Below the pieces are notes generated by a model. The model did no database searches. It saw only the letters and a program-made list of their open reading frames with translations, and was not told the origin of the DNA. This document shows, one piece after another, positions 1 through 64,000 of a stretch of 64,000 nucleotides of DNA. The stretch comes from Kineothrix sp. MB12-C1. GTDB taxonomy: Bacteria; Bacillota; Clostridia; Lachnospirales; Lachnospiraceae. Both the position numbers and the translations under genes were made by a program. How positions within the stretch are numbered: the stretch's first letter is position 1; every line of letters begins with the position of its first letter. Location of the stretch: assembly GCF_030863805.1 (NCBI RefSeq), contig NZ_CP132957.1, positions 3,720,001 through 3,784,000 of the forward strand, in the 5' to 3' direction.

Positions 1-54
1 TAGGCCATGGAAGATATGAAAGACTGGTGTTTTTATTTTTGTGGAGTGAATTTC

Positions 55-1389
55 ATGAGAAAAACAAGTTGTCTTAGGGATTTTACAAAGTACGCATCCT
101 TAAATGTTCTTGGAATGTTAGGGTTATCCTGTTACATATTAGCAGATACTTTTTTCGTTTCAAAAGGGCTTGGGGCAAATGGATTAACCGCCCTTAATCT
201 TGCAATCCCAATTTATAGCTTTATTCACGGAAGCGGATTAATGTTCGGTATGGGTGGAGCTACAAAATATTCCATTGCCAAAAGTCAGAAGGACACTAAT
301 AACGCTAATCGAATTTTTACAAATACTGTTGTTCTTGCTCTTAGTTTTGCGGCTGTTTTCTTTATTCTTGGAATGTTTTTTTCCGGAGCTATCATTCAGC
401 TGTTAGGTGCAGATGAAGTAGTTTTTGAAATGAGCAAAATATATCTTCAAGTGATACTGCTATTTGCACCTATGTTCATATTGAATAATGTTCTTTTGTG
501 TTTTGTACGAAATGATGGTGCTCCCCAACTCTCCATGTTAGCTATGTTGGGAGGGAGCTTTTCCAATATCATTTTAGACTATGTTTTTATGTTTCCTCTT
601 GGCATGGGGATATTTGGTGCTGTTCTTGCTACCGGGCTTGCTCCAATAATCAGTATGATAATTCTTTCACCATTCTTTTTCCAAAGGAAGAACCATTTTC
701 ATTTGAAGAGATGTACAATTTCAGCAAAGATCAGTACCGGAGTTTTTTCAAGCGGTGCACCATCTCTCATTACAGAAATGTCTTCCGGTATTGTAATGAT
801 TGTGTTTAATGCAATCATACTTCGCCTGCAAGGGAATGTTGGTGTTGCAGCTTATGGTGTTATTGCTAATCTTTCTTTAGTCGTTATTTCGATTTATACA
901 GGTATTGCTCAAGGTGTTCAACCACTTTTGAGCAGTTATCATGGCAAAGGTGATTATGCAACAGTGCAAACATTACTGCGATATGCCTTGACAACAATGC
1001 TGTTTGTATCGGGTATCATTTATTCCCTGGTATTTTTCCAGGCACCGCGAATTACAAGTATTTTCAATAGTGAACAAAACGCTATTTTGCAGAATATTGC
1101 TGTTGTTGGTTTGAAGATTTACTTTGTAGCTTGCATTTTTACTGGATTCAATATTATCATGTCCATTTATTTCACATCTACGGAATATGCCCGGCCAGCG
1201 CATATCATTTCTATCTTGCGCGGATTTATTCTTATCATTCCGATGGCTTTCTTGCTTTCTTCTATCGGTGGTATGACAGGCGTTTGGTGTGTGTTCCCGG
1301 CAACCGAACTGATTGTTGCCGGGATTGGGTGCATTTTATATTTCAGATTCCGAAAAGGAATGAAAGTAGAAACAGAAAACCATAAGTGA
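55..1389 (+). CDS. MATE family multidrug efflux transporter
   Basis: A 444-residue, very hydrophobic protein with about 12 predicted membrane helices, which is the normal MATE length. It would export cationic drugs or metabolites in exchange for Na+ or H+ at the cytoplasmic membrane. The N-terminal segment reading ADTFFVSKGLG is typical of MATE helix 1-2, and a matching second half supports the two-fold internal repeat. I chose the ATG at 55 because GGAG lies about 10 bases upstream; an upstream ATG at 7 would add a poorly supported extension. It is followed after 16 bases by the cytidylate-kinase-like gene, so the two are probably co-transcribed. Substrate is unknown. Confidence 0.9.
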   Translation: MRKTSCLRDFTKYASLNVLGMLGLSCYILADTFFVSKGLGANGLTALNLAIPIYSFIHGSGLMFGMGGATKYSIAKSQKDTNNANRIFTNTVVLALSFAAVFFILGMFFSGAIIQLLGADEVVFEMSKIYLQVILLFAPMFILNNVLLCFVRNDGAPQLSMLAMLGGSFSNIILDYVFMFPLGMGIFGAVLATGLAPIISMIILSPFFFQRKNHFHLKRCTISAKISTGVFSSGAPSLITEMSSGIVMIVFNAIILRLQGNVGVAAYGVIANLSLVVISIYTGIAQGVQPLLSSYHGKGDYATVQTLLRYALTTMLFVSGIIYSLVFFQAPRITSIFNSEQNAILQNIAVVGLKIYFVACIFTGFNIIMSIYFTSTEYARPAHIISILRGFILIIPMAFLLSSIGGMTGVWCVFPATELIVAGIGCILYFRFRKGMKVETENHK

Positions 1390-1405
1390 AAGAGCGGGGA
1401 TGTAT

Positions 1406-2041
1406 ATGAATAGAGTTATTACAATTAGCCGGGAGTTTGGAAGTGGTGGAAGGGAAATTGGCAGACGGCTTGCAGAGGAGTTACAGATTGCTTATTACGA
1501 TAATGAAGTTGTCGAGGAGCTTGCTAAAAAAACGAATTTTACAGAGGAATATATTAAGCGTATCGAGGAGCAGAAACCCTATCCCTTGTTCCCCATTACC
1601 ATAGGCCGTACATTTTCGCCAATGACCAATTCGGCGTTTGAACAGCGTACATTGGTATTTTCTGAACAGAGCAGTATCATTACCCAAATGGCCCAAACTT
1701 CTGATTGTGTGATTGTAGGGCGTTGTGCTGACTATATTTTACATGAATACAATCCCTTGCGCTTATTTGTATATGCGGATATGGATTTTAAGATGGCACG
1801 TTGTCGGGAGAAAGGGGAAACCCAAAAAGATTTAACAGACAAGGCGCTACGGCGGAAGATACTTTCTGTTGATAAGGAGCGGTCGAAGTATTATCAGTTC
1901 TATACCGGGCAATCATGGGGAGAAAAAACGAACTATGATTTGTGCCTAAATACCACAACTATAGAAATTAAAAAAGCTGCTATCTTGTTAGCCGGCCTCA
2001 TAAGAAGCAATACTCCTAACGAAAAATTCTTTTTTCCATAG
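1406..2041 (+). CDS. Cytidylate kinase-like family protein
   Basis: A 211-residue P-loop protein of the cytidylate-kinase-like (AAA_26) group. The N-terminus ITISREFGSGGREIG (residues 5-19) is the family's phosphate-binding loop, and IVGRCADYIL is the second conserved block. Members are often found beside transporters or regulators and their substrate is not established, so nucleotide kinase activity is inferred only. Start: the ATG at 1406 has GCGGGG six bases upstream; the ATG at 1400 sits directly on that site. The gene follows the MATE exporter closely. Confidence 0.85.
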   Translation: MNRVITISREFGSGGREIGRRLAEELQIAYYDNEVVEELAKKTNFTEEYIKRIEEQKPYPLFPITIGRTFSPMTNSAFEQRTLVFSEQSSIITQMAQTSDCVIVGRCADYILHEYNPLRLFVYADMDFKMARCREKGETQKDLTDKALRRKILSVDKERSKYYQFYTGQSWGEKTNYDLCLNTTTIEIKKAAILLAGLIRSNTPNEKFFFP

Positions 2042-2079
2042 TAAGCGCAAAAAGACATAGCTTTCATTTCAAAATATTG

Positions 2080-2102
2080 TATAATATATCTAGATTTAGA
2101 TA
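2080..2102 (+). promoter_or_regulatory. Putative promoter -10 box with overlapping palindromic operator
   Basis: TATAAT at 2080-2085 is followed by the perfect dyad TATCTA-GATT-TAGATA at 2087-2102. This arrangement suggests a promoter for the downstream acetyltransferase with a repressor site over the start of transcription. No convincing -35 box is visible. The leader also contains a wide hairpin GCACCG (2125-2130) pairing with CGGTGC (2157-2162). Which regulator binds is unknown. Confidence 0.35.
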
Positions 2103-2262
2103 GTGTGAAAGCCACAAAAAGTATGCACCGTCGTTACAAGCTCTGAAGTTAGTTCCCGGTGCGCTGTCGAAGATAAACGAAAGAGAAAACATTTTATGAA
2201 ATTAATAAAATGAAAAAATATCAAAATAAGATAGAAAAAATAACAGAGTAAAGGGACAAATT

Positions 2263-2871
2263 ATGAATCAAAGAGAAAGAATGTTAGCAGGATTACCATA
2301 TAAAGCATGGTTGGATGGTTTAACGGAGGAACGTACGGCATGTAGACAGAAAATATATGATTTTAATATGTTGCCACCTAAGGAAAGAAAAAAAATTCCA
2401 GAGATGTTAAAATATATTATAGGAAAGACAGGAGAAAACATTTGGATTGAAGCTCCGTTTCAGTGTGATTATGGATGGAACATTGAAGTGGGAGAGAACT
2501 TCTTTGCAAATTATAATTTTACAGTCTTAGATATTGGTAAAGTGACGATTGGTGCAAATGTACAGATTGCGCCAAATGTTTCTCTCTATACGGCAGGTCA
2601 CCCGATTCACCCGGAAAGCCGCAATACAGGATATGAATATGGAATTCCAATCACAATCGGAGACAATGTATGGATAGGCGGAAATAGTGTGATTCTACCG
2701 GGAGTGACCATCGGAAATAACGTGATTATAGGAGCCGGAAGTGTTGTTTCTAAAAATATCCCGGATAATATGATCGCAGTGGGGAATCCGTGTAGGGTTA
2801 TACGGGAGATTACGGAAGAAGATAGAAAATATTATTATAAAAATCGGGAATTTGATGTTCCAATCGAATAA
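2263..2871 (+). CDS. Sugar O-acetyltransferase (maltose/galactoside acetyltransferase family)
   Basis: A 202-residue left-handed beta-helix acyltransferase. The N-terminal Mac domain (about residues 5-60, MLAGLPYKAW) is followed by hexapeptide repeats, with the catalytic histidine in TAGHPIHPE and the C-terminal NVWIGGNSVILPGVTIG and AVGNPCRVIR blocks. It transfers acetyl from acetyl-CoA to a sugar hydroxyl, as Maa and LacA do in the cytoplasm. Length and domain order match the family. It stands alone between a putative promoter and the M32 peptidase, so the natural sugar cannot be told from context. Confidence 0.9.
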   Translation: MNQRERMLAGLPYKAWLDGLTEERTACRQKIYDFNMLPPKERKKIPEMLKYIIGKTGENIWIEAPFQCDYGWNIEVGENFFANYNFTVLDIGKVTIGANVQIAPNVSLYTAGHPIHPESRNTGYEYGIPITIGDNVWIGGNSVILPGVTIGNNVIIGAGSVVSKNIPDNMIAVGNPCRVIREITEEDRKYYYKNREFDVPIE

Positions 2872-2949
2872 AATGACAAATAGAGCTTAGTAATCAACTG
2901 GGATGAATGGTTATAGTAGTGATTCAAGAAGAAAGGTGAGGTTATTGAA

Positions 2950-4458
2950 TTGGATAATAAAACGATGGAAAAAATGGAAGAACTGAAGGAATATCTCAAA
3001 AAAATAGAGTATCTGGCAAGTTCTATTGCATTATTGCACTGGGATAGCGCGATAAATATGCCAAAAGATGCGGTTAAATACAGAAGTGAGATGATCGGAT
3101 ATTTAACAGGCGAGAGCTACAAGCTCACTACATCGGAAAAGATGAAAGCGTTCATCGATTATTTTAGTGAAATTGATGGTTTGGATCGTTTAAATAAAGC
3201 CATAATAGAAAATATAACGAGAGAATATAATAAAGTAACGAAGATACCTGAGGCTGAATACGTTCAATATGAAATTGATAAAACACTCGCACAAAATGCG
3301 TGGGAAGAAGCGAAAAAGAAGAAGGACTTCTCGGTTTTTAAACCGTATCTTGCTAAGATTATCGATTATAATAAAAGGTTTTCTGAATATTGGGGTTTTA
3401 GAGACAACAAGTATGACGGTCTTTTAGATATTTATGAACCGGGAATGACAACAGAAAGGCTAGACGCAGTATTTGGGGAATTGAAAGAAGCACTTGTCGA
3501 TTTGTTACAAAGAATCAAGCGTTCAAATATTAAAACGGATGATGCTTTTTTAAAAGGAAATTATTCTGCTGAAAGCCAGAGGAAGCTGGGGGAGATTATT
3601 TTAGGGCAGATGGGATATGACTATGAAAAAAGAGGAAGAATCGATGTGTCTGAGCATCCGTTTACGATAAACTTCGGGAATAAGGATGTTAGGATAACTA
3701 CAAAATATGATACCTCAGATTTCAGACCTGCAATTTTCTCGATGATTCATGAAGGAGGTCATGGAATTTATGAACAAAATATTTCGGATGAACTCGAGGG
3801 AACTTCTTTGAGTGTGGCTGCATCACTGGGCATGCACGAATCACAATCCCGATTTTATGAGAATATCCTTGGAAAAAGTATGGAATTTTGGAACTATTTT
3901 TATCCGAAGTTTCAGGAAACCTACAAAGAACTCGAAGGAGTGGACCTCACATCGTTTTATAGAGCGATTAACTGCGTAGAGCCATCTTTGATTCGGATCG
4001 ATGCCGATGAATTGACTTACAGTCTTCATATAATTATTCGCTATGAAATGGAAAAGCTTCTGATAAACAGTGACATTAATATAGATGATATTCCAAAACT
4101 TTGGAATGAAAAGTATAAGGAATATTTGGGTGTGGAACCTGAACACGATGCTGAGGGAGTATTGCAAGATATTCATTGGTCCTGCGGCGATTTCGGATAT
4201 TTTCCGACCTATGCGCTTGGTAACTTATACGGAGCACAATTTTTCAATAAGATGAAAGATGAGATTCCGGATTGGAGACAGCAAATAACCTGTGGAGACT
4301 TCGCTCCTATCACTAAATGGCTGAATGAAAATGTCCATCAGCATGGTGCAACATTAAAGCCGGCTGAATTAATCAAGAAAATTACGGGTGAAGAGCCAAG
4401 TGCAAAATACTTTATCGCGTATCTCAATGATAAATTTGGCAAGTTATATGATATATAA
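2950..4458 (+). CDS. Metallocarboxypeptidase, family M32
   Basis: A 502-residue zinc carboxypeptidase that removes C-terminal amino acids from peptides in the cytoplasm. The zinc motif HEGGH is at residues 267-271, followed by the family MHESQSR block that supplies the third ligand, and IRIDADELTY further on. Length matches the M32 family (about 500). The start is a TTG preceded by GGTGAG; the next in-frame ATG is six codons later, so the exact start is uncertain. It is followed by a glycosidase remnant. Confidence 0.92.
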   Translation: MDNKTMEKMEELKEYLKKIEYLASSIALLHWDSAINMPKDAVKYRSEMIGYLTGESYKLTTSEKMKAFIDYFSEIDGLDRLNKAIIENITREYNKVTKIPEAEYVQYEIDKTLAQNAWEEAKKKKDFSVFKPYLAKIIDYNKRFSEYWGFRDNKYDGLLDIYEPGMTTERLDAVFGELKEALVDLLQRIKRSNIKTDDAFLKGNYSAESQRKLGEIILGQMGYDYEKRGRIDVSEHPFTINFGNKDVRITTKYDTSDFRPAIFSMIHEGGHGIYEQNISDELEGTSLSVAASLGMHESQSRFYENILGKSMEFWNYFYPKFQETYKELEGVDLTSFYRAINCVEPSLIRIDADELTYSLHIIIRYEMEKLLINSDINIDDIPKLWNEKYKEYLGVEPEHDAEGVLQDIHWSCGDFGYFPTYALGNLYGAQFFNKMKDEIPDWRQQITCGDFAPITKWLNENVHQHGATLKPAELIKKITGEEPSAKYFIAYLNDKFGKLYDI

Positions 4459-4474
4459 GCCCAATTTTGTATAG

Positions 4475-4660
<186 letters not shown>

Positions 4661-4702
4661 TAGCTATAACTAACTGATATATTTATTAAGGAGGTTTGAA
4701 TT

Positions 4703-5323
4703 ATGTATACACAATATAAATTACCCTATTCTTATAACGATCTTGAGCCGCACATTGATGCACTGACCATGGAGACACATTATTCCAAGCACCATGCCGC
4801 ATATACGAAAAATCTTAATGATGCGGTGGCAAAGGCCGGTGTGGACAAGGAAATCGAGGAGTTGTTGTCCTCGTTAGATGAAATCGCAGATCCTGCGCTG
4901 CGTCAAGCGATTCGCAACAACGGAGGTGGTTATTACAATCACAATCTCTATTTCTCCACTATCGGACCAAATGGCGGTAAAGAGCCAACCGGAGCCTTTG
5001 AGAAGCTACTGGAACAGGAATTTGGAAGTATTTCCGCTTTTCAGGAGAAGCTGAGCGGGCTGGCTGTGGGACAGTTTGGATCGGGATGGGCTTGGTTGTC
5101 TGCGAGTCGTAACGGCAGTCTGTTGCTATCCTCCAGTTCGAATCAGGATAATCCTCTCATGGAGAAGGCGGGATATACCCCGATCTTAGGTATTGATGTT
5201 TGGGAACATGCGTATTACCTTAAGTATAAGAATCTTCGTGCCGATTATGTGAAAGCATTTTATAATGTCATCCTTTGGGACACGGTGGCAGACAACTATG
5301 AGAGAGTGAAGAATGGAAGTTAA
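4703..5323 (+). CDS. sodA: Superoxide dismutase, Fe/Mn type
   Basis: A 206-residue enzyme that converts superoxide to oxygen and peroxide in the cytoplasm. The N-terminal alpha-hairpin domain starts KLPYSYNDLEPHID and carries the metal ligand H26 in METHYSKHHAAYTKNL. The C-terminal domain has the diagnostic DVWEHAYYLKY motif, which supplies an Asp and a His ligand. Length is standard. AAGGAGG precedes the ATG. A small hairpin AGTTAG/CTAACT (4658-4675) lies in its leader. Metal preference (Fe or Mn) cannot be decided here. It fits with the catalase and the SOR-like gene elsewhere in the window. Confidence 0.93.
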   Translation: MYTQYKLPYSYNDLEPHIDALTMETHYSKHHAAYTKNLNDAVAKAGVDKEIEELLSSLDEIADPALRQAIRNNGGGYYNHNLYFSTIGPNGGKEPTGAFEKLLEQEFGSISAFQEKLSGLAVGQFGSGWAWLSASRNGSLLLSSSSNQDNPLMEKAGYTPILGIDVWEHAYYLKYKNLRADYVKAFYNVILWDTVADNYERVKNGS

Positions 5324-5437
5324 CTTCGCCCTGTTGCGCAAGGGCAGTCGCCTAATGCAGTATCAAAAGCTGCCTTTGGATGCTCTGGCTCTATGGAATA
5401 GTTGGAGCTTTCCCGGACGAGGGATAAGGTGCAGGAA

Positions 5438-5468
5438 ACAGTACAACGATTATAGTTGTACTGTTTTT
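5438..5468 (+). terminator. Rho-independent terminator after sod
   Basis: ACAGTACAAC (5438-5447) pairs perfectly with GTTGTACTGT (5455-5464) across a 7-base loop and runs into TTTT. It lies just upstream of the three-gene operon. The preceding stretch 5324-5437 is unusually GC-rich for this window and has no recognisable gene. Confidence 0.8.
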
Positions 5469-5532
5469 GTGTCATCAGGTTTACGGACAAACTGAAAGTA
5501 AGAAACAAGAAACACTTGAAAGGAAACTTTTT

Positions 5533-6786
5533 ATGGAAAACTATTTTAAGTTAACAGATACTATTTATGATATTACAGAAAAATATCCCGAGATGATTGC
5601 TCTTTTGGCGGCCAACGGTTTTGAACCATTGAAAAATGATGCCATGAGAAAAACTATGGGAAAAACCATTTCCTTGGAAACAGCTTTACGTAGTAAAAAA
5701 ATCAATGTAGAACTGTTTGTGAAGAAGATGGAAGATGCGATCGAACAGAGTCAATATAGCGTTTCGACGGGACTCACCGATATGAAGAAGGATACCGGAG
5801 CCGATATTCGCATCGAAGGTGTTCTGCCTTGCCCAATTCGAATTCCTTTATTGGAGAAGTTCGAAAGCTGGTTTAATGAGAAAAAGGATAGTTTTGGTTA
5901 TGAGGTAGACTATAATCTGCAGGCGGCAAGTATGGGATTAGACCATATCAAAGAGCGAGTATTGGCAAGTGGCGGAAATCCCGACGGTTTGTCCGATTTG
6001 TATCTGTCGGCAGGTTTTGACTTGTTTTTTGACCAAAAACTGATGGGACAGTATCGTGATATCGGTGTATTCGAGGAAATTTCCGGAGTGGAACACTTGA
6101 ATTCAGATTTTGAAAACGAAAGCCTGAACATGAAAGATCCTCGCGGACAGTACGCCATCATCGGTGTGGTTCCCGCTATCTTTATGGTGAACACCGCCGT
6201 GTTGGGTGATCGTCCATTCCCCGAAAGTTGGACGGACTTATTTCGTCCTGAATTTGAAAACAGTATTTCGTTGCCTACTCGCGATTTGGATATGTTCAAT
6301 GCCTTGTTGTTACACATTCATCGTTATTACGGCGAAGAGGGAGTCACCAAGTTGGGACGTGCTATGTTGCGCAGTATGCACCCCGCACAGATGGTGAAAT
6401 CACATATCAAAAAAGGAGAGGACGTTGTTCCCGCTGTGACTATCACCCCTTATTTCTTTACGCATATGATTGATGCTAAAAGTCCGTTGGTTCCTGTATG
6501 GCCCAAAGACGGAGCTGTTGTAAGTCCCATTTTCTTGTTGGCGAAGTCAAAATCCAAAGATAAAGCAAAACCCTTTGTAGATTTCTTGTTCTCAAAAGAG
6601 GTTGGAGAAGTGTTTACTTCCAATGGTAAATTTCCATCTACTAATCCGTTAGTAGACAACCGCTTGCAGCCGGAGCAGAACTTTATGTGGTTGGGATGGG
6701 ACTATATTTACGAGAATGATATCAGTCAGCTGATTGAAACAACAGAGCAGTTATTCTTCGAAGCCTATGGGAAGGAGCAACTATGA
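5533..6786 (+). CDS. Cytoplasmic ABC substrate-binding-protein-like protein with N-terminal DUF1858 domain
   Basis: A 417-residue protein. Residues 1-70 (LTDTIYDITEKYPEMIALL) look like a DUF1858 helical domain without its cysteines. Residues about 95-410 look like an iron/spermidine-type periplasmic-binding fold (VLPCPIRIPLLEKFE, AIIGVVPAIFMVNTAVLGD, PTRDLDMFNALLLHIH). There is no signal peptide or lipobox at the ATG or at any upstream start, so it appears cytoplasmic, which is odd for this fold. The ATG at 5533 has AGGAAA upstream; an upstream TTG at 5467 overlaps the terminator and is unlikely. It overlaps the GTPase gene by 4 bases (ATGA), implying translational coupling. The ligand is unknown. 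Confidence 0.8.
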   Translation: MENYFKLTDTIYDITEKYPEMIALLAANGFEPLKNDAMRKTMGKTISLETALRSKKINVELFVKKMEDAIEQSQYSVSTGLTDMKKDTGADIRIEGVLPCPIRIPLLEKFESWFNEKKDSFGYEVDYNLQAASMGLDHIKERVLASGGNPDGLSDLYLSAGFDLFFDQKLMGQYRDIGVFEEISGVEHLNSDFENESLNMKDPRGQYAIIGVVPAIFMVNTAVLGDRPFPESWTDLFRPEFENSISLPTRDLDMFNALLLHIHRYYGEEGVTKLGRAMLRSMHPAQMVKSHIKKGEDVVPAVTITPYFFTHMIDAKSPLVPVWPKDGAVVSPIFLLAKSKSKDKAKPFVDFLFSKEVGEVFTSNGKFPSTNPLVDNRLQPEQNFMWLGWDYIYENDISQLIETTEQLFFEAYGKEQL

Positions 6787-7484
6787 ATTTAACGATTTTC
6801 TCGGGGCCGCCCTCATCGGGTAAAACATCGGTCATTTTGAAAACTATTGCTGCTTTTCAACATCGGGGCATTAAGGTAGGAGTTGTCAAATTTGATTGTT
6901 TGTATACCGACGATGACATCGCATATGAAAAGGCTGGTATCCCTGTAAAAAAGGGCCTTTCAGGTGCACTGTGTCCTGACCATTTTTTCGCATCTAACAT
7001 CGAAGAGATTGTTCGATGGGGTAACCATATCGGACTGGATTTGTTAATTAGTGAATCAGCCGGGCTGTGTAACCGTTGTTCCCCTTATATCAAAGAGATT
7101 AAGGGCGTGTGTGTTATCGACAATCTATCGGGTATCAATACTCCGAAAAAAATTGGCCCCATGCTGAAATCCGCTGATTTGGTGGTCATCACTAAGGGTG
7201 ATATTGTATCACAGGCGGAACGTGAGGTATTTGCATCACGTGTCAGTTCAGTAAACCCCAAAGCTATTACCATGCACGTAAACGGTCTGACGGGTCAGGG
7301 TGCGTATGAATTGGGAACACTCCTTTACGATAAAGGCCAGAAGGTGGATTCGGTGCAGGGGATGAAGCTGCGTTTTCCCATGCCGGCTGCACTTTGCTCT
7401 TATTGTTTGGGTGAAACCCGCATTGGGGAAGCCTTTCAGATGGGAAATATTAAAAAAATGGATTTGGGGGTGGATGATAAATGA
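6783..7484 (+). CDS. HypB/UreG-like SIMIBI GTPase, putative metallochaperone
   Basis: A 233-residue P-loop protein. Walker A is GPPSSGKTS (residues 8-16), the switch/Walker B region is LLISESAGLCNRCSP, and the guanine-specificity motif is TKGD. This layout matches G3E GTPases such as HypB, UreG and CobW, which use GTP to insert metals or cofactors into enzymes. Two cysteine pairs, CNRC and the C-terminal CSYC, could bind a metal or an Fe-S cluster. It overlaps its neighbours by 4 bases on both sides. No hydrogenase or urease genes are nearby, so the client is unknown. Confidence 0.8.
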   Translation: MNLTIFSGPPSSGKTSVILKTIAAFQHRGIKVGVVKFDCLYTDDDIAYEKAGIPVKKGLSGALCPDHFFASNIEEIVRWGNHIGLDLLISESAGLCNRCSPYIKEIKGVCVIDNLSGINTPKKIGPMLKSADLVVITKGDIVSQAEREVFASRVSSVNPKAITMHVNGLTGQGAYELGTLLYDKGQKVDSVQGMKLRFPMPAALCSYCLGETRIGEAFQMGNIKKMDLGVDDK

Positions 7485-8485
7485 TGGACTTGAGCATAGC
7501 ACGCTTGCTGGAAGAGCATCCTTACGCAATATCTTACTTTGAGCAAAACAAGTTGGATGTTTCCGGCTATGAGGAACTGACTTTTTCTCAGTTTTTGGAT
7601 CATTTCACCTTGGAAGAGCTGGAAGATCAGGCGATAGACAGAGAAAAACTGTCGTCTGACCTTACGGTATTCATCAACCAAATGCAGGAGTTTTTGGGGT
7701 TGGGAGAGTCGAACATGGTAAGCTCGTTGACTATTCTCCCCGGACGTGACAAATCCGGTATACCCGAAGGCTTTGAAAGTCTGACCGTCCATACGTCTGA
7801 AATCATTTCTATTGTCGGCCCGACCGGATCGGGAAAAAGCCGTCTGTTGGCGGATATTGAATGGGCGGCACAAGCTGACACCCCAACAGGGCGCAGCATT
7901 TTGATCAACGAAGCAGTTCCTGATAATAAGTGGAGGTTTTCCTCTAATAATAAATTGGTTGCCCAACTGTCACAAAATATGAACTTTGTTATGGATTTGA
8001 CGGTACAGGAGTTCTTGCAGTTACATGCCGGGAGCCGTCTGTGTGAAGATCCTGATACGGTGATTGCCCGTATTATTGAAGAAGCCAACAATTTGGCGGG
8101 TGAACAATTCCGCATGGACACTCCCGTGACCAGCCTTTCAGGTGGTCAGTCTCGTGCATTGATGATTGCAGACACTGCGATTTTGAGTTCTTCGCCCATC
8201 GTATTGATCGATGAGATTGAAAACGCAGGTATTGACCGTAAAAAAGCGTTAAAGCTTCTGGTAGCTGAAGATAAAATTGTATTGATGGCAACCCATGATC
8301 CGCTATTGGCGTTGATTGCTGATAAACGCATTGTTATCAAAAATGGCGGTATCAGCAAGGTAATCACGACCAGTTCTGAGGAAAAAGAACTATTGGAGGA
8401 ATTTGAGAAAATGGATGCCATTATTCAGGGAGCACGGCACAAATTACGCGGTGGACACCTGCTTTCTTTTGAAGACTTGGAGTAA
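7481..8485 (+). CDS. ABC-type ATPase with N-terminal ScdA_N/DUF1858-like domain
   Basis: A 334-residue protein. Residues 1-50 (LLEEHPYAISYFEQNKLD) resemble the ScdA_N/DUF1858 helical domain but lack its cysteines. An ABC ATPase follows: Walker A GPTGSGKS (113-120), signature LSGGQSRALM, Walker B IVLIDEIENAG and a switch histidine in MATHDPLLAL. There are no membrane segments, and no permease gene is adjacent. It ends an operon with the cytoplasmic binding-protein-like gene and the GTPase. I infer a soluble ATP-driven machine, perhaps for metallocofactor handling, rather than a transporter. Confidence 0.8.
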   Translation: MMDLSIARLLEEHPYAISYFEQNKLDVSGYEELTFSQFLDHFTLEELEDQAIDREKLSSDLTVFINQMQEFLGLGESNMVSSLTILPGRDKSGIPEGFESLTVHTSEIISIVGPTGSGKSRLLADIEWAAQADTPTGRSILINEAVPDNKWRFSSNNKLVAQLSQNMNFVMDLTVQEFLQLHAGSRLCEDPDTVIARIIEEANNLAGEQFRMDTPVTSLSGGQSRALMIADTAILSSSPIVLIDEIENAGIDRKKALKLLVAEDKIVLMATHDPLLALIADKRIVIKNGGISKVITTSSEEKELLEEFEKMDAIIQGARHKLRGGHLLSFEDLE

Positions 8486-8513
8486 GCATATGGCAAAATA
8501 GTTGTTACAAAAA

Positions 8514-8546
8514 CAAAAGGACTTTGCAACAGCAGGGTCCTTTTTT
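8514..8546 (+). terminator. Terminator of the SBP-GTPase-ABC operon
   Basis: AAAAGGAC pairs with GTCCTTTT across a 14-base loop, followed by a run of T residues. It lies 30 bases after the ABC ATPase stop codon and supports a discrete three-gene transcript. Confidence 0.75.
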
Positions 8547-8631
8547 ATATAGAAAAGCGTGTTATAATAGATTTAAGATTTATTCAATCACACGAATAAA
8601 CAGGAATTTATAAAGGTGAGGTATAATTGTA

Positions 8632-9063
8632 ATGATTGAAACGGAAAGATTAACAATGCGATCATTTAATGAAGATGATTTTGATATTATGATGAGTCTT
8701 TATTCCAATGAAGAAATAATGAAATATATGCCAAATGATGTCATGAGTGCAGAGACAGCTCAAAAGCATTTAAATAAAGTCATATGTGATTGGGGAGAGA
8801 AGCCTCGAGTGAATTTTGAAATGGCAGTAATTTTAAAATATAATCAAGAGAAAATTGGTCGTTCCAGAATTCATTTAGATTATGAAACTGATACAGCAAT
8901 CATTGGTTGGTTGCTATTAAAAAAGATTGGGTCATGGAGAGTGCTAGAAAAATGCAATATGCGTAGGGAAGTACATTTTATACAAAATTGTAAATATATT
9001 AAGAATAGCAATGTAATATGGGAAGATGAATTGGAATATGCCATCTTAGAATCAGAAAGATAA
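8632..9063 (+). pseudogene. GNAT acetyltransferase lacking its acetyl-CoA-binding core
   Basis: The N-terminus (MIETERLTMRSFNEDDFDIM) and C-terminus (GSWRVLEKCNMRREVHFIQN) are those of a RimJ/RimL-type GNAT. The text passes directly from IIGWLLLKK to IGSWRVLEK. In intact relatives about 35 residues lie between, including the Q/R-x-x-G-x-G/A acetyl-CoA loop. The deletion is in frame, leaving 143 residues instead of about 180. Catalysis is therefore unlikely. A TATAAT-like box lies about 70 bases upstream and GGTGAGG precedes the start, so it may still be expressed. Confidence 0.75.
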
Positions 9064-9071
9064 ATTTCAAT

Positions 9072-9581
9072 TTATGTTTCAAAGATATGATTAAGTAACA
9101 ACTCATCTAAACGAATGATTTTACTGCCTTTACTTTCATAATAGTGCAGCATTTCGTCAATTTTCCTTTTATCATAACTTGTAATGCAATCTGATAATAC
9201 ATTAACGCTATAATTTGCTTTGCGTAAGTTGTAACAGGTTGATTTAACACAAGCGACAGCATCTGCTCCTGTTATGTATAAATCACATATCTCATTTTTA
9301 CTGATAAAGTCTGTAAATTCTTCACTGCTTAATGCATTTCCTTTGTATTTTGTAAAAATATTTTTTGATACTATTTCCAAGTCCGAAGCTAATTCAGCTC
9401 CATATGTATTGGGTTTAAAGGTCCTCGTGCCAGCTGATAAATTTTCATGTCTTATATAAATAACATGAATATTATTGTTGACTGCCCAATCAATGGCTTT
9501 ATTGATATTGTCAATAATATCCTTATAATTCTTTGTTATATCATTTTGTATATCAATTATTATTAAGGCTTTTTTCTGCAT
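9072..9581 (-). CDS. Isochorismatase-like cysteine hydrolase
   Basis: A 169-residue cytoplasmic hydrolase of the isochorismatase/nicotinamidase family. The catalytic triad is visible as the Asp in ALIIIDIQND, a Lys in IFTKYKGNA and the Cys in DAVACVKSTCYN. The substrate could be nicotinamide, a carbamoyl group or another amide and cannot be assigned. GGAGG precedes the ATG on the reverse strand. It runs convergently with the truncated GNAT and diverges from the IS200 element. Confidence 0.88.
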   Translation of the reverse strand: MQKKALIIIDIQNDITKNYKDIIDNINKAIDWAVNNNIHVIYIRHENLSAGTRTFKPNTYGAELASDLEIVSKNIFTKYKGNALSSEEFTDFISKNEICDLYITGADAVACVKSTCYNLRKANYSVNVLSDCITSYDKRKIDEMLHYYESKGSKIIRLDELLLNHIFET

Positions 9582-9711
9582 AGTGTTTCCTCCTGATAGG
9601 TAGATTAATGTTACTGTATGAACAGTAACAGATTGATTTGTTTACTTTTTTATAGTACCATACAATTGTTGACATCAGTATGGCAACAATATATATTGTA
9701 TAGCAGTCTTT

Positions 9712-10436
9712 TAATAAACCACCTGCTATGCAGGTGTGATAAGAACTGCTTTAGCTTACAGTAAAAAACCTCCAATGTTATAATAGGTACAGGTTCGCCA
9801 ACCGCACCAAAACAAAGGAGGTATCCAAAATGGATGTAAATAGTTTATCACATACGAAATGGAATTGTAAGTATCATATAGTATTTGCGCCGAAGTTCCG
9901 GAGAAAAATAGTATATGGGCAGTTAAAACAGGACGTAGCGAATATATTAAGTACGCTATGCAAGAGAAAAGGGGTAAAAATAGTAGAAGCAGAAATCTGT
10001 CCGGATCATGTGCACATGCTGGTGGAGATACCACCGAGTATGTCAGTGGCAAGCTTTATCGGATACCTGAAAGGAAAGAGCACGTTGATGATATTTGAAA
10101 GACATGCAAATCTGAAATATAAATTTGGGAACCGCCACTTCTGGTGTAGAGGATATTATGTAGATACGGTAGGAAAAAATGCAAAGAAGATCAAAGAGTA
10201 TATCCAGAACCAGTTAAAAGAAGATTTGGAATATGATCAAATGACATTAAAAGAGTATATAGACCCGTTTACGGGTGAGCCAGTAAAGCAAAGCAAGTAA
10301 AAAGAGCCCATAAGGGCTCAGCAGACAAATGATGTTGCGGCTGGCGAGCCTTATCGAAGAGTCTTTAGACTCAGAGCCGGTAATACGCCCTTATAGGGCT
10401 TGAGCAAACCACCGGCTAAGCCGGTGGTTCTGATTG
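9712..10436 (+). mobile_element. IS200/IS605-family insertion sequence (tnpA only)
   Basis: A single Y1 transposase gene lies between two subterminal hairpins. The left one is CACCTGC-TAT-GCAGGTG (9720-9736) and the right one is AACCACCGGC-TAA-GCCGGTGGTT (10407-10429). Such hairpins are what TnpA recognises on single-stranded DNA in this family. A further hairpin GAGCCC-TAAG-GGGCTC-like structure follows tnpA (10305-10320). There is no tnpB, so this is the IS200 type. The exact outer ends are estimated; the family makes no target duplication. Confidence 0.8.
9830..10300 (+). CDS. tnpA: IS200-type Y1 transposase TnpA
   Basis: A 156-residue HUH-fold transposase that cuts and rejoins single-stranded DNA. 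The HUH motif is in CPDHVHMLVEIPP and the nucleophile tyrosine is in the C-terminal helix (KKIKEYIQNQ). The opening block HTKWNCKYHIVFAPKFRRK is family-typical. Length is complete and the frame is intact, with AAGGAGG before the ATG, so the copy may be active. Confidence 0.95.
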   Translation: MDVNSLSHTKWNCKYHIVFAPKFRRKIVYGQLKQDVANILSTLCKRKGVKIVEAEICPDHVHMLVEIPPSMSVASFIGYLKGKSTLMIFERHANLKYKFGNRHFWCRGYYVDTVGKNAKKIKEYIQNQLKEDLEYDQMTLKEYIDPFTGEPVKQSK

Positions 10437-10467
10437 ATAAAAAGAAATTTTGAAAGGCGGATATCGG

Positions 10468-11397
10468 ATGAAAGTTGACAGGCTTGTTAGCATTATTATG
10501 ATACTCCTTGATAAAGAGCGTATAGGCGCACAGGAGTTAGCAGATATGTTTGAAGTTTCACCCCGCACAATCTACCGTGACATAGACACTATCAATATGG
10601 CGGGCATTCCTGTTTGTTCTGCACCGGGAGTTGGCGGTGGCTTTGAAATCATGCAGAAATACAAGATAGATAGAAAGGTTTTTTCGACTGCAGACCTTTC
10701 CGCTATCTTGATGGGGCTTTCCAATCTTTCCAACATGATACGAGGGGATGAACTGGTAAACGCCCTTGCGAAAGTCAAGAGTTTTATCCCTGCCGACAGA
10801 GCGAAAGACATTGAGATAAAAGCAAATCAAATATATATAGATTTAAGTCCATGGATGGGAAACAGGAACATACAACCATATTTAGAAATTATTAAAACGG
10901 CTTTACAGGAAAGCAGGCTGCTGACCTTTGAATATGCAGACCGCTACGGAAATAAAACCGAACGGACAGCCGAGCCGTATCAGCTTGTATTGAAAAGTAG
11001 TCATTGGTATTGGCACGGGTATTGCCATAAAAGAAATGATTTTCGCTTATTCAAACTATCCCGTACATCAAACCTACAGATACAAGAAAATTTTTTTACG
11101 CCACGAGATCATCAGAAACCGCAGTTAGATTTTACTGATATTTTGGCAGCTATGCAAATAAAAATCAAAATTCGTATTCATAAATCTGTTATGGACAGGG
11201 TACTTGATTATTGCACTTATGAACATTTTTCGCCAGACGGTGATGAGCATTACCTTGTTAGTTTTCCTTTCATAGAGAACGAATACTACTACAATATTCT
11301 TTTCAGCTTTGGGGATAAATGCGAGTGTTTAGAGCCGTTACATATCCGTACAGAAATGAAGCGTAGAATATATGATATAGCTACTTTATATAACTGA
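10468..11397 (+). CDS. YafY-type HTH/WYL-domain transcriptional regulator
   Basis: A 309-residue regulator. The DeoR-type HTH (residues 1-60, IGAQELADMFEVSPRTIYRD) is followed by a WYL ligand-sensing domain (SSHWYWHGYCHKRNDFRLFK) and a C-terminal WCX segment. Such proteins usually control an adjacent gene in response to a small molecule or nucleic acid. The ATG at 10468 has GGCGG upstream. The alpha/beta hydrolase gene begins 68 bases later on the same strand and is the likely partner. The IS200 element sits immediately upstream and may have changed the promoter. Confidence 0.9.
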   Translation: MKVDRLVSIIMILLDKERIGAQELADMFEVSPRTIYRDIDTINMAGIPVCSAPGVGGGFEIMQKYKIDRKVFSTADLSAILMGLSNLSNMIRGDELVNALAKVKSFIPADRAKDIEIKANQIYIDLSPWMGNRNIQPYLEIIKTALQESRLLTFEYADRYGNKTERTAEPYQLVLKSSHWYWHGYCHKRNDFRLFKLSRTSNLQIQENFFTPRDHQKPQLDFTDILAAMQIKIKIRIHKSVMDRVLDYCTYEHFSPDGDEHYLVSFPFIENEYYYNILFSFGDKCECLEPLHIRTEMKRRIYDIATLYN

Positions 11398-11464
11398 TTG
11401 ACTTTGAAAAGAAATAAGGAGATAATAAAATTTAATTCAAATTCATTATAAGGAGATATTTTTC

Positions 11465-12430
11465 ATGAGTTCAAATTCAGTTAAAACAGAACGTAAAAAG
11501 CCAAAGACAAAAAAGATACTTATCATTATTGCTATTGTTCTTACTGTGCTTTTTGTGGGGGCACTTATAGCTACTCCTTTTATGGTAATGCCTATGTTCC
11601 TTGGTCAGCGGCTTGAACAAGAACAGTACATATCTACAGATTATGGAATTGATTCTGAACGAATAACGCTGAAAACAGACGATTCTTTATCGATTGCTGC
11701 ATGGCGAACCCGGGCAGATAGTCCCAAAGGTACTGTCATTCTTTTATCGGGAATTGAAAATCCCTCGGTTACAGCTTTTTTTGGATATGCCAAGATGCTA
11801 GCTGATAATGGCTGGGATTCCTTGCTGATTGAAATGCGTGCCCGCAGTGAAAGCGAGGGTGATGAAATCGGTTTGGGAATGACCGAATGGCTTGATGTCA
11901 AGGCCGGAGTCGATTTTCTTATTGGTGATGATGAAAGCAAGGATTTACCCATTGTGACAATGGGTACCTCAATGGGGGCAGGTACCGTTATTATTGCGGC
12001 CGGAGAGATTCCCGAAATTGATGCGGTTATTTCAATTTCCGCGTTTTCTTCATGGTCAGATATGTTCGTGGAGTATATGTCTATGGGGGGCATCCCTAAA
12101 GTAATTAGTGTTTTAGACAAACCTTTCGTAAACATGTACTTGGGCTTGCATTTTGGCTTTGATGCTTTAAGATATTCACCATTTAACGGCATCTCAAAAT
12201 TGGGAGAGCGGCCTATTCTGCTGATGCATTCGACGGAAGATTCCCAAGTTCCCTATTCACAATTTGAAAAACTGCTAGCGGAAGCAAATAAGAATCAAAT
12301 TGACGTAACGACCTTCATCCGTGAAGGTGATGAACATTTTATATGCTATGAAGAATATTTTTATGTGCCGGCGCAAGACTTGGAATTTAGCAAAACCATT
12401 CTCGATTTCCTCAACACCAATTTTCCTTGA
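11465..12430 (+). CDS. Membrane-anchored alpha/beta hydrolase
   Basis: A 321-residue protein with a lysine-rich N-terminus and one membrane helix (about residues 18-45), then an alpha/beta hydrolase domain facing outward. The nucleophile elbow is GTSMGA, the acid is probably in HSTEDSQVP, and the histidine in EGDEHFICY. It resembles BEM46/YfhR-type serine hydrolases. AAGGAG precedes the ATG; a second AAGGAG lies 38 bases further up. Substrate unknown. It probably forms a unit with the upstream WYL regulator. Confidence 0.85.
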   Translation: MSSNSVKTERKKPKTKKILIIIAIVLTVLFVGALIATPFMVMPMFLGQRLEQEQYISTDYGIDSERITLKTDDSLSIAAWRTRADSPKGTVILLSGIENPSVTAFFGYAKMLADNGWDSLLIEMRARSESEGDEIGLGMTEWLDVKAGVDFLIGDDESKDLPIVTMGTSMGAGTVIIAAGEIPEIDAVISISAFSSWSDMFVEYMSMGGIPKVISVLDKPFVNMYLGLHFGFDALRYSPFNGISKLGERPILLMHSTEDSQVPYSQFEKLLAEANKNQIDVTTFIREGDEHFICYEEYFYVPAQDLEFSKTILDFLNTNFP

Positions 12431-12477
12431 TGTGTCTTTTTCGAATACAACATATGATAAGAACAGAGCTATAAAAA

Positions 12478-12557
12478 TATAATATTTTAGCAATATTATA
12501 CTGCGCCGAGCAAAGCGAGTGTGCAAAAAACATACCATGGCCGCTTGCGGACAAGGT
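12478..12557 (+). repeat. Dispersed AT-palindrome/GC-arm repeat, copy A
   Basis: About 80 bases. A perfect AT palindrome TATAATATT-TTAGC-AATATTATA (12478-12500) is followed by a GC-rich arm starting CTGCGCCGAGC and ending in the mini-hairpin CCGCTTGCGG and ACAAGG. Copy B at 23762 matches with only a few changes, and further copies lie near 34.7 kb and 35.9 kb in reverse orientation. It encodes nothing. Possible roles are a REP/MITE-like element or a terminator. Confidence 0.85.
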
Positions 12558-12574
12558 GTAAATGACACATTTAC
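12558..12574 (+). promoter_or_regulatory. Perfect palindrome GTAAATG-ACA-CATTTAC, possible BlaI-type operator
   Basis: A 7-base perfect dyad with a 3-base centre sits directly after repeat copy A and about 30 bases before the broken class D beta-lactamase/BlaR1-like gene. BlaI/MecI repressors bind short AT-rich dyads in front of such genes, so an operator is plausible. No blaI gene is present in the window. Confidence 0.35.
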
Positions 12575-12604
12575 CATATCAAAGGAGGTGCGGGAAAGCA
12601 GACC

Positions 12605-13160
12605 ATGGAACCCGGCCAAAGCATAAAAGAGAGTGAAGAATCTCTTCCTTTACTTTCACCGGCTCCTCAATATAAAATCTTGGATCTCAAAACCTATTTT
12701 GATGGAATCAATGGCGGTGCAGTTTTTTTTCGTCCCACGGGCAATGAGTATTTTCTTTATAATGAGATTTTGTGCGACCAGCCATCTTCCCCGTGTTCTA
12801 CGTTTAAAATCGTATCTTCACTAATCGGCTTACATGAAGGAGAAATAGTTCCTAGATGTATTGGCACGGATTTTTCAGGATGAGAGCTTTTTCGCGGAGG
12901 AACATACGAAAACCGTGAAGGATGTAATGAAGATTGAAACGGATAATACAAACATTGCTTTGTATGGCAAAACGGGAATGGGCAAGAAAGATGGAAAATG
13001 TGTAGATGCTTGGTTTGTCGGTTTTTTTGAAAGCGAAGGAGAAACCATTTATTTCGCTGTTCGCCTCGATGATCCGGAAAATACAACAGTCACAAGCACT
13101 GCAGCTAAGGAGATTGCTATGGATGTTATATTTAATGAGCAAATAACTCTAAATTTCTGA
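12605..13160 (+). pseudogene. Class D beta-lactamase / BlaR1 sensor-domain remnant, internally deleted and frameshifted
   Basis: The first frame (12605-12883) carries LKTYFDGINGGAVFF and the active-site serine motif PCSTFKIVSSLIGLHEG, as in class D penicillin-recognising domains. The second frame (to 13160) carries the C-terminal KTGMG and AWFVGFFE motifs. Roughly 100 residues between them, including the S-x-V/YGN region, are missing and the frames differ. It therefore cannot fold as a lactamase. There are no N-terminal BlaR1 membrane helices here, so it could derive from either a free enzyme or a sensor. AAGGAGG and a palindrome lie upstream. Confidence 0.75.
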
Positions 13161-13201
13161 GTATTTATATCTTGGACAGTTTATTAAAAGGATGACTGAA
13201 A

Positions 13202-14026
13202 ATGATCTCTAAGAAAAATATAGAATCTTATCAAGGAATATCTTTAAGCCGTGGAGATGACTTTTTGTATATACCGCCCAATGTTTTATTACAGCCTTAT
13301 ATTTCATGCTATACAATTACATTCCCAACAAATATGCCGGATAAATATACAATATTACCCTCGGCAAGTTCTACAATGGTAATATCTGTAAGCGATCAAA
13401 CAATTATCAGCACATTACGAGGTGTAAATACAAAGATTTGTAATGTTGGAGAACATGCAAATAAAATGAAGTTCTTATTGCTGATTGAATTTCATTCCGG
13501 TTGTTTGTTCCCACTTATACGAGCAGACCAATCTGAATTTGTGGATTTATCATTTGAACTAAGTGCCATCGATAGACCGCTTATGGAGGCAATTGAAAAC
13601 GAGTTGCTTAAATCTGAAAGCATCGAAGCCTTAGTCGTGTCACTTGATAAAATATTTCTTGACCGTCTGACAGATTGTTGTGAAAGGAAGACAGTCACCG
13701 CAATAAAAAAGAAAATATTAACTCATAATGGAAATATAGGCGTTCGAGAACTATCCACGGAGTTCTTTTACAGCGAAAAACATATACGGCGTTTATTTTT
13801 GCAGCATATCGGAACAAGTCCTAAAACATTTGCACGTATTGTTCGTGTAAATTACGCCTTGCAATTACTACAAAATACAAATATGCGATTTGCGGAGATA
13901 GCGGCACACACAGGTTTTTTTGACCAGTCACATTTTATTCATGATTTCACATTGATATGCGGTTTGACTCCGCAGCAGTACATGCAAGGTATGTCCGTTT
14001 TTTACAATGATAATTATAAATTTTAA
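13202..14026 (+). CDS. AraC-family transcriptional regulator (DUF6597-type N-terminus)
   Basis: A 274-residue regulator. The N-terminal half (LQPYISCYTITFP, ILPSASSTMVISV) resembles the DUF6597 sensor domain. The C-terminal two HTHs carry IRRLFLQHIGTSPKTFARIV and GFFDQSHFIHDFTLICGLTP, the standard AraC DNA-binding signature. The VOC gene begins 42 bases downstream and is a likely target or operon partner. The inducer is unknown. Confidence 0.9.
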   Translation: MISKKNIESYQGISLSRGDDFLYIPPNVLLQPYISCYTITFPTNMPDKYTILPSASSTMVISVSDQTIISTLRGVNTKICNVGEHANKMKFLLLIEFHSGCLFPLIRADQSEFVDLSFELSAIDRPLMEAIENELLKSESIEALVVSLDKIFLDRLTDCCERKTVTAIKKKILTHNGNIGVRELSTEFFYSEKHIRRLFLQHIGTSPKTFARIVRVNYALQLLQNTNMRFAEIAAHTGFFDQSHFIHDFTLICGLTPQQYMQGMSVFYNDNYKF

Positions 14027-14067
14027 GGTATAATGGAAGAAATAAAGGTAGAAAGGACTTAAAACAT

Positions 14068-14445
14068 ATGATTATGCCCTATTTACGGTTTAACGGCAAT
14101 TGCGAAGAGGCCTTCAATTTCTATGCGAATGCATTTGGAGGGAGAATCACTGCCTTATCACGCCTGAATGATGACCCCGATAATCCGGTGATGCACGCCA
14201 TGGTTACACTGACAGAATCAGGTGGTGGTATCAGTGGCGGCGATACGGATGAGGCTGTTCTGATTTCAGGGATGTCCATCCTTGTTCTCTTTCCATCGCG
14301 TGAAAAAATTGAAGAAATAATCCCCAAGCTTGCCGAAGGAGGTACGCTAGTTCACGGATTTATGCCTCACCCGCCCCCGGACGATAACGGCGGGGGAGCG
14401 GAGGTACTTGACAAGTATGGATATACATGGTTTTTGTGTTCGTAA
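14068..14445 (+). CDS. VOC family protein, PhnB-like
   Basis: A 125-residue two-module glyoxalase-fold protein. MPYLRFNGNCEEAFNFYANA is the PhnB-like signature and the C-terminal GYTWFLCS closes the fold. Function is not established for this group; some members bind or modify drugs, others act as demethylubiquinone-like enzymes. It follows the AraC regulator closely, so it may be controlled by it. Either ATG at 14068 or 14074 could start translation. Confidence 0.85.
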   Translation: MIMPYLRFNGNCEEAFNFYANAFGGRITALSRLNDDPDNPVMHAMVTLTESGGGISGGDTDEAVLISGMSILVLFPSREKIEEIIPKLAEGGTLVHGFMPHPPPDDNGGGAEVLDKYGYTWFLCS

Positions 14446-14504
14446 AGTCATCAATATACTGTTCGGAATTAGTAAAAGATATATCTCTCCATAAGAAAAA
14501 AGTG

Positions 14505-14545
14505 GACTCCCATAAGTTAGATTTTAGGTCTGACTTATGGGAGTC
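14505..14545. repeat. 17-bp inverted repeat resembling fused IS3/IS150-type ends
   Basis: GACTCCCATAAGTTAGA (14505-14521) pairs with TCTGACTTATGGGAGTC (14529-14545) over a 7-base loop, with one G-U pair. There is no T-tract, so it is not a clean terminator. The sequence TGGACTCCCATAAGTTAGA resembles the terminal repeats of IS3-family IS150-group elements. It may be both ends of a vanished element joined together, or a factor-assisted terminator. Confidence 0.5.
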
Positions 14546-14685
14546 ATGTTATTACCGAGAGAAGATGTATCTTTTTTTGTGGAAATAAATATGATATTAT
14601 GGATATAACAACGCCTGCAGTGTGTGGGAAATTGAACGGAGAGGCACTGATTTATAAGAAAAACTTAAAGTAAAATGGAGGACAT

Positions 14686-15191
14686 ATGGCAAAAAACTAA
14701 TTTTGCATGATCTTTCGCCCAAAATGGCGGAGGAATTATATCCATACGATAAGGATACAACAGTATTTTGTTCACAGCCCGCAGTACGGCACTGTGTGGG
14801 CTGCTTCGGATGTTGGATCAAGACGCCCGGGCAATGTGTAATAAATGACCGCGCGAGGGAGTTTTGCCATGCGATTCCGCGGCATGATGAACTTATTATC
14901 ATCAGTAAGCTGACGTTTGGCGGTTTGTCGGCAGATATAAAAGCGGTTCTGGATCGCAGCATTGGCTATATGCTCCCCTTTTTTCGCATTGTAGAGGGTG
15001 AAATGCACCATGTACAGCGATTTCCATCGTCTCCGTCATTTACTTATCATTTCTATCAAGCCGCGGGCAAGACGGAACAGAAGCAAACGGCGCAAAAACT
15101 GGCGGCAGCGAATGCATTAAACTTTGGTGCGCCCGAGGTAAGAGTACATTTTCATGACGATAATCTACCCGGCAAAGAGGTATTTATATGA
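14686..15191 (+). pseudogene. Flavodoxin-fold NAD(P)H oxidoreductase with a 1-base poly-A frameshift after the start
   Basis: From ATG 14686 (ATGGAGG upstream) the reading is Met-Ala-Lys-Asn-stop. One extra A in the A6 run at 14691-14696 would give MAKKLILHDLSPKMAEELYP and join the 162-residue frame that starts at 14703. That frame has the iron-flavoprotein-like CVGCFGCWIKTPGQCVIND block and FGGLSADIKAVLDRS. The gene overlaps the next flavodoxin gene by 4 bases. It may be inactivated, rescued by slippage on the A tract, or a sequencing error. Confidence 0.7.
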
Positions 15192-15805
15192 ATATAACGC
15201 TGATAAATGCAAGTCCCAAACGTGGAGATAGTACGAGCAAGACCGTTTTACAGGCGCTGGAAAAGCGTATGGCTGATGCTACGATTAGATGGCATGATAG
15301 TGCATCCGGGGATGCATCCGCATTACTCGATGCTGTGCGAGGGTGTGATGCCCTCATATTTGCCTTTCCCTTGTATGTAGATGGCATTCCGGCAAACCTA
15401 TTGCGTCAGTTGGAGCAAATTTGTCCATCGATCGTACAGGCAGCCCCTCAGACGAAGGTATATGCGCTTGTGAACAACGGATTTTATGATGGCTGCCAAA
15501 ACGCCCTGGCTATGGAGATGATGCAGCATTTTACCAAGGAAGCCGGTCTGACTTGGGGACAGGGGATCGGTATTGGCGCGGGAGGTATGATGCACAGTGT
15601 GCCAATCGGGACAGGACCGTTGACGCGGCTGGGGGAGACACTGAATGCACTGGCAGATACCATTTTACAAGGGCGCTCAGCGGAGAACATTACCTTTGAT
15701 CCCAACTTCTCACGCTTCTTATATCTTCTGGCCGCTCATATGGGCTGGCGGGATCAAGCTAAGAAAAACGGGTTAAAGAGAAGAGCGTTGTATAAACGGC
15801 ATTGA
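15188..15805 (+). CDS. Flavodoxin-fold NAD(P)H-dependent oxidoreductase
   Basis: A 205-residue flavoprotein. MNITLINASPKRGDSTSKTV is the FMN phosphate-binding loop, and DALIFAFPLYVDGIPANLL is the second conserved block of the NADPH-dependent FMN reductase family. It would transfer electrons from NAD(P)H to a quinone or other acceptor. It is translationally coupled (ATGA overlap) to the frameshifted flavodoxin-like gene upstream, suggesting the pair once worked together. Confidence 0.85.
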   Translation: MNITLINASPKRGDSTSKTVLQALEKRMADATIRWHDSASGDASALLDAVRGCDALIFAFPLYVDGIPANLLRQLEQICPSIVQAAPQTKVYALVNNGFYDGCQNALAMEMMQHFTKEAGLTWGQGIGIGAGGMMHSVPIGTGPLTRLGETLNALADTILQGRSAENITFDPNFSRFLYLLAAHMGWRDQAKKNGLKRRALYKRH

Positions 15806-15908
15806 CCAAACATCGATTGTAGTAGCAAAATTGTAAAATAATGTGATACGATAGGTGCAATGGCACTTGTGTTTACCGATAAATATTAGTATAGGAGGTA
15901 TTTATGTT

Positions 15909-16334
15909 ATGAATGATGAACTGAAAATCAAAATGTATTCCTTTACAATGGATTGTAAAGATCCGTATGAATTAGCAAAATTCTACGCTGAGTTGCTCAA
16001 ATGGGAAATACCATTTCATAATGAGGAATGGGCGTGCGTAGGTGCTCCGGGAAGGAGCCAGGGTGCTTATCCTGGTATATTGTTTCAACAGAATTCAGCG
16101 TATGAACCGCCTGTGTGGCCGGAAGTACCTGAGGCGCAACAGCAAATGGCACATATGGACTTTGCAGTTAATGATTTAGAAAAAGCAGTTCAATATGCAA
16201 TTCGTTGTGGGGCAACAATGGCAGATGAGCAGTTTTCTGATGATTGGAGAGTTATGTTTGACCCCGCCGGACACCCGTTTTGTTTATGTCAAATGGAATC
16301 GGTCATAGAGAGTCCTCATTTTGCATTATTATAA
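15909..16334 (+). CDS. VOC family protein (glyoxalase_6 type)
   Basis: A 141-residue protein with paired beta-alpha-beta modules: YSFTMDCKDPYELAKFYAEL at the start and AHMDFAVNDLEKAVQYAIRC in the middle, ending MFDPAGHPFCLC. This is the glyoxalase_6 subgroup, whose members often bind hydrophobic small molecules. Start at ATG 15909 follows TAGGAGG; an overlapping ATG at 15904 runs straight into a stop. Function is not assigned. Confidence 0.82.
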   Translation: MNDELKIKMYSFTMDCKDPYELAKFYAELLKWEIPFHNEEWACVGAPGRSQGAYPGILFQQNSAYEPPVWPEVPEAQQQMAHMDFAVNDLEKAVQYAIRCGATMADEQFSDDWRVMFDPAGHPFCLCQMESVIESPHFALL

Positions 16335-16395
16335 GTGAGTAGTATAATACGGTATGAAGCTTATTGCGGTTGTGTGAGAGGTTGGAGTTTAATAA

Positions 16396-16974
16396 GTGAG
16401 TAATAACAGAAACTGGACAGTCTTATTTATTGGTGGACCTTCGGGAACGGGGAAATCAAGTATAGCTTATGAAATTGCTCGATTCTATGGTGTGAATGTC
16501 TTGGAAGTAGATGATATACACCTATCCATAGAAACAGTTACAACAAAGGAAAGCTTTCCTGCAATACATTATTGGAATACCGGTGTAGATTGGAAAGATA
16601 TCGGAGTTGATGGCAATGTAAACTGGTTGATTGATGTAAGCAAAGAAATGATTCCTGTATTGAAAGAGCTTGTAAATAGACATATTGAAGATAAATTACC
16701 TATCATTATTGAGGGCGATTTTATTTATCCCGAATTTACAATGTCTTTCGAGAATCCGGAAGTAAAATCAATTTTTGTGAATGAATCGGATATAAATCAA
16801 ATATTGCAGAATTATTTATCGAGAGAAGGCGGCGATTTACAAAATTACAGGGCCGAAATAAGCGTTGCATACGGGAAGTGGATAGCAGATACTTGTAATC
16901 AGAACAGTATTAGATTGATGGAGTCAAGGCCTTGGGATACTGCTTTAACGAGAGCCATAAAAAGTTTGTTGTGA
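16396..16974 (+). CDS. P-loop kinase-like protein
   Basis: A 192-residue protein starting with a GTG codon and carrying Walker A GGPSGTGKSSIA (residues about 13-24), then VDDIHLSIE and IIIEGDFIYPEF. The layout resembles small-molecule kinases such as the 2-phosphoglycerate-kinase-like or AAA_33 groups. GGAG precedes the GTG. Substrate unknown and no operon partner is evident. Confidence 0.7.
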   Translation: MSNNRNWTVLFIGGPSGTGKSSIAYEIARFYGVNVLEVDDIHLSIETVTTKESFPAIHYWNTGVDWKDIGVDGNVNWLIDVSKEMIPVLKELVNRHIEDKLPIIIEGDFIYPEFTMSFENPEVKSIFVNESDINQILQNYLSREGGDLQNYRAEISVAYGKWIADTCNQNSIRLMESRPWDTALTRAIKSLL

Positions 16975-17083
16975 TGCAAATTTAAATGAAGGATTATTTA
17001 TTTTCCCGAACTATAGCCATTGGGTGATATGGAGTATTTTGGTACAGAATAAAAAATAGCTAAAATCTAAGAGGGAGGGATTT

Positions 17084-17500
17084 ATGAAAACAGCAGATCA
17101 GATTTTTGATTTTATTGGGAGGCAGAAAGTGGCCTTTATTGCTTCAGTAGATGATGATGGGTTTCCCAATATGAAAGCTATGCTGATGCCGCGTAAGATT
17201 GACGGTAATTGCTTCTATTTTTCTACTAATACATCTTCTATGCGCGTAGAGCAGTATAGAAAGAATGAGAAGGCTAGCGTTTATTTCTTTAACAAGGGAC
17301 GTTTTCGTTACGAAGGTGTCATGCTTATTGGTACAATGGAGGTGTTAGAAGACCCCCAGATAAAAGAGGAAATTTGGCGGACAGGTGACACAATGTTTTA
17401 TAGAAAAGGAATAAACGATCCTGATTATTGTGTTCTAAAGTTTACGGCCAGTAAAGGAAGGCATTACTGCAATCTGAAAACGGAAAGCTTTGAGTTATAA
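17084..17500 (+). CDS. Pyridoxamine 5'-phosphate oxidase-like flavin-binding protein
   Basis: A 138-residue split-barrel protein (PPOX fold): KVAFIASVDDDGFPNMKAM at the start, FYFSTNTSSMRVEQYRKN in the middle. Small stand-alone members often bind FMN, heme or F420 and reduce or sense small molecules. AGGGAGG precedes the ATG. Substrate not known. Confidence 0.85.
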   Translation: MKTADQIFDFIGRQKVAFIASVDDDGFPNMKAMLMPRKIDGNCFYFSTNTSSMRVEQYRKNEKASVYFFNKGRFRYEGVMLIGTMEVLEDPQIKEEIWRTGDTMFYRKGINDPDYCVLKFTASKGRHYCNLKTESFEL

Positions 17501-17576
17501 ATATTAAAATTTACATGGAAAAACAGACGGTGGACTAATTTATATTTATTATTGGTCAATGATAGGGGGATTTCTG

Positions 17577-18383
17577 ATGAATATAAGGCAAGCGACTATA
17601 GACGATTTCAGTATGGTCAAATGCATTACTTGTGAAACAATAAAAGCAATATATCCCCATTACTATCCTGAAGGAGCAGTAGATTTCTTTCTGGATCATC
17701 ATAGCGATAAAAATATCTTGGATGATATTGAGTCGAACAGAATTTATATGCTTGAAAAAGGAAATACGATGGTCGGCACGACTACTATAAAAGGTAATGA
17801 GATATGCCGCCTATTTGTACTACCGGAATATCAAGGTAAAGGATACGGAAAGGCATTGCTCAACTTTTCAGAGCAAATAATTTTCGGACAAAATGCGACT
17901 GTTCGCTTGGATGCTTCCTTGCCTGCAAAAGAAATGTACATGAAATGCGGATACAGGTACCGCTCATCTCATTCGTTGCGCACTGACAGAGATGATTTTT
18001 TATGTTATGACGTTTTGGAAAAAACAGGCGGTGCATCTATGGTAAAAATCAACCTCAATGGCAAGCGGTTTGTTCCTAAAGTAAATAGCGCAAATGGTGA
18101 GGTTAACGAACAGACAGTTTTCAATTATTTTCAGCAAGAAAATGTGATTTGGGCTGACTATACCGGCGGTGGTATTTTTCGTGGGTACTTAATCGGTACT
18201 ATGGCAGATAATGGAGAGTTGGATTTTTACTATCAACATATAAACAGCAGTGGCCAACTTAGAATCGGGAAATGCCATAGCATTCCCAACATGTTAGACA
18301 ATGGTAAATTGGAACTTGAGGAACAATGGCAGTGGCTTGACGGTAATAATTCAACTGGCTCATCAACCATCATTGAGTTGTGA
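17577..18383 (+). CDS. GNAT acetyltransferase fused to an N-acetylglutamate-synthase-like domain
   Basis: A 268-residue fusion. Residues 1-150 form a GNAT domain with the acetyl-CoA loop in LFVLPEYQGKGYGKALL. Residues about 158-268 form a beta-rich module (NGKRFVPKVNSANGEVNEQT, IWADYTGGGIFRGYLIGTM, GKLELEEQWQW) that usually occurs as a separate small protein annotated N-acetylglutamate synthase. The join falls near EKTGGASMVKI; the internal Met there may mark the start of the formerly separate gene. Start ATG 17577 has GGGGG upstream. Confidence 0.8.
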   Translation: MNIRQATIDDFSMVKCITCETIKAIYPHYYPEGAVDFFLDHHSDKNILDDIESNRIYMLEKGNTMVGTTTIKGNEICRLFVLPEYQGKGYGKALLNFSEQIIFGQNATVRLDASLPAKEMYMKCGYRYRSSHSLRTDRDDFLCYDVLEKTGGASMVKINLNGKRFVPKVNSANGEVNEQTVFNYFQQENVIWADYTGGGIFRGYLIGTMADNGELDFYYQHINSSGQLRIGKCHSIPNMLDNGKLELEEQWQWLDGNNSTGSSTIIEL

Positions 18384-18510
18384 AGACATAATAAACAAAA
18401 TGGGTAGAACATAAAGTTATAGATATATGGCGGTATTATTTTGTTGTACTGGGGAATGGATTTTGAGAAAATAATAAAATAAATGCAGATAATATCCGGT
18501 GAGGTGAAAA

Positions 18511-19077
18511 ATGACTGGGGTTTATTTCGTAAGGCATGCGGAACCAAATTATATGAATCATAACGATGAGCTGCGGGAACTTACAGAGAAAGGCTTGTCA
18601 GACAGGAAGCTTGTTACGGATTTTCTGAAAGACAAAAGTATCGATGTAGTTTTATCCAGTCCATATAAACGTTCTATTGATACTGTAAAAGATTTTGCAG
18701 ACAAATATGGTCATCAAGTAGTAACTGTTTCTGATTTCAGAGAAAGAAAAATTGACAGTGTTTGGATTGATGACTTTACTGCATTCTGCCAACGACAATG
18801 GATAGATTTCGATTACAAACTTACCGATGGGGAGACATTGAGAGAGGTACAAGCCAGGAATATCAATGCGCTGAAATGGGTTCTGAAAGAATATAGAAAT
18901 AAAAATATCGTTGTCGGCAGCCATGGTACTGCGCTGAGTACAATTATTAATTACTATGATGCTTCTTTCGGGTATTCCTCTTTTAATAATATTAAAGGAC
19001 TTATGCCTTGGATTGTAAAATTTACATTTGAGGAGGATTCCTTGCAAAGCATTGAGATACTTGATGTTTTTGCATAG
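18511..19077 (+). CDS. Histidine phosphatase family protein
   Basis: A 188-residue phosphoglycerate-mutase-like phosphatase. The catalytic histidine is in the RHAEP motif near residue 8, SSPYKRSIDT carries the phosphate-binding arginine, and VVGSHGTAL carries the second histidine. It hydrolyses phosphate monoesters in the cytoplasm; the substrate is unknown. GGTGAGG precedes the ATG. Confidence 0.9.
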   Translation: MTGVYFVRHAEPNYMNHNDELRELTEKGLSDRKLVTDFLKDKSIDVVLSSPYKRSIDTVKDFADKYGHQVVTVSDFRERKIDSVWIDDFTAFCQRQWIDFDYKLTDGETLREVQARNINALKWVLKEYRNKNIVVGSHGTALSTIINYYDASFGYSSFNNIKGLMPWIVKFTFEEDSLQSIEILDVFA

Positions 19078-19221
19078 ATAGTCTGTATAATTTTGGGTAA
19101 AAATATTCTGCTTGAATGAGCTATAACGATATGTTATTCTGGTGGTGATAAAGTGGACAGTTATTATATATCCAAATCGGGGTATATTAAAGTTAAACTA
19201 AAATTAAAGGAGGATTTATCT

Positions 19222-19569
19222 ATGAACAAATACGTTTTTAATGATTATTTTCATGAGCCTCAGGGCAAAATCGCTAAGCGGATGATATTTAAGAGCGATA
19301 ATGTAATCGCCTTTGTTCTAAACATTGCAAAAGGGGAAATACTGCCGGGACACACGCATTTGGAGTCAACTCTTTTCCTGCAGGTTATGGAGGGTAATGC
19401 CAAGGTTGTCACGGATGGCAATGAAACCTTATTGCAGGTAGGCGAGTTAATGCAGGTTGATGGTCAGGAAAGCTTGCAGGTTATAAATATCGGTGAAGAT
19501 GTCCTGCGCCTTTACGTAACAATTTCACCAATGGGTTCAGAGGCCTTTGCAACGGATGCAAATGTATAA
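19222..19569 (+). CDS. Cupin domain protein
   Basis: A 115-residue single-domain cupin. LPGHTHLESTLFLQVMEG is cupin motif 1 with HxH, and a second motif lies in LQVINIGEDVLRL. It could bind a metal and a small molecule. The ATG at 19222 follows AAAGGAGG; an upstream ATG-less extension (19153) lacks a binding site. A strong terminator follows. Confidence 0.82.
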   Translation: MNKYVFNDYFHEPQGKIAKRMIFKSDNVIAFVLNIAKGEILPGHTHLESTLFLQVMEGNAKVVTDGNETLLQVGELMQVDGQESLQVINIGEDVLRLYVTISPMGSEAFATDANV

Positions 19570-19641
19570 TATTGATAAAATATTATAATGAGTTATCTTT
19601 ATACTTGCCATGTGAAGAACTTTGTTCACCATTTACAGAGA

Positions 19642-19686
19642 AAAACAGACAGATTTCGATAGTAAATTTGTCTGTTTTCTTTTTCT
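19642..19686 (+). terminator. Rho-independent terminator after the cupin gene
   Basis: AAAACAGACA(G)ATTT pairs with AAATTTGTCTGTTTT around a short loop, and the 3' arm runs into a T-rich tail (TTTTCTTTTT). Clear intrinsic terminator. Confidence 0.85.
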
Positions 19687-19807
19687 GTCGTTATTCGTTT
19701 TCACGGATTTGAAGGAATAATTTGTCGAAAGGCCGTGGGATATTAGGAATAAGGAGAAACTGATGGAGCAGTTTTGATCCAAGAGTTATTATATAATGGA
19801 GGTCCCA

Positions 19808-21259
19808 TTGAAAAAGATTATCGTTACCATAGTAACATCATTTATCCTGTTCATAGGATTCGCAACACCAGTTTATGCGTTATCGGACGCACAATCTGTG
19901 GCAATACAAAAGTTGCTGGATGATGCCTGTCGTATATCAGGCGTACCGGGCATGTCAATTTCTATAATTTCTGGAGATAAAACGTTGTACTTTTCCTCTG
20001 GCTACGCAGATCGTGAGAAAGGGTTGCCTGCGAATGAAAATACTCTGTATGAACTGGCTTCGGTTAGCAAGGCTTTTACCGGTGCAGGTATTTTACTGTT
20101 AGAGGAGCAGGGATTATTGTCCATGAACGACCCTGTTAATAAATATTTACCTTGGCTTACTGTGGAGTATAAGGGGATGCCCGTTAATATGCAGAGCCTT
20201 ACACTTAATCATTTTTTGCATCATACCAGCGGCTTGACAAATCGAAAGCATATCCAAAGTATCCCGCAGGGCAGTACGCCGGACATGTTGCACAAAACTG
20301 TGGAAACATTGGTGGATACGGAACTGGAATTTCTTCCCGGTGAACAATATAAGTATGGAACTATTAACTATGATGTATTAGGGTTGGTTATTGAAGTGGT
20401 GTCAGGTCAAAGTTATGAAAGTTTTATGACGGAGCAGGTATTTCGCCCCTTGGGCTTATATCATACTTACGCTTATAAAGAAGAGGCACTGGCAACCGGG
20501 CAACTGGCACAAGGCTATCGATCTTCTTTTTTTATAACAAGCCCGTATGATGCTCCGAATTATGCCGGTAACAAACCTGCGGGATATATCATGTCCTGTA
20601 CAAAGGATATGGCACGTTGGATGAACATACAGATGGGTGTTGTACAGGATATCCCCGAGGTGTTTAAAGCAGTTATCCAAAAATCACATAACGGAAACAT
20701 ATCTGTTCCGGATATTGACGGAATGTATTATGGGGCAGGATGGTCGGTAAATGCTGATAAAACAATTATTGAGCATTCGGGTAATAATCCAAATTTTTCA
20801 ACCGAAGTGGTGATACTGCCAAGTGAGCATACAGCCCTTTGCTTATTGACCAATGGTGCTAATACTAATATAGCTTTGGTTAAAAGCATTAAAGATATAT
20901 TGGATGGCAATCTAACGCAGTCATATAAGATAAGCATTATACAGCTTTGGGACATCATTCTTTCGTCCGCGACAATTATTATTAGTTTGCTGGCTATCAT
21001 ATTCTTTCTTTTGGGATTACGCAGAAAGAAGTTAAGTAAGCAGCAGGCAGTTTCTAAAAAGAGAGTATTCAGTACCGTTGTTTGGCTAACAGCTACTGTT
21101 GTCATGTGTATTATGTGTTTTGTGCTTCCGATGTTCATCGGATATGATTGGCCAACATTACTTGTTTGGCAAACATACAGTCTTCTTACAGGTATGATAA
21201 CATTGGCGCTATTAACTGCATCTATTACATACTTTTCTTACTGTCTAAAAAGAAAGTGA
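19808..21259 (+). CDS. Serine hydrolase of the beta-lactamase/AmpC-EstB family with C-terminal membrane helices
   Basis: About 483 residues. A signal peptide (IIVTIVTSFILFIGFATPVYA) leads to an extracellular class C-like domain with SVSK as the S-x-x-K motif, YKYGTINYD as the Y-containing motif and HSGNNPNF replacing KTG. Three helices near residues 380-480 anchor it to the membrane. Such proteins are usually D-amino-peptidases or esterases acting on cell-wall or peptide substrates rather than true lactamases. GGAGG at 19798-19802 best fits the TTG at 19808; the ATG at 19796 overlaps it. Confidence 0.85.
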   Translation: MKKIIVTIVTSFILFIGFATPVYALSDAQSVAIQKLLDDACRISGVPGMSISIISGDKTLYFSSGYADREKGLPANENTLYELASVSKAFTGAGILLLEEQGLLSMNDPVNKYLPWLTVEYKGMPVNMQSLTLNHFLHHTSGLTNRKHIQSIPQGSTPDMLHKTVETLVDTELEFLPGEQYKYGTINYDVLGLVIEVVSGQSYESFMTEQVFRPLGLYHTYAYKEEALATGQLAQGYRSSFFITSPYDAPNYAGNKPAGYIMSCTKDMARWMNIQMGVVQDIPEVFKAVIQKSHNGNISVPDIDGMYYGAGWSVNADKTIIEHSGNNPNFSTEVVILPSEHTALCLLTNGANTNIALVKSIKDILDGNLTQSYKISIIQLWDIILSSATIIISLLAIIFFLLGLRRKKLSKQQAVSKKRVFSTVVWLTATVVMCIMCFVLPMFIGYDWPTLLVWQTYSLLTGMITLALLTASITYFSYCLKRK

Positions 21260-21367
21260 TGATTATTGCCGGAATGCATGATATTATGAATTCAAAGTTT
21301 ATTGCATCAATCAGCTAATAATTTGTCGAATGCTCATAATAGGGATATAAGGAGAATAGTTAATACA

Positions 21368-22003
21368 ATGGATTCAATTATCAAATACGGTTGGTACGCC
21401 TTGTTGGTTGTTGTCGTCGGAGAAATGCTTGTACCAATTATCCTTGCGCCATTTTATAAAGGATATAGCCATACTACTATGGCAATCAGTACATTGGGGA
21501 ATCGAAACAGCCCTGTCAGGTTACCGTTCAATTTGTGGATGCTGCTTGCAGGTATATTGTTTTTTGCAGCTATCCCTGCGATATATAACGCTTATTATCA
21601 GGTGTCGAAATCTCTAACCTTGGGATCTGTTTTATGTATTGGGATCTTCGCCGTGGGGGCGTGTATATTTACCTGTTTTTTCAGTGTTAACGAAACAAAG
21701 GATGTGGTTACTGTCGCCTCAAAGATACATGGTGCCGGCTCGGCCGTTGGCTTTATGTTGTTTTTGTTTGTACCGTTATTTTTGGCTATACTCTCGTTTA
21801 AGGCCAATGATAAAGTAGCCGGAATAATAGCTGCTATTTCCTTCGTGCTTGGCCTGTTGTTCTTTGTATTATTTATCATGGCAGATAAACCGGAATTCCA
21901 ACGGACAATAGTAGCTAAAGAAGGTCTGTGGCAACGAATGAATTTGTTGTTTATGTACCTGCCGCTGGGATATATTGCGGTAAGAAATATTTTTGGGAGG
22001 TAA
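21368..22003 (+). CDS. DUF998 integral membrane protein
   Basis: About 211 residues with six predicted membrane helices. The DUF998 hallmark is visible as FYKGYSHTTMAISTLG near the N-terminus. Function of the family is unknown. The start is uncertain: ATG 21368 lies 14 bases after AAGGAG, while an upstream TTG at 21302 has no good site. It is followed after 8 bases by the aminotransferase. Confidence 0.75.
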   Translation: MDSIIKYGWYALLVVVVGEMLVPIILAPFYKGYSHTTMAISTLGNRNSPVRLPFNLWMLLAGILFFAAIPAIYNAYYQVSKSLTLGSVLCIGIFAVGACIFTCFFSVNETKDVVTVASKIHGAGSAVGFMLFLFVPLFLAILSFKANDKVAGIIAAISFVLGLLFFVLFIMADKPEFQRTIVAKEGLWQRMNLLFMYLPLGYIAVRNIFGR

Positions 22004-22011
22004 GATATGAG

Positions 22012-23181
22012 GTGAAAAAGGTGAAAACTCTAAGGTGTAATTATGAAATGTTGAATCCCACTATTGTTTCCGGTGACAATTGTTATGTAATTGATGAGAA
22101 AGGCAGAAAATATCTGGATTTCGAATCCGGGGTCTGGTGTACCGCATTAGGCCATAATAATGCACAGGTAAATGAAGCCATAATAAATCAGTTGAAGGAT
22201 ATTAGCCATACTGGTTATAGATATACAACAAAAGTTGTTGATGAGGCAGCGGAAAAAGTTCTTGAATTGCTTCATTTTAATGAAGGAAAATGTGTTTTTC
22301 TCAGTTCAGGCAGCGAAGCTGTGGAGTTTGGGGTTCAATTAGCTAAAAGAATTATGGGAAAGCCCTGTTTTCTTTGCCTGAATAATTATTTTTTATCCTC
22401 CTATGGTATTTCTGCAATGCGAAGCGGGGAAGAATGGATTTCTCTTGATTTATCAGAATATAATGGCAATATAGATGATTTGTTAAAAGATATCCCCTTT
22501 GACAGAATAGGGGCATTTGTCTTTGAACCGGGTAATGCTTCGGGTACGGTTAAACTGCCTCCAAAAGAAGTGGTTAAGAAGATTGCGGATAAAGTACAAT
22601 CAAATGGAGGAATTATTGTTGTTGACGAGGTAACTACGGGAACCGGAAGAACGGGGAAATGGTTTGGATTTGAACATTATGATATCTGTCCTGATATTAT
22701 TTCAATGGGAAAAGGCATTGGGAATGGGTATCCTGTCAGTGTTATTGCGTTATCAAAGCAGGTAGCGGATGCCGCTGAAAAATCTGGCTTTAAGTATGCC
22801 CAATCACACCAAAACGATCCTTTGGGCTGTGCTGTCGTCAAAGCAGTTGTTTCCATTATCCAGAATAACAATCTTATACAAAGAGCTTCGGAAATGGGGG
22901 CTGTTCTTAGCTCTGAACTTAGATCTTTGTCAAAAAGGCATGAATGCATTCAGGAAGTTCGTGGAATTGGACTGATGATGGCAATTGAGTTTAATAAGGA
23001 TAATAATTTCCCGTTGGAAAAAATACATAGAGATTTATTTGACGCAGGTTATATTACAGGTTTCCATGCTGTTGCCAATTTATTAAGATTTTATCCGCCG
23101 CTTACCATTGAAGAAGTACAAATTAAAAGTATGGTAAGTGCTCTTGATGAAATATTGCTTAGATATGAAAAATGGGGATAA
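22012..23181 (+). CDS. Class III (PLP-dependent) aminotransferase
   Basis: A 389-residue fold-type I aminotransferase. VVDEVTTGTGRTGKWFGFEH and the catalytic lysine in IISMGKGIGNGYP identify the class III family (acetylornithine, 4-aminobutyrate and related enzymes). It moves an amino group to 2-oxoglutarate or pyruvate. The ORF could extend upstream, but family similarity begins at LNPTIVSGDNCYVID; a GTG at 22012 with GGGAGG upstream fits best. No arginine or GABA genes are adjacent, so the substrate is open. Confidence 0.87.
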   Translation: MKKVKTLRCNYEMLNPTIVSGDNCYVIDEKGRKYLDFESGVWCTALGHNNAQVNEAIINQLKDISHTGYRYTTKVVDEAAEKVLELLHFNEGKCVFLSSGSEAVEFGVQLAKRIMGKPCFLCLNNYFLSSYGISAMRSGEEWISLDLSEYNGNIDDLLKDIPFDRIGAFVFEPGNASGTVKLPPKEVVKKIADKVQSNGGIIVVDEVTTGTGRTGKWFGFEHYDICPDIISMGKGIGNGYPVSVIALSKQVADAAEKSGFKYAQSHQNDPLGCAVVKAVVSIIQNNNLIQRASEMGAVLSSELRSLSKRHECIQEVRGIGLMMAIEFNKDNNFPLEKIHRDLFDAGYITGFHAVANLLRFYPPLTIEEVQIKSMVSALDEILLRYEKWG

Positions 23182-23259
23182 ATGAATAGAGAAATCTAGC
23201 ATTATGAATTTAGCGCTTACTATATCAAACAGACAAATAGGAATCATGGAGGTGCGAAA

Positions 23260-23766
23260 ATGGAATGTAGTACCCGTTCTTGGAAAGTAGAAGATGCCGG
23301 CGATCTTGCGGTAGCTTTAAATAACAAAAAAATACTGGATAACTTAAGAGATGGTTTGCCATATCCATACACTGTAGAGGATGGAAGAGCCTTTATTGAA
23401 GCGATGCTCGGCGACGACGAAAATAAGACATACCCTTTTGCGATAACGGTTAATGATAAGGCGGTAGGGAGTATTGGAGTATTTCGTAAAGACAATATTC
23501 ACTGCAAAACGGCCGAAATGGGTTATTATATTGCAGAACCATATTGGGGACAAGGAATCGGGACGAGTGCCGTTAAACAAGTCTGTAATTATATTTTTGA
23601 AAAGACCGATATTATAAGGATTTTTGCGGAGCCTTTTGCCCATAACGTTGCATCTTGCCGTGTCCTGGAAAAAGCAGGATTTGCTTATGAAGGGACTTTA
23701 AGGAAAAACGCGGTGAAAAACGGGAACGTTCTCGATATGAAGATATATTCAATAATCAAAGTATAA
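23260..23766 (+). CDS. GNAT family N-acetyltransferase (RimJ/RimL type)
   Basis: A 168-residue acetyltransferase with acetyl-CoA loop EPYWGQGIGTSAVKQVC and the C-terminal ASCRVLEKAGFAYEGTLRKN block. GGAGGTG precedes the ATG. Its stop codon TAA lies inside the palindrome of dispersed repeat copy B, so the repeat defines the end of the gene. Confidence 0.88.
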   Translation: MECSTRSWKVEDAGDLAVALNNKKILDNLRDGLPYPYTVEDGRAFIEAMLGDDENKTYPFAITVNDKAVGSIGVFRKDNIHCKTAEMGYYIAEPYWGQGIGTSAVKQVCNYIFEKTDIIRIFAEPFAHNVASCRVLEKAGFAYEGTLRKNAVKNGNVLDMKIYSIIKV

Positions 23767-23840
23767 TATTTTAGCAATATTATACTGCGCCGAGCAGAGC
23801 GAGTGTGCAAAAAACATACTTTGGCCGCTTGCGGACAAGG
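23762..23840 (+). repeat. Dispersed repeat, copy B
   Basis: Same 80-base unit as copy A: palindrome TATAATATT-TTAGC-AATATTATA, then the GC arm ending CCGCTTGCGGACAAGG. It starts within the stop codon of the GNAT gene and ends exactly where a VOC coding frame resumes without its N-terminus. Confidence 0.88.
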
Positions 23841-24070
23841 TATCCTTTGGCGGATTATCTTTGCAACAAGAGTTTGATTGGTTGTTAAATATTCCGAAAG
23901 AAAGGGTATTGAAAGAACCGCATAATATGGAACTGTATTTCGAAGAAGATGAATTTGACGACTTTACTGTGAGATTGGAGCAGCGCAACGACATTAGATA
24001 TGTGGGAGATGGAGTTACGGAAGCGAGTTGGGGGCAACGTTCCGTGCGTTTCTACGATTTGGACAATTAA
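23840..24070 (+). pseudogene. VOC/glyoxalase family remnant, N-terminus lost at the repeat
   Basis: An open frame reads VSFGGLSLQQEFDWLLNIPK, then NMELYFEEDEFDDF and SWGQRSVRFYDLDN, which is the second half of a VOC-family protein. The first half is absent; coding begins at the edge of repeat copy B. The C-terminus stops at DLDN, about where relatives continue with a short metal-binding strand. No start codon with a binding site exists. Confidence 0.72.
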
Positions 24071-24101
24071 TCCAAATACAGATAGCGAAGAGGATGTATA
24101 T

Positions 24102-24788
24102 ATGAAAATCGTCATGATACATGGACAAAACCATAAAGGCAGTACTTTCCATATCGGAAGATTGCTTGCGAAAAAATTGAACATGGAAAGTACAGAGTTT
24201 TTCTTGCCGCGTGATATGAATCACTTCTGCATCGGTTGTTATTCTTGTATCGAGGATGAAACAAAATGTCCTTTCTGGAGTGAAAAGAAGATTATTTTGG
24301 ACGCGATGGAGCAGGCAGATATATTTATCTTTACCTCGCCCAATTACTGTCTGGCCCCGTCAGGCGCTATGAAATCATTTCTTGACTTGATGTTTGACTA
24401 CTGGATGGTACATCGGCCAAAGGAGTGGATGTTCTCAAAGCGCGCGGTAGTTATATCCACTTCGGCAGGAGCATCAAATAACAGTGCTATCAAAGTCGTC
24501 AAGAATTCCCTGTTTGGTTGGGGTGTTCCGTTCGTAAAGTCCTATGGCATAGCGGTGCAGGCGATGAACTGGGGGATGGTGAAAGATGAGAAGAAGATCA
24601 AAATTGAAAAAGATATGACTAAGCTGGCGAAAAAGCTGAGCTGTGATAAAAAGCCGCGTGTCGGAATCAAAACTAGGTTCATGTTCCGCATGATGGGTAT
24701 GATGCACTCTGCCGGATGGGATTCCTCACCGGTGGAAAAGCAATATTGGGAAGAAAAAGGCTGGATATCTGGCAAGCGTCCGTGGTAG
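24102..24788 (+). CDS. Flavodoxin-fold NAD(P)H-dependent oxidoreductase
   Basis: A 228-residue protein with the FMN loop IHGQNHKGSTFHIGRLLA, the cysteine block CIGCYSCIEDETKCPFW and FTSPNYCLAPSGAMKSFLDL. This is the iron-sulfur-flavoprotein-like subgroup, in which the cysteines may hold a cluster. Start ATG 24102 follows AGAGGA. It resembles the 14.7 kb flavodoxin gene in its cysteine motif. Confidence 0.85.
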   Translation: MKIVMIHGQNHKGSTFHIGRLLAKKLNMESTEFFLPRDMNHFCIGCYSCIEDETKCPFWSEKKIILDAMEQADIFIFTSPNYCLAPSGAMKSFLDLMFDYWMVHRPKEWMFSKRAVVISTSAGASNNSAIKVVKNSLFGWGVPFVKSYGIAVQAMNWGMVKDEKKIKIEKDMTKLAKKLSCDKKPRVGIKTRFMFRMMGMMHSAGWDSSPVEKQYWEEKGWISGKRPW

Positions 24789-24893
24789 GTTGGAATATAG
24801 CATTTCAATGTCAAATGTAATGGATAATTATGGGGTGTCATCGGTTAAATATCTTAGCCGGCGGACAGCCCCTTTTATGAAAGGTCATGTATA

Positions 24894-25421
24894 ATGGAAC
24901 AAAATTTATTTGTCAGCATCATAGCTGATCAAACACAAAGGGTATTATGGGAAATGCAAAATGTGATCGATTGCGTGCCCGATACATGTTGGAACAAGGA
25001 ATACTGTGATATGCCGGTGTGGAAGCATATATATCATGCACTTCATTCATTAGATTTGTGGTTTATTAATCCCGGGGACAGCAACTTTACTGAACCGCTC
25101 ATACATGAGAAGGATTTGAACAATCTCGATATCGTTACGCAAAAGCAGCTTTCGCGCGATGAGATAAACACTTATTTTAATCAGGTACGCAAGAAAATAG
25201 TCCATTATATAAGTGTTGAACTCGATGATAACGATTTGCTGCTAAAGCCGGAGAATTGTCAATATACCCGGTTTACACTGATACTGGCACAGCACAGACA
25301 TCTACATACACATATGGGTATGATCATGGGATTTATTATCAATGATACAGGTATCTGGCCGCATATTATCGGTCTGGAAGGAGAAATCCCCGGCGCAGCG
25401 GAGATACTAAAAGAACATTAG
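24894..25421 (+). CDS. DinB family protein
   Basis: A 175-residue four-helix-bundle protein. Histidines in VWKHIYHALHSLDLWF and in ILAQHRHLHTHMG form the likely metal triad of the DinB/YfiT fold. Many members are thiol-dependent S-transferases; this one's substrate is unknown. Confidence 0.8.
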   Translation: MEQNLFVSIIADQTQRVLWEMQNVIDCVPDTCWNKEYCDMPVWKHIYHALHSLDLWFINPGDSNFTEPLIHEKDLNNLDIVTQKQLSRDEINTYFNQVRKKIVHYISVELDDNDLLLKPENCQYTRFTLILAQHRHLHTHMGMIMGFIINDTGIWPHIIGLEGEIPGAAEILKEH

Positions 25422-25455
25422 TTTCTGCCAAGGGAATGCTATATCTTTCTTTATG
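25413..25455 (+). terminator. Terminator of a recurrent hairpin family
   Basis: An imperfect hairpin overlaps the DinB stop codon: TAGTTTC pairs with GGAATGCTA, followed by a T-rich tail. Its 3' arm AAGGGAATGCTATATCTTTC closely matches the terminator at 39956. Confidence 0.5.
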
Positions 25456-25523
25456 GAATAAGATATGTTACAGTTGAGACAAGCATATTATGCGGAAAAA
25501 CAGGAGTTTGAAGGAACGAAATT

Positions 25524-26141
25524 ATGAATAATCCTTGGAATAATATAAAACTAGATGATTATGAAAACCATATGAAATTAGATTCGGTACAGCAGTTACA
25601 GACGCTGCATGATATCATGTACCGACAGTTTTACTGCTATCCGGCTTCAACAATTATGATTCTAGGTATTGCAGGCGGTAATGGTTTAGATCATATAGAC
25701 CGGGATAAAATTCAAACCGTATACGGCATCGATATTAACCGTGGTTATTTAGAAGAATGTATCAAAAGATATCCTGCATTAAGCCGGACATTTGTTCCGA
25801 TACATGCAGATCTGCGGGCTGAAGATATAACTCTTCCCGAGGCAGATATTGTCGTTGCAAATTTGTTGGTTGAATATATCGGTTATGATCATTTTCAACG
25901 TGTCATTCAGAAGGTAAATCCTCTTTATGTGACTTGTGTTATTCAAATGAATATCGACAGCAGTTTTGTTTCTTATTCTCCATACCTGCATCTGCTTAAG
26001 GGTTTGGAAAAAGATCATCATCAGGTATGCGAACATGAGCTGTTCCAAGTTATGAGTGAAATTGGTTATAAATTTATTTATGGCGATGAATATACCTTAC
26101 CGAATGGGAAAAAGTTAAAGCGTTTGGACTATCAGCGTTAG
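25524..26141 (+). CDS. Class I SAM-dependent methyltransferase
   Basis: A 205-residue Rossmann-fold methyltransferase. Motif I is IMILGIAGGNGLDHI (about residues 45-59) and the acidic loop at the end of strand 2 is VYGIDINRGYLEE. VADIV-like ADIVVANLLVEYIG is motif II. Substrate unknown. Confidence 0.85.
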   Translation: MNNPWNNIKLDDYENHMKLDSVQQLQTLHDIMYRQFYCYPASTIMILGIAGGNGLDHIDRDKIQTVYGIDINRGYLEECIKRYPALSRTFVPIHADLRAEDITLPEADIVVANLLVEYIGYDHFQRVIQKVNPLYVTCVIQMNIDSSFVSYSPYLHLLKGLEKDHHQVCEHELFQVMSEIGYKFIYGDEYTLPNGKKLKRLDYQR

Positions 26142-26211
26142 AGGAAATTCAATTTTGTGGGAGCTCAGTCCATATTAGTCAAGGGAAAAGAAAGGTAGGA
26201 GGAATCATAGG

Positions 26212-27069
26212 ATGAAGATAGGATTTATCGGAGTAGGTATTATGGGAAAATCCATGGTAAGAAATTTAATGAAATCTGGATTTGATGTTTCTGTTTATAC
26301 AAGAACCAAGTCTAAGGTTTTAGATGTTTTAGAAGAGGGAGCTGTTTGGACGGATTCCATCAAAGAATGCGTTGCTAATAAAGATGTGGTCATAACTATG
26401 ATCGGATATCCGAAGGATGTAGAAGAGGTATACTTTGGAGAAGATGGAATTATGGAGTGTGCAAAACAGGGAGCATACCTAATCGATATGACGACAAACA
26501 GCCCGGAATTAGCTATTCAAATATATGATAGAGCGAAGGAGAAAGGCTTCTTTGCCCTTGATGCACCGGTTACCGGAGGTGATGTTGGAGCGAAAGAAGG
26601 CACTCTGACTATAATGGTTGGCGGAGATGAAGAGACATATCATACATGTAAAAGCGTATTTGAGGCAATGGGTAATCATATTGTCTATGAAGGGAAGGCA
26701 GGTAACGGACAGCACACTAAGATGGCGAATCAAATTGCAATTGCGGGTACTATTTCCGCTGTATGTGAAGCGATGACTTATGGGAAAGCAGTTGGTTTAG
26801 ATGCTGAGACGATGATAAATAGCATACAAAAAGGTGCTGCATCAAGCACTCAGCTTAGCAGTGCTGCACCTAAGATATTAAAAGAGGATTATGCCCCCGG
26901 ATTTTTTATTAAACATTTTATAAAGGATATGAGAATTGCAGTTTCCGAGGCAAAGGTGAGAGGTGTGGAGCTTTCTGTTTTGGATGAGGTGCTCAAGATG
27001 TATGAAAGCTTGGAAGAAAAAGGTGCAGGGGACTTGGGTACGCAGGCTTTAATCAAATATTACGAATAA
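26212..27069 (+). CDS. NAD(P)-dependent beta-hydroxyacid dehydrogenase (3-hydroxyisobutyrate dehydrogenase family)
   Basis: A 285-residue oxidoreductase. The dinucleotide loop is IGFIGVGIMGKSM (residues 2-14), the substrate-binding block is DAPVTGGDVGAKEG, and the catalytic lysine is in GNGQHTKMANQI. It oxidises or reduces a short beta-hydroxyacid or semialdehyde. GGAGG precedes the ATG. Full length for the family. Confidence 0.92.
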   Translation: MKIGFIGVGIMGKSMVRNLMKSGFDVSVYTRTKSKVLDVLEEGAVWTDSIKECVANKDVVITMIGYPKDVEEVYFGEDGIMECAKQGAYLIDMTTNSPELAIQIYDRAKEKGFFALDAPVTGGDVGAKEGTLTIMVGGDEETYHTCKSVFEAMGNHIVYEGKAGNGQHTKMANQIAIAGTISAVCEAMTYGKAVGLDAETMINSIQKGAASSTQLSSAAPKILKEDYAPGFFIKHFIKDMRIAVSEAKVRGVELSVLDEVLKMYESLEEKGAGDLGTQALIKYYE

Positions 27070-27121
27070 ATAAGGTCTGCTTACTGTGGGCATACTTTAT
27101 TCAATTGTAGGAGTGAGAACT

Positions 27122-27319
27122 ATGGAAAAATTCGAATATAAAACGCTGCTTACCGACGCAAAAGGCGTATTTGGAGGTAGGGTTGATCAATATGCATACC
27201 AAAATGAATTGAATGAACTGGGTTCACAAGGATGGGAGTTAGTCAGTACAGTTGCTGCTGCACAAAGCTATGGCAGCACGAGATGGATTATCTCAGTATT
27301 TAAACGTAAGATATCATAA
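27122..27319 (+). CDS. DUF4177 domain protein
   Basis: A 65-residue protein reading FEYKTLLTDAKG, then ELGSQGWELVSTVA, the DUF4177 signature. TAGGAGTGAG precedes the ATG at 27122. Function unknown. Confidence 0.8.
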   Translation: MEKFEYKTLLTDAKGVFGGRVDQYAYQNELNELGSQGWELVSTVAAAQSYGSTRWIISVFKRKIS

Positions 27320-27370
27320 ATCAATGGTATCAGTATCATATAACTATAAATTATAAAGGAGATGATATAC

Positions 27371-28021
27371 ATGATAAAAGCAGTTATTTTTGATTTAGAT
27401 GGATTGCTGATTGACAGCGAAATAATCTCTTATAAGCTATATCAGGAGTTACTGAAACCATATGGTTATGAATTTTCTATAAATGATTATGCTGAGAATT
27501 ACAGTGGTAAGCCAGCGGTTGTAAATATGAATGCAATTATCAAAAGGTTTAACTTGTCTTTAAATATAGAAACCGGTTTGAATAAAGTGAAACTTATGGA
27601 AAAAGAGTTTTTGGCGGATGGTGTTAATTTAAAAGCAGGTGCCAAGGAGTTGCTTGAATATTTGAAGACAAATCAGTATAAAATTGCGATGGCTTCCTCT
27701 AGTTTAAAGGAAAGAGCATTGGATATTCTGGACAAACATCATATTCAAGATTATTTTGATATGTTTGTTTTTGGTTATGAAGTAGAAAAAGGAAAACCGA
27801 ATCCGGATATATTTTTAAAGGCATGTGAGAAATTAGGTGAGAGCCCCGAAGACTGTTTAGTTTTAGAAGATAGTGAAGCGGGAATACAAGCGGCATATTC
27901 TGCAAATGTTCCGGTTATCTGTATTCCGGATATGAAAAAACCCAATCAGACATATGAAGAAATGTTAGTTCTAAGCTTAGATTCTTTATATGATGTAATT
28001 TCTTATCTTGAAAAGAAGTAA
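27371..28021 (+). CDS. HAD-superfamily phosphatase, beta-phosphoglucomutase-like
   Basis: A 216-residue enzyme. The nucleophile motif is DLDGLLIDSE near residue 8, motif II is MASSSLKERAL, and motifs III/IV are EKGKPNPDIF and CLVLEDSEAGI. The cap-domain arrangement fits the phosphosugar phosphatase/mutase group. Start: GGAG is 9 bases before the ATG at 27371; the ATG at 27362 abuts it. Confidence 0.9.
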   Translation: MIKAVIFDLDGLLIDSEIISYKLYQELLKPYGYEFSINDYAENYSGKPAVVNMNAIIKRFNLSLNIETGLNKVKLMEKEFLADGVNLKAGAKELLEYLKTNQYKIAMASSSLKERALDILDKHHIQDYFDMFVFGYEVEKGKPNPDIFLKACEKLGESPEDCLVLEDSEAGIQAAYSANVPVICIPDMKKPNQTYEEMLVLSLDSLYDVISYLEKK

Positions 28022-28074
28022 TATCTTGAAAAACTAATCGGGAGATAATAATTGCGAGAAGGAGGGAAAATAAA

Positions 28075-30762
28075 ATGCGTCATTTTTTCAACTCAAAGCT
28101 TCAGGTAAAGAACCGGGAGTATGAATATTGTGATTTAGAAAAGGCAGCAAAAGAGTTTGGTGCCGACTTGAAGAAAATTCCGTATTCGATTCGTGTTGTA
28201 CTCGAGAATGTCATAAGAAATTGTAAGTCAGAGGAAGAATTACGGGTCAACGCTTCCAATGCCTTAAACTGGAAAGAAAATATTGATTCTGAAATAGAGT
28301 TCTATCCGTCCAGAATTTTGCTGCAGGATTATACCGGAGTCCCTTGTATTGTCGATCTTGCCTCTATGCGCGATGCTGCTGTTAAGCTGGGGTTAAAAGA
28401 AAGTGAGATTAATCCTGAAATCCCCGTAGATCTTATTATTGACCACTCTGTTCAAATTGATATGGCAGGTACTGACCTTGCGGCGATTGGCAATACAAGG
28501 CTGGAGTTTGAACGAAATATGGAACGCTATCAGATGTTAAAGTGGGCTCAGAAAGAGTTTTCAAATCTGCGCGTTGTTCCGCCGGATACCGGTATTGTTC
28601 ACCAAATCAATATTGAATATCTTTCCCCCGTGGTGATTGAAAAGAAAATAGAGAATACTCTCTTTCTTCAGCCTGATTCGGTTTTCGGTACCGATTCCCA
28701 CACCACGATGATAAACGGTCTGGGTGTGCTCGGATGGGGAGTCGGCGGAATAGAAGCGGAGGCGTGTATGCTAGGTGAGCCTTCTGTATTCCCTATGCCC
28801 GAAGTCATCGGCGTGCGCCTCATAAACCGCATGCCTGTCGGTGTTGTTGCAACTGATTTGGCGCTGAAGATTACGAATGTACTGCGCGAGAATCATGTAG
28901 TAGGAAAGTTCGTGGAGTATTTCGGAGAAGGTTATGAAAGCCTTTCGCTTGCTGACCGTGCTACCATTGCCAACATGGCACCCGAATATGGTTCCACCTG
29001 TGGTTATTGCCCTCCGGATACTGAGACTCTCCGTTATTTGGAACTGACGGGACGGGATTCGGAAGAAATTGAGAAAATCTCCGCTTATCTGAAGGCGAAT
29101 CACTTATTCTATGACTCAAACGATACTGTGGAGTATAGCGAGGTGATCGAGGTGGATCTTTCCCATCTGATGACCAGCCTTTCCGGTCCGAAACGTCCTC
29201 AGGATCTGGTGCCCATGGATCAACTTGCGGCGGCGTTTGAGCGCGCGATTGTCAGCCCGATGGGGAATCAAGGATTCGGACTTGAAGAGGACGAGCTGGA
29301 AAAGGAATATGCGTTTGAACTGGACGGAAAACAAGATATCTTAAAAACAGGCGATGTTTTAATCGCGGCCATCACCAGTTGTACCAATACCTCGAATCCC
29401 ACAGTCTTGTTCGGTGCTGCTTTGATGGCTAAAAAGGCGGTGGAAAAGGGGCTGACAGTTTCCCCAAGGGTGAAAACCTCCTTTGCCCCCGGTTCCCAGG
29501 CAGTAACCCGTTATTTAGAAAGCTCAGGGTTGATTCCATATCTGGAGAAACTCGGGTTTCATATTGTAGCATACGGCTGTACTACTTGTATCGGTAACTC
29601 AGGGCCGCTGAAACCTGAAATCGAGACAGCCCTGAAAGCATCCGATCTGGTGTGTGGTGCGGTGCTCAGCGGCAATCGTAATTTTGAAGGCCGTATTCAT
29701 CCCCTTATTAAGGCTAACTATCTGGGGTCGCCGATGTTGGTGATTGCCTATGCGCTGGCGGGCAATCTACGCAAAAACCTGATGCTTGATCCGATTGGAG
29801 TGAATGCGGAGGGAGAAAAAGTATATTTAAAGGATATTTGGCCCACAACGGAAGAAATCGACAGGCAGGTCAGAAACCATGTCACATCAGAAAGCTATCG
29901 TGCGGCATATGATGAGGTTTATAGTGGAAATCAACGTTGGAACGACATTGCAATTACAGGTTCTCACACGTATAATTGGGACGAAAATTCCACCTATATT
30001 GCGAATCCGCCTTATTTTGATGATTTAACCGCCGGCAAAACAACTGCCGCAGATTTGAATAAGCTGAAAGTGCTTGCCAAGCTGGGAGATTCTGTTACTA
30101 CCGATCATATTTCACCCGCAGGTGCCATTGCAGTTAACTCTGCGGCCGGTGCTTACTTGCAGGAGCATGGCGTGGAACAGAAGGATTTTAATTCCTACGG
30201 ATCCCGTAGAGGTAATCACCATGTGATGCTTCGTGGTACACTGGCTAATACCCGCCTGCATAATGAGTTAGCCGACGGCAAAGAGGGTAGTTTTACCCGT
30301 TACCTTCCTACCGGTGAGATTATGAGTATCTATGATGCGAGTTATCGGTATCAGCAGAATGGAACCGGATTGCTGATTTTGGCGGGTAAGGATTATGGCA
30401 TGGGCTCCTCCAGAGATTGGGCGGCAAAAGGCGTAAAGCTTCTGGGTGTAAAGACTGTTATTGCCGAGTCGTATGAGCGAATCCATCGTTCTAATTTAGT
30501 GATGATGGGCGTACTGCCGCTGGAGTATTTGCCGAATCAGACGGCTGTAACACTTGGCTTGACCGGAGAAGAAGAATTTACAGTGCATCTGCCTGTCAAT
30601 CCGGGTGTGAGAGAACACGTACAGATTACTGCTAAACGGTTAGATGGAAGGTCGCTTGAATTCGAAGCGGTAGTTCGTTTCGACTCAGAAGCGGATATCC
30701 GTTACTATCAAAATGATGGTATCTTACCGATGATTTTAAAGGAAAAGTCAAGAGTCGATTGA
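28075..30762 (+). CDS. acnA: Aconitate hydratase A
   Basis: An 895-residue monomeric aconitase that isomerises citrate to isocitrate using a [4Fe-4S] cluster. The cluster cysteines are visible at C436 (AAITSCTNTSNP) and at C502 and C505 (YGCTTCIGNSGP). DSHTTMINGLGVLGWGVGG and the C-terminal swivel domain with YGMGSSRDWAAKG are intact. GAAGGAGGG precedes the ATG. No citrate synthase or isocitrate dehydrogenase gene is adjacent, so it stands alone here. Confidence 0.96.
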   Translation: MRHFFNSKLQVKNREYEYCDLEKAAKEFGADLKKIPYSIRVVLENVIRNCKSEEELRVNASNALNWKENIDSEIEFYPSRILLQDYTGVPCIVDLASMRDAAVKLGLKESEINPEIPVDLIIDHSVQIDMAGTDLAAIGNTRLEFERNMERYQMLKWAQKEFSNLRVVPPDTGIVHQINIEYLSPVVIEKKIENTLFLQPDSVFGTDSHTTMINGLGVLGWGVGGIEAEACMLGEPSVFPMPEVIGVRLINRMPVGVVATDLALKITNVLRENHVVGKFVEYFGEGYESLSLADRATIANMAPEYGSTCGYCPPDTETLRYLELTGRDSEEIEKISAYLKANHLFYDSNDTVEYSEVIEVDLSHLMTSLSGPKRPQDLVPMDQLAAAFERAIVSPMGNQGFGLEEDELEKEYAFELDGKQDILKTGDVLIAAITSCTNTSNPTVLFGAALMAKKAVEKGLTVSPRVKTSFAPGSQAVTRYLESSGLIPYLEKLGFHIVAYGCTTCIGNSGPLKPEIETALKASDLVCGAVLSGNRNFEGRIHPLIKANYLGSPMLVIAYALAGNLRKNLMLDPIGVNAEGEKVYLKDIWPTTEEIDRQVRNHVTSESYRAAYDEVYSGNQRWNDIAITGSHTYNWDENSTYIANPPYFDDLTAGKTTAADLNKLKVLAKLGDSVTTDHISPAGAIAVNSAAGAYLQEHGVEQKDFNSYGSRRGNHHVMLRGTLANTRLHNELADGKEGSFTRYLPTGEIMSIYDASYRYQQNGTGLLILAGKDYGMGSSRDWAAKGVKLLGVKTVIAESYERIHRSNLVMMGVLPLEYLPNQTAVTLGLTGEEEFTVHLPVNPGVREHVQITAKRLDGRSLEFEAVVRFDSEADIRYYQNDGILPMILKEKSRVD

Positions 30763-30878
30763 GTTATTCCAGGATGCTATATCATATGTAATCAAAAGTA
30801 GAAAAAAAGCAACTGACAGGTAATTCAAAAAAATTACTCTATACGTTAAGATATAAAAAAACATGGAGGTGAATTACT

Positions 30879-31553
30879 ATGATTTTTCCGGAAAAGTTGC
30901 AAATTCTAAGAAAAAGTAAGGGGTTGACACAGGAAGAATTAGCTGAAAAAGTGTCCGTATCCCGTCAGGCCATAGCAAAATGGGAAAATGGTCAGTCATA
31001 CCCTGATATTTCTAATCTCATTGGAATATCAGAGTTCTTCAAAGTTACAATTGACCATTTGGTGAAAGACAATGAGCCCTGCATGACTTCCATCATTGCT
31101 CAAGCCCACTGCGACAGCGAGGAAGTGATTGATTTTTTGATTCGGGCAAAGCGTAAAACTTACGCCGCAAAAGGTGTGGAATGCAATTCTTCAAGACCGA
31201 ATTCCCATGATTTGAGATATGAAGAAGGCATATTTTTGTATTTAGATACGTATCTCGGCGGTGAATGTTTTTCCGGGGAAGAGGCTGTGTGGAAAAATAC
31301 AAATCCTATATATGCGATGAACTATTCCGGACGTGTAACGAGCAGTAATTTTAGCAGTGATTTCTTGAAAGCAGCTTTATTTGCCGTGCCCAAAGAAAAA
31401 CCATTCCGCGGGCCTGCCTTCTATCAAGAAAATGATTACATCTATAACTGCAAGGTATGCGGAGGCTTCAGGTGGTTTCAGGGATATGAAGAAATATATT
31501 ATAAGGATTTACAAGTTTATGAATGCTATTTTCATGGAGGCATTGTAAGATAG
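30879..31553 (+). CDS. XRE-family HTH regulator with DUF5680 domain
   Basis: A 224-residue protein. The HTH (residues 1-65: KLQILRKSKGLTQEELAEKV, SVSRQAIAKWENGQSYPD) is followed by a C-terminal DUF5680 domain (LRYEEGIFLYLDTYLGGECF, VWKNTNPIYAMNYSGRV). DUF5680 is a possible ligand-sensing module of unknown ligand. TGGAGGTG precedes the ATG. Confidence 0.9.
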   Translation: MIFPEKLQILRKSKGLTQEELAEKVSVSRQAIAKWENGQSYPDISNLIGISEFFKVTIDHLVKDNEPCMTSIIAQAHCDSEEVIDFLIRAKRKTYAAKGVECNSSRPNSHDLRYEEGIFLYLDTYLGGECFSGEEAVWKNTNPIYAMNYSGRVTSSNFSSDFLKAALFAVPKEKPFRGPAFYQENDYIYNCKVCGGFRWFQGYEEIYYKDLQVYECYFHGGIVR

Positions 31554-31670
31554 TCAATGACGTGATGGAAAAATGTTGATATAAAAAAATAGCATAAACA
31601 TAAAAATCTTTTTCTATCGTTAGAAACTGGTTTTTTATGAAATATATATGAATGATAAGGAGGATGAGAA

Positions 31671-32429
31671 ATGAAGAACTATTTGGATTTGACCGGAAGA
31701 ATTGCGGTAGTGACAGGCGCCTCTTCAGGCTTGGGCTATGCGTATGCAAAGGCTTTGGCTGGGAATGGTGCAAAGGTGGCAGCAATGGCTCGCCGGGTTG
31801 ACTGGCTGGAGAAATTACGTAAAGAAATAGAGGCCGAGGGTGGAGAGTGCCTGCCTGTAGCCTGCGATGTATCAGATGAGCAACAGGTGGTAGCTGCAGT
31901 ACAAGAGGTAATCGACCATTGGGGCAGAGTTGATATTTTGATTAACAATGCAGGAGCTATTAAGGTTATTCCGACTGTTGAGTTGAAGGCAGAAGATTGG
32001 CAGAATGTGGTTGATATTAGTTTGACGGGATACTTTTACATGGCGCGTGAGTGCGGCAAGAATATGATTGCTAATCAATATGGAAGAATTATTAATACCT
32101 GTTCGATGTTTGGACTGATTGCAGGTCAACAGATGCCTAACCTCGCGTATAATGCGACCAAAGGAGCTATTCCGAACTTCACCCGCAGCTTGGCTCAGGA
32201 ATGGGCACAATACAACATTACAGTCAACGCTATAGCGCCGGGTATGTTCCCAAGCGAAATGATGGTAATTACTGATGATGTGCAGCAACTTCTACAATTC
32301 CGTTGTCCTGTAGGCAGGCCTGGAAACATAGAGGAACTTCTGGGGCAGATGCTGCTGTTCGCTTCCGAAGCGAGTGCTTATACTACCGGACAAACGATTG
32401 CAATTGATGGAGGCTGGACGGCCGTATAA
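31671..32429 (+). CDS. Short-chain dehydrogenase/reductase
   Basis: A 252-residue SDR. The cofactor loop is TGASSGLG (residues 15-22), the NNAG motif follows, and the catalytic pair is in AYNATKGA. The C-terminus TTGQTIAIDGGW is family-typical. It resembles gluconate 5-dehydrogenase or 3-oxoacyl reductase types; the substrate is undetermined. AAGGAGG precedes the ATG. Confidence 0.92.
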   Translation: MKNYLDLTGRIAVVTGASSGLGYAYAKALAGNGAKVAAMARRVDWLEKLRKEIEAEGGECLPVACDVSDEQQVVAAVQEVIDHWGRVDILINNAGAIKVIPTVELKAEDWQNVVDISLTGYFYMARECGKNMIANQYGRIINTCSMFGLIAGQQMPNLAYNATKGAIPNFTRSLAQEWAQYNITVNAIAPGMFPSEMMVITDDVQQLLQFRCPVGRPGNIEELLGQMLLFASEASAYTTGQTIAIDGGWTAV

Positions 32430-32462
32430 ACCTGTATTGCAACTTTCGAAATAGGATAGATT

Positions 32463-32507
32463 AATAGGGCTATAGCAACGAAATATATGCTATAGCCCTA
32501 TTTTTTT
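32463..32507. terminator. Bidirectional terminator between SDR and catalase
   Basis: AATAGGGCTATAGCA (32463-32477) pairs perfectly with TGCTATAGCCCTATT (32488-32502) and is followed by TTTTT. It lies between convergent genes and could stop transcription from both sides. Confidence 0.88.
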
Positions 32508-32576
32508 ATATCATTTTTATATCATTGGGAAAGAACGCAGTATTTGTGCATGGTGTTTTGAAACTTGTGCTTTTAT

Positions 32577-34631
32577 TTAGCCTATTTTTCTTTGAAAATG
32601 GCGCCCCGTTGTAAGTGCTTCTATAAAATCAGCGACATAGCTTTTCATATCTTCGTCAGGCCCGCAGATGATACCGGGCTCCATATCTTGTCCGGAACGT
32701 AACAAACATAGTAGAGCTGTGGCTTCGCCGCTCAGCCCGATGGTTTTATAATGGTTATATGCATCGGTGAGGAAGCCTTGAACATCGATTGAATCCCGGA
32801 ATAATTCGATATGGGAACCTCCGGGGATATAAATAGCATCATAAAAGACGGAGGCTGTAGTGGCATAGGTCTGATTACATTCTTCCGTGCTGTTGTCATC
32901 AGCGGTGACTGACCCCAGTTTACAGGATACAACGTCAAAACAAGCACCGGCAGCAGTAAGTGCGGTGGTGATGGCATTGAACTGCGTTTTATGAAATCCT
33001 TCGTCAATCAGAATAGCTACTTTTTTAGTCTTTGGACTTTTTGGAGTATTTGCCATGCTGAGAGCAGGGGAAGAAAAGGTTGTAGGATTAGCTGCCTGAG
33101 TTGGGGGAATAGCTCCTAAGCCTTCGGCAACTTTTTGAGCCAGTTCGGAATCGACATTACCTAACATATCAACTAGCCTTTGGTGTGTACTTTTATTTTT
33201 GCATTTTCCAAGTTCGAATCGGAACGCATCAATGATATGAACTTTTTCCCAATCAGACATACTATTCCAGAACATAGCCGGCTGGGTGTAATGATCCCGG
33301 AAGCTTTCGCTGCGCTCCCTGATAATATGGCCCTCAACCTTTTCCTGATAATGTTCAAAATGGCTTTCACCATCGTTAGCGGCATGAGGTTCGCCACAAT
33401 TAAGAGAGTTGGGATAATAGCTGGTTTGCCCCACATCAATGGTCATGCGGTGCATGCCGTCTCGTTGATTGTTATTTACCTTAGTCAGAGGTTGGTTAAT
33501 AGGAATCTGTTGAAAGTTTGGTCCCCCCAAGCGGGAGATCTGGGTATCCAGGTAGGAGAACAATCGTCCTTGTAGCATAGGGTCATTTGTAAAATCAATG
33601 CCGGGCACTACATTGGCTGGACAAAAGGCTACCTGCTCTGTTTCGGCGAAAAAGTTATCTACGTTTTTATTCAATACCATTTTCCCGATTGTCTGAAGGG
33701 GGATTAATTCCTCAGGCCAAAGCTTCGTGCAGTCCAGAATATCGAAATCAAACTTGAACTCATCTTCCGGGTCTAGTATCTGAATAGCAAGCTCGAATTC
33801 GATGGGATTGCCATTTTTAATATTTTCCCACAGATCTCTTCGATTGAAATCAGGATCCTTACCGGCAATCTTCTGGGCCTCATCCCATACGAGGGAATGG
33901 ACCCCCAGAATCGGCTTCCAATGAAATTTTACAAATTTAAAATCCCCCTTGGCGTTAACCAGACGGAAGGTATGGATGCCGAAACCGTTCATTGTACGAT
34001 AGCTCTTCGGTACAGCCCGGGGAGACATAAGCCACATGACATTATGCATGGTTTCGGGAGTGTTTACTACAAAGTCCCAGAAGGTATCGTGTGCTGAGGC
34101 CGCCTGAGGCATCTCATTGTTGGGTTCGGGTTTTATGGAATGGATGAGATCGGGGAACTTAATGGCATCCTGAATAAAGAATACAGGCATGTTGTTGCCG
34201 ACGATGTCATAGTTACCTTCCTGCGTATAGAACTTGACTGCGAACCCTCTGACGTCCCTCACTGTATCAGGAGAACCACGAAATCCTGCAACAGTGGAAA
34301 AACGAACAAAAACTGGTGTAACCAGATTGGGATCGCTAAGGAAATGAGCTTTTGTCAAATGGGACATGCTTTCGTAAACTTGAAAATAGCCGTGTGCACC
34401 TGAGCCTCGTGCGTGTACAATGCGCTCGGGAATCCGTTCATGATCAAAATGGGTAATTTTTTCCCTGAAAATAAAGTCTTCCATCAGGGTTGGCCCTCGC
34501 TTGCCCGCTTTGAGCGCATCATCTGTATTGTTAACACCAACGCCTTGGTTCGTAGTAAGATAACCGCTGTCATGGTTGACCCGGACAGACTCCAGATTCA
34601 AGGATTTTTGATTCGGTTTCTGAGATTCCAT
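32577..34631 (-). CDS. katE: Large-subunit (clade 2, HPII/KatE-type) catalase
   Basis: A 684-residue heme catalase that breaks hydrogen peroxide into water and oxygen. The catalytic histidine is H73 ([11 protein letters not shown]), the distal asparagine N146 (YDIVGNNMP) and the heme tyrosine lies in [14 protein letters not shown]. Residues after about 525 ([13 protein letters not shown]) form the extra DJ-1/PfpI-like domain that marks the large-subunit clade. It is intact. Catalases of this size are uncommon in Clostridia, so acquisition by transfer is possible. It lies upstream of splB on the same strand order, separated by repeat copies. Confidence 0.95.
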
Positions 34632-34691
34632 AATGATACCTTCCTTTAGAAAATTTTATAACAGTAGTATAGGTTGGATTCATAAAAATAT

Positions 34692-34792
34692 ACCTTGCCC
34701 GCAAGCGGCCATGGTATGTTTTTTGCACACTCGCTTTTGCTCGGCGCAGTATAATATTATTAAAATATTATACTTTGTCCGCAAGCGGCCAT
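34692..34792 (-). repeat. Dispersed repeat, copy C with a truncated second unit
   Basis: On the reverse strand the full unit is present with palindrome TATAATATT-TTAAT-AATATTATA. Next to it (34773-34792) is only the GC-arm end TTTGTCCGCAAGCGGCC, a partial neighbouring unit. It lies between the catalase start and the splB stop. Confidence 0.85.
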
Positions 34793-34804
34793 TACCAAAA
34801 ATTA

Positions 34805-35806
34805 TTATGAAATATACAGTATTGGCATAGTTCCTAACTGTCGCGAAAGCTTTTCCCGTAAAAAGGACTCGGCTTCTGCACGGATATCGTTTCGATAGCA
34901 ATATTTGCCGCGCCCGCGTCCGGTCATGGTTTCCCGGTCGAAAAGCTGTACGGCATTGGGGAAGGCCTCTGTGTTAATGGCATTTTGTACGAAACTGTAC
35001 GTCATTAGTATAATTTCTATAAAGCCATTCTGTATGACTTTGGCGCTCAGTTCGTCTGCCAGGCGCTCTATTAGTTCCCCGTACAGTCGCTTCCAGTCCG
35101 GAAGAAGAATCACGGGTGCAATCAACAGCCCTACCGGATATCCAGCCTCCGCCATGTCGTTCAGCGCACGGATTCTTGCAGACAGTGGAGAGGTACCCAA
35201 TTCTATGCTGCTTATTATTTCCTGCGGGTTCATGCTCATGCGAAATATGATCTTCCCTTGGTGGTCAAGATTAAGCAGTGGATTAACTAAATCAAATTTT
35301 GTCGGAAATGTCAGGCGCCCATGCCCTTCGTGCGCAAAACGCTCAATTGTATAAGGTAAATTATCCGTTACTGTGTTTTCCAGCAGCAAATCGCTGTTGC
35401 TGCCAATCTCAAAGGTTTGTGGTACAAGAGCCGCGGCGTCCTTTTTAAGTAGCCTGTCCAGCATTTGCTCCCGGTTGACAAATAAGCGGAGATAGGCACA
35501 TTTATTGTAATTGCATACCAGATAGCAATATAGACACATCGCCCGGCAGCCTGAAGATGTGTAGGGTACCAGCCAGTCAGACACCTTATGATTAGGCACA
35601 TACCGGTGTGTCTTTCTGACTCCGATGATCAGATGGTTTTTTAGCTTTGGAAAGTCCCGGTTGTCCGCCGATGTCATTTCCGGTATACGATTGTGATTCT
35701 CTATCTGTATCCAGGGCAGGTTTGCATATTTGCACTGCAGCATCTGTCCCAGCTTATAATCGAGCGCACCCGGCTCATAATATACCGTATCAAAGTGCAT
35801 ATTCAT
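34805..35806 (-). CDS. splB: Spore photoproduct lyase (radical SAM)
   Basis: A 333-residue radical SAM enzyme that reverses the thymine dimer 'spore photoproduct' in DNA during germination. The cluster motif C-x3-C-x2-C is at C87, C91 and C94 (SSGCRAMCLYCYLVCNY), the family's spacing. EIGSNSDLLLENT and FRMSMNPQEIISSIELGT match later SPL blocks. The ATG at 35806 has GGGAGG eight bases upstream; the ORF's GTG at 35815 overlaps that site. It indicates that the organism forms spores. Confidence 0.9.
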   Translation of the reverse strand: MNMHFDTVYYEPGALDYKLGQMLQCKYANLPWIQIENHNRIPEMTSADNRDFPKLKNHLIIGVRKTHRYVPNHKVSDWLVPYTSSGCRAMCLYCYLVCNYNKCAYLRLFVNREQMLDRLLKKDAAALVPQTFEIGSNSDLLLENTVTDNLPYTIERFAHEGHGRLTFPTKFDLVNPLLNLDHQGKIIFRMSMNPQEIISSIELGTSPLSARIRALNDMAEAGYPVGLLIAPVILLPDWKRLYGELIERLADELSAKVIQNGFIEIILMTYSFVQNAINTEAFPNAVQLFDRETMTGRGRGKYCYRNDIRAEAESFLREKLSRQLGTMPILYIS

Positions 35807-35849
35807 GCTAAACACCTCCCAATAGTTATAGTTTGCCAGAAATAGCGAA

Positions 35850-36008
35850 AAATATTATGCCTTGTCCGCAAGCGGCCAAAGTATGTTTTTTGCATACTCT
35901 CTTTGCTCGGCGCAGTATAATATTATTAAAATATTATGCCTTGTCCGCAAGCGGCCATGGTATGTTTTTTTGCACACTCGCTTTGCTCGGCGCAGCATAA
36001 TATTATAT
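35850..36008 (-). repeat. Dispersed repeat, copy D: two tandem units
   Basis: Two reverse-strand units with a 79-base period (CCTTGTCCGC begins at 35860 and again at 35939), separated by the AT palindrome. The units differ at a few bases. They fill most of the gap between splB and the GyrI-like gene. From 36009 to 36176 I see no gene. Confidence 0.88.
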
Positions 36009-36176
36009 CATTTATTAGGATTTGCCGTTCACATATAAAATGCGGAAAGCATAGGAAATTTGCCTGTTTCTTTATGCGATAAATTGTGCTATTGTGAATT
36101 CAAAGTTTATTTTATCTACAGGCCGAACAGAAATTTGTGCCGGTAAAGTATTCGTACGAAATGGGGGAAATTGCAA

Positions 36177-36641
36177 ATGAATATCGACAAATATATAAAA
36201 CAATCTTTTTCGGTTATTGGTAAGCTTGGCTCAACAGGAGATGGTACAGGCTTTATTCAGGAATTATGGCAAAGCGCTGGATCTCATTTCAACGAAGTTG
36301 CTCATCTTGCAAAAAGAGATGAGGGTGGAAACTTAGTAGGTTTCTGGGGTGCAATGTCCGACTTATCAGGATCGTTTATGCCTTGGGAAGATAATTTTTC
36401 TAAAGGTCTATATCTGGCAGGTGTTGAAGTCGATGATAATGCTCAGCCGCCTCAAGATTGGATAAAATGGACAATGCCGTCATCTGAATACTTGTATGTA
36501 AAAACGGAAGGACCAGATACTTTCATGAGTATGATAGAATATATGAAGGCTAATGAGATTGAACTTGTTGGTGCGGTTTATGATTTTATTAACCCACAGA
36601 GCGGTCAAGGATATATGTATTTTCCGATACGGAGATTATGA
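36177..36641 (+). CDS. GyrI-like small-molecule-binding domain protein
   Basis: A 154-residue stand-alone effector-binding domain (AraC_E_bind/GyrI-like fold): VIGKLGSTGDGTGFIQELWQ at the start and YLYVKTEGPDTFMSMIEYMK in the middle. In this fold the domain binds cationic drugs. The ATG at 36177 has GGGGGA upstream. The GNAT gene starts 15 bases after its stop, so the two probably form an operon. Confidence 0.8.
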   Translation: MNIDKYIKQSFSVIGKLGSTGDGTGFIQELWQSAGSHFNEVAHLAKRDEGGNLVGFWGAMSDLSGSFMPWEDNFSKGLYLAGVEVDDNAQPPQDWIKWTMPSSEYLYVKTEGPDTFMSMIEYMKANEIELVGAVYDFINPQSGQGYMYFPIRRL

Positions 36642-36656
36642 GCGAAAGGGATTATA

Positions 36657-37202
36657 ATGAAAACGTTGGAAACCGAAAGATTGATCATGAGAAACTGGGA
36701 AGAATCGGATATATTTGACTTGTATGAATATGCGAGTGTTGATGGTATCAGCGATATGACCGGATGGCCCCGACATGAGAATATTAGAGATTCTAAAATA
36801 ATACTGAAGGCCTTTATCGAAAATGACATAGAATATGCTTTGGTGTTAAAAGAAGAGAATAAAGTAATCGGTTCTTTAGGTTTTCATCATAGAACAGCCG
36901 ATACAAATTATAAAGCAGGTATTCAAAGAGAGATTGGTTATGTCTTGAGCAAAGCATACTGGGGGAGAGGCCTTATGACTGAAGCTGTAAGAGAAGCAAT
37001 TAAATATGCTTTTGAAGAGATTAAAGTTGATGTATTATGGTGTGGCCATAAAACATTTAATGTTCAATCAAAAAGGGTAATTGAAAAAAGTGGATTTAAA
37101 TTTTATTGCGACGGTACCTATGAATCCTTTGATAAGAGTTATGATGCAAAAAAGTATATTCTGACTAAAGATGATTATCACCGATTATTTGTAATAAAGT
37201 AA
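36657..37202 (+). CDS. GNAT family N-acetyltransferase
   Basis: A 181-residue RimJ/RimL-type acetyltransferase: ETERLIMRNWEESDIFDLYE at the N-terminus, acetyl-CoA loop in SKAYWGRGLMTEAVREAIKY, and VQSKRVIEKSGFKFYCDG near the end. It sits between the GyrI-like and methyltransferase genes with short gaps, suggesting one transcript. Confidence 0.9.
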   Translation: MKTLETERLIMRNWEESDIFDLYEYASVDGISDMTGWPRHENIRDSKIILKAFIENDIEYALVLKEENKVIGSLGFHHRTADTNYKAGIQREIGYVLSKAYWGRGLMTEAVREAIKYAFEEIKVDVLWCGHKTFNVQSKRVIEKSGFKFYCDGTYESFDKSYDAKKYILTKDDYHRLFVIK

Positions 37203-37224
37203 GAATTTATAGGAGATTATTAGG

Positions 37225-37851
37225 ATGCTTGATAGTAAAGACTTTGACTTATGGGCAGGTGGATATGATAAAAGCGTAGGAATATGTGATGAATCGAATA
37301 GTTATCCATTTGCTGGATATAAAAATATATTAAATACAATATATAACATGGTATTAAACAAAACAGAAGCAGCCGTGTTGGATATTGGTTTTGGAACAGG
37401 GGCTTTGACAAAAAAACTTTATGAACAAGGATGTCGTATTATTGGTATTGACTTTTCACATGAAATGATACGAATTGCCAAAGAAAAGATGCCAAATGCC
37501 ACATTAATCCAAGCAGATTTCAAAAAAGGACTGCCGGATGAAATTTCTTCTATTGGCTACGATTTTATTATTGCCACTTATTCTTTGCATCACCTGTCTA
37601 ATTCGGAAAAAGTTTTGTTCCTTGAATCGCTGCTCGAGTGTCTTCACCCTGATGGACAGATTATAATTGGCGATGTCGCCTTTGAGAACCGAGAGCTCCT
37701 AAATTCATGTATGGAAATGAGTGGAGATGAATGGGATGAGGATGAATTTTATTTTGTGTATGATGAACTGAAGGAGCATTTCAAAGACAAGATAGCGTTT
37801 CATAAGTTTTCTTTTTGTGCAGGCATCTTGACGATAACAAAGGGTAATTGA
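37225..37851 (+). CDS. Class I SAM-dependent methyltransferase
   Basis: A 208-residue enzyme with DFDLWAGGYDKSV at the start, motif I VLDIGFGTGALTKKL and IGIDFSHEMIRIAKEKM. This is the UbiE/YrrT-like small-molecule methyltransferase type. It is last in a probable three-gene unit ended by a hairpin. Confidence 0.88.
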   Translation: MLDSKDFDLWAGGYDKSVGICDESNSYPFAGYKNILNTIYNMVLNKTEAAVLDIGFGTGALTKKLYEQGCRIIGIDFSHEMIRIAKEKMPNATLIQADFKKGLPDEISSIGYDFIIATYSLHHLSNSEKVLFLESLLECLHPDGQIIIGDVAFENRELLNSCMEMSGDEWDEDEFYFVYDELKEHFKDKIAFHKFSFCAGILTITKGN

Positions 37852-37857
37852 TAATAG

Positions 37858-37909
37858 GCAGGGAATCTCAATCAAAAACTATAATTGCTTGGAGTTCCTG
37901 CTTGTTTTA
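37858..37909 (+). terminator. Terminator after the methyltransferase
   Basis: GCAGGGAATCTCAA (37858-37871) pairs imperfectly with TTGGAGTTCCTGC (37889-37901), followed by TTGTTTT. Confidence 0.7.
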
Positions 37910-37995
37910 TTACTTGAATTTACTCTTTCAAAATGAATTTAGTCTTGCAATCACGAATTTAATTATTCATTTTACTAAAAAGTTTTTGAAAACTG

Positions 37996-38026
37996 TTGAC
38001 CTTAACGTTACGTAATAGTTTATAGT
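37996..38026 (+). promoter_or_regulatory. MerR-type promoter with 19-bp spacer and dyad
   Basis: TTGACC (37996-38001) and TATAGT (38021-38026) are separated by 19 bases, the stretched spacing MerR proteins correct by twisting DNA. The spacer carries a near-palindrome centred on TTAACGTTACGTAA. It lies 22 bases upstream of the MerR gene, so autoregulation is expected. Confidence 0.75.
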
Positions 38027-38048
38027 TGTTTTTGCAGGAGGTGATGAA

Positions 38049-38804
38049 ATGGAATACACCATTAATAAACTGGCGAGATTAGCAGGAGTCAGCACGCGGA
38101 CATTGAGGTACTATGATGAGTTCGGCTTGCTTTCACCCGTACGGATGAGTTCAAATGGATATCGCATCTATGGGAAAAAGGAGGTCGATCGGCTCCAACA
38201 AATCCTTTTTTATCGTGAACTTGGTGTATCGCTTGAAGAAATCAAGAGAATTCTGTCTTCTAAAAATTTTGATGGGCAGAAGGCGCTGGAAAGCCACCTG
38301 TCAGCCCTGCGTATCAAGCAAAAACAATTAAATTCATTGATTGCCAATGTGGAGAAAACCATAAAGGCGGCGAAAGGAGAAATTATAATGAATGATCAGG
38401 AAAAATTCGACGGCTTCATTCAGAAGTTAGTCGATGATAATGAGCAACAATACGGTGAGGAAATTAGGTCAAAATACGGTGATGATGCCGTTGACCGCTC
38501 CAATGCCAAGGTTAAAGGAATGAGCAAGGAGCAGTATGCGGAAGTTGAAGAATTGTCGGCGGAACTGAACGAGGCGTTGAAAGCTGCTTTTGAACAAGGT
38601 GACCCCGCAAGCGAGCTTGCGCAAAGAGCATGCGAACTGCATAAAAAATGGCTGTGCTTCTTTTGGGATCAATATAGCAAAGAAGCTCATATCGGCGTAA
38701 CACAGATGTATGTGGACGATCCTCGCTTTACTGCGTATTATGATAAAATTGCAGTTGGTTGCGCGGCATTTTTGCGGGATGCAGTGTTGATATACTGTAA
38801 ATAA
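38049..38804 (+). CDS. MerR family regulator with TipAS antibiotic-recognition domain
   Basis: A 251-residue regulator. MerR HTH (residues 1-70: NKLARLAGVSTRTLRYYDEF), a coiled-coil dimerisation helix (about 75-110), then a TipAS domain (QEKFDGFIQKLVDDNEQQYG, MYVDDPRFTAYYDKI) that in TipAL traps thiopeptide antibiotics. AGGAGGTG precedes the ATG. A short internal Met at the start of the TipAS domain could give a separate TipAS protein, as known in Streptomyces. Confidence 0.92.
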   Translation: MEYTINKLARLAGVSTRTLRYYDEFGLLSPVRMSSNGYRIYGKKEVDRLQQILFYRELGVSLEEIKRILSSKNFDGQKALESHLSALRIKQKQLNSLIANVEKTIKAAKGEIIMNDQEKFDGFIQKLVDDNEQQYGEEIRSKYGDDAVDRSNAKVKGMSKEQYAEVEELSAELNEALKAAFEQGDPASELAQRACELHKKWLCFFWDQYSKEAHIGVTQMYVDDPRFTAYYDKIAVGCAAFLRDAVLIYCK

Positions 38805-38827
38805 TCCTATGGAGATTCAAAATATAT

Positions 38828-38850
38828 AGACGGCGATTAATTCGCCGTCT
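38828..38850 (+). terminator. GC-rich hairpin after the MerR gene
   Basis: AGACGGCGA pairs perfectly with TCGCCGTCT over the loop TTAAT. No T-tract follows, so it may be an mRNA-stabilising hairpin or a weak terminator. Confidence 0.5.
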
Positions 38851-38978
38851 GCACCGCGTACGGTCTCTTTGCGACAAAATACTACTTCTACAACTAGGCC
38901 GTGAAAAACAATAGAAATAGCAGTTGAAGTCAAGAAAAGTAGTTTGATTGTCTGTAAAATAATTGCAGGAGGTGAGAG

Positions 38979-39902
38979 ATGATGGAAATTGAACACCATG
39001 AAGCTACGACGATAGTTGCACAAATGCAGGCTTATATAAAATCTCATTTGCAAGAACCTATCACATCGAGTGATATCGCAAAATCGGTAGGATATTCCCA
39101 GTACCATGCGGCACGGTTATTCAAAGCTGAAACAGGCTTGGCTTTATTTGAGTATATCCGGCGCGAGCGGCTGATACAATCAGCTTATGTTTTGCGCAGT
39201 AGTAAGTCCAAGGTGTTGGATATAGCCCTTGATTTTATTTTTGATAGTCATGAAGGTTTTACGCGAGCTTTTACCAATGCATTCGGAATAACTCCGAAAA
39301 AATATGCAAATTATCCAAGTCCTGAAGGGTGGCTGATTCCCTATCATTATCTCAACCGTCATAAACTAAAAACGGAGGAATGGAAGATGGAAACAAAAAC
39401 TGCAGTTATTTTCACACAAATAATGGAACGGCCGGCACGGAAGCTGATTTTGCGGAGAAGCCAAAGAGCGACAGATTATTTCGAGTATATGGAGGAAGTA
39501 GGCTGCCGAACACCTGAAAAGCCTGAACCATGGGATATTCTTTGCGATATTAAAGAAGCGCTCTATGAGCCTGTCGGGGTATGGTTGCCTAACAATATGC
39601 GTCCGGAGGGAACCGGTATATATGCACATGGCGTTGAAGTTCCTGCTGATTATGCTAATAATATACCGGAGGGGTTTGATATCATTGAGCTTCAACCCTG
39701 TAAAGTCCTTGTGTTTCAAGGTGAGCCGTATGATGATGAAGATTTTCAGGAGGCTGTCGGTGTTTGTATGGAGAGAATTCAAGGATTCAATCCGTCTGTT
39801 TACGGGTATCAATACGCCGATGAACTGGCTCCCCGAATGCAGCTTTCACCTATGGGGTGGAGAGGATATATTGAGATGCGGCCTGTGAAAGAAATACGAT
39901 AA
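38979..39902 (+). CDS. AraC family regulator with GyrI-like effector domain
   Basis: A 307-residue Rob/SoxS-like regulator. The N-terminal two HTHs carry SDIAKSVGYSQYHAARLFKA and FDSHEGFTRAFTNAFGITPK; residues about 150-307 are a GyrI-like drug-binding domain (ERPARKLILRRSQRATDYFE, CKVLVFQGEPYDDEDF). Such proteins activate exporters when bound to cationic compounds. GGAGGTGAG precedes the ATG. Confidence 0.92.
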   Translation: MMEIEHHEATTIVAQMQAYIKSHLQEPITSSDIAKSVGYSQYHAARLFKAETGLALFEYIRRERLIQSAYVLRSSKSKVLDIALDFIFDSHEGFTRAFTNAFGITPKKYANYPSPEGWLIPYHYLNRHKLKTEEWKMETKTAVIFTQIMERPARKLILRRSQRATDYFEYMEEVGCRTPEKPEPWDILCDIKEALYEPVGVWLPNNMRPEGTGIYAHGVEVPADYANNIPEGFDIIELQPCKVLVFQGEPYDDEDFQEAVGVCMERIQGFNPSVYGYQYADELAPRMQLSPMGWRGYIEMRPVKEIR

Positions 39903-39955
39903 CTTTCCAAATGTTCTAAAATCCTAAGATATCTTTTTATAATTAACAGACGAAG

Positions 39956-39994
39956 AGACATAGTTTTCCCGCTAAGGGAATGCTATGTCTTTTC
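39956..39994 (+). terminator. Terminator after the AraC-GyrI gene
   Basis: AGACATAG (39956-39963) pairs with CTATGTCT (39983-39990), extended by TTCCC/GGGAA around the loop GCTAA, and followed by TTTCTT. It belongs to a recurrent hairpin family also seen near 25.4, 54.0 and 59.7 kb. Confidence 0.85.
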
Positions 39995-40040
39995 TTATAA
40001 GATAAAGAGTGATATTATGGATGAAAGGAGGGGAATGAAA

Positions 40041-40898
40041 ATGGATATTGAAATAAAGAAATATTTTTATCTACTTTTTCCGTTGGTTATTACTTTATCG
40101 GCATGTACCATAAATGTCTCACAAGAAGAAATGGATGTAACAAGTGAAATGCACCCTCTTATTAGTGAGAAGACGCCTGTTTTTAGTGAAATCAAATCTC
40201 TTTTTGAGGAAGTGGATAACCGTAATTTTGATATATCTTTTCCAATAGAAATTGAAGGTGAGGATTGTTATAAAGTTGTTGTCAATGGAAAATTGAAATC
40301 CGGAAAAACGTATCCTATAGATATATTCGTTCTTAGCCCAAATGCAGATAAGATGTATTTTCTTAATAAAGAGACCGATACATATGAAAGGTTTTATACC
40401 ATCCCTACCTTTGCATGTAAAACTTCACCGGATGGAAATCTCCGAATCGAAAGCATAGGAATGGATCAGGATGGACCGAGCGGTCTGCACAGTCTTAAGG
40501 AAATAAGAATTATCAATACTTCGACTGGCGATGTGCTATGGAGTGGGAGCAGCTTTTTGACAAATGAGTTCTTGTGGTCTGAGGATAGCCGCTTCGTTGC
40601 AACAGTATATTCCGGCAGGCAATGGACAGAAACGGATATTGTCGATATAAAAGATTATTCGGTAATACATATTCCTGGTGTAGAGGATATTTTAAAAGTT
40701 GTTCCCGATATTTCAAAACCAAATGATGATGCCCCGCTTCTTGTATTCAAGGCTGCCAACTGGCTGAGTTCATCTATAATTTGTATTCAGTTTCAATGGA
40801 CAACGAATTCTGATACGATAATTTCCGGGGAATATGAATATGACATAATGAATGATAAAATGAATGTTAAGGAAATAAGGGAAGAAAGCTACGGCTAA
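40041..40898 (+). CDS. Predicted lipoprotein of unknown function
   Basis: About 285 residues. A type II signal peptide ends in the lipobox LSAC (YFYLLFPLVITLSAC), so the mature protein is lipid-anchored outside the membrane. The rest is soluble with several short beta strands (FACKTSPDGNLRIESIG, RFVATVYSGRQW) that hint at a beta-propeller-like fold. I do not recognise the family. AAAGGAGGGG favours the ATG at 40041 over the ones at 40017 and 40035. Confidence 0.72.
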   Translation: MDIEIKKYFYLLFPLVITLSACTINVSQEEMDVTSEMHPLISEKTPVFSEIKSLFEEVDNRNFDISFPIEIEGEDCYKVVVNGKLKSGKTYPIDIFVLSPNADKMYFLNKETDTYERFYTIPTFACKTSPDGNLRIESIGMDQDGPSGLHSLKEIRIINTSTGDVLWSGSSFLTNEFLWSEDSRFVATVYSGRQWTETDIVDIKDYSVIHIPGVEDILKVVPDISKPNDDAPLLVFKAANWLSSSIICIQFQWTTNSDTIISGEYEYDIMNDKMNVKEIREESYG

Positions 40899-40943
40899 AT
40901 TGATGTAGTGATATGAGGAGGACTTCTGATTGAGGGGTACATC

Positions 40944-41852
40944 ATGAAAATTGACCGATTGATTGGTATTATTACAATATTGCTGCAAAACGAAAAAATA
41001 ACTGCTCCGGAGCTTGCGGAAAGGTTCGAGGTGTCGAGAAGAACTATTAATAGAGACATTGAGGATATCTGTAAGGCTGGTATTCCCATCGTTACGACCC
41101 AGGGTACGAATGGGGGAATTGCTATTATGGAAGGATATAAAATTGATAAAACTTTGTTTTCAGAGAAAGAGCTTCGGGCAATTTTTACAGGCTTATCTTC
41201 GTTGGATAGTGTTGCACAAAGTAAAAAATATAAAAATGTGATAGAAAAGTTTACGTCAAATAAAGGTTCTCATATTTTGAAAAACAATATTTTGATAGAT
41301 TTATCTTCTCATTATAAAAGTGCGCTTGCTCCTAAAATTGAACTATTACAAGCGAGTATCGAAAGTAGGATACGAGTTTCCTTCCTCTATCATAACCAAA
41401 GAGGTGAACATTTTGTTATAATAGAGCCTTACTTGCTTATTTTCCAATGGTCTAGCTGGTATGTACTGGGTTTTGATAATGGCGCAAAGCAGTTTAAGCT
41501 ATATAAGTTAAATCGAATCTGTGACTTGAAAGCAACCGGGCAGAGCTTTGAATTGCAGGATATTCCCGAAGAAAAACTAGATTTTGACAAATATTTTACA
41601 GATGAAATACAGGCAGTCGTACTTTTTGACGGGAGCGAAAAGTATCGTTTGATTGAAGAATACGGACTAAGCAGCTTTACATCGACATCTGACGGGAAGC
41701 TTCGTTTTTCGTTTCCATTTACTAACCGGGATTATTTATTGTCTTGGATTCTCAGCTTCGGAGAGAAAGCGGAGTTGATTGAACCAAAGGAACTACGCCC
41801 TATTATGAGGGATAAGCTTGGAAATACTGTAAAAAAGTATTTCGAATCATGA
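40944..41852 (+). CDS. YafY-type HTH/WYL-domain transcriptional regulator
   Basis: A 302-residue paralogue of the 10.5 kb regulator: HTH ITAPELAERFEVSRRTINRD (about residues 19-38), WYL domain LLIFQWSSWYVLGFDNGAKQ. GAGGAGG lies 20-odd bases before the ATG. A hairpin terminator follows. It may control the flanking lipoprotein or the DUF3795-TfoX pair. Confidence 0.9.
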   Translation: MKIDRLIGIITILLQNEKITAPELAERFEVSRRTINRDIEDICKAGIPIVTTQGTNGGIAIMEGYKIDKTLFSEKELRAIFTGLSSLDSVAQSKKYKNVIEKFTSNKGSHILKNNILIDLSSHYKSALAPKIELLQASIESRIRVSFLYHNQRGEHFVIIEPYLLIFQWSSWYVLGFDNGAKQFKLYKLNRICDLKATGQSFELQDIPEEKLDFDKYFTDEIQAVVLFDGSEKYRLIEEYGLSSFTSTSDGKLRFSFPFTNRDYLLSWILSFGEKAELIEPKELRPIMRDKLGNTVKKYFES

Positions 41853-41871
41853 CATAATGGTGTCATGTTTG
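41848..41871 (+). terminator. Terminator after the second WYL regulator
   Basis: CATGACA pairs with TGTCATG over a 6-base loop and leads into TTTGTTG. It includes the stop codon region. Confidence 0.65.
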
Positions 41872-41906
41872 TTGTGTTATCCTAAAATAAAAAGGAGGCA
41901 CAAAAG

Positions 41907-42167
41907 ATGATTGAATCAAGATGTGGCATCTTATGCAGTGAATGTGAGTATAGAGAGCAGATGAGCTGTAAAGGGTGTGTCGCTATTAAAAAACCTTTTT
42001 GGGGTGAAAGCTGCCCTGTGAAGGTATGCTGTGAAAATAAAGGAAAGGAGCATTGCGGTATGTGTGAAAACTTCCCCTGTATATTACTTCATCAGTTTGC
42101 TTATGATGAAAATCAAGGAGATCAGGGTAAACGTATTGAGCAATGCAGGCAATGGTGTGTCGGATAA
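41907..42167 (+). CDS. Cysteine-rich DUF3795 protein
   Basis: An 86-residue protein with twelve cysteines, arranged as CGILCSECEYREQMSCKGCV, CPVKVCCENK and CGMCENFPC. This is the DUF3795 pattern, probably binding zinc or an Fe-S cluster. Its stop overlaps the start of the TfoX-like gene (TAATG), so the pair is translationally coupled. Function unknown. Confidence 0.85.
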   Translation: MIESRCGILCSECEYREQMSCKGCVAIKKPFWGESCPVKVCCENKGKEHCGMCENFPCILLHQFAYDENQGDQGKRIEQCRQWCVG

Positions 42168-42490
42168 TGGCTACTTCTATTGAGTATATAGAATTTATTT
42201 GTGATCAAGTCAAAGATATGGGGGCAATTCGTTTTAAGAAAATGTTCGGTGAATACATGATATATGTAAATAATAAACCAATTCTTTTAGTTTGTGATAA
42301 TACCGTATTTGTAAAAAAGCTGGACGAAATAAAGGAACAAATGCAGGATGCGGAGTTTGGATATCCTTATAAGGGAGCCAAGGAGCATTACATATTGGAT
42401 ATCGAAAATGCAGAACTTTGTAACAATGTTATCGGCATTTTAGAAGAGATCATACCGATTCCCAAACCGAGAAAAAAGAAGGAGAAATGA
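42167..42490 (+). CDS. TfoX/Sxy N-terminal-domain protein
   Basis: A 107-residue protein: EFICDQVKDMGAIRFKKMFG and EYMIYVNNKPILLVCDNTVF match the TfoX_N domain. In proteobacteria the domain is part of a competence regulator; small stand-alone forms in Firmicutes have no known role. The C-terminus is lysine-rich. Confidence 0.82.
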   Translation: MATSIEYIEFICDQVKDMGAIRFKKMFGEYMIYVNNKPILLVCDNTVFVKKLDEIKEQMQDAEFGYPYKGAKEHYILDIENAELCNNVIGILEEIIPIPKPRKKKEK

Positions 42491-42534
42491 ATATAATATT
42501 GAATTGAAAAATAAGAATTTGTGGAGGTATACAT

Positions 42535-42573
42535 ATGGTAATGTGCATTGCAAATGCTCCATGCAGAGTTTGA
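42535..42573 (+). CDS. 12-codon leader peptide MVMCIANAPCRV
   Basis: A short ORF encoding MVMCIANAPCRV has a near-perfect Shine-Dalgarno GGAGG (42523-42527) seven bases before its ATG. It lies 165 bases upstream of an MFS exporter of the macrolide-efflux type. Its last codons form the 5' arm of a 9-bp hairpin. This is the layout of ribosome-stalling leaders that control erm, mef/msr and similar resistance genes. The peptide is not one I recognise. Confidence 0.6.
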   Translation: MVMCIANAPCRV

Positions 42574-42698
42574 GGATGATGCATGGAGGAAAAATATAAG
42601 CAGACAAATAAAGAAGTTCGTCTGTAAATATATGATATAGTCCTCAGACTTTGCTCTTGATTTAGCGGAAAATCGAAAATTAAAGGAGCAAAGTAAAT
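42556..42698 (+). promoter_or_regulatory. Probable translational attenuator of the MFS exporter
   Basis: Hairpin 1: CTCCATGCA (42557-42565) with TGCATGGAG (42580-42588), containing the leader stop codon in its loop. Hairpin 2: CAGAC (42601-42605) with GTCTG (42620-42624). Hairpin 3: ACTTTGCTC (42648-42656) with GAGCAAAGT (42686-42694), which covers most of the exporter's GGAG site. GTCTG can instead pair with CAGAC at 42645-42649, which would break hairpin 3. These competing structures fit ribosome-controlled unmasking of the start site. Confidence 0.6.
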
Positions 42699-42699
42699 T

Positions 42700-43995
42700 A
42701 TGAAAAATTCAATAAGAGGCGTAAAGGCTTTTATAATTCTTTGGAGTACACAATCCCTGTCTCAGCTTGGAAGCTCTATGACAAGTTTTGCTTTAACATT
42801 ATGGCTCTATGAGCAGACAGGTTCTGCGCTCAAAACAGCACTTTTATCCATATGTTCTTATGCGCCATATGTTTGCATGAGCATATTTGCCGGTGCACTC
42901 AGCGATAGATGGAACAAAAAGAAAGTGATGCTTGTTTGCGATACGCTTGCAGCTTGTTGCACGATTGTAGTTTTAATGTTATTAAAAAATGACCTTTTGA
43001 TGCCGTGGCATATATATTTGTTAAATGTAGTTAGTGGATTGATGAATACAATCCAGCAACCGGCAAGCGATGTTACTATGACGTTGATTACACCAAAGAA
43101 TCAGTATCAAAGAACGAGCGGACTACGCTCTTTTTCCAACTCACTCGTAACGATCCTGAATCCGGTACTGGCTACATCTTTGTTTGCATTTGCCGGAATG
43201 GATGCGGTGATTTATGTAGATTTAGCAACTTTTGCAGTGGCGTTTTTGGCATTGTTTTTCTTTGTACGGATTCCGGAGACTGTACATGAAAAAATATCAG
43301 ATAGGAAACCTCTTTTCAAGGAGGCAGAAGCTGGACTTTATTATCTGAAGAATAATCCGATGATTCTAACACTGATTCTTTTTCTTGCCGGGGTTAATTT
43401 TGTGGCATCTGCGTTTGATTCCGCGCTGCCGGCATATATTCTTCCGAGAAATAACGGTGGAGAAACGGTGCTGGGTATTGTAACATCTTGTGCGGGAGTG
43501 GCAACTCTTGCAGGTAGTTTGCTTGTTACGATGATGCCAAAACCTAAGAATCGCATTCGGGTAATTTATCTTACTATGTTATTTTCATTAAGCACAGAAA
43601 ATTTTATGCTTGCGTTCAGTAGAGAGCCGATTATGTGGTGTTTATCTCAGATTGTGGGGTGGATAGTTGTTCCGGTCATGAGTGCAAATTTAGATGTTAT
43701 TTTAAGAAGTACAATACCGGTGCATATGCAAGGACGAGTATATTCTTACCGGAATACACTTCAGTTCTTTACAATCCCTATAGGGCGATTTTTAGGTGGT
43801 TTTTTGGTCGATAAAGTATTTGAACCGATAGTGGAACGGGCATCAGCAGATAGTATACTTGTACATGTCTGGGGAAACGAAAAAGGTAGCGGAGCGGCCA
43901 TCGTGATGTTGGTACTTGGAATTGCGGGTACATTGATTTGCTTAGCCTTTAGAGGGGGTTTGAAGAAGTATAGTTTTGCTGAACCAGTTCAATGA
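42700..43995 (+). CDS. MFS efflux transporter, macrolide-efflux (Mef-like) type
   Basis: A 431-residue, 12-helix major facilitator. LWSTQSLSQLGSSMTSFALT and GALSDRWNKKKVMLVCDTLA (the A-motif loop) match the Mef/TetV-like drug exporter group, as does RSFSNSLVTILNPVLATSLF. It would export a drug by proton antiport. Its ribosome binding site is embedded in a hairpin controlled by the leader peptide region. Confidence 0.9.
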   Translation: MKNSIRGVKAFIILWSTQSLSQLGSSMTSFALTLWLYEQTGSALKTALLSICSYAPYVCMSIFAGALSDRWNKKKVMLVCDTLAACCTIVVLMLLKNDLLMPWHIYLLNVVSGLMNTIQQPASDVTMTLITPKNQYQRTSGLRSFSNSLVTILNPVLATSLFAFAGMDAVIYVDLATFAVAFLALFFFVRIPETVHEKISDRKPLFKEAEAGLYYLKNNPMILTLILFLAGVNFVASAFDSALPAYILPRNNGGETVLGIVTSCAGVATLAGSLLVTMMPKPKNRIRVIYLTMLFSLSTENFMLAFSREPIMWCLSQIVGWIVVPVMSANLDVILRSTIPVHMQGRVYSYRNTLQFFTIPIGRFLGGFLVDKVFEPIVERASADSILVHVWGNEKGSGAAIVMLVLGIAGTLICLAFRGGLKKYSFAEPVQ

Positions 43996-44000
43996 AACAT

Positions 44001-44027
44001 AGTGTGGGGTAATTTTTGCCCCACACT
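44001..44027 (+). terminator. Hairpin after the MFS exporter
   Basis: AGTGTGGGG (44001-44009) pairs perfectly with CCCCACACT (44019-44027), followed by a weak TATAAAAA tail. Confidence 0.65.
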
Positions 44028-44101
44028 TATAAAAATATATAGTTATATTGTTTTTAAAAAATATAATAGATGGAAAATCCCAATTTATAGAGGTGTCTCA
44101 T

Positions 44102-44665
44102 ATGAAAAGAAGCAGATTATCATACGATGAATGGAAATGTATTTTATCAAAGGAGCAAAAAATAGAGTTATTTAACAATAATATTATAGAAGGATATATC
44201 AGCTTAATTGATATTGAAGAGGTTTCAGAACCTCAGATTTGGAAATTTAATGGGAAAGATATTATTGTTTGCCAAGGTGGGTGTAAATGGCTGAGTATAT
44301 TGCCAAGTAAGGAGAATTACTGCATTACAGCAATGATGAATGAGAAAAAGGAAGTTCTGGTCTGGTATATTGATATGATTGCAACAAAGGGAGTAGATAA
44401 GGACGGCATTCCTTATTTTGATGATTTGTATTTAGATTTGATAGTATATCCTGACGGAACAGTTATCGAAGATGATAGGGAGGAATTAGATGCTTCCCTA
44501 AATCAAGGAAAGATTACAATAGAGTTATTTGAATTAGCAAATGGTACTTGTCAAAAGTTAAAGACAGGGATACTTGCAAATATAGATTATCTTAAAGAAT
44601 ATACTAATGAGTGTATGAGGGTATTAAATGATAGTAATACGGGTTTGAATTTACAAATAAAATAA
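44102..44665 (+). CDS. DUF402 domain protein
   Basis: A 187-residue protein. WLSILPSKENYCITAMMNEK and DGIPYFDDLYLDLIVYPDG match the DUF402 fold, found in nucleoside phosphatases and FomD-like hydrolases. The conserved Asp and Asp-x-Asp residues for metal binding appear present. GAGGTG precedes the ATG at 44102. Substrate unknown. Confidence 0.8.
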   Translation: MKRSRLSYDEWKCILSKEQKIELFNNNIIEGYISLIDIEEVSEPQIWKFNGKDIIVCQGGCKWLSILPSKENYCITAMMNEKKEVLVWYIDMIATKGVDKDGIPYFDDLYLDLIVYPDGTVIEDDREELDASLNQGKITIELFELANGTCQKLKTGILANIDYLKEYTNECMRVLNDSNTGLNLQIK

Positions 44666-44687
44666 AGGATGGAAAGAGGTAAGGCAA

Positions 44688-44926
44688 ATAACATTTCATG
44701 TATCACCAAAAGAAATATCGTATCTAATTGATTTGGCGATACAAGCAATAGACTCTTATCAGATTGAGTATGAAATTCCATTTGAGATAGGGAATGAATT
44801 ATATATGATAGGGAGTGGTGATGCTAAAATAACATAACTTGGCAGAGACAAACGCTATTTGGCGGATTTAATTGCGGGAACGCAAGTACGGCAAATCTGA
44901 AATTAGGAGAATATTTGGAGGGTTAA
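44688..44926 (+). pseudogene. Unrecognised coding remnant with a frameshift
   Basis: The frame 44688-44837 reads ITFHVSPKEISYLIDLAIQA, then YEIPFEIGNELYMIGSG, and ends at a stop with no start codon. From 44834 another frame continues without stops to 44926 (TLFGGFNCGNASTANLKLGE). Together they look like a degraded gene broken by a frameshift. I do not recognise the family. Confidence 0.45.
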
Positions 44927-44927
44927 A

Positions 44928-45572
44928 ATGAAAAAAGAATTTAGTCAGTGTCCCAGAGTAATTGATGAATCAGAGTTATATGGATTTTCATGGATTGAAC
45001 ATGTCGCTGCAATACCGTCTCCGCTCATTGTGGTAACGAGTTATAAAGATAACGGAAAGCCTAATGCTACCATGCAATCATGGTCCACATTTGTAAGCGA
45101 AGAAGGATTTTACTGCATATTTGGAAGTGTGAATAAAGATGGTCATATGTATTCCTCCATAGCGAAAAATAAGCAACTGGTCATAAACTTTCCGTCAAGG
45201 GATATATACGGCAAATGCTATAAAACTATTGAGAATAACGGGTACGATGAGGATGAAATAACCTCATCGGGATTAACGGCCGAAAAAGCAAGTACAGTAA
45301 ACGCTCCAAGAATTAAAGAATGTTTTTTGAATTTGGAATGTGAATATCTTTGGGAAAAAGAAATTGTTCCCAATGCACAGCATGTAGTTATGTGTGTAAA
45401 GATTGTAAATGTCTGTATGGACGAAGAACACTATAACTCAGAAGAAAAAGGGAGGTACGGAGAAACAGGATATTTGTATAATATCCATTCTCCAATAAAT
45501 CCGGAAACAGGAAGAGAAGATGAAACATATATTGGGATGATTCAAAAATTAGCAGCCTATGATGAACTGTAA
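44928..45572 (+). CDS. Flavin reductase family protein
   Basis: A 214-residue split-barrel flavoprotein: HVAAIPSPLIVVTSYKDNGK, MQSWSTFVSEEGFYCIFGSV and NKQLVINFPSRDIYGKCYKT match the flavin reductase-like domain. It would bind FMN and reduce a small substrate or feed a partner. TTGGAGGG precedes the ATG. Confidence 0.85.
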   Translation: MKKEFSQCPRVIDESELYGFSWIEHVAAIPSPLIVVTSYKDNGKPNATMQSWSTFVSEEGFYCIFGSVNKDGHMYSSIAKNKQLVINFPSRDIYGKCYKTIENNGYDEDEITSSGLTAEKASTVNAPRIKECFLNLECEYLWEKEIVPNAQHVVMCVKIVNVCMDEEHYNSEEKGRYGETGYLYNIHSPINPETGREDETYIGMIQKLAAYDEL

Positions 45573-45649
45573 ATAAGAACCGAAAAGGAATGGATAAAAA
45601 TGAAGGCCGTTAAGGGCAATATAAATCGGAATTTGCAGAGGGAGTAGTA

Positions 45650-45982
45650 ATGAATGACGAAATTCAGAATTATATAGTGAAGTATTGTGATGATATACAG
45701 AATCTGTTTACTAAATTAAGAAAACTTATTATACAAAGTGTCCCTTGTGAGATTGAAGAGAAAATGTGGGCAAAATTGCCGAGTTACTATTTAGGGGATA
45801 AATTTATTCGAATTATCCCGTTTAAAGATCATATCAACATTGAAGCGAAGGCAATTATGGAACATAATGAGCAATTAAAGCAATTTAAGATAACACCCAA
45901 GGGCATGCTACAGATTTATCCTAATCAGGATATACCGGAGAATGCTCTAAACTCAATTTTTAGTAAAACATTGATAGAATAA
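45650..45982 (+). CDS. DUF1801-like protein
   Basis: A 110-residue protein (LFTKLRKLIIQSVPCEIEEK, FIRIIPFKDHINIEAKAIME) of the DUF1801/YdhG type. GGGAG precedes the ATG. A degraded second copy of its N-terminal two-thirds lies at 47.3 kb. Function unknown. Confidence 0.78.
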   Translation: MNDEIQNYIVKYCDDIQNLFTKLRKLIIQSVPCEIEEKMWAKLPSYYLGDKFIRIIPFKDHINIEAKAIMEHNEQLKQFKITPKGMLQIYPNQDIPENALNSIFSKTLIE

Positions 45983-46092
45983 CTGACTGCACTTTGGGGC
46001 AGTTTGCATCTTTTTTGATTTCGATTTATGATGCATACAAGTTATATTTTAGTCCTGTTGGTAACAACATATTAGAAAGTGAAGAGAATTTT

Positions 46093-46200
46093 ATGTTAGA
46101 AATGCTACTTGCGAGGAGAAGTTGCCGGAAATTTGAAGACAAGGCCATGGAAGAGGAGAAAAAGGAAAAGCTTCTGCAGGCAGCACAGCCGGTGCGGTAA
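46093..46200 (+). pseudogene. Nitroreductase N-terminal fragment
   Basis: MLEMLLARRSCRKFEDKAME followed by EKLLQAAQ is the opening of a nitroreductase-family flavoprotein, which is normally about 170-200 residues. Here a stop comes after 35 codons and the next gene begins 42 bases later. The rest of the enzyme is missing. Confidence 0.75.
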
Positions 46201-46242
46201 ATGTTATAATAAAACTAATTTTATGAAAATGGAGGGCAAACC

Positions 46243-46584
46243 ATGCCATATATTGCAATCAATACCTCGAAAACACTGTCCGATACGCAGAAGGAGGCGC
46301 TCAGGACCGCGCTGGGCGAGAAAATAACGGTCATACCCGGAAAGGGCGAAAGTAAGTTAATGATCGACATTTCCGACGGTCACACCATGTATTTCGCAGG
46401 CGAAAAACGCGAGCTTGCCTATGTGGACGTCAAGTGCTACGGTGCGACCGAATTCGCAAACAAAAAGGCGTTCACCGAAGCAGCGTTCGAGGCCGTGCAG
46501 CAAACGACCGGCCTGCCACAGGACGGTATCTATCTTACCTACAGCGAGTTTGAAAACTGGGGAACGCTGGGTTCGATGAAGTAA
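46243..46584 (+). CDS. Tautomerase/MIF-superfamily protein
   Basis: A 113-residue protein whose Met is followed by Pro (MPYIAINTSKTLSDTQ), the catalytic N-terminal proline of MIF-type tautomerases. GKGESKLMIDISDGHTMYF is family-like. It likely acts on small keto acids. Its codons are richer in G and C than its neighbours (for example the stretch 46290-46560), suggesting a different origin. Confidence 0.85.
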   Translation: MPYIAINTSKTLSDTQKEALRTALGEKITVIPGKGESKLMIDISDGHTMYFAGEKRELAYVDVKCYGATEFANKKAFTEAAFEAVQQTTGLPQDGIYLTYSEFENWGTLGSMK

Positions 46585-46694
46585 AAAGTCGTCTACTTTG
46601 TAAGTGAATTAAAGGGATTCAGTAAGCAGATAAATGAATACGGAAGTTATTTGTTTTTAATTGAACAAACTATAATTTGTGAGGAATAAACAAA

Positions 46695-47165
46695 ATGTCT
46701 ATTGAAAGAGTAAAAAGTTATTTTAAACAATATGGTATAGAAGATAGAATATTGGAATTCGCTGTTTCCAGTGAAACAGTTGAATTGGCGGCACTGGCTG
46801 TCGGATGCGAACCTAAACAAATTACAAAGACAATGTCTTTTCTTATTGATGGCAGACCTATATTAGTTGCAACAGCGGGTGATGCCAAAATTTCCAATCC
46901 CAAATATAAAGAGAAATTTCACACAAAAGCGAAGATGATTTCGTTCGAACAAGTGGAATTACTTATTGGACATGATGTAGGTGGTGTGTGTCCATTTGCA
47001 ATTAATGAGGGAGTAGATGTATATCTTGATATTTCACTGAAAAGATTTGAAACTGTATTTCCGGCAGCTGGAAGTGGAAATAGTGCAATTGAGCTTACTG
47101 TTGAGGAATTAGAAAAACACTCTCATGCAAAAGAATGGATTGATGTTTGTAAAGATTGGGAGTAG
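46695..47165 (+). CDS. YbaK/EbsC family aminoacyl-tRNA deacylase
   Basis: A 156-residue editing domain: LAALAVGCEPKQITKTMSFL, AKISNPKYKEKF and HDVGGVCPFAINEGVDVYLD match YbaK/ProX-type proteins that hydrolyse mischarged tRNA such as Cys-tRNA(Pro). The conserved lysine is in QITKTMSF. GTGAGG precedes the ATG. Confidence 0.88.
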   Translation: MSIERVKSYFKQYGIEDRILEFAVSSETVELAALAVGCEPKQITKTMSFLIDGRPILVATAGDAKISNPKYKEKFHTKAKMISFEQVELLIGHDVGGVCPFAINEGVDVYLDISLKRFETVFPAAGSGNSAIELTVEELEKHSHAKEWIDVCKDWE

Positions 47166-47199
47166 CTTACTAATTAAGAATTTATAAAAGGACGAAACA

Positions 47200-47517
47200 A
47201 TGGAAGAATATATTATAGAAACGGGACAGCTAATACTAAGAGAATTAACTAAGAACGATTTTTAAAATTATGTAGTGAGGTATTGTGATGATATACATAA
47301 TCTGTTTACTAGATTAAGAAAACTTATTATTCAAAGTGTTCCTTGTGAGATTGAAAAGAAGATATGGGCAAAATTGCCGAGTTATTATTTGAGGGATAAA
47401 TTTATTCGAATTATTCCGTTTAAAGATTATATGAACATTGAAGCGAAGGCAATTATGGACCATATTGATAGAATAACTTGTGGTATAAAGTTTGTAATAT
47501 ATACTGTTTGCAAGTAA
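47200..47517 (+). pseudogene. Chimeric scar: GNAT N-terminus joined to a DUF1801 duplicate
   Basis: 47200-47265 encodes MEEYIIETGQLILRELTKND-Phe-stop, the first 21 codons of a GNAT. From about 47266 a second frame reads NYVVRYCDDIHNLFTRLRKL, a near copy of the DUF1801 gene at 45650 (NYIVKYCDDIQNLFTKLRKL), to about 47463, and then diverges to a stop at 47517. Neither part is complete. It records a duplication joined to a broken acetyltransferase. Confidence 0.75.
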
Positions 47518-47579
47518 TTTATTTTTGATAGTTATTTATTATTTACGCATATAAATACCAATTTGACGAGGTATGTAAA

Positions 47580-47933
47580 ATGTTGAGACTAAGACCATAT
47601 AAGGCTTGTGATGCACAAGTTATTGTTTCATGGATAAAAGATGAGGTTACATTTCGTAAATGGTGTGCGGATAGATTTGAAAAATATCCGATTACAGAAG
47701 AGGATATGAATGCACGGTATAACTCATTGGCATATACAGATAATTTCTTTCAAATGACTGCATTTGATATTTTGAAAGCTAAAAAGATAACCCTTGGTGT
47801 ATTTGAAAATAATGAGCCAGCATATTATTGTTATAAATCTGTTGGATTTCAAGATATACAATTAGAACAAGTAAAAATTTATCACGTTTTAAATGAAGAC
47901 TGGATTTGCAGAGAGCTTGAATTAAATAAATAA
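47580..47933 (+). pseudogene. GNAT acetyltransferase with the central acetyl-CoA domain deleted in frame
   Basis: 117 residues. The N-terminus (MLRLRPYKACDAQVIVSWIK) and C-terminus (ITLGVFENNEPAYYCYKSVG) are those of a GNAT of about 170 residues. MTAFDIL passes directly to KAKKITLGV; the segment with the acetyl-CoA loop, about 45 residues, is absent. The frame is kept. The protein is probably inactive. Confidence 0.75.
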
Positions 47934-47983
47934 TTGATTATTTGGAAAGTTAAACTTAAAGTTAATCGAAGGTAGATAAAAAT

Positions 47984-48337
47984 ATGATAGGAAAATATGA
48001 AGTAGTTACATTGTGTGGTAGTACACGTTTCAAGGATGATTTTATAAATGTACAGAAGGAATTGACCTTAAAAGGGTGTATTGTTATATCAGTAGGATTA
48101 TTTGGACATTCCGGGGATGTTATAACGTATGAACAAAAACTTATACTTGATGATATGCATAAAAGAAAAATTGATATGGCAGATACTGTTTTTGTAATTA
48201 ACAGAGATGGATATATCGGAGAAAGCACAGAATCCGAAATTGAATATGCTGAAAGTCTTGGTAAGAGTATTGCCTATTTGGAAAGTTGTGGTAGAGACGA
48301 GGGTGATGAGGATGCAATCATAGGTCACATAAACTGA
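47984..48337 (+). CDS. Nucleoside 2-deoxyribosyltransferase-fold protein (DUF4406-like)
   Basis: A 117-residue protein. VTLCGSTRFKDDFINVQKEL and VFVINRDGYIGESTESEIEY match the compact nucleoside 2-deoxyribosyltransferase-like fold, in which the Glu of SxSE-type motifs is catalytic. It may act on a nucleotide or NAD-like molecule. No partner gene suggests its role. Confidence 0.78.
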   Translation: MIGKYEVVTLCGSTRFKDDFINVQKELTLKGCIVISVGLFGHSGDVITYEQKLILDDMHKRKIDMADTVFVINRDGYIGESTESEIEYAESLGKSIAYLESCGRDEGDEDAIIGHIN

Positions 48338-48388
48338 AATTTTCAGATCTAATAAATTTGAATTTATATGAATGGAAGGATATTAGCG

Positions 48389-48931
48389 ATGCGTATAGAC
48401 GATGAAAAAGTAATTATAAAAGGAAGAGAAGTTCTCTTTCGAAATGCTACGGAAGAAGATGCACAGCTACTATTGGATTATCTTAAGGTGACGTGTGGAG
48501 AGACGAGATATCTTGTGAAGGAGCCCCATGAGATAACCATGACACTTGAAGAGGAAAAAGAATTTATAAATAATACTAACGATTCGGGCAATGGTATTCT
48601 GCTATTAGGTTTTCTCGATGGCAGGCATGTTGGGAACTGTTCCTTAATGGGATATGGGTCGAGTAGATATAAACATCGTGTGAGTATGGGAATTGCACTT
48701 TATCAGGAATATACAGGTATGGGAATCGCACGGGTCATGGTGGAAAAGTTAATTGCTATAGCTCGGGAAAAAGGTTTTGAGCAAATTGAACTTGAGGTGG
48801 TCTCGGATAATGTGAGAGCTATTAATCTGTATAAGTCTATGCAGTTTGAGATTCATGGGACATTTCCTAATAACATGAAATATGAGGATGGTACCTATGC
48901 AGATGCATATTGGATGATTAAAAAGCTATAG
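48389..48931 (+). CDS. GNAT family N-acetyltransferase
   Basis: A 180-residue GNAT: acetyl-CoA loop in LYQEYTGMGIARVMVEKLI and a C-terminal VSDNVRAINLYKSMQFEIHG block typical of the RimI-like group. The ATG at 48389 has GGAAGG ten bases upstream; the ATG at 48368 does not. Confidence 0.88.
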   Translation: MRIDDEKVIIKGREVLFRNATEEDAQLLLDYLKVTCGETRYLVKEPHEITMTLEEEKEFINNTNDSGNGILLLGFLDGRHVGNCSLMGYGSSRYKHRVSMGIALYQEYTGMGIARVMVEKLIAIAREKGFEQIELEVVSDNVRAINLYKSMQFEIHGTFPNNMKYEDGTYADAYWMIKKL

Positions 48932-49002
48932 GTATTTTCGCAGGTAAGTTTCAATAAGTTAGAATTCATCTAACAATTAAAATGTAACATATAGGGGAGC
49001 CT

Positions 49003-49507
49003 ATGATAACGACAAAAAAGATTGGTAATAAAACCTTATTCAGATAAAGATCAAGAAGATATGATACTACTGTTAACGAATGAGGCGGTTAAGGCAACAT
49101 ACATAATTCCCGATTATAACACCAGAGAGGAAGCTATTTCTATGTTTAAGAAAATCCAAAAGTTTTCTTATTCAGAAGAACATTATGAATTCGGAATTTA
49201 TAAGGATGATCAACTGATTGGGTGGGTGAATGACGTACATAAAGAACCATTTGTAATTGAATTAGGCTATGTCATTCATCCAAATTATCATAACAATGGA
49301 TATGCAACAGAAGTGCTAAAAGCAGTTATTGAAGATATATTCTCAAAGGGATTTCATGAGATTATTACAGGCGTCTTTGTAATAAATAAGCCGAGTATCA
49401 GAGTGATGGAAAAGTGTGGAATGAAACGAATCGATCGGGAAGAGGATATCGTTTATCAAGATAAATTACAGCGTTGTATCTATTATTCCATCCAAAAAGA
49501 AATCTAA
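49003..49507 (+). pseudogene. GNAT acetyltransferase with a 1-base poly-A frameshift near the start
   Basis: The GNAT frame from 49022 (LVIKPYSDKDQEDMILLLTN; acetyl-CoA loop in HPNYHNNGYATEVLKAVIED) lacks a good start. An ATG at 49003 with GGGGAG upstream reads into an A6 run and a stop. Removing one A gives MITTKRLVIKPYSDKD in frame. So the gene is either disrupted, uses the TTG at 49022, or slips on the A tract. The rest of the coding sequence is intact. Confidence 0.65.
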
Positions 49508-49530
49508 TTCTCTTTGATTTTAAAAAATAC

Positions 49531-49544
49531 GTTGCATGTGCAAC
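49531..49544. promoter_or_regulatory. Perfect palindrome GTTGCATGTGCAAC, putative operator
   Basis: A 14-base sequence with 6-base arms lies 87 bases before the DUF1858 gene. A second weaker dyad AGACAG/CTGTCT follows at about 49545-49575. CRP/FNR-family regulators of nitrosative stress bind comparable dyads, but the regulator is not identified. Confidence 0.4.
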
Positions 49545-49630
49545 AGACAGATTGTTTATTTCATGTTACTGTCTAAATATAAAAACAACAAAAGAGCATA
49601 ATAAGTTTAGAAAATAAGGAGTGAATAAAA

Positions 49631-49822
49631 ATGGAAATAACAAAAGATATGATTATTGGTGATTTAGTAAGGAATCACTCTGGAGCAGTAAATGTTTTAA
49701 TGGCACATGGTATGGGTTGTGTAGGCTGCCCGTCCTCTCAGGCAGAATCCATTGAGGATGCATGTCGTGTTCACGGTATGAATATCGATTCTTTGCTTGA
49801 AGCGCTGAATAAAGCAGTATAA
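49631..49822 (+). CDS. DUF1858 domain protein
   Basis: A 63-residue protein: MIIGDLVRNHSGAVNVLMAH then GMGCVGCPSSQAESIEDACR. The C-x2-C pair is typical of stand-alone DUF1858 proteins, which sit beside hybrid-cluster and hemerythrin genes. AAGGAG precedes the ATG. It leads an operon with the next two genes (gaps of 13 and 4 bases). Confidence 0.88.
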   Translation: MEITKDMIIGDLVRNHSGAVNVLMAHGMGCVGCPSSQAESIEDACRVHGMNIDSLLEALNKAV

Positions 49823-49835
49823 TAAGGAGAACTAC

Positions 49836-50459
49836 ATGAGTGCATTTTTAGGAAAGATTCATTTTTGGCTATATAATAAGATTGTGCTGCACGAAAATCT
49901 AATTGACTCTATAGCGGAAGCGGCAACGGCTAAAGGGCATTCTTGTGAAAGCCTTTTGGCTGAAAGTTATGAGAAATATGGGAATCCGGTTACCGGTCCC
50001 TTGGAAGATCATATCAACCATTCGAATATCCATGGCTGGTTACAGGAAAGAATATTTAGTGTGGAGAAGAGACTTGCTTTTGTTGTAACGGAGCTTTTAA
50101 ATAACGATGCGGTTACAGTGGAAGAGATTTCTGCTGTTTTCCGGAAAAACGGAGCGGAAGCTGCAAAGGAGATAGGTACTGGAGAACACAAAGCAGAAGA
50201 TTTGTATACATTGATATTTGACCATATGATAGAAGGAATGCCCTGTGATCATGTGAATGAGATTGTCGAAAATACAGAGGATGCTTTTTCCTGGAAGACA
50301 GTGAGATGCCTTCATAAGGAACACTGGGATCAGGCAGATGGCGATGTGAGCAATTTTTACAATTTCAGAGATAACTGGATACAAGGATTTCTGGATGGAA
50401 TGGAAACTGCTTACGGTTATGTAAGAGTAGATGGAATGAATACGATAAGAAAGGTATAA
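49836..50459 (+). CDS. Unrecognised 207-residue protein of the hemerythrin operon
   Basis: The sequence is mainly helical, with histidines and one cysteine spread along it (LEDHINHSNIHGWLQERIFS, GMPCDHVNEIVENTEDAFSW, CLHKEHWDQADGDVSNFYNF). I do not recognise a family. AAGGAG precedes the ATG. Its position between DUF1858 and hemerythrin genes suggests a metal-related or redox role; this is inference only. Confidence 0.7.
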   Translation: MSAFLGKIHFWLYNKIVLHENLIDSIAEAATAKGHSCESLLAESYEKYGNPVTGPLEDHINHSNIHGWLQERIFSVEKRLAFVVTELLNNDAVTVEEISAVFRKNGAEAAKEIGTGEHKAEDLYTLIFDHMIEGMPCDHVNEIVENTEDAFSWKTVRCLHKEHWDQADGDVSNFYNFRDNWIQGFLDGMETAYGYVRVDGMNTIRKV

Positions 50460-50463
50460 AGAT

Positions 50464-51018
50464 ATGGATGGAATCGTTTTAATGGTTGAAGAACATGTAA
50501 ACATAAAGAGAATGCTTAAAGTAATAAGAAAAGCGTGCTTGGGCATTTTAAATGGTCAGGAAATCAATTATGAAGACTTTGAGCAGATGATGGATTTTGT
50601 AAAGAATTATGCAGATAATCACCATCATGGAAAAGAAGAGAAATTCTTATTTAACCGGATGGTGGATGAGATTGGTGGACCAGCAGAGAAATTAGTTAAA
50701 TACGGTATGCTTATTGAGCATGATCTCGGAAGACTACACATGATGAACTTAAGAGAAGACCTTGAAAAGGTAAAAGCAGGGGATCAGGAAGCGAAGCTTG
50801 ACGTGATTGCGAATGCTATCTCTTATACACATCTTTTAATAAGACATATCGATAAAGAAGATAGTGCAGTTTACACCTTTGCGCAAAGGGAGCTTTCTCA
50901 GGAAACATTGGATACGATTAATGAGGAGTGCGAAGTATTTGAGCAGGAAGAAGATGCGAAAGGTACACAGAAAAAGTATCTTCAAATTTTGGAACAGCTT
51001 GAAGAAAAATATAATTAA
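50464..51018 (+). CDS. Hemerythrin-like (RIC/YtfE type) di-iron protein
   Basis: A 184-residue four-helix protein. Iron ligands are visible as H11 (VEEHVNIKRM), H53-H55 and E58 (DNHHHGKEEKF), H86 (LIEHDLGR) and further histidines in THLLIRHIDKED. Members carry oxygen or nitric oxide, or repair damaged iron-sulfur centres. It closes the DUF1858 operon, four bases after the unknown gene. A 14-bp terminator follows. Confidence 0.9.
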   Translation: MDGIVLMVEEHVNIKRMLKVIRKACLGILNGQEINYEDFEQMMDFVKNYADNHHHGKEEKFLFNRMVDEIGGPAEKLVKYGMLIEHDLGRLHMMNLREDLEKVKAGDQEAKLDVIANAISYTHLLIRHIDKEDSAVYTFAQRELSQETLDTINEECEVFEQEEDAKGTQKKYLQILEQLEEKYN

Positions 51019-51023
51019 TAAGA

Positions 51024-51063
51024 GAAATCCTGAGATGGATCATTTCATCTCAGGATTTCTGTT
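51024..51063. terminator. Bidirectional terminator between hemerythrin and MATE genes
   Basis: GAAATCCTGAGATG (51024-51037) pairs perfectly with CATCTCAGGATTTC (51046-51059) and is followed by TGTTT. The genes on both sides converge on it. Confidence 0.88.
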
Positions 51064-51065
51064 TG

Positions 51066-52403
51066 TTATCTATCTTCTTGCAAAATCTTCTTGTTCTGTT
51101 TCAAGTACCGATACCGCCCATAGCCGGCTAAATCTGCGACAGCCCAGCCAATAGGAATGCTCCACCAGATGCTATTGAGACCGAAATCCAGCCACACCAG
51201 AAGGTAGGAAAGACACACCCGAATGCCAAGGGAGATGATTGTGAGTACGATGGAGGTACGGAAATGCCCCAGTCCACGGTATAGAGCATAGTATAGAAAA
51301 AGGTAGCCGATCAGAATGTAAAAGGCTCCTTCGATACGTAAGTACTGTGCACCTACTATAATAGCAGCGGTATCGTCGGGCAAGAAGATGGCGATGAGCT
51401 GCGGAGCAAAAGCCCATACTGCGGCCGTAATGACAAAGCAAAAGATAGTGGTACATAGGATTGCGGAGCGGAATCCCTTCCGGATTCTTTCTTCTTTCCG
51501 GGCACCTTTATTCTGAGCCACATAGGTAGCAAAAGCATTGCCGAAGTCTTGGGCAGGCATATAACCAAAGGCATCGATACGCACACCGGCACTAAAGGCA
51601 GCCATAGCCACCACGCCGAAGGAATTGACCAGACCTTGAACTAAAAGTATACCGAAGTTCATAATGGACTGCTGGAGAGAAGTCATGATTGAATACTGAG
51701 CCACACTGCGGAACATAGCTTTTTCAAAGTGAAGATGCAGTTTCAAAAAGTCCAGTTTCTTTATGGCATAGATACATAGAGGAACGCCGGATAAGAGCTG
51801 AGCGGCAAAAGTGGAAAGAGCAGGACCTCGTACTCCCATAGGGATCCAAAGTACTAAAATAAAGTCGAAAGCCACATTGATGACTGAGGCCAGAATAAGA
51901 AAGAACAGCGGAGTTTTGGAATCACCGATAGATCGCATAATGGCAGCTCCGATATTATAGAGAGCCATAAAGGGTAATCCGGCTAAAATGATAAGCAGGT
52001 ACTCTTTGGCTAAAGGCATTGCCTCTTCGGGCACCTGAAAAAGGAGTAGGAGAGGATGTAAACAGAGGGCGGACAAAAGAGAGATTGCACAGGTCATAAT
52101 GAGAATAAAGATTGCGGATGTGGAAATGGCGGAGGAAAGCTTCTCATAGCAGCGTGAGCCGTAGAGAGCGGAAAAAAGTACTCCGCTTCCCATACACAAA
52201 CCAATTAAAATCGAGTTGATAAAGATGATGAGAGCTGAAGATGCTCCAATAGAGGCCATGGGGGCAGTACCCAAAAAACGCCCAACGACAAAGGCATCGG
52301 ACAAACCGTAAATCTGCTGGAATACATTACCTAGGAAAATGGGAAGAGAAAAAAGTAAAATTTTCTTGGATGCGTTGCCAGTGGTCATGTCGATTGTCTT
52401 CAA
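51066..52403 (-). CDS. MATE family multidrug efflux transporter
   Basis: A 445-residue membrane protein with 12 helices. LPIFLGNVFQQIYGLSDAFV and GRFLGTAPMASIGASSALII are the DinF/NorM-type N-terminal signature. It would export drugs by cation antiport. The start is a TTG with AAGGAG nine bases upstream. It lies downstream of the MFS gene on the same strand (63-base gap), so they may form an efflux pair. Confidence 0.92.
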   Translation of the reverse strand: MKTIDMTTGNASKKILLFSLPIFLGNVFQQIYGLSDAFVVGRFLGTAPMASIGASSALIIFINSILIGLCMGSGVLFSALYGSRCYEKLSSAISTSAIFILIMTCAISLLSALCLHPLLLLFQVPEEAMPLAKEYLLIILAGLPFMALYNIGAAIMRSIGDSKTPLFFLILASVINVAFDFILVLWIPMGVRGPALSTFAAQLLSGVPLCIYAIKKLDFLKLHLHFEKAMFRSVAQYSIMTSLQQSIMNFGILLVQGLVNSFGVVAMAAFSAGVRIDAFGYMPAQDFGNAFATYVAQNKGARKEERIRKGFRSAILCTTIFCFVITAAVWAFAPQLIAIFLPDDTAAIIVGAQYLRIEGAFYILIGYLFLYYALYRGLGHFRTSIVLTIISLGIRVCLSYLLVWLDFGLNSIWWSIPIGWAVADLAGYGRYRYLKQNKKILQEDR

Positions 52404-52466
52404 TGTAAAATCTCCTTGTTGTATCGTTATTGTAACTATGAGGGTACCGAATAGTTAGCGTTATTT

Positions 52467-53675
52467 TTATAAGTGGCTCTTTCGAACGGATGGAGTGAGA
52501 AGCATGGTTGCTGCTAAACAAACAGAAAGTACACCGCCGATGAAGAAGCAAATATTGACTCCCATAAGTTCGGAAACAGTTCCTCCGAAGAGCAGGCCTA
52601 AGGGAGATGCGAAAAGGCTTACGCTATATGCAAGGGAGAGCACACGTCCCAAGTAATCTCCGGGCACATTGCTCTGGAGGATAGCCGTCCTCAGTCCATA
52701 GAAAAACGGAAGGGTCAGTCCCATGAGAATCGATAAGAGAATAAAAGGGCGCAGACCGTCGGGAGGCAATAGACCCGCCGCCATCAACCCCAGACCATAT
52801 ATTCCGATGGAAGCTGTGATGCCTCCTAACTTACGAATTTTATTTCCCATTAGACCTAATAAAAAGGAGCCTAGTAGTGTGCCAGAGGAAAATGCGATCT
52901 CCACCATACCCGACTCGGCTACGCCGCCGCCGAAATAAGCCATAGTAATAAGAGGATACATGGATCCGATAGGAAAATAAATAAAGGCATATACGGTGCT
53001 GATAATCATAACGGCCATAAGACCGGGCACGCGCCGGAGGACGGCAAATCCTTCCTTAGTGTCTTTCCAGATGTGGAGGGAAACTCGTTCCTCTTGGGCA
53101 GTAGCATACCGGGCTATAGGAAGAAGGATAACAATGATAATAGCTACTGCAGCCCCAACCACATCCAGAAGGATGATGGCGCTCAGATCCCATAATTTGA
53201 AGAGGAGTGCAGCGAGGGCAGGACTCAGGATTAAAGAGACCGACTCGAATCCTTGAGTAATTCCGGCACAGCGAGTTAACGCCTCCTTGGGCACCAATGT
53301 CGGTACTACAGCGTTGAAGGCGGGCGTATGGAAAGCAGCCCCCACTGAACGCAGACAGAGCATAGCGAAAATGAGCCAGATGGGAATATCTCCGGATAAG
53401 GCGACCGCTGCAAGAACCAGGGCAGCCAGGGCAATAATCAGATCGGCAAAAACCAAAATTTTCTTTCTGTCGAAGCGGTCGATAAATACTCCGGTAAAAA
53501 GCCCCAGCACCGCCCGGGGTAAATAACCGGCCAAGGTGGATAGAGTGACGATAGTTGGTGATAATGTTTTCTGTGTGAGATACCAAACGATAGATATTTG
53601 AAGAATGGAACTGGTGAGCATAGAAACAGCCTGCCCTACTCCAAGAAGAACGAATTTAGTTTTCCAGTTTTTCAT
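52467..53675 (-). CDS. MFS drug exporter
   Basis: A 402-residue, 12-helix major facilitator. GLFTGVFIDRFDRKKILVFA is the A-motif loop and AFNAVVPTLVPKEALTRCAG is the conserved mid-protein block shared by TetV/Mef-like exporters. AGGAGG precedes the ATG at 53675. Likely co-transcribed with the MATE gene. Substrate unknown. Confidence 0.9.
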   Translation of the reverse strand: MKNWKTKFVLLGVGQAVSMLTSSILQISIVWYLTQKTLSPTIVTLSTLAGYLPRAVLGLFTGVFIDRFDRKKILVFADLIIALAALVLAAVALSGDIPIWLIFAMLCLRSVGAAFHTPAFNAVVPTLVPKEALTRCAGITQGFESVSLILSPALAALLFKLWDLSAIILLDVVGAAVAIIIVILLPIARYATAQEERVSLHIWKDTKEGFAVLRRVPGLMAVMIISTVYAFIYFPIGSMYPLITMAYFGGGVAESGMVEIAFSSGTLLGSFLLGLMGNKIRKLGGITASIGIYGLGLMAAGLLPPDGLRPFILLSILMGLTLPFFYGLRTAILQSNVPGDYLGRVLSLAYSVSLFASPLGLLFGGTVSELMGVNICFFIGGVLSVCLAATMLLTPSVRKSHL

Positions 53676-53985
53676 AATGCCTCCTGAGCAAAGATTCAAT
53701 CACTACTATAGCGAGAAACCTTTCCCCTGTCAATCCGGCCTTACGGTGTAGTTCTAGCTAAACCAAAAGGAAGTTTGCTTCAGCTATACTTGAAAAAATG
53801 TGATATAATAAGCACAAAGATTGTTTCAGTATAAAGATAAGATAATCTAATAAAAACAAGGCAATCTACAAATGAGGCAGGTATGATAATTCGAGGATAT
53901 AAACCGATAGATGGCAAGATTAAAGAAAATAAAGCAATTCGGAATGGGATTATGTTGGTAAATTATAAAATGTTTAAGCATGATT
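53676..53985. other. Gene-poor stretch
   Basis: No family-like coding is visible. A 34-codon frame at 53883-53987 (MIIRGYKPIDGKIKENKAIR) has a weak GAGGCAGG upstream and could be a small peptide or chance. The interval separates a reverse-strand MFS promoter from a terminator. Confidence 0.4.
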
Positions 53986-54022
53986 AAAGGCATAGTTTTC
54001 CGCTTGGAAATACTACGCCTTT
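53986..54022. terminator. Terminator of the recurrent hairpin family (downstream of the SOR-like gene)
   Basis: AAAGGCATAGTTTTCC pairs with GGAAATACTACGCCTTT over GCTT, with two mismatches. It serves the reverse-strand SOR-like gene. Its arms match the terminators at 39956 and 59656. Confidence 0.7.
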
Positions 54023-54033
54023 CATTCCCTGTT

Positions 54034-54426
54034 TTATGCTTCTGTTTTCCAAAATCCATGAAGGTTGCAGTAAGCGAAAGCAGCTTTGGGGGAATCGCCC
54101 TCTTCCAAGGTAAAACTGGCTATCGGTTCGCAGTCAGGAGTTAGGCTGACTCTCATGATACATCCTGCTATTGTTTGAAGACAGACCCAAGCTATGCTGT
54201 GTTCTTCAGACATAGGATGGAATATGCTTCCTATTTTTACGGTTACATGGTTTCCATTCGTTTCAATAACCGGAGCGTGCTTTTCAGAAGCCCCATCAGA
54301 AGTATTGGGTTCTACAATTTCGAATGGCTTTAAACTATCTGGAAGGGCAGCATTGGGTGCTCCTAAGATAACTTCTAAAATGACATTATGGGTTCTGTCC
54401 GTTAAAAATACAGGTTCATTGTTCAT
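54034..54426 (-). CDS. Superoxide reductase-like (neelaredoxin/desulfoferrodoxin family) protein
   Basis: A 130-residue protein with all five iron ligands of the superoxide reductase site: H50 (SEKHAPVIE), H70 and H76 (FHPMSEEHSIAW), C120 and H123 (YCNLHGFWK). E48 and K49 match the catalytic E-K pair. It reduces superoxide to peroxide. The N-terminal 35 residues occupy the place of the desulforedoxin domain but have no cysteines. GGAGG precedes the ATG at 54426. Confidence 0.85.
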   Translation of the reverse strand: MNNEPVFLTDRTHNVILEVILGAPNAALPDSLKPFEIVEPNTSDGASEKHAPVIETNGNHVTVKIGSIFHPMSEEHSIAWVCLQTIAGCIMRVSLTPDCEPIASFTLEEGDSPKAAFAYCNLHGFWKTEA

Positions 54427-54519
54427 AGAGTCCTCCAATCATAAAATCTTCTATTAATAAGTTCGTTTTCATTCTCTATCAGATTTCCCCAATGGAGATA
54501 GAACAATTATGCCAATTTA

Positions 54520-54528
54520 TTCCACAAT
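54520..54528. repeat. Left target-site duplication TTCCACAAT
   Basis: Nine bases identical to 56200-56208, immediately outside the ISLre2 element. Confidence 0.85.
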
Positions 54529-56199
54529 GCTAGGGTAAAGTTTTTGTAGGATATTAATTGAATAAAAAGAGAACGCCTCTTTGTGTTATGATTTTAACGA
54601 CTAAGAAAAAATCGGACACAAAGGAAGGTGCTCTCTATGATTAAAAGTATACAACAGTTTGAAGAAAATGGGGCAAAAAATTTAACAGGAGTTCTGGAAA
54701 AGTTTTTGAAAGATCCTCAACAACAAGCAGAGTTTATCTATGGAATTACAGATAGTGTAGTACAGTTAGGACTGGACATGATTGCGGAGACTTTTGAAAG
54801 TATGGATGAAGAACTGAGAAACAGCGGATACAGAAGGAGAAACTGGGTCATAAGCAGACGAGATGAAACATCCCTGATTACCAGCCTTGGAACTGTGAGA
54901 TATTGCAAGACACTGTTTAAGAACAAGAAGACTGGAGCCTGTGAATATCTGCTAGATCGGATCATGGGATTAGAAAGCCATGTAAGGATGACAGAAGATG
55001 CACAGGCGCAGATGCTTGAGGAAGCGGTCGACAGTAGCTATCGCAAAGGAGGAATCAGAGCCAGTCTTTCCGAAAAAGTCAGCAAACAGACAGTAAAAAA
55101 TAAGATACATGATCTGAAATTTCATACAAAACCAGAAAAAATAGAGAATAAAAAACAGGTTTCCTATCTTTATATTGATGCAGATGAAGATCATGTGTCA
55201 TTGCAGTATCTCGAGAAAAAGGGAGATATCACGAAACCTCGAAGCAACACCAGTATGCCTAAAATAGCCTATGTATATGAAGGTGCGGAATCAGAAGCGC
55301 CTAAAAGCGAAAGGTTTAAGCTGATCAATCCGAAGTACTTTGGGGGCATATATGAGGGAAGCAAAGGAGTAGAACAGTTCTGGCGAGAGATTTATGAGTA
55401 TATCAGCGCCACCTATGACATGGATGCCATAAAACAGATTTATATTAATGGAGATGGTGCAGCCTGGATAAAAAGCGGACGTAAATTTATAGCCGGATCA
55501 ACCTTCGTACTGGATAAATTCCATATGCAGAAATATATCACAGCAGCAACTTCGCATTTAATGGATTCGTCAGAGGATGCAAGAAGTGAACTGTATGGTG
55601 CCATACACAAGAGAGCGAAATGGATGGCATCCGAGACCTTTGAAAAAATCCTGAATATAACAGAAAACGAAGCACAAAGGAAAAAGGTAGAAAGTAGTAT
55701 GGCTTATATCCTAGGGCATTGGGATGGGATCATGCAGGGTTTGAGAAATAAAGAAACACAAGTGGGATGCAGTGCAGAAGGACATGTGAGCCATATCTAC
55801 GCAGACAGGATGAGTTCCAGACCATTAGGGTGGAGTAAGCATGGAGTTCACCAAATGGCAAAGCTAAGGATTTATAAAGCAAACAAAGGAAATATGTTGG
55901 AGTTGGTGAGAATGCAAAAGCAGGAGTTGCCCATAGCAGTGGGTACAGAAGAAAGAATCTATTTAAGCAGCGAGATGTTTCGATTGGAAAGCAAGCGACT
56001 GACAGAGGAACAACGCTATGTAGAAAGGATAACTCATAGCATTCCCTTTCCAGAAGTGAAAAAGATAGCTTATTTTAAAAACCACATTTGGGGATTGTAA
56101 AAAGAATAGAAAGTAGGTATATTGTGAAAAGAGGTTAAATCTAAAACACATCAAGGGGATTCTCTACCCAATTAAATCCTACAGTAAATTTACGCTATC
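54529..56199 (+). mobile_element. Complete ISLre2-family insertion sequence, 1671 bp
   Basis: The left end GCTAGGGTAAAGTTTTTGTA and the reverse complement of the right end, GATAGCGTAAATTTACTGTA, form imperfect inverted repeats that continue into GGAT and TTAATTG. The element holds one full transposase gene and is flanked by a perfect 9-bp duplication. Intact ends and ORF suggest a recent insertion. It landed in the intergenic region before the CDP-alcohol phosphatidyltransferase. Confidence 0.88.
54637..56100 (+). CDS. ISLre2 family transposase (UPF0236)
   Basis: A 487-residue transposase. RRRNWVISRRDETSLITSLG and VSYLYIDADEDHVSLQYLE (carrying the first catalytic Asp), then IYINGDGAAWIKSGRKFI (second Asp) match the ISLre2 group. 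The C-terminal half has CSAEGHVSHIYADRMSSRPL. GAAGGTG precedes the ATG at 54637. The frame is intact. Confidence 0.93.
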   Translation: MIKSIQQFEENGAKNLTGVLEKFLKDPQQQAEFIYGITDSVVQLGLDMIAETFESMDEELRNSGYRRRNWVISRRDETSLITSLGTVRYCKTLFKNKKTGACEYLLDRIMGLESHVRMTEDAQAQMLEEAVDSSYRKGGIRASLSEKVSKQTVKNKIHDLKFHTKPEKIENKKQVSYLYIDADEDHVSLQYLEKKGDITKPRSNTSMPKIAYVYEGAESEAPKSERFKLINPKYFGGIYEGSKGVEQFWREIYEYISATYDMDAIKQIYINGDGAAWIKSGRKFIAGSTFVLDKFHMQKYITAATSHLMDSSEDARSELYGAIHKRAKWMASETFEKILNITENEAQRKKVESSMAYILGHWDGIMQGLRNKETQVGCSAEGHVSHIYADRMSSRPLGWSKHGVHQMAKLRIYKANKGNMLELVRMQKQELPIAVGTEERIYLSSEMFRLESKRLTEEQRYVERITHSIPFPEVKKIAYFKNHIWGL

Positions 56200-56208
56200 T
56201 TCCACAAT
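56200..56208. repeat. Right target-site duplication TTCCACAAT
   Basis: Nine bases identical to 54520-54528, directly after the right inverted repeat of the ISLre2 element. Confidence 0.85.
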
Positions 56209-56297
56209 ATCTTATTATATATAAAGTGATATGATATAATTGAATCTGGAAGTTGTTAGATAATGAATACGAGCAATAATAAATGGAGGTGAGAATT

Positions 56298-56828
56298 ATT
56301 AAAAACGTTCCCAATGGTATTACCGTTATTAGGATATTTGCGTCGATCAGTATGTTGTTTATAAAACCATTTTCATCTCTGTTCTTTTTCTTTTATATCA
56401 TATGCGGGATTAGTGACGTTTTAGATGGATACATCGCAAGGAAAATGAATATTTGCAGTAAATTCGGGCAAATACTGGATAGTCTTGCTGATTTGCTATT
56501 TATTGGTGTGGTATTATTAATTTGTATACCGGTTATAAATCTTCCGTTTCAGATTATTTGCTGGGTGGCGGCTATCGCTATAGTACGATTGTTTTCAATA
56601 ATTCTTGGTTTTGTAAGATACAGACAGCTTGCTTTTTTACATACTTATACTAATAAAATGACAGGAATGATCCTGTTTTTCTTTCCTTTTCTCTTTTTTA
56701 TTCTTGGAAAAGAGGCAGCAGCAATTATTATTTGTTCTATAGCCAGTATTTCAGCAATTGAGGAGTTGCTCATTAATTTAACTTCTAAAATGTTACATAG
56801 GGACATTGTTTCTATTTTTAGTAAATGA
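56298..56828 (+). CDS. CDP-alcohol phosphatidyltransferase (PgsA/PssA family)
   Basis: About 176 residues with five or six membrane helices. The signature D-G-x2-A-R-x8-G-x3-D-x3-D is present in SDVLDGYIARKMNICSKFGQ then ILDSLAD. It makes a phospholipid head-group from CDP-diacylglycerol and an alcohol at the membrane. The Shine-Dalgarno GGAGGTGAG (56285-56293) starts inside the ATG at 56283; family N-termini begin at KNVPNGITVIR, so initiation at the ATT at 56298 is likely. The fallback is ATG 56283. Confidence 0.85.
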   Translation: MKNVPNGITVIRIFASISMLFIKPFSSLFFFFYIICGISDVLDGYIARKMNICSKFGQILDSLADLLFIGVVLLICIPVINLPFQIICWVAAIAIVRLFSIILGFVRYRQLAFLHTYTNKMTGMILFFFPFLFFILGKEAAAIIICSIASISAIEELLINLTSKMLHRDIVSIFSK

Positions 56829-56875
56829 TTATACTTTACAATTACACTAATTCTAATTTGAAGGAGGATATTTAC

Positions 56876-57829
56876 ATGAAAGTTGTAGTTATCGGCGGTT
56901 GCGGACATATAGGTTCCTATTTGGTTCCAAGGTTAATTAAGGCAGGATATGAGGTTACGAATATTACGAGAGGTCAAAGCCGTCCTTATGTTCAGGATAG
57001 AGCTTGGGACAAGGTTGAGCAAGTAATTTTAGATAGGGGAAAGGAGAAAGACTTTGCCCAAAAGGTTGCAGGAATGGATGCAGATATTGTCGTTGATTTG
57101 ATTAATTTCCACATCGAAGATACAAAAGAAATGGTGGAAGTTCTAAAGGGTACAAGGCTGTCTCATTATTTGTTTTGCTCGACCATATGGACTCATGGCA
57201 GAGCGGAGGTATTATCTGCCGCCCCGAATTGTTTGAAAGCGCCATTGGATGATTACGGTCTTAATAAATATCAAAGTGAATTGTACTTAAAGGAACAATA
57301 TCGCACCAATGGCTTTCCTGCGACAATTATTATGCCGGGCCAGATTTCAGGACCGGGATGGATTATTATTAATCCATATGGCAATGTGAATACGCATGTG
57401 TTCGAGAAGATTGCAAAAGGTGAGAAAATTTATCTGCCTAACTTCGGAGTGGAAACCCTACATCATGTTCATGCTGCAGATGTCGCTCAAATGTTCTTTA
57501 AAGCTATCACTCATAGGAATCAGGCATTAGGAGAGAGTTTCCATGCGGTTGCTGAGGATTCGCTCACTTTATATGGATATGCCAATGTAATATATGAATT
57601 CTTCGGTCAAGAACCACAGATTGATTTTCTGTCATGGGAAAAATGGTGTGATTACATCGGTAATAAAGAGGAAGCTGAAACTACCTATTATCATATTGCC
57701 AGAAGTGGGCATTATAGCATCGAAAATGCTAAAAGGTTGATTGATTACCAGCCGCAATACTCTACACGGGAAACGGTTGAAATCAGTATTCAAAGTTATA
57801 TTGATAGAGGAATTATTACGAAAGAATAA
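56876..57829 (+). CDS. NAD-dependent epimerase/dehydratase (extended SDR)
   Basis: A 317-residue Rossmann-fold protein. MKVVVIGGCGHIGSYLVPRL is the NAD loop, FCSTIWTHGRAE and YGLNKYQSE carry the Ser and the Tyr-x3-Lys-type pair (Y-G-L-N-K). It likely acts on a sugar nucleotide or small aldehyde. AAGGAGG precedes the ATG. It follows the lipid synthase gene by 47 bases. Confidence 0.88.
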   Translation: MKVVVIGGCGHIGSYLVPRLIKAGYEVTNITRGQSRPYVQDRAWDKVEQVILDRGKEKDFAQKVAGMDADIVVDLINFHIEDTKEMVEVLKGTRLSHYLFCSTIWTHGRAEVLSAAPNCLKAPLDDYGLNKYQSELYLKEQYRTNGFPATIIMPGQISGPGWIIINPYGNVNTHVFEKIAKGEKIYLPNFGVETLHHVHAADVAQMFFKAITHRNQALGESFHAVAEDSLTLYGYANVIYEFFGQEPQIDFLSWEKWCDYIGNKEEAETTYYHIARSGHYSIENAKRLIDYQPQYSTRETVEISIQSYIDRGIITKE

Positions 57830-57965
57830 GCTTTAATACATGGACGATCAACCAAATTATTCGGGAAGTCTCTTATGAAGAGCGCTATCAATTTTATGTG
57901 AAATATCAAGAGAGTGAAGAGAAATAAAATATTTATATAACGATAAGTTTTAAGAGGATAGACGT

Positions 57966-58505
57966 ATGCAAAAATATATTGCACTATTACGAGGCATAAA
58001 TGTCGGTGGCAAAAATAAAATATCGATGCCTGAACTAAAAACATTATTTGAAGATAATGGGTATGAAGAGGTTGTTACCTATATCAATAGCGGAAATGTT
58101 ATTTTCTCCAGTTGTAATGGTGATGAGGAAGAAATTAGGAAAAGATGCGAATCAGCGATAGAGAATAAATTTAAGTTAAAGATAATCGTTACGATTATAT
58201 CGGCCGATGATTTATCTGCGGCGCTGTGCAATGCACCAAGTTGGTGGGATAAAGATGCTGAGTCAAAGCACAATGCAATTTTTGTGATACCGCCCGCTAC
58301 AGCAGCAGAGATAATGGAGCAGGTCGGAACTGCGAAACTTGAGTATGAACAAGTTAGTTGTTATGGACAAGTAATTTTTTGGTCTGCTCCCATTGAAACA
58401 TTTTCCAGAACAAGATGGGCGAAGATCGTGGGCAAGTCTGCATATAATAGTGTGACGATAAGAAATGCCAATACTGCCAAAAAGTTATTACAACTTTTGG
58501 AGTAA
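57966..58505 (+). CDS. DUF1697 domain protein
   Basis: A 179-residue protein with MQKYIALLRGINVGGKNKIS, the DUF1697 N-terminal hallmark, and VTYINSGNVIFSS. Function unknown. AAGAGG precedes the ATG. Just upstream, 57840-57930, a startless frame (TWTINQIIREVSYEERYQFY) may be a small remnant. Confidence 0.88.
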   Translation: MQKYIALLRGINVGGKNKISMPELKTLFEDNGYEEVVTYINSGNVIFSSCNGDEEEIRKRCESAIENKFKLKIIVTIISADDLSAALCNAPSWWDKDAESKHNAIFVIPPATAAEIMEQVGTAKLEYEQVSCYGQVIFWSAPIETFSRTRWAKIVGKSAYNSVTIRNANTAKKLLQLLE

Positions 58506-58661
58506 TGTGCTGGTTATTCTCCCTTAAAAAGGCTTTTTATGAAGTTGCAACTGCCGGTTGCGGAATTTCCAAGTGATATTGATAGTATGTAACCGGAGGT
58601 ACTGCTATTATTTTTTTGAGATCTCATTCAAATATCAATTAGAAAACAGGAGGAAATATCG

Positions 58662-59630
58662 ATGATTTTAGCAGATAAAATTCTATCGTTACGAAAGAAT
58701 AATGGATGGTCACAAGAAGAGTTAGCAGAAAAGATGAATGTATCAAGACAGTCCGTATCCAAATGGGAGAGTGCCGCTGCAATACCGGATATTAACCGAA
58801 TATTGGAGCTCGCTAAGCTTTTCGGGGTAACAACGGATTACTTATTAAAAGATGATCTTGAAATGACGGTGTATTCCGATACAGACGAAACAGAAGATCT
58901 TGTTCGAGTGTCGTTATCTGAGATGAATGATTTTTTAAACAATAAGGCTATCTATGGAAGATGGGTTGCAAGAGGGGTTATGTTGTGCATTCTGTCTCCG
59001 ATTTTATTAATATTGTTACCCGGATTATCCCAAGCAGGTATTGCTTTAACTGAAAATGCGGCATACGGTATAGGCATTGCGATGTTGTTATTTATGATTT
59101 CCGCTGCTGTCGCAATATTTATTATAAGCGGCACTAAAATAGAACACTTCAAATATTTGGAAAATGATGACTTTGAACTGGAATACGGATTGATAGGTAT
59201 TATAAAGGAAAAGCAGGCAGCATTTGGAGCGACCTATATTAGAAATATAACGATTGGAGTCATCCTTTGCATTTTGAGCACTCTTCCTCTGATTATTGCT
59301 GGTATATTTGATGCTTCGGGTATCTTCTTATTATTATTCACGGCACTATTGTTGATACTTGTCTCTGTGGGAGTGTACCTGATTATTGTCGTAGGGACGA
59401 TAAAAGGAAGCTATGACCAATTACTGCGCGAAGGTGAGTATGAACCGGAAGAGCAGGAGAAAGCAAAAAGAGTATCAAAAATCGCAGGGGTCTACTGGCC
59501 GATTGCTACAGCAATTTATTTGGGATGGAGTTTTTATACGAACAACTGGGGATTCACCTGGATCGTTTGGCCCGTTGCCGGTCTGGTTTTTGCCGGAATT
59601 TCTTCCTTGTTTCATGCACTTGAGCGATAA
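58662..59630 (+). CDS. XRE-family regulator with C-terminal membrane domain
   Basis: A 322-residue protein. The HTH (residues 1-65, [40 protein letters not shown]) is followed by a domain with about six membrane helices ([20 protein letters not shown] onward). Such membrane-tethered XRE proteins are common in Firmicutes; the signal is unknown. AGGAGG precedes the ATG. Confidence 0.9.
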
Positions 59631-59655
59631 CTTAATATGTAAAATATTACTTTCG

Positions 59656-59698
59656 AAAGACATGATTCTCCTGCCAAAGGAAGATTATGTCTTTTCTT
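59656..59698 (+). terminator. Terminator of the recurrent hairpin family
   Basis: AAAGACAT (59656-59663) pairs with ATGTCTTT (59687-59694), with TTCTCC/GGAAGA extension, followed by TCTTAT. It matches the hairpin at 39956. Confidence 0.8.
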
Positions 59699-59776
59699 AT
59701 AAATGATCTTTTGATAAGATAGATGTAAATAGTTTTTTACCATATAGGTCAGTTTTAATTAGAGGGGGATATTCGA

Positions 59777-60418
59777 GTGAATCGTAGCATCGGTATGATA
59801 AGTTCTTTTGTAAATGGCATCTCCGTCATTGGATTTGCTGTATGTATGATTTTAGGCTTTGATTTCGGAAGTTTTATTGCATGTATGTTTATTGCATTTA
59901 GTTTTGTCCCGATGATAAGCGCATTTTGTAATAAATGCGATTCGGATAGAATTGTGGCAGGATATTCAGCGATTGCGTTTTCTTGCATATATGCGGTTAT
60001 TATTCTTTTAGTTTATTTCGCACAAGTAACGGCCGTCAGGTTAGATGATTTAAATGGGCAGGCGGCACAAATCATTGATTATAAGAAATTTGGCCTGTTT
60101 TTCAGTTATGACTTACTGGGATATGGAATTATGGCCTTGTCTACATTTTTTATCGGTTTAACTATTAAATCCAGAAATCGACGTGATAAATGGTTAAAAT
60201 GGCTTTTGATTATACACGGTGTATTTTTTATCAGTTGTTTAGTTATACCTATGCTTGGTTTGTTTTCAACAGATATGAACGGTGCTGATTGGATAGGGGT
60301 TCTTGTTTTAGAATTTTGGTGCGTATATTTTACTCCAATCAGTATTTTGTCATTTTTACATTTTAAAAATGTTGATAGATTCGGCAGGAGACAGTGGAGT
60401 TATGGTAAAATGGTTTAG
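59777..60418 (+). CDS. Integral membrane protein of unknown function
   Basis: A 213-residue protein with a GTG start, AGGGGG upstream, and about six predicted membrane helices (SSFVNGISVIGFAVCMILGF and later). One cysteine pair (CNKCDSD) lies in a loop after helix 2. I do not recognise the family. A startless remnant with membrane helices follows it at 60431. Confidence 0.75.
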   Translation: MNRSIGMISSFVNGISVIGFAVCMILGFDFGSFIACMFIAFSFVPMISAFCNKCDSDRIVAGYSAIAFSCIYAVIILLVYFAQVTAVRLDDLNGQAAQIIDYKKFGLFFSYDLLGYGIMALSTFFIGLTIKSRNRRDKWLKWLLIIHGVFFISCLVIPMLGLFSTDMNGADWIGVLVLEFWCVYFTPISILSFLHFKNVDRFGRRQWSYGKMV

Positions 60419-60430
60419 GCTGTGGGATAA

Positions 60431-60619
60431 TCAATATTTTGGATATTTTACTATAATGGCTTTCAAAGTTTGCCCTTAATACTTTGCTCTTTAGTCTCTT
60501 TACCGCCGATATATTATGCTTTTATCGGGTTGTGGCGGGGAAATTATGTTCTTGCAGTCCTCGGCGGTATGTTCTTTTTAGCACATATATCTAATGTATG
60601 GAACAACCTGAAGTTGTGA
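60431..60619 (+). pseudogene. Remnant of a membrane protein C-terminus
   Basis: A frame bounded upstream by a stop at 60428 and with no start reads FQSLPLILCSLVSLPPIYYA then FIGLWRGNYVLAVLGGMFFL, and ends at 60619. The sequence is clearly membrane-spanning. It may be the tail of a lost transporter or of a relative of the preceding gene. Confidence 0.6.
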
Positions 60620-60705
60620 GTTTATATATTTTCGTTACCGATTGTACCATTTTATATAGAAAAATATATGGTAGATAAACAGCATTTGTTAGGAGAATTA
60701 ATCGT

Positions 60706-61338
60706 ATGAAAATAGGAGTTATACAAGCGAGCACACAAAAAAGCAAAAATAAAATCATAGAAGATTGCCTTTGTCAAGCGATCTCTCAAGATTATGATCA
60801 AATAATAAATTTTGGAGTATATGACAATGCAAATGAAAATATGTCATATATCCAAATCGCATTATGCATTTCTCTTCTTTTAGAGAGTAATTCCATCGAT
60901 TTCATTATTACGGGATGTTCTTCCGGACAGGGTATGATGTTGGCTTGTAATAGCTTGCCGGGTGTGATTTGCGGATATGTAGAAAATATAACAGATGCAT
61001 ATTTATTTGGCAGAATTAATAATGGGAATGCGATTTCATATCCGCTTGGATTTAATTGGGGATGGGGTGCAGAATTAAATTTGAAAGAAACCTTAAGGGT
61101 GCTTTTTGATGAACCATTTGGAATTGGTTATCCGAAGGAACATGCTGACAGAAAAATAAAGGATACGGAACAACTGAAGAAAATAAATAAGATATGTAAA
61201 AAGGATTTAGCAGAAGTTTTGCCGATGCTTGATAAGGATATTGTTGAGTCAGTTTTAAATTATAATACAGTATATGACTATATTATGGAATATGGCACAA
61301 ATGAAGAATTGAAGAATGTTATGAGAAAACTTCGATAG
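60706..61338 (+). CDS. RpiB/LacA/LacB-family sugar-phosphate isomerase
   Basis: A 210-residue protein: MKIGVIQASTQKSKNKIIED and FIITGCSSGQGMMLACNSLP carry the family's cysteine (GCSSGQG) and the phosphate-binding loop. It would interconvert aldose and ketose phosphates such as ribose 5-phosphate. The N-terminal usual ASDH motif is replaced by ASTQ. No pentose operon is adjacent. Confidence 0.87.
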   Translation: MKIGVIQASTQKSKNKIIEDCLCQAISQDYDQIINFGVYDNANENMSYIQIALCISLLLESNSIDFIITGCSSGQGMMLACNSLPGVICGYVENITDAYLFGRINNGNAISYPLGFNWGWGAELNLKETLRVLFDEPFGIGYPKEHADRKIKDTEQLKKINKICKKDLAEVLPMLDKDIVESVLNYNTVYDYIMEYGTNEELKNVMRKLR

Positions 61339-61421
61339 CCCCTGAGATTCTGTGTAGATTGAAGTGATGGATGATTTATATAAATGGTATATATAAATAG
61401 GGATTTATAGAGGAGATATTT

Positions 61422-61949
61422 ATGGAAGCAAATATTACGATTGCGGAAACAGATAGATTGATTTTAAGAAGATATAAGAAAAATGATTTACACGATTTGT
61501 ATGAATATTTATCGAATTCTGAAGTCGTTAAATATGAACCATATAAGCCCATGAGTATGGAAGAAGTAGAGAGTAATCTTGAATGGAGAATTTCGACGGA
61601 AGAAATGATTGCAGTTGAATTAAAGAGCAATAATAAAATGATAGGAAATGTATATTTAGGGAAGAGGGATTTTGAATCACTTGAAATGGGATATGTATTC
61701 AATAAAGATTATTGGGGCAAAGGTTATGCGAGAGAAAGTTGTGCGAAGTTAATTGCATTAGCATTTTCTAATAGTATACATAGAATTTTTGCTCAATGCG
61801 ACCCGCAAAATTCTGATTCATGGACTTTGTTAGAGTCACTAGGATTTGAGAAAGAAGCACATTTAAAGAAAAATGTGTATTTTTGGAGGGATAATGAGAA
61901 TAACCCCATTTGGAAAGATACATACATATATGCAAAGTTGAATGTATAA
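61422..61949 (+). CDS. GNAT family N-acetyltransferase
   Basis: A 175-residue RimJ/RimL-type acetyltransferase: ETDRLILRRYKKNDLHDLYE, acetyl-CoA loop in NKDYWGKGYARESCAKLIAL and SWTLLESLGFEKEAHLKKNV. GAGGAG precedes the ATG. Confidence 0.9.
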   Translation: MEANITIAETDRLILRRYKKNDLHDLYEYLSNSEVVKYEPYKPMSMEEVESNLEWRISTEEMIAVELKSNNKMIGNVYLGKRDFESLEMGYVFNKDYWGKGYARESCAKLIALAFSNSIHRIFAQCDPQNSDSWTLLESLGFEKEAHLKKNVYFWRDNENNPIWKDTYIYAKLNV

Positions 61950-62031
61950 AGTTTGCGGCAACTTCCGAGTTGCTAATTTACCGTTAGGAATATAAATAAG
62001 AATTCAAATGTTTAGTGAAGGGAACGAGAAT

Positions 62032-62250
62032 ATGAATTGGGAACCGTGGACAGGATGTTATCAAATTAGTGATGGATGCACATATTGTTATTTTTATGGA
62101 CCGCATGCAAAACGCTGCGGTCAAAACACCATTCAGAAAACAGATAAATTTGATTGGCCTATAAGGACAAACACTAAGGGTGAATACAATATTAAAGGAA
62201 ATAAAATCCTTGCCACTTGTTTTGCTACTGATTGGGAGCATTGCACGTGA
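62032..62250 (+). pseudogene. DUF5131 protein, truncated after about 70 residues
   Basis: MNWEPWTGCYQISDGCTYCYFYGPH, split here as MNWEPWTGCYQISDGCTYCY, is the N-terminal cysteine motif of DUF5131 (phage Gp37/Gp68-like, possibly radical SAM-related). The family text ends at ATCFATD; WEHCT and a stop follow. Intact relatives are about 250 residues. The frame is lost at the junction with the next remnant. Confidence 0.72.
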
Positions 62251-62259
62251 ACCTGACAT

Positions 62260-62842
62260 AAGCATTTTAAACGGAAAGAAATTGATAAGTATAAAGATAT
62301 TGTTTTCAGTTATCCTGTACAATATAGTAATATACCTAAAATATTAAAAGATTTTATTGTGAATCATAAAACTACATGGAATGGTAAACGAGTTTTTGTT
62401 ATTGCAACAATGGGGCTGTTTAGTGGAGATGGGTCAGGTATATTGGCGCGGGAACTCAGAAGATATGATGCGACAATTATTGGTGGCTTGCATCTGAAGA
62501 TGCCGGATAGTATAGGTGATGAAAAGGTATTAAAGAGGTCTTTAGAGAACAATAAGAGACTTGTATCAGCAGATCGCAGGACTTTTTGGACAAAGACTGT
62601 ACTTTATAAATAAAACGAAGCAATATTCGAATAAGCTACATATAAATTCTGAAAAATGTATTGGCTGTAATAAATGTGTTGCTCTGTGCCCTATGAAAAA
62701 TATAGAATTAAAAAATAAAGTTGCTGTATCCGGAAATCGATGCACCCTGTGTTATCGCTGTGTGAATCATTGTCCGAAGCAAGCCATTACGTTATTAGGA
62801 AAGCGCGTGATCGAGCAAAGCAATATAGATAAGTATCTGTAA
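62260..62842 (+). pseudogene. EFR1-family flavodoxin-ferredoxin remnant, both N-terminally and internally deleted
   Basis: A flavodoxin-like part (DIVFSYPVQYSNIPKILKDF, FVIATMGLFSGDGSGILARE) ends near 62613. In another frame (62561-62842) comes IAGLFGQRLYFINKTKQYSN and a 2[4Fe-4S] ferredoxin domain, CIGCNKCVALCP and CTLCYRCVNHCP. The N-terminal FMN loop and the linker of about 30 residues are missing. The cluster motifs are intact but no longer in frame with the flavodoxin. Confidence 0.75.
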
Positions 62843-62935
62843 TATAATCCTAAATTTCTTCGCGGATTGGAAAGACAGATTATTTATATAATGACATATG
62901 ATAAATCATAAGTTGTGTAGCATGAAAGGCAAACG

Positions 62936-63457
62936 ATGAGGATTGAAAAAGGAAGTCTGAATGATATCAATGAATTGGAAAATCTATACGATGATTTAAA
63001 TGATTACCTGGAAATACATGTTAATTTTCCGGGGTGGAGAAAGGGTATATATCCTGTTAAAGAAACTGCTCTTAAAGGTATTGAAGAAGGTAATCTATTT
63101 GTGATTAAAAATGATGAACATATTATGGGGAGTGTAATTTTAAGACATAAGCCTGAGTTGGCATATTCTAAAGCCGATTGGAAAATAGATTTAGAAGATA
63201 AAGATATTTATGTCGTATATACATTTGCAATACATCCTCTTTATTTAAAGCGGGGAGTAGGGAAAGCATTGATGGATTTTATTATTCAATACAGTAAAGA
63301 TACGAAGATAAAAGCCATTCGTTTGGATGTATATGAAAAAAATATACCTGCGATTCATCTCTATAAAAAATGTGGGTTTCAATATATTGATACGGTAGAT
63401 CTGGGATATAGTGCATATGGATTGGATAAGTTCGAACTTTATCAAAAGATCTTATAG
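62936..63457 (+). CDS. GNAT family N-acetyltransferase
   Basis: A 173-residue GNAT. The acetyl-CoA loop is in FAIHPLYLKRGVGKALMDFI and the C-terminal block is NIPAIHLYKKCGFQYIDTVD. It seems intact. The ATG has only a weak upstream site. Confidence 0.88.
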   Translation: MRIEKGSLNDINELENLYDDLNDYLEIHVNFPGWRKGIYPVKETALKGIEEGNLFVIKNDEHIMGSVILRHKPELAYSKADWKIDLEDKDIYVVYTFAIHPLYLKRGVGKALMDFIIQYSKDTKIKAIRLDVYEKNIPAIHLYKKCGFQYIDTVDLGYSAYGLDKFELYQKIL

Positions 63458-63469
63458 GTTGGAGGGAAA

Positions 63470-64000
63470 ATGAAAGCTCAAAATATTAACATTAGTAATA
63501 TCCCTGCTATTATTTGGGGTGAACAATCCGATAAGATATATATACATGTTCATGGAAAAATATCTTGCAAAGAATATGCAGAGAGTTTTGCTGAAATAGC
63601 AGAGAAAAAAGGATATCAAACACTTAGTTTTGATTTGCCGGAACATGGGGAAAGAAAGGAGAGCGATTATCGTTGCGATATCTGGAATGGGATGCATGAC
63701 CTTACTATAATTGGTGATTATGTTTTTTCAAAGTGGAGTGATGTTTCGTTATATGCTTGCAGCCTTGGAGCATATTTTAGTTTGAATGCTTATGCGGACA
63801 GAAATTTTACGAAATGTCTTTTTCAATCTCCTATATTAGATATGGAATATCTTGTTAGGCAGATGTTTTGCTGGTTTGATATAACGGAGGAGAAATTACG
63901 TATGGAAAAAGAAATCTCTACTCCTATTGATTTACTGCGTTGGGATTATTATCAATATGTGAAGGAACACCCAATTCAAAATTGGAATCTCCCCACATCA
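63470..64000 (+). CDS. Alpha/beta hydrolase, cut by the window edge
   Basis: At least 177 residues continue past the edge. Features: IYIHVHGKISCKEYAESFAE (oxyanion strand with HGK), FDLPEHGERKE, and nucleophile elbow ACSLGAYFS. GGAGGG lies just upstream of ATG 63470. It starts 13 bases after the GNAT gene. Substrate unknown. Confidence 0.8.
   Translation, partial: MKAQNINISNIPAIIWGEQSDKIYIHVHGKISCKEYAESFAEIAEKKGYQTLSFDLPEHGERKESDYRCDIWNGMHDLTIIGDYVFSKWSDVSLYACSLGAYFSLNAYADRNFTKCLFQSPILDMEYLVRQMFCWFDITEEKLRMEKEISTPIDLLRWDYYQYVKEHPIQNWNLPTS

Follow-up and report, generated by a model that had tools for sequence, protein, structure and literature searches.

Locus and leader ORF

The window, the whole 64,000-nt stretch analysed here, was part of a single-contig genome of 3.94 Mb from a gut-type bacterium, and its named relatives in a contig search belonged to the Lachnospiraceae. 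A short leader ORF was separated by 126 nt from the start codon, nt 42700, of a gene encoding an MFS exporter. The following features were located in this region:

42523–42527, + strand: leader Shine-Dalgarno sequence GGAGG, read directly; a similar motif lies within 18 nt upstream in 91 of 95 leaders
42535–42573, + strand: leader ORF MVMCIANAPCRV*, 12 codons, from ATG 42535 to TGA 42573; conserved in orthologues (95 unique leaders; synonymous test at codon 3)
42557–42588, + strand: hairpin A, 9 bp, CTCCATGCA (42557–42565) with TGCATGGAG (42580–42588), seen in the fold; its 5′ arm is leader codons 8–11
42563–42577, + strand: antisequestor, the 5′ strand of helix B, GCAGAGTTTGAGGAT; leader codons 10–12, stop codon and 3′ flank, complementary to 42640–42654
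42601–42624, + strand: spacer hairpin, CAGAC (42601–42605) with GTCTG (42620–42624); present in the fold, not conserved
42640–42654, + strand: 3′ strand of helix B, GTCCTCAGACTTTGC; its ACTTTGC part doubles as the 5′ arm of helix C
42648–42694, + strand: helix C, the sequestor, 9 bp, ACTTTGCTC (42648–42656) with GAGCAAAGT (42686–42694), seen in the fold; covers the exporter AAGGAG
42683–42688, + strand: exporter Shine-Dalgarno sequence AAGGAG, read directly; paired in the whole fold, unpaired once the RNA upstream of 42563 is removed
42700–43995, + strand: MFS exporter, 431 aa, distantly Mef-like; MFS_1/MFS_3 matches, TIGR00900 below cut-off

Direct reading bore out the 12-codon ORF with a strong GGAGG that had been predicted here. 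The nearest named relatives of the exporter were Mef macrolide pumps, with scores far under the cut-off; Mef(A) was matched at 103.5 bits against a cut-off of 675, which leaves the exporter outside the mef family at the curated score. A phmmer comparison of the exporter with solved structures gave no match, and no relatives were found in viral contigs. A paralogue in the same genome (L002, 39% identity) also carried a leader, MILAIAEAPCKV, and when this genome was searched by pattern for a second LCI leader, the only hit, at the beginning of another MFS gene, was due to chance. The window contained no tRNA, and the idea of a tRNA or T-box element was dropped.

Orthologues of the exporter, sharing 38% to 79% identity, were gathered both within the family and among GTDB species. 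Absence of the leader from orthologues would have refuted the original prediction, and the outcome favoured it: of the 60 distinct regions upstream of orthologous exporters, 57 had the leader, together with the hairpin and helices; the exceptions were L019 and L036, which lacked the leader, and L022, which lacked its start codon. The consensus was M-x-L-[CAT]-I-[AV]-x-A-P-C-[RK]-V, and a search with the leader pattern yielded 28 forward matches compared with none for the reversed-pattern control. A covariance model built on the leader and the first hairpin (R1) had matches in many clostridial families of the order and class, and in only one further genome across the sampled phylum. A second Mef-like MFS gene of the window (nt 52575–53657, minus strand), about 9 kb downstream and 24% identical to the exporter, had no match to the leader model. 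At L106, L116, L134 and L059/L097, an intact leader preceded an exporter that was broken or internally deleted; it appears that the switch can outlive its gene.

Residues were counted over the 95 unique leaders. Codon 3 specified Leu in 80, all six Leu codons being used, and the split into codon classes (TTR 28, TTY 1, CTR 12, CTY 40; Fisher test, 2.9e-11) indicates selection for leucine, not for nucleotides. Residue 4, mostly Cys, was C, A or T in 78 leaders and S in one more (79/95 C/A/S/T), with other residues in 16; residue 5 was Ile in 83 of the 95, and residue 6 was Ala or Val in the same number (83/95). Whether positions 4 and 6 compensate for each other was examined over the leaders, and no clear pattern emerged (48/31/11/5 table). 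The leucine codon and its conserved neighbours (positions 3–6) lay upstream of hairpin A. Residues A8-P9-C10 were encoded by the hairpin A arm and shifted along with it in L080, L089, L153 and L154; their conservation is thus confounded with that of the hairpin and is an RNA constraint not creditable to the peptide. The Ile 5 codon (nt 42547–42549 in the window) was ATT in 82 of 83 leaders and the next base was nearly always G, and this AUUG tract looks like a constraint at the RNA level.

RNA helices between leader and exporter

The minimum-energy fold of the 200-nt RNA was -51.7 kcal/mol, far stabler than shuffled sequences (z = -4.8; 0 of 200 as stable), and all three hairpins of the original prediction appeared in it at their places. 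Two of them, the 9-bp hairpin overlapping the leader end (hairpin A) and the 9-bp hairpin hiding the exporter ribosome-binding site (helix C), proved on comparison to be covarying helices. In hairpin A, 98% of cells were paired, and three pairs showed changes on both sides. The CUUUGC/GCAAAG core of helix C, adjoining the exporter GGAG, was nearly invariant, with covarying replacements in L153 and L154. Three strands had changed together in L154, namely the leader (ACAAGGUC), middle (GGACCUUGU) and exporter-side (GCAAGGUC) strands, and a replacement of the whole switch was also seen in L153.

The remaining hairpin, CAGAC/GTCTG, had been assigned the switching role, with GTCTG changing partner to free the exporter site. 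A 5-bp pairing of GTCTG with CAGAC at 42646–42650 is possible, but the spacer ranged from 6 to about 100 nt in orthologues and was unrelated in sequence, and this pairing is not the switch. The conserved partner is instead the 3′ end of the leader: nt 42563–42577 pair with nt 42640–42654 over 15 bp in a third covarying helix, helix B, which was absent from the original prediction. Generally, GCARRGUYU and the next nucleotides of the leader end pair with a strand made up of CUUUGC and the nucleotides directly before it. The distal part of helix B varied by lineage and covaried, the leader ends pairing at -12.6 kcal/mol with their own partners versus -8.6 kcal/mol with swapped ones; in permutations, this was equalled in 0 of 5000 for the variable group (group 2) and 3 of 5000 for the conserved group (group 1). 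The joint replacement of strands and their shared partner indicate that the leader end and the exporter ribosome-binding region are near-copies competing for one strand.

Ribosome position and the proposed attenuation

For each of 48 leaders, a ribosome was set at successive codons and the remaining RNA was folded; the procedure takes no account of pseudoknots, and hairpin A and helix B could form together. In the free RNA of the 48 sequences, the median unpaired probability of the exporter Shine-Dalgarno sequence was 0.08, the site being closed by default. It reached 0.53 with codon 5 in the P site and was 0.22 at codon 6 and later. The opening peak stayed within codons 4–6 for footprints of 12 to 17 nt downstream, and shuffling of the hairpin loop, which destroys the antisequestor, abolished the opening (Wilcoxon, 7e-10). 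The window RNA was closed when whole; with the part upstream of 42563 removed, the 15-bp helix B was dominant and the Shine-Dalgarno sequence was fully unpaired. The switch was reduced to a minimum before the exporters L033 and L035, where the exporter GGAGG lies within hairpin A, and this fixes the direction, that is, covering of the 5′ arm turns the gene on.

On this geometry, in the absence of drug the leader would be translated and released, hairpin A would re-form, and helix C would shut the exporter ribosome-binding site. A drug-bound ribosome would stall near codon 5 with nascent M-x-L-C-I, covering the 5′ arm of hairpin A and leaving the leader nucleotides from codon 10 onward free; L3-C4-I5 would be at the peptidyl-transferase centre when the switch opens. 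The freed leader end would then pair over 15 bp with 42640–42654 and take the CUUUGC strand off the exporter Shine-Dalgarno sequence, so that the exporter would be made and presumably export the drug. We infer the stall itself from this geometry, and suppose a drug to be its cause. Chloramphenicol stalling at A8-P9 or A6 (positions 6 and 8 are often Ala) was considered and rejected, as a ribosome there covers the antisequestor; Ala 8 was also discarded as peptide evidence, since hairpin A restricts codon 8 to xCU, which leaves A, T, S or P.

The computational features of a translational attenuator were all observed: a leader ORF with a Shine-Dalgarno sequence, a site sequestered by default, and an alternative pairing dependent on the ribosome. 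The original prediction, a putative attenuator in which a leader peptide controls a drug-export gene whose ribosome-binding site is masked, is strongly supported by conservation, by coding selection and by covariation. We consider it probable that the system is a ribosome-stalling translational attenuator sensing a ribosome-bound antibiotic, with a phenicol-like peptidyl-transferase inhibitor as the most likely inducer.

Ribosome-mediated translational attenuation of resistance genes is already known for cat, cmlA, fexA and erm (PMC8876359, PMC5418344). The chloramphenicol attenuators of cat, cmlA and fexA (PMC8876359, PMC5418344) share with the window system a short leader ORF, alternative hairpins masking the ribosome-binding site of the resistance gene, and placement before both CAT and exporter genes; a drug-dependent stall is a feature of theirs, whereas here it is deduced. 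The window type differs in having a 15-bp antisequestor made from the leader's own last codons, in being clostridial, and in its attachment to at least five gene families. In ermC-type attenuators, too, segments 1:2 and 3:4 form the closed state and 2:3 the open one, and a stall masks segment 1, but here the loop of hairpin 1 contains segment 2 and neither an erm gene nor an erm leader sequence is involved. The mef/msr(D) attenuators (PMC4335068, PMC10314930) likewise have a short leader ahead of an MFS pump belonging to the wider Mef group, whereas mef/mel is controlled by transcription attenuation and the window exporter, which follows an unrelated peptide, would be controlled by sequestration of its ribosome-binding site.

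Rfam scans of the window at gathering thresholds and of the element at E values up to 1 matched no family, and no paper describing this peptide or RNA was matched in a literature search that had most of the subscription literature out of its reach. The window peptide appears unrelated to the cat-type leaders MVKTD and MKKSE, in which residue 4 is small, and has no visible similarity besides a small residue 4 to the leaders of cat86, cat-pC194 and cmlA. By its computational features, the window system appears to be attenuation of a known kind with a new peptide and RNA, and leader and switch are probably an undescribed sensor that turns resistance on when an antibiotic jams the ribosome. If so, this would be a widespread, previously undescribed antibiotic-sensing leader in Clostridia, where inducible resistance is poorly known. 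M-x-L-C-I would be a short arrest peptide of a new type, with a mutational series supplied by its natural variants, in a switch whose regulatory RNA strand is the peptide's own last codons. The leader sequence would also serve as a marker for undiscovered resistance genes, because the gene behind it is probably induced by a ribosome-targeting drug.

Genes behind the leader and nature of the putative inducer

Three CatA-like acetyltransferases were encoded behind the leader (L139, with MKFCIAVFPCKA; L142; L184). The best NCBIfam match of L139 and L142 was chloramphenicol O-acetyltransferase type A at 210 to 212 bits, below the cut-off of 270; these proteins had the catalytic motif HHxxxDG and retained the residues that align with the active-site serine of CAT III. 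The leaders of L142 and L184 (MKRGLDxAPCEA) had lost the LCI core and kept the RNA. The leader model did not match the CAT homologues L158–L162 or the plasmid copy L163, which confines the association with CAT genes to three genomes. Two ABC-F ATPases (L177, MTLTIAKAP..; L179, MILTIEAAL..) had OptrA as best resistance-type match and PoxtA among solved structures; the housekeeping ABC-F proteins EttA and YbiT gave higher scores. Two MATE pumps (L143, MKLCISNASYRV; L145, MKLCIIYASYKL) followed leaders with the peptide start kept and a wholly different hairpin sequence, and two further leaders (L168, L170) preceded an esterase-like protein. Six genomes, all from one family (L117–L122), had behind the leader a hydrolase of 430 residues that resembles neutral ceramidase only weakly (Pfam E value 0.017; profile versus 2zws, 0.047). 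Ceramide and chloramphenicol share a 2-acylamino-1,3-diol core, so that such an amide hydrolase would be a sensible resistance enzyme, which we offer only as a lead.

With a stall at codon 5, residue 4, which is C, A, S or T in 79 of the 95 leaders, would become penultimate. Stalling by chloramphenicol and linezolid is strongest when the penultimate residue is Ala and weaker when it is Ser or Thr (PMC8987054); Cys, the commonest residue 4, is not named in this published context rule (PMC8987054). The CatA-like and ABC-F groups have chloramphenicol resistance in common. We lean, with some reserve, towards a phenicol-like inducer, and the associated genes make it likely that such a peptidyl-transferase inhibitor is to be favoured over macrolides or lincosamides.

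The RNA also occurred with other peptides, in matches that score weakly (23 to 31 bits) and call for caution one by one. The same chassis carried a leader rich in +x+ motifs, MVVKKRVRKQLHAKSR (MVVKKRVRK..), before another Mef-like pump (L169), an unrelated leader before a SpoU-type rRNA methylase (L167, 90–240), and leaders before two CD3324-family genes (L176, L183), that of L176 (MCMNKKRKND..) being also rich in +x+ motifs. Other weak model matches (L146–L148, L155, L156, L172, L174, L175, L178, L180–L182 and L185) look like chance and were set aside. We tentatively raise the possibility that Clostridia share a modular resistance regulon, in which a single RNA chassis made up of the CUCCAUGCARAGUCU hairpin and helices B and C takes exchangeable sensor peptides, and the L-[CAT]-I-[AV] peptide would be dedicated to sensing phenicol-like drugs and would mark unrecognised resistance genes such as the weakly ceramidase-like amide hydrolase, the esterase-like protein and the window exporter.

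Three other explanations were weighed. That the same switch responds to exit-tunnel drugs such as macrolides or lincosamides, in the manner of mef/msr and erm leaders, seems rather doubtful: the kinship of the exporter to Mef macrolide pumps, though far below cut-off, the fit of a stall after about 5 to 6 residues to short macrolide arrest peptides, and the +x+-rich peptide before a Mef-like pump on the same RNA in L169 would agree with it, but the LCIA leader has no +x+ motif and accompanies CatA-like and OptrA/PoxtA-like genes rather than erm or msr, and L169 suggests that a macrolide-type peptide is exchanged in where a macrolide response is needed. It is also improbable that the leader is a general sensor of translation rate, opened by any slowing of the ribosome without peptide-specific arrest. 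The codon-5 position is dictated by RNA geometry, several ribosome inhibitors could pause there, and L142 and L184 lack the LCI core yet keep the RNA; against this, Leu 3 is kept through synonymous change, Ile 5 is strongly conserved, and LCI/LTI recurs with a different hairpin (L143, L145, L168, L170, L177, L179).

A ligand-binding riboswitch or pseudoknot with an incidental short ORF is hardly credible. The structure is strong, and the distal part of helix B sits in the loop of hairpin A, where an H-type pseudoknot could form; however, the ORF has a strong Shine-Dalgarno sequence, a start codon and a reading frame and is under coding selection, the RNA lacks a large conserved aptamer core left unpaired, and Rfam gave no match up to E = 1. 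A stalling attenuator remains the preferred reading.

Two variants of the arrangement were observed. At L017/L048 (G373:C27, ~20440), a deletion fuses the leader end to about the eighth codon of the exporter, a TTG start overlaps the leader stop, and the sequestering helix is absent; this looks like a natural constitutive mutant. In L143 (MATE) and L179 (ABC-F), terminator-like hairpins with U runs follow the leader elements, which suggests transcriptional rather than translational attenuation.
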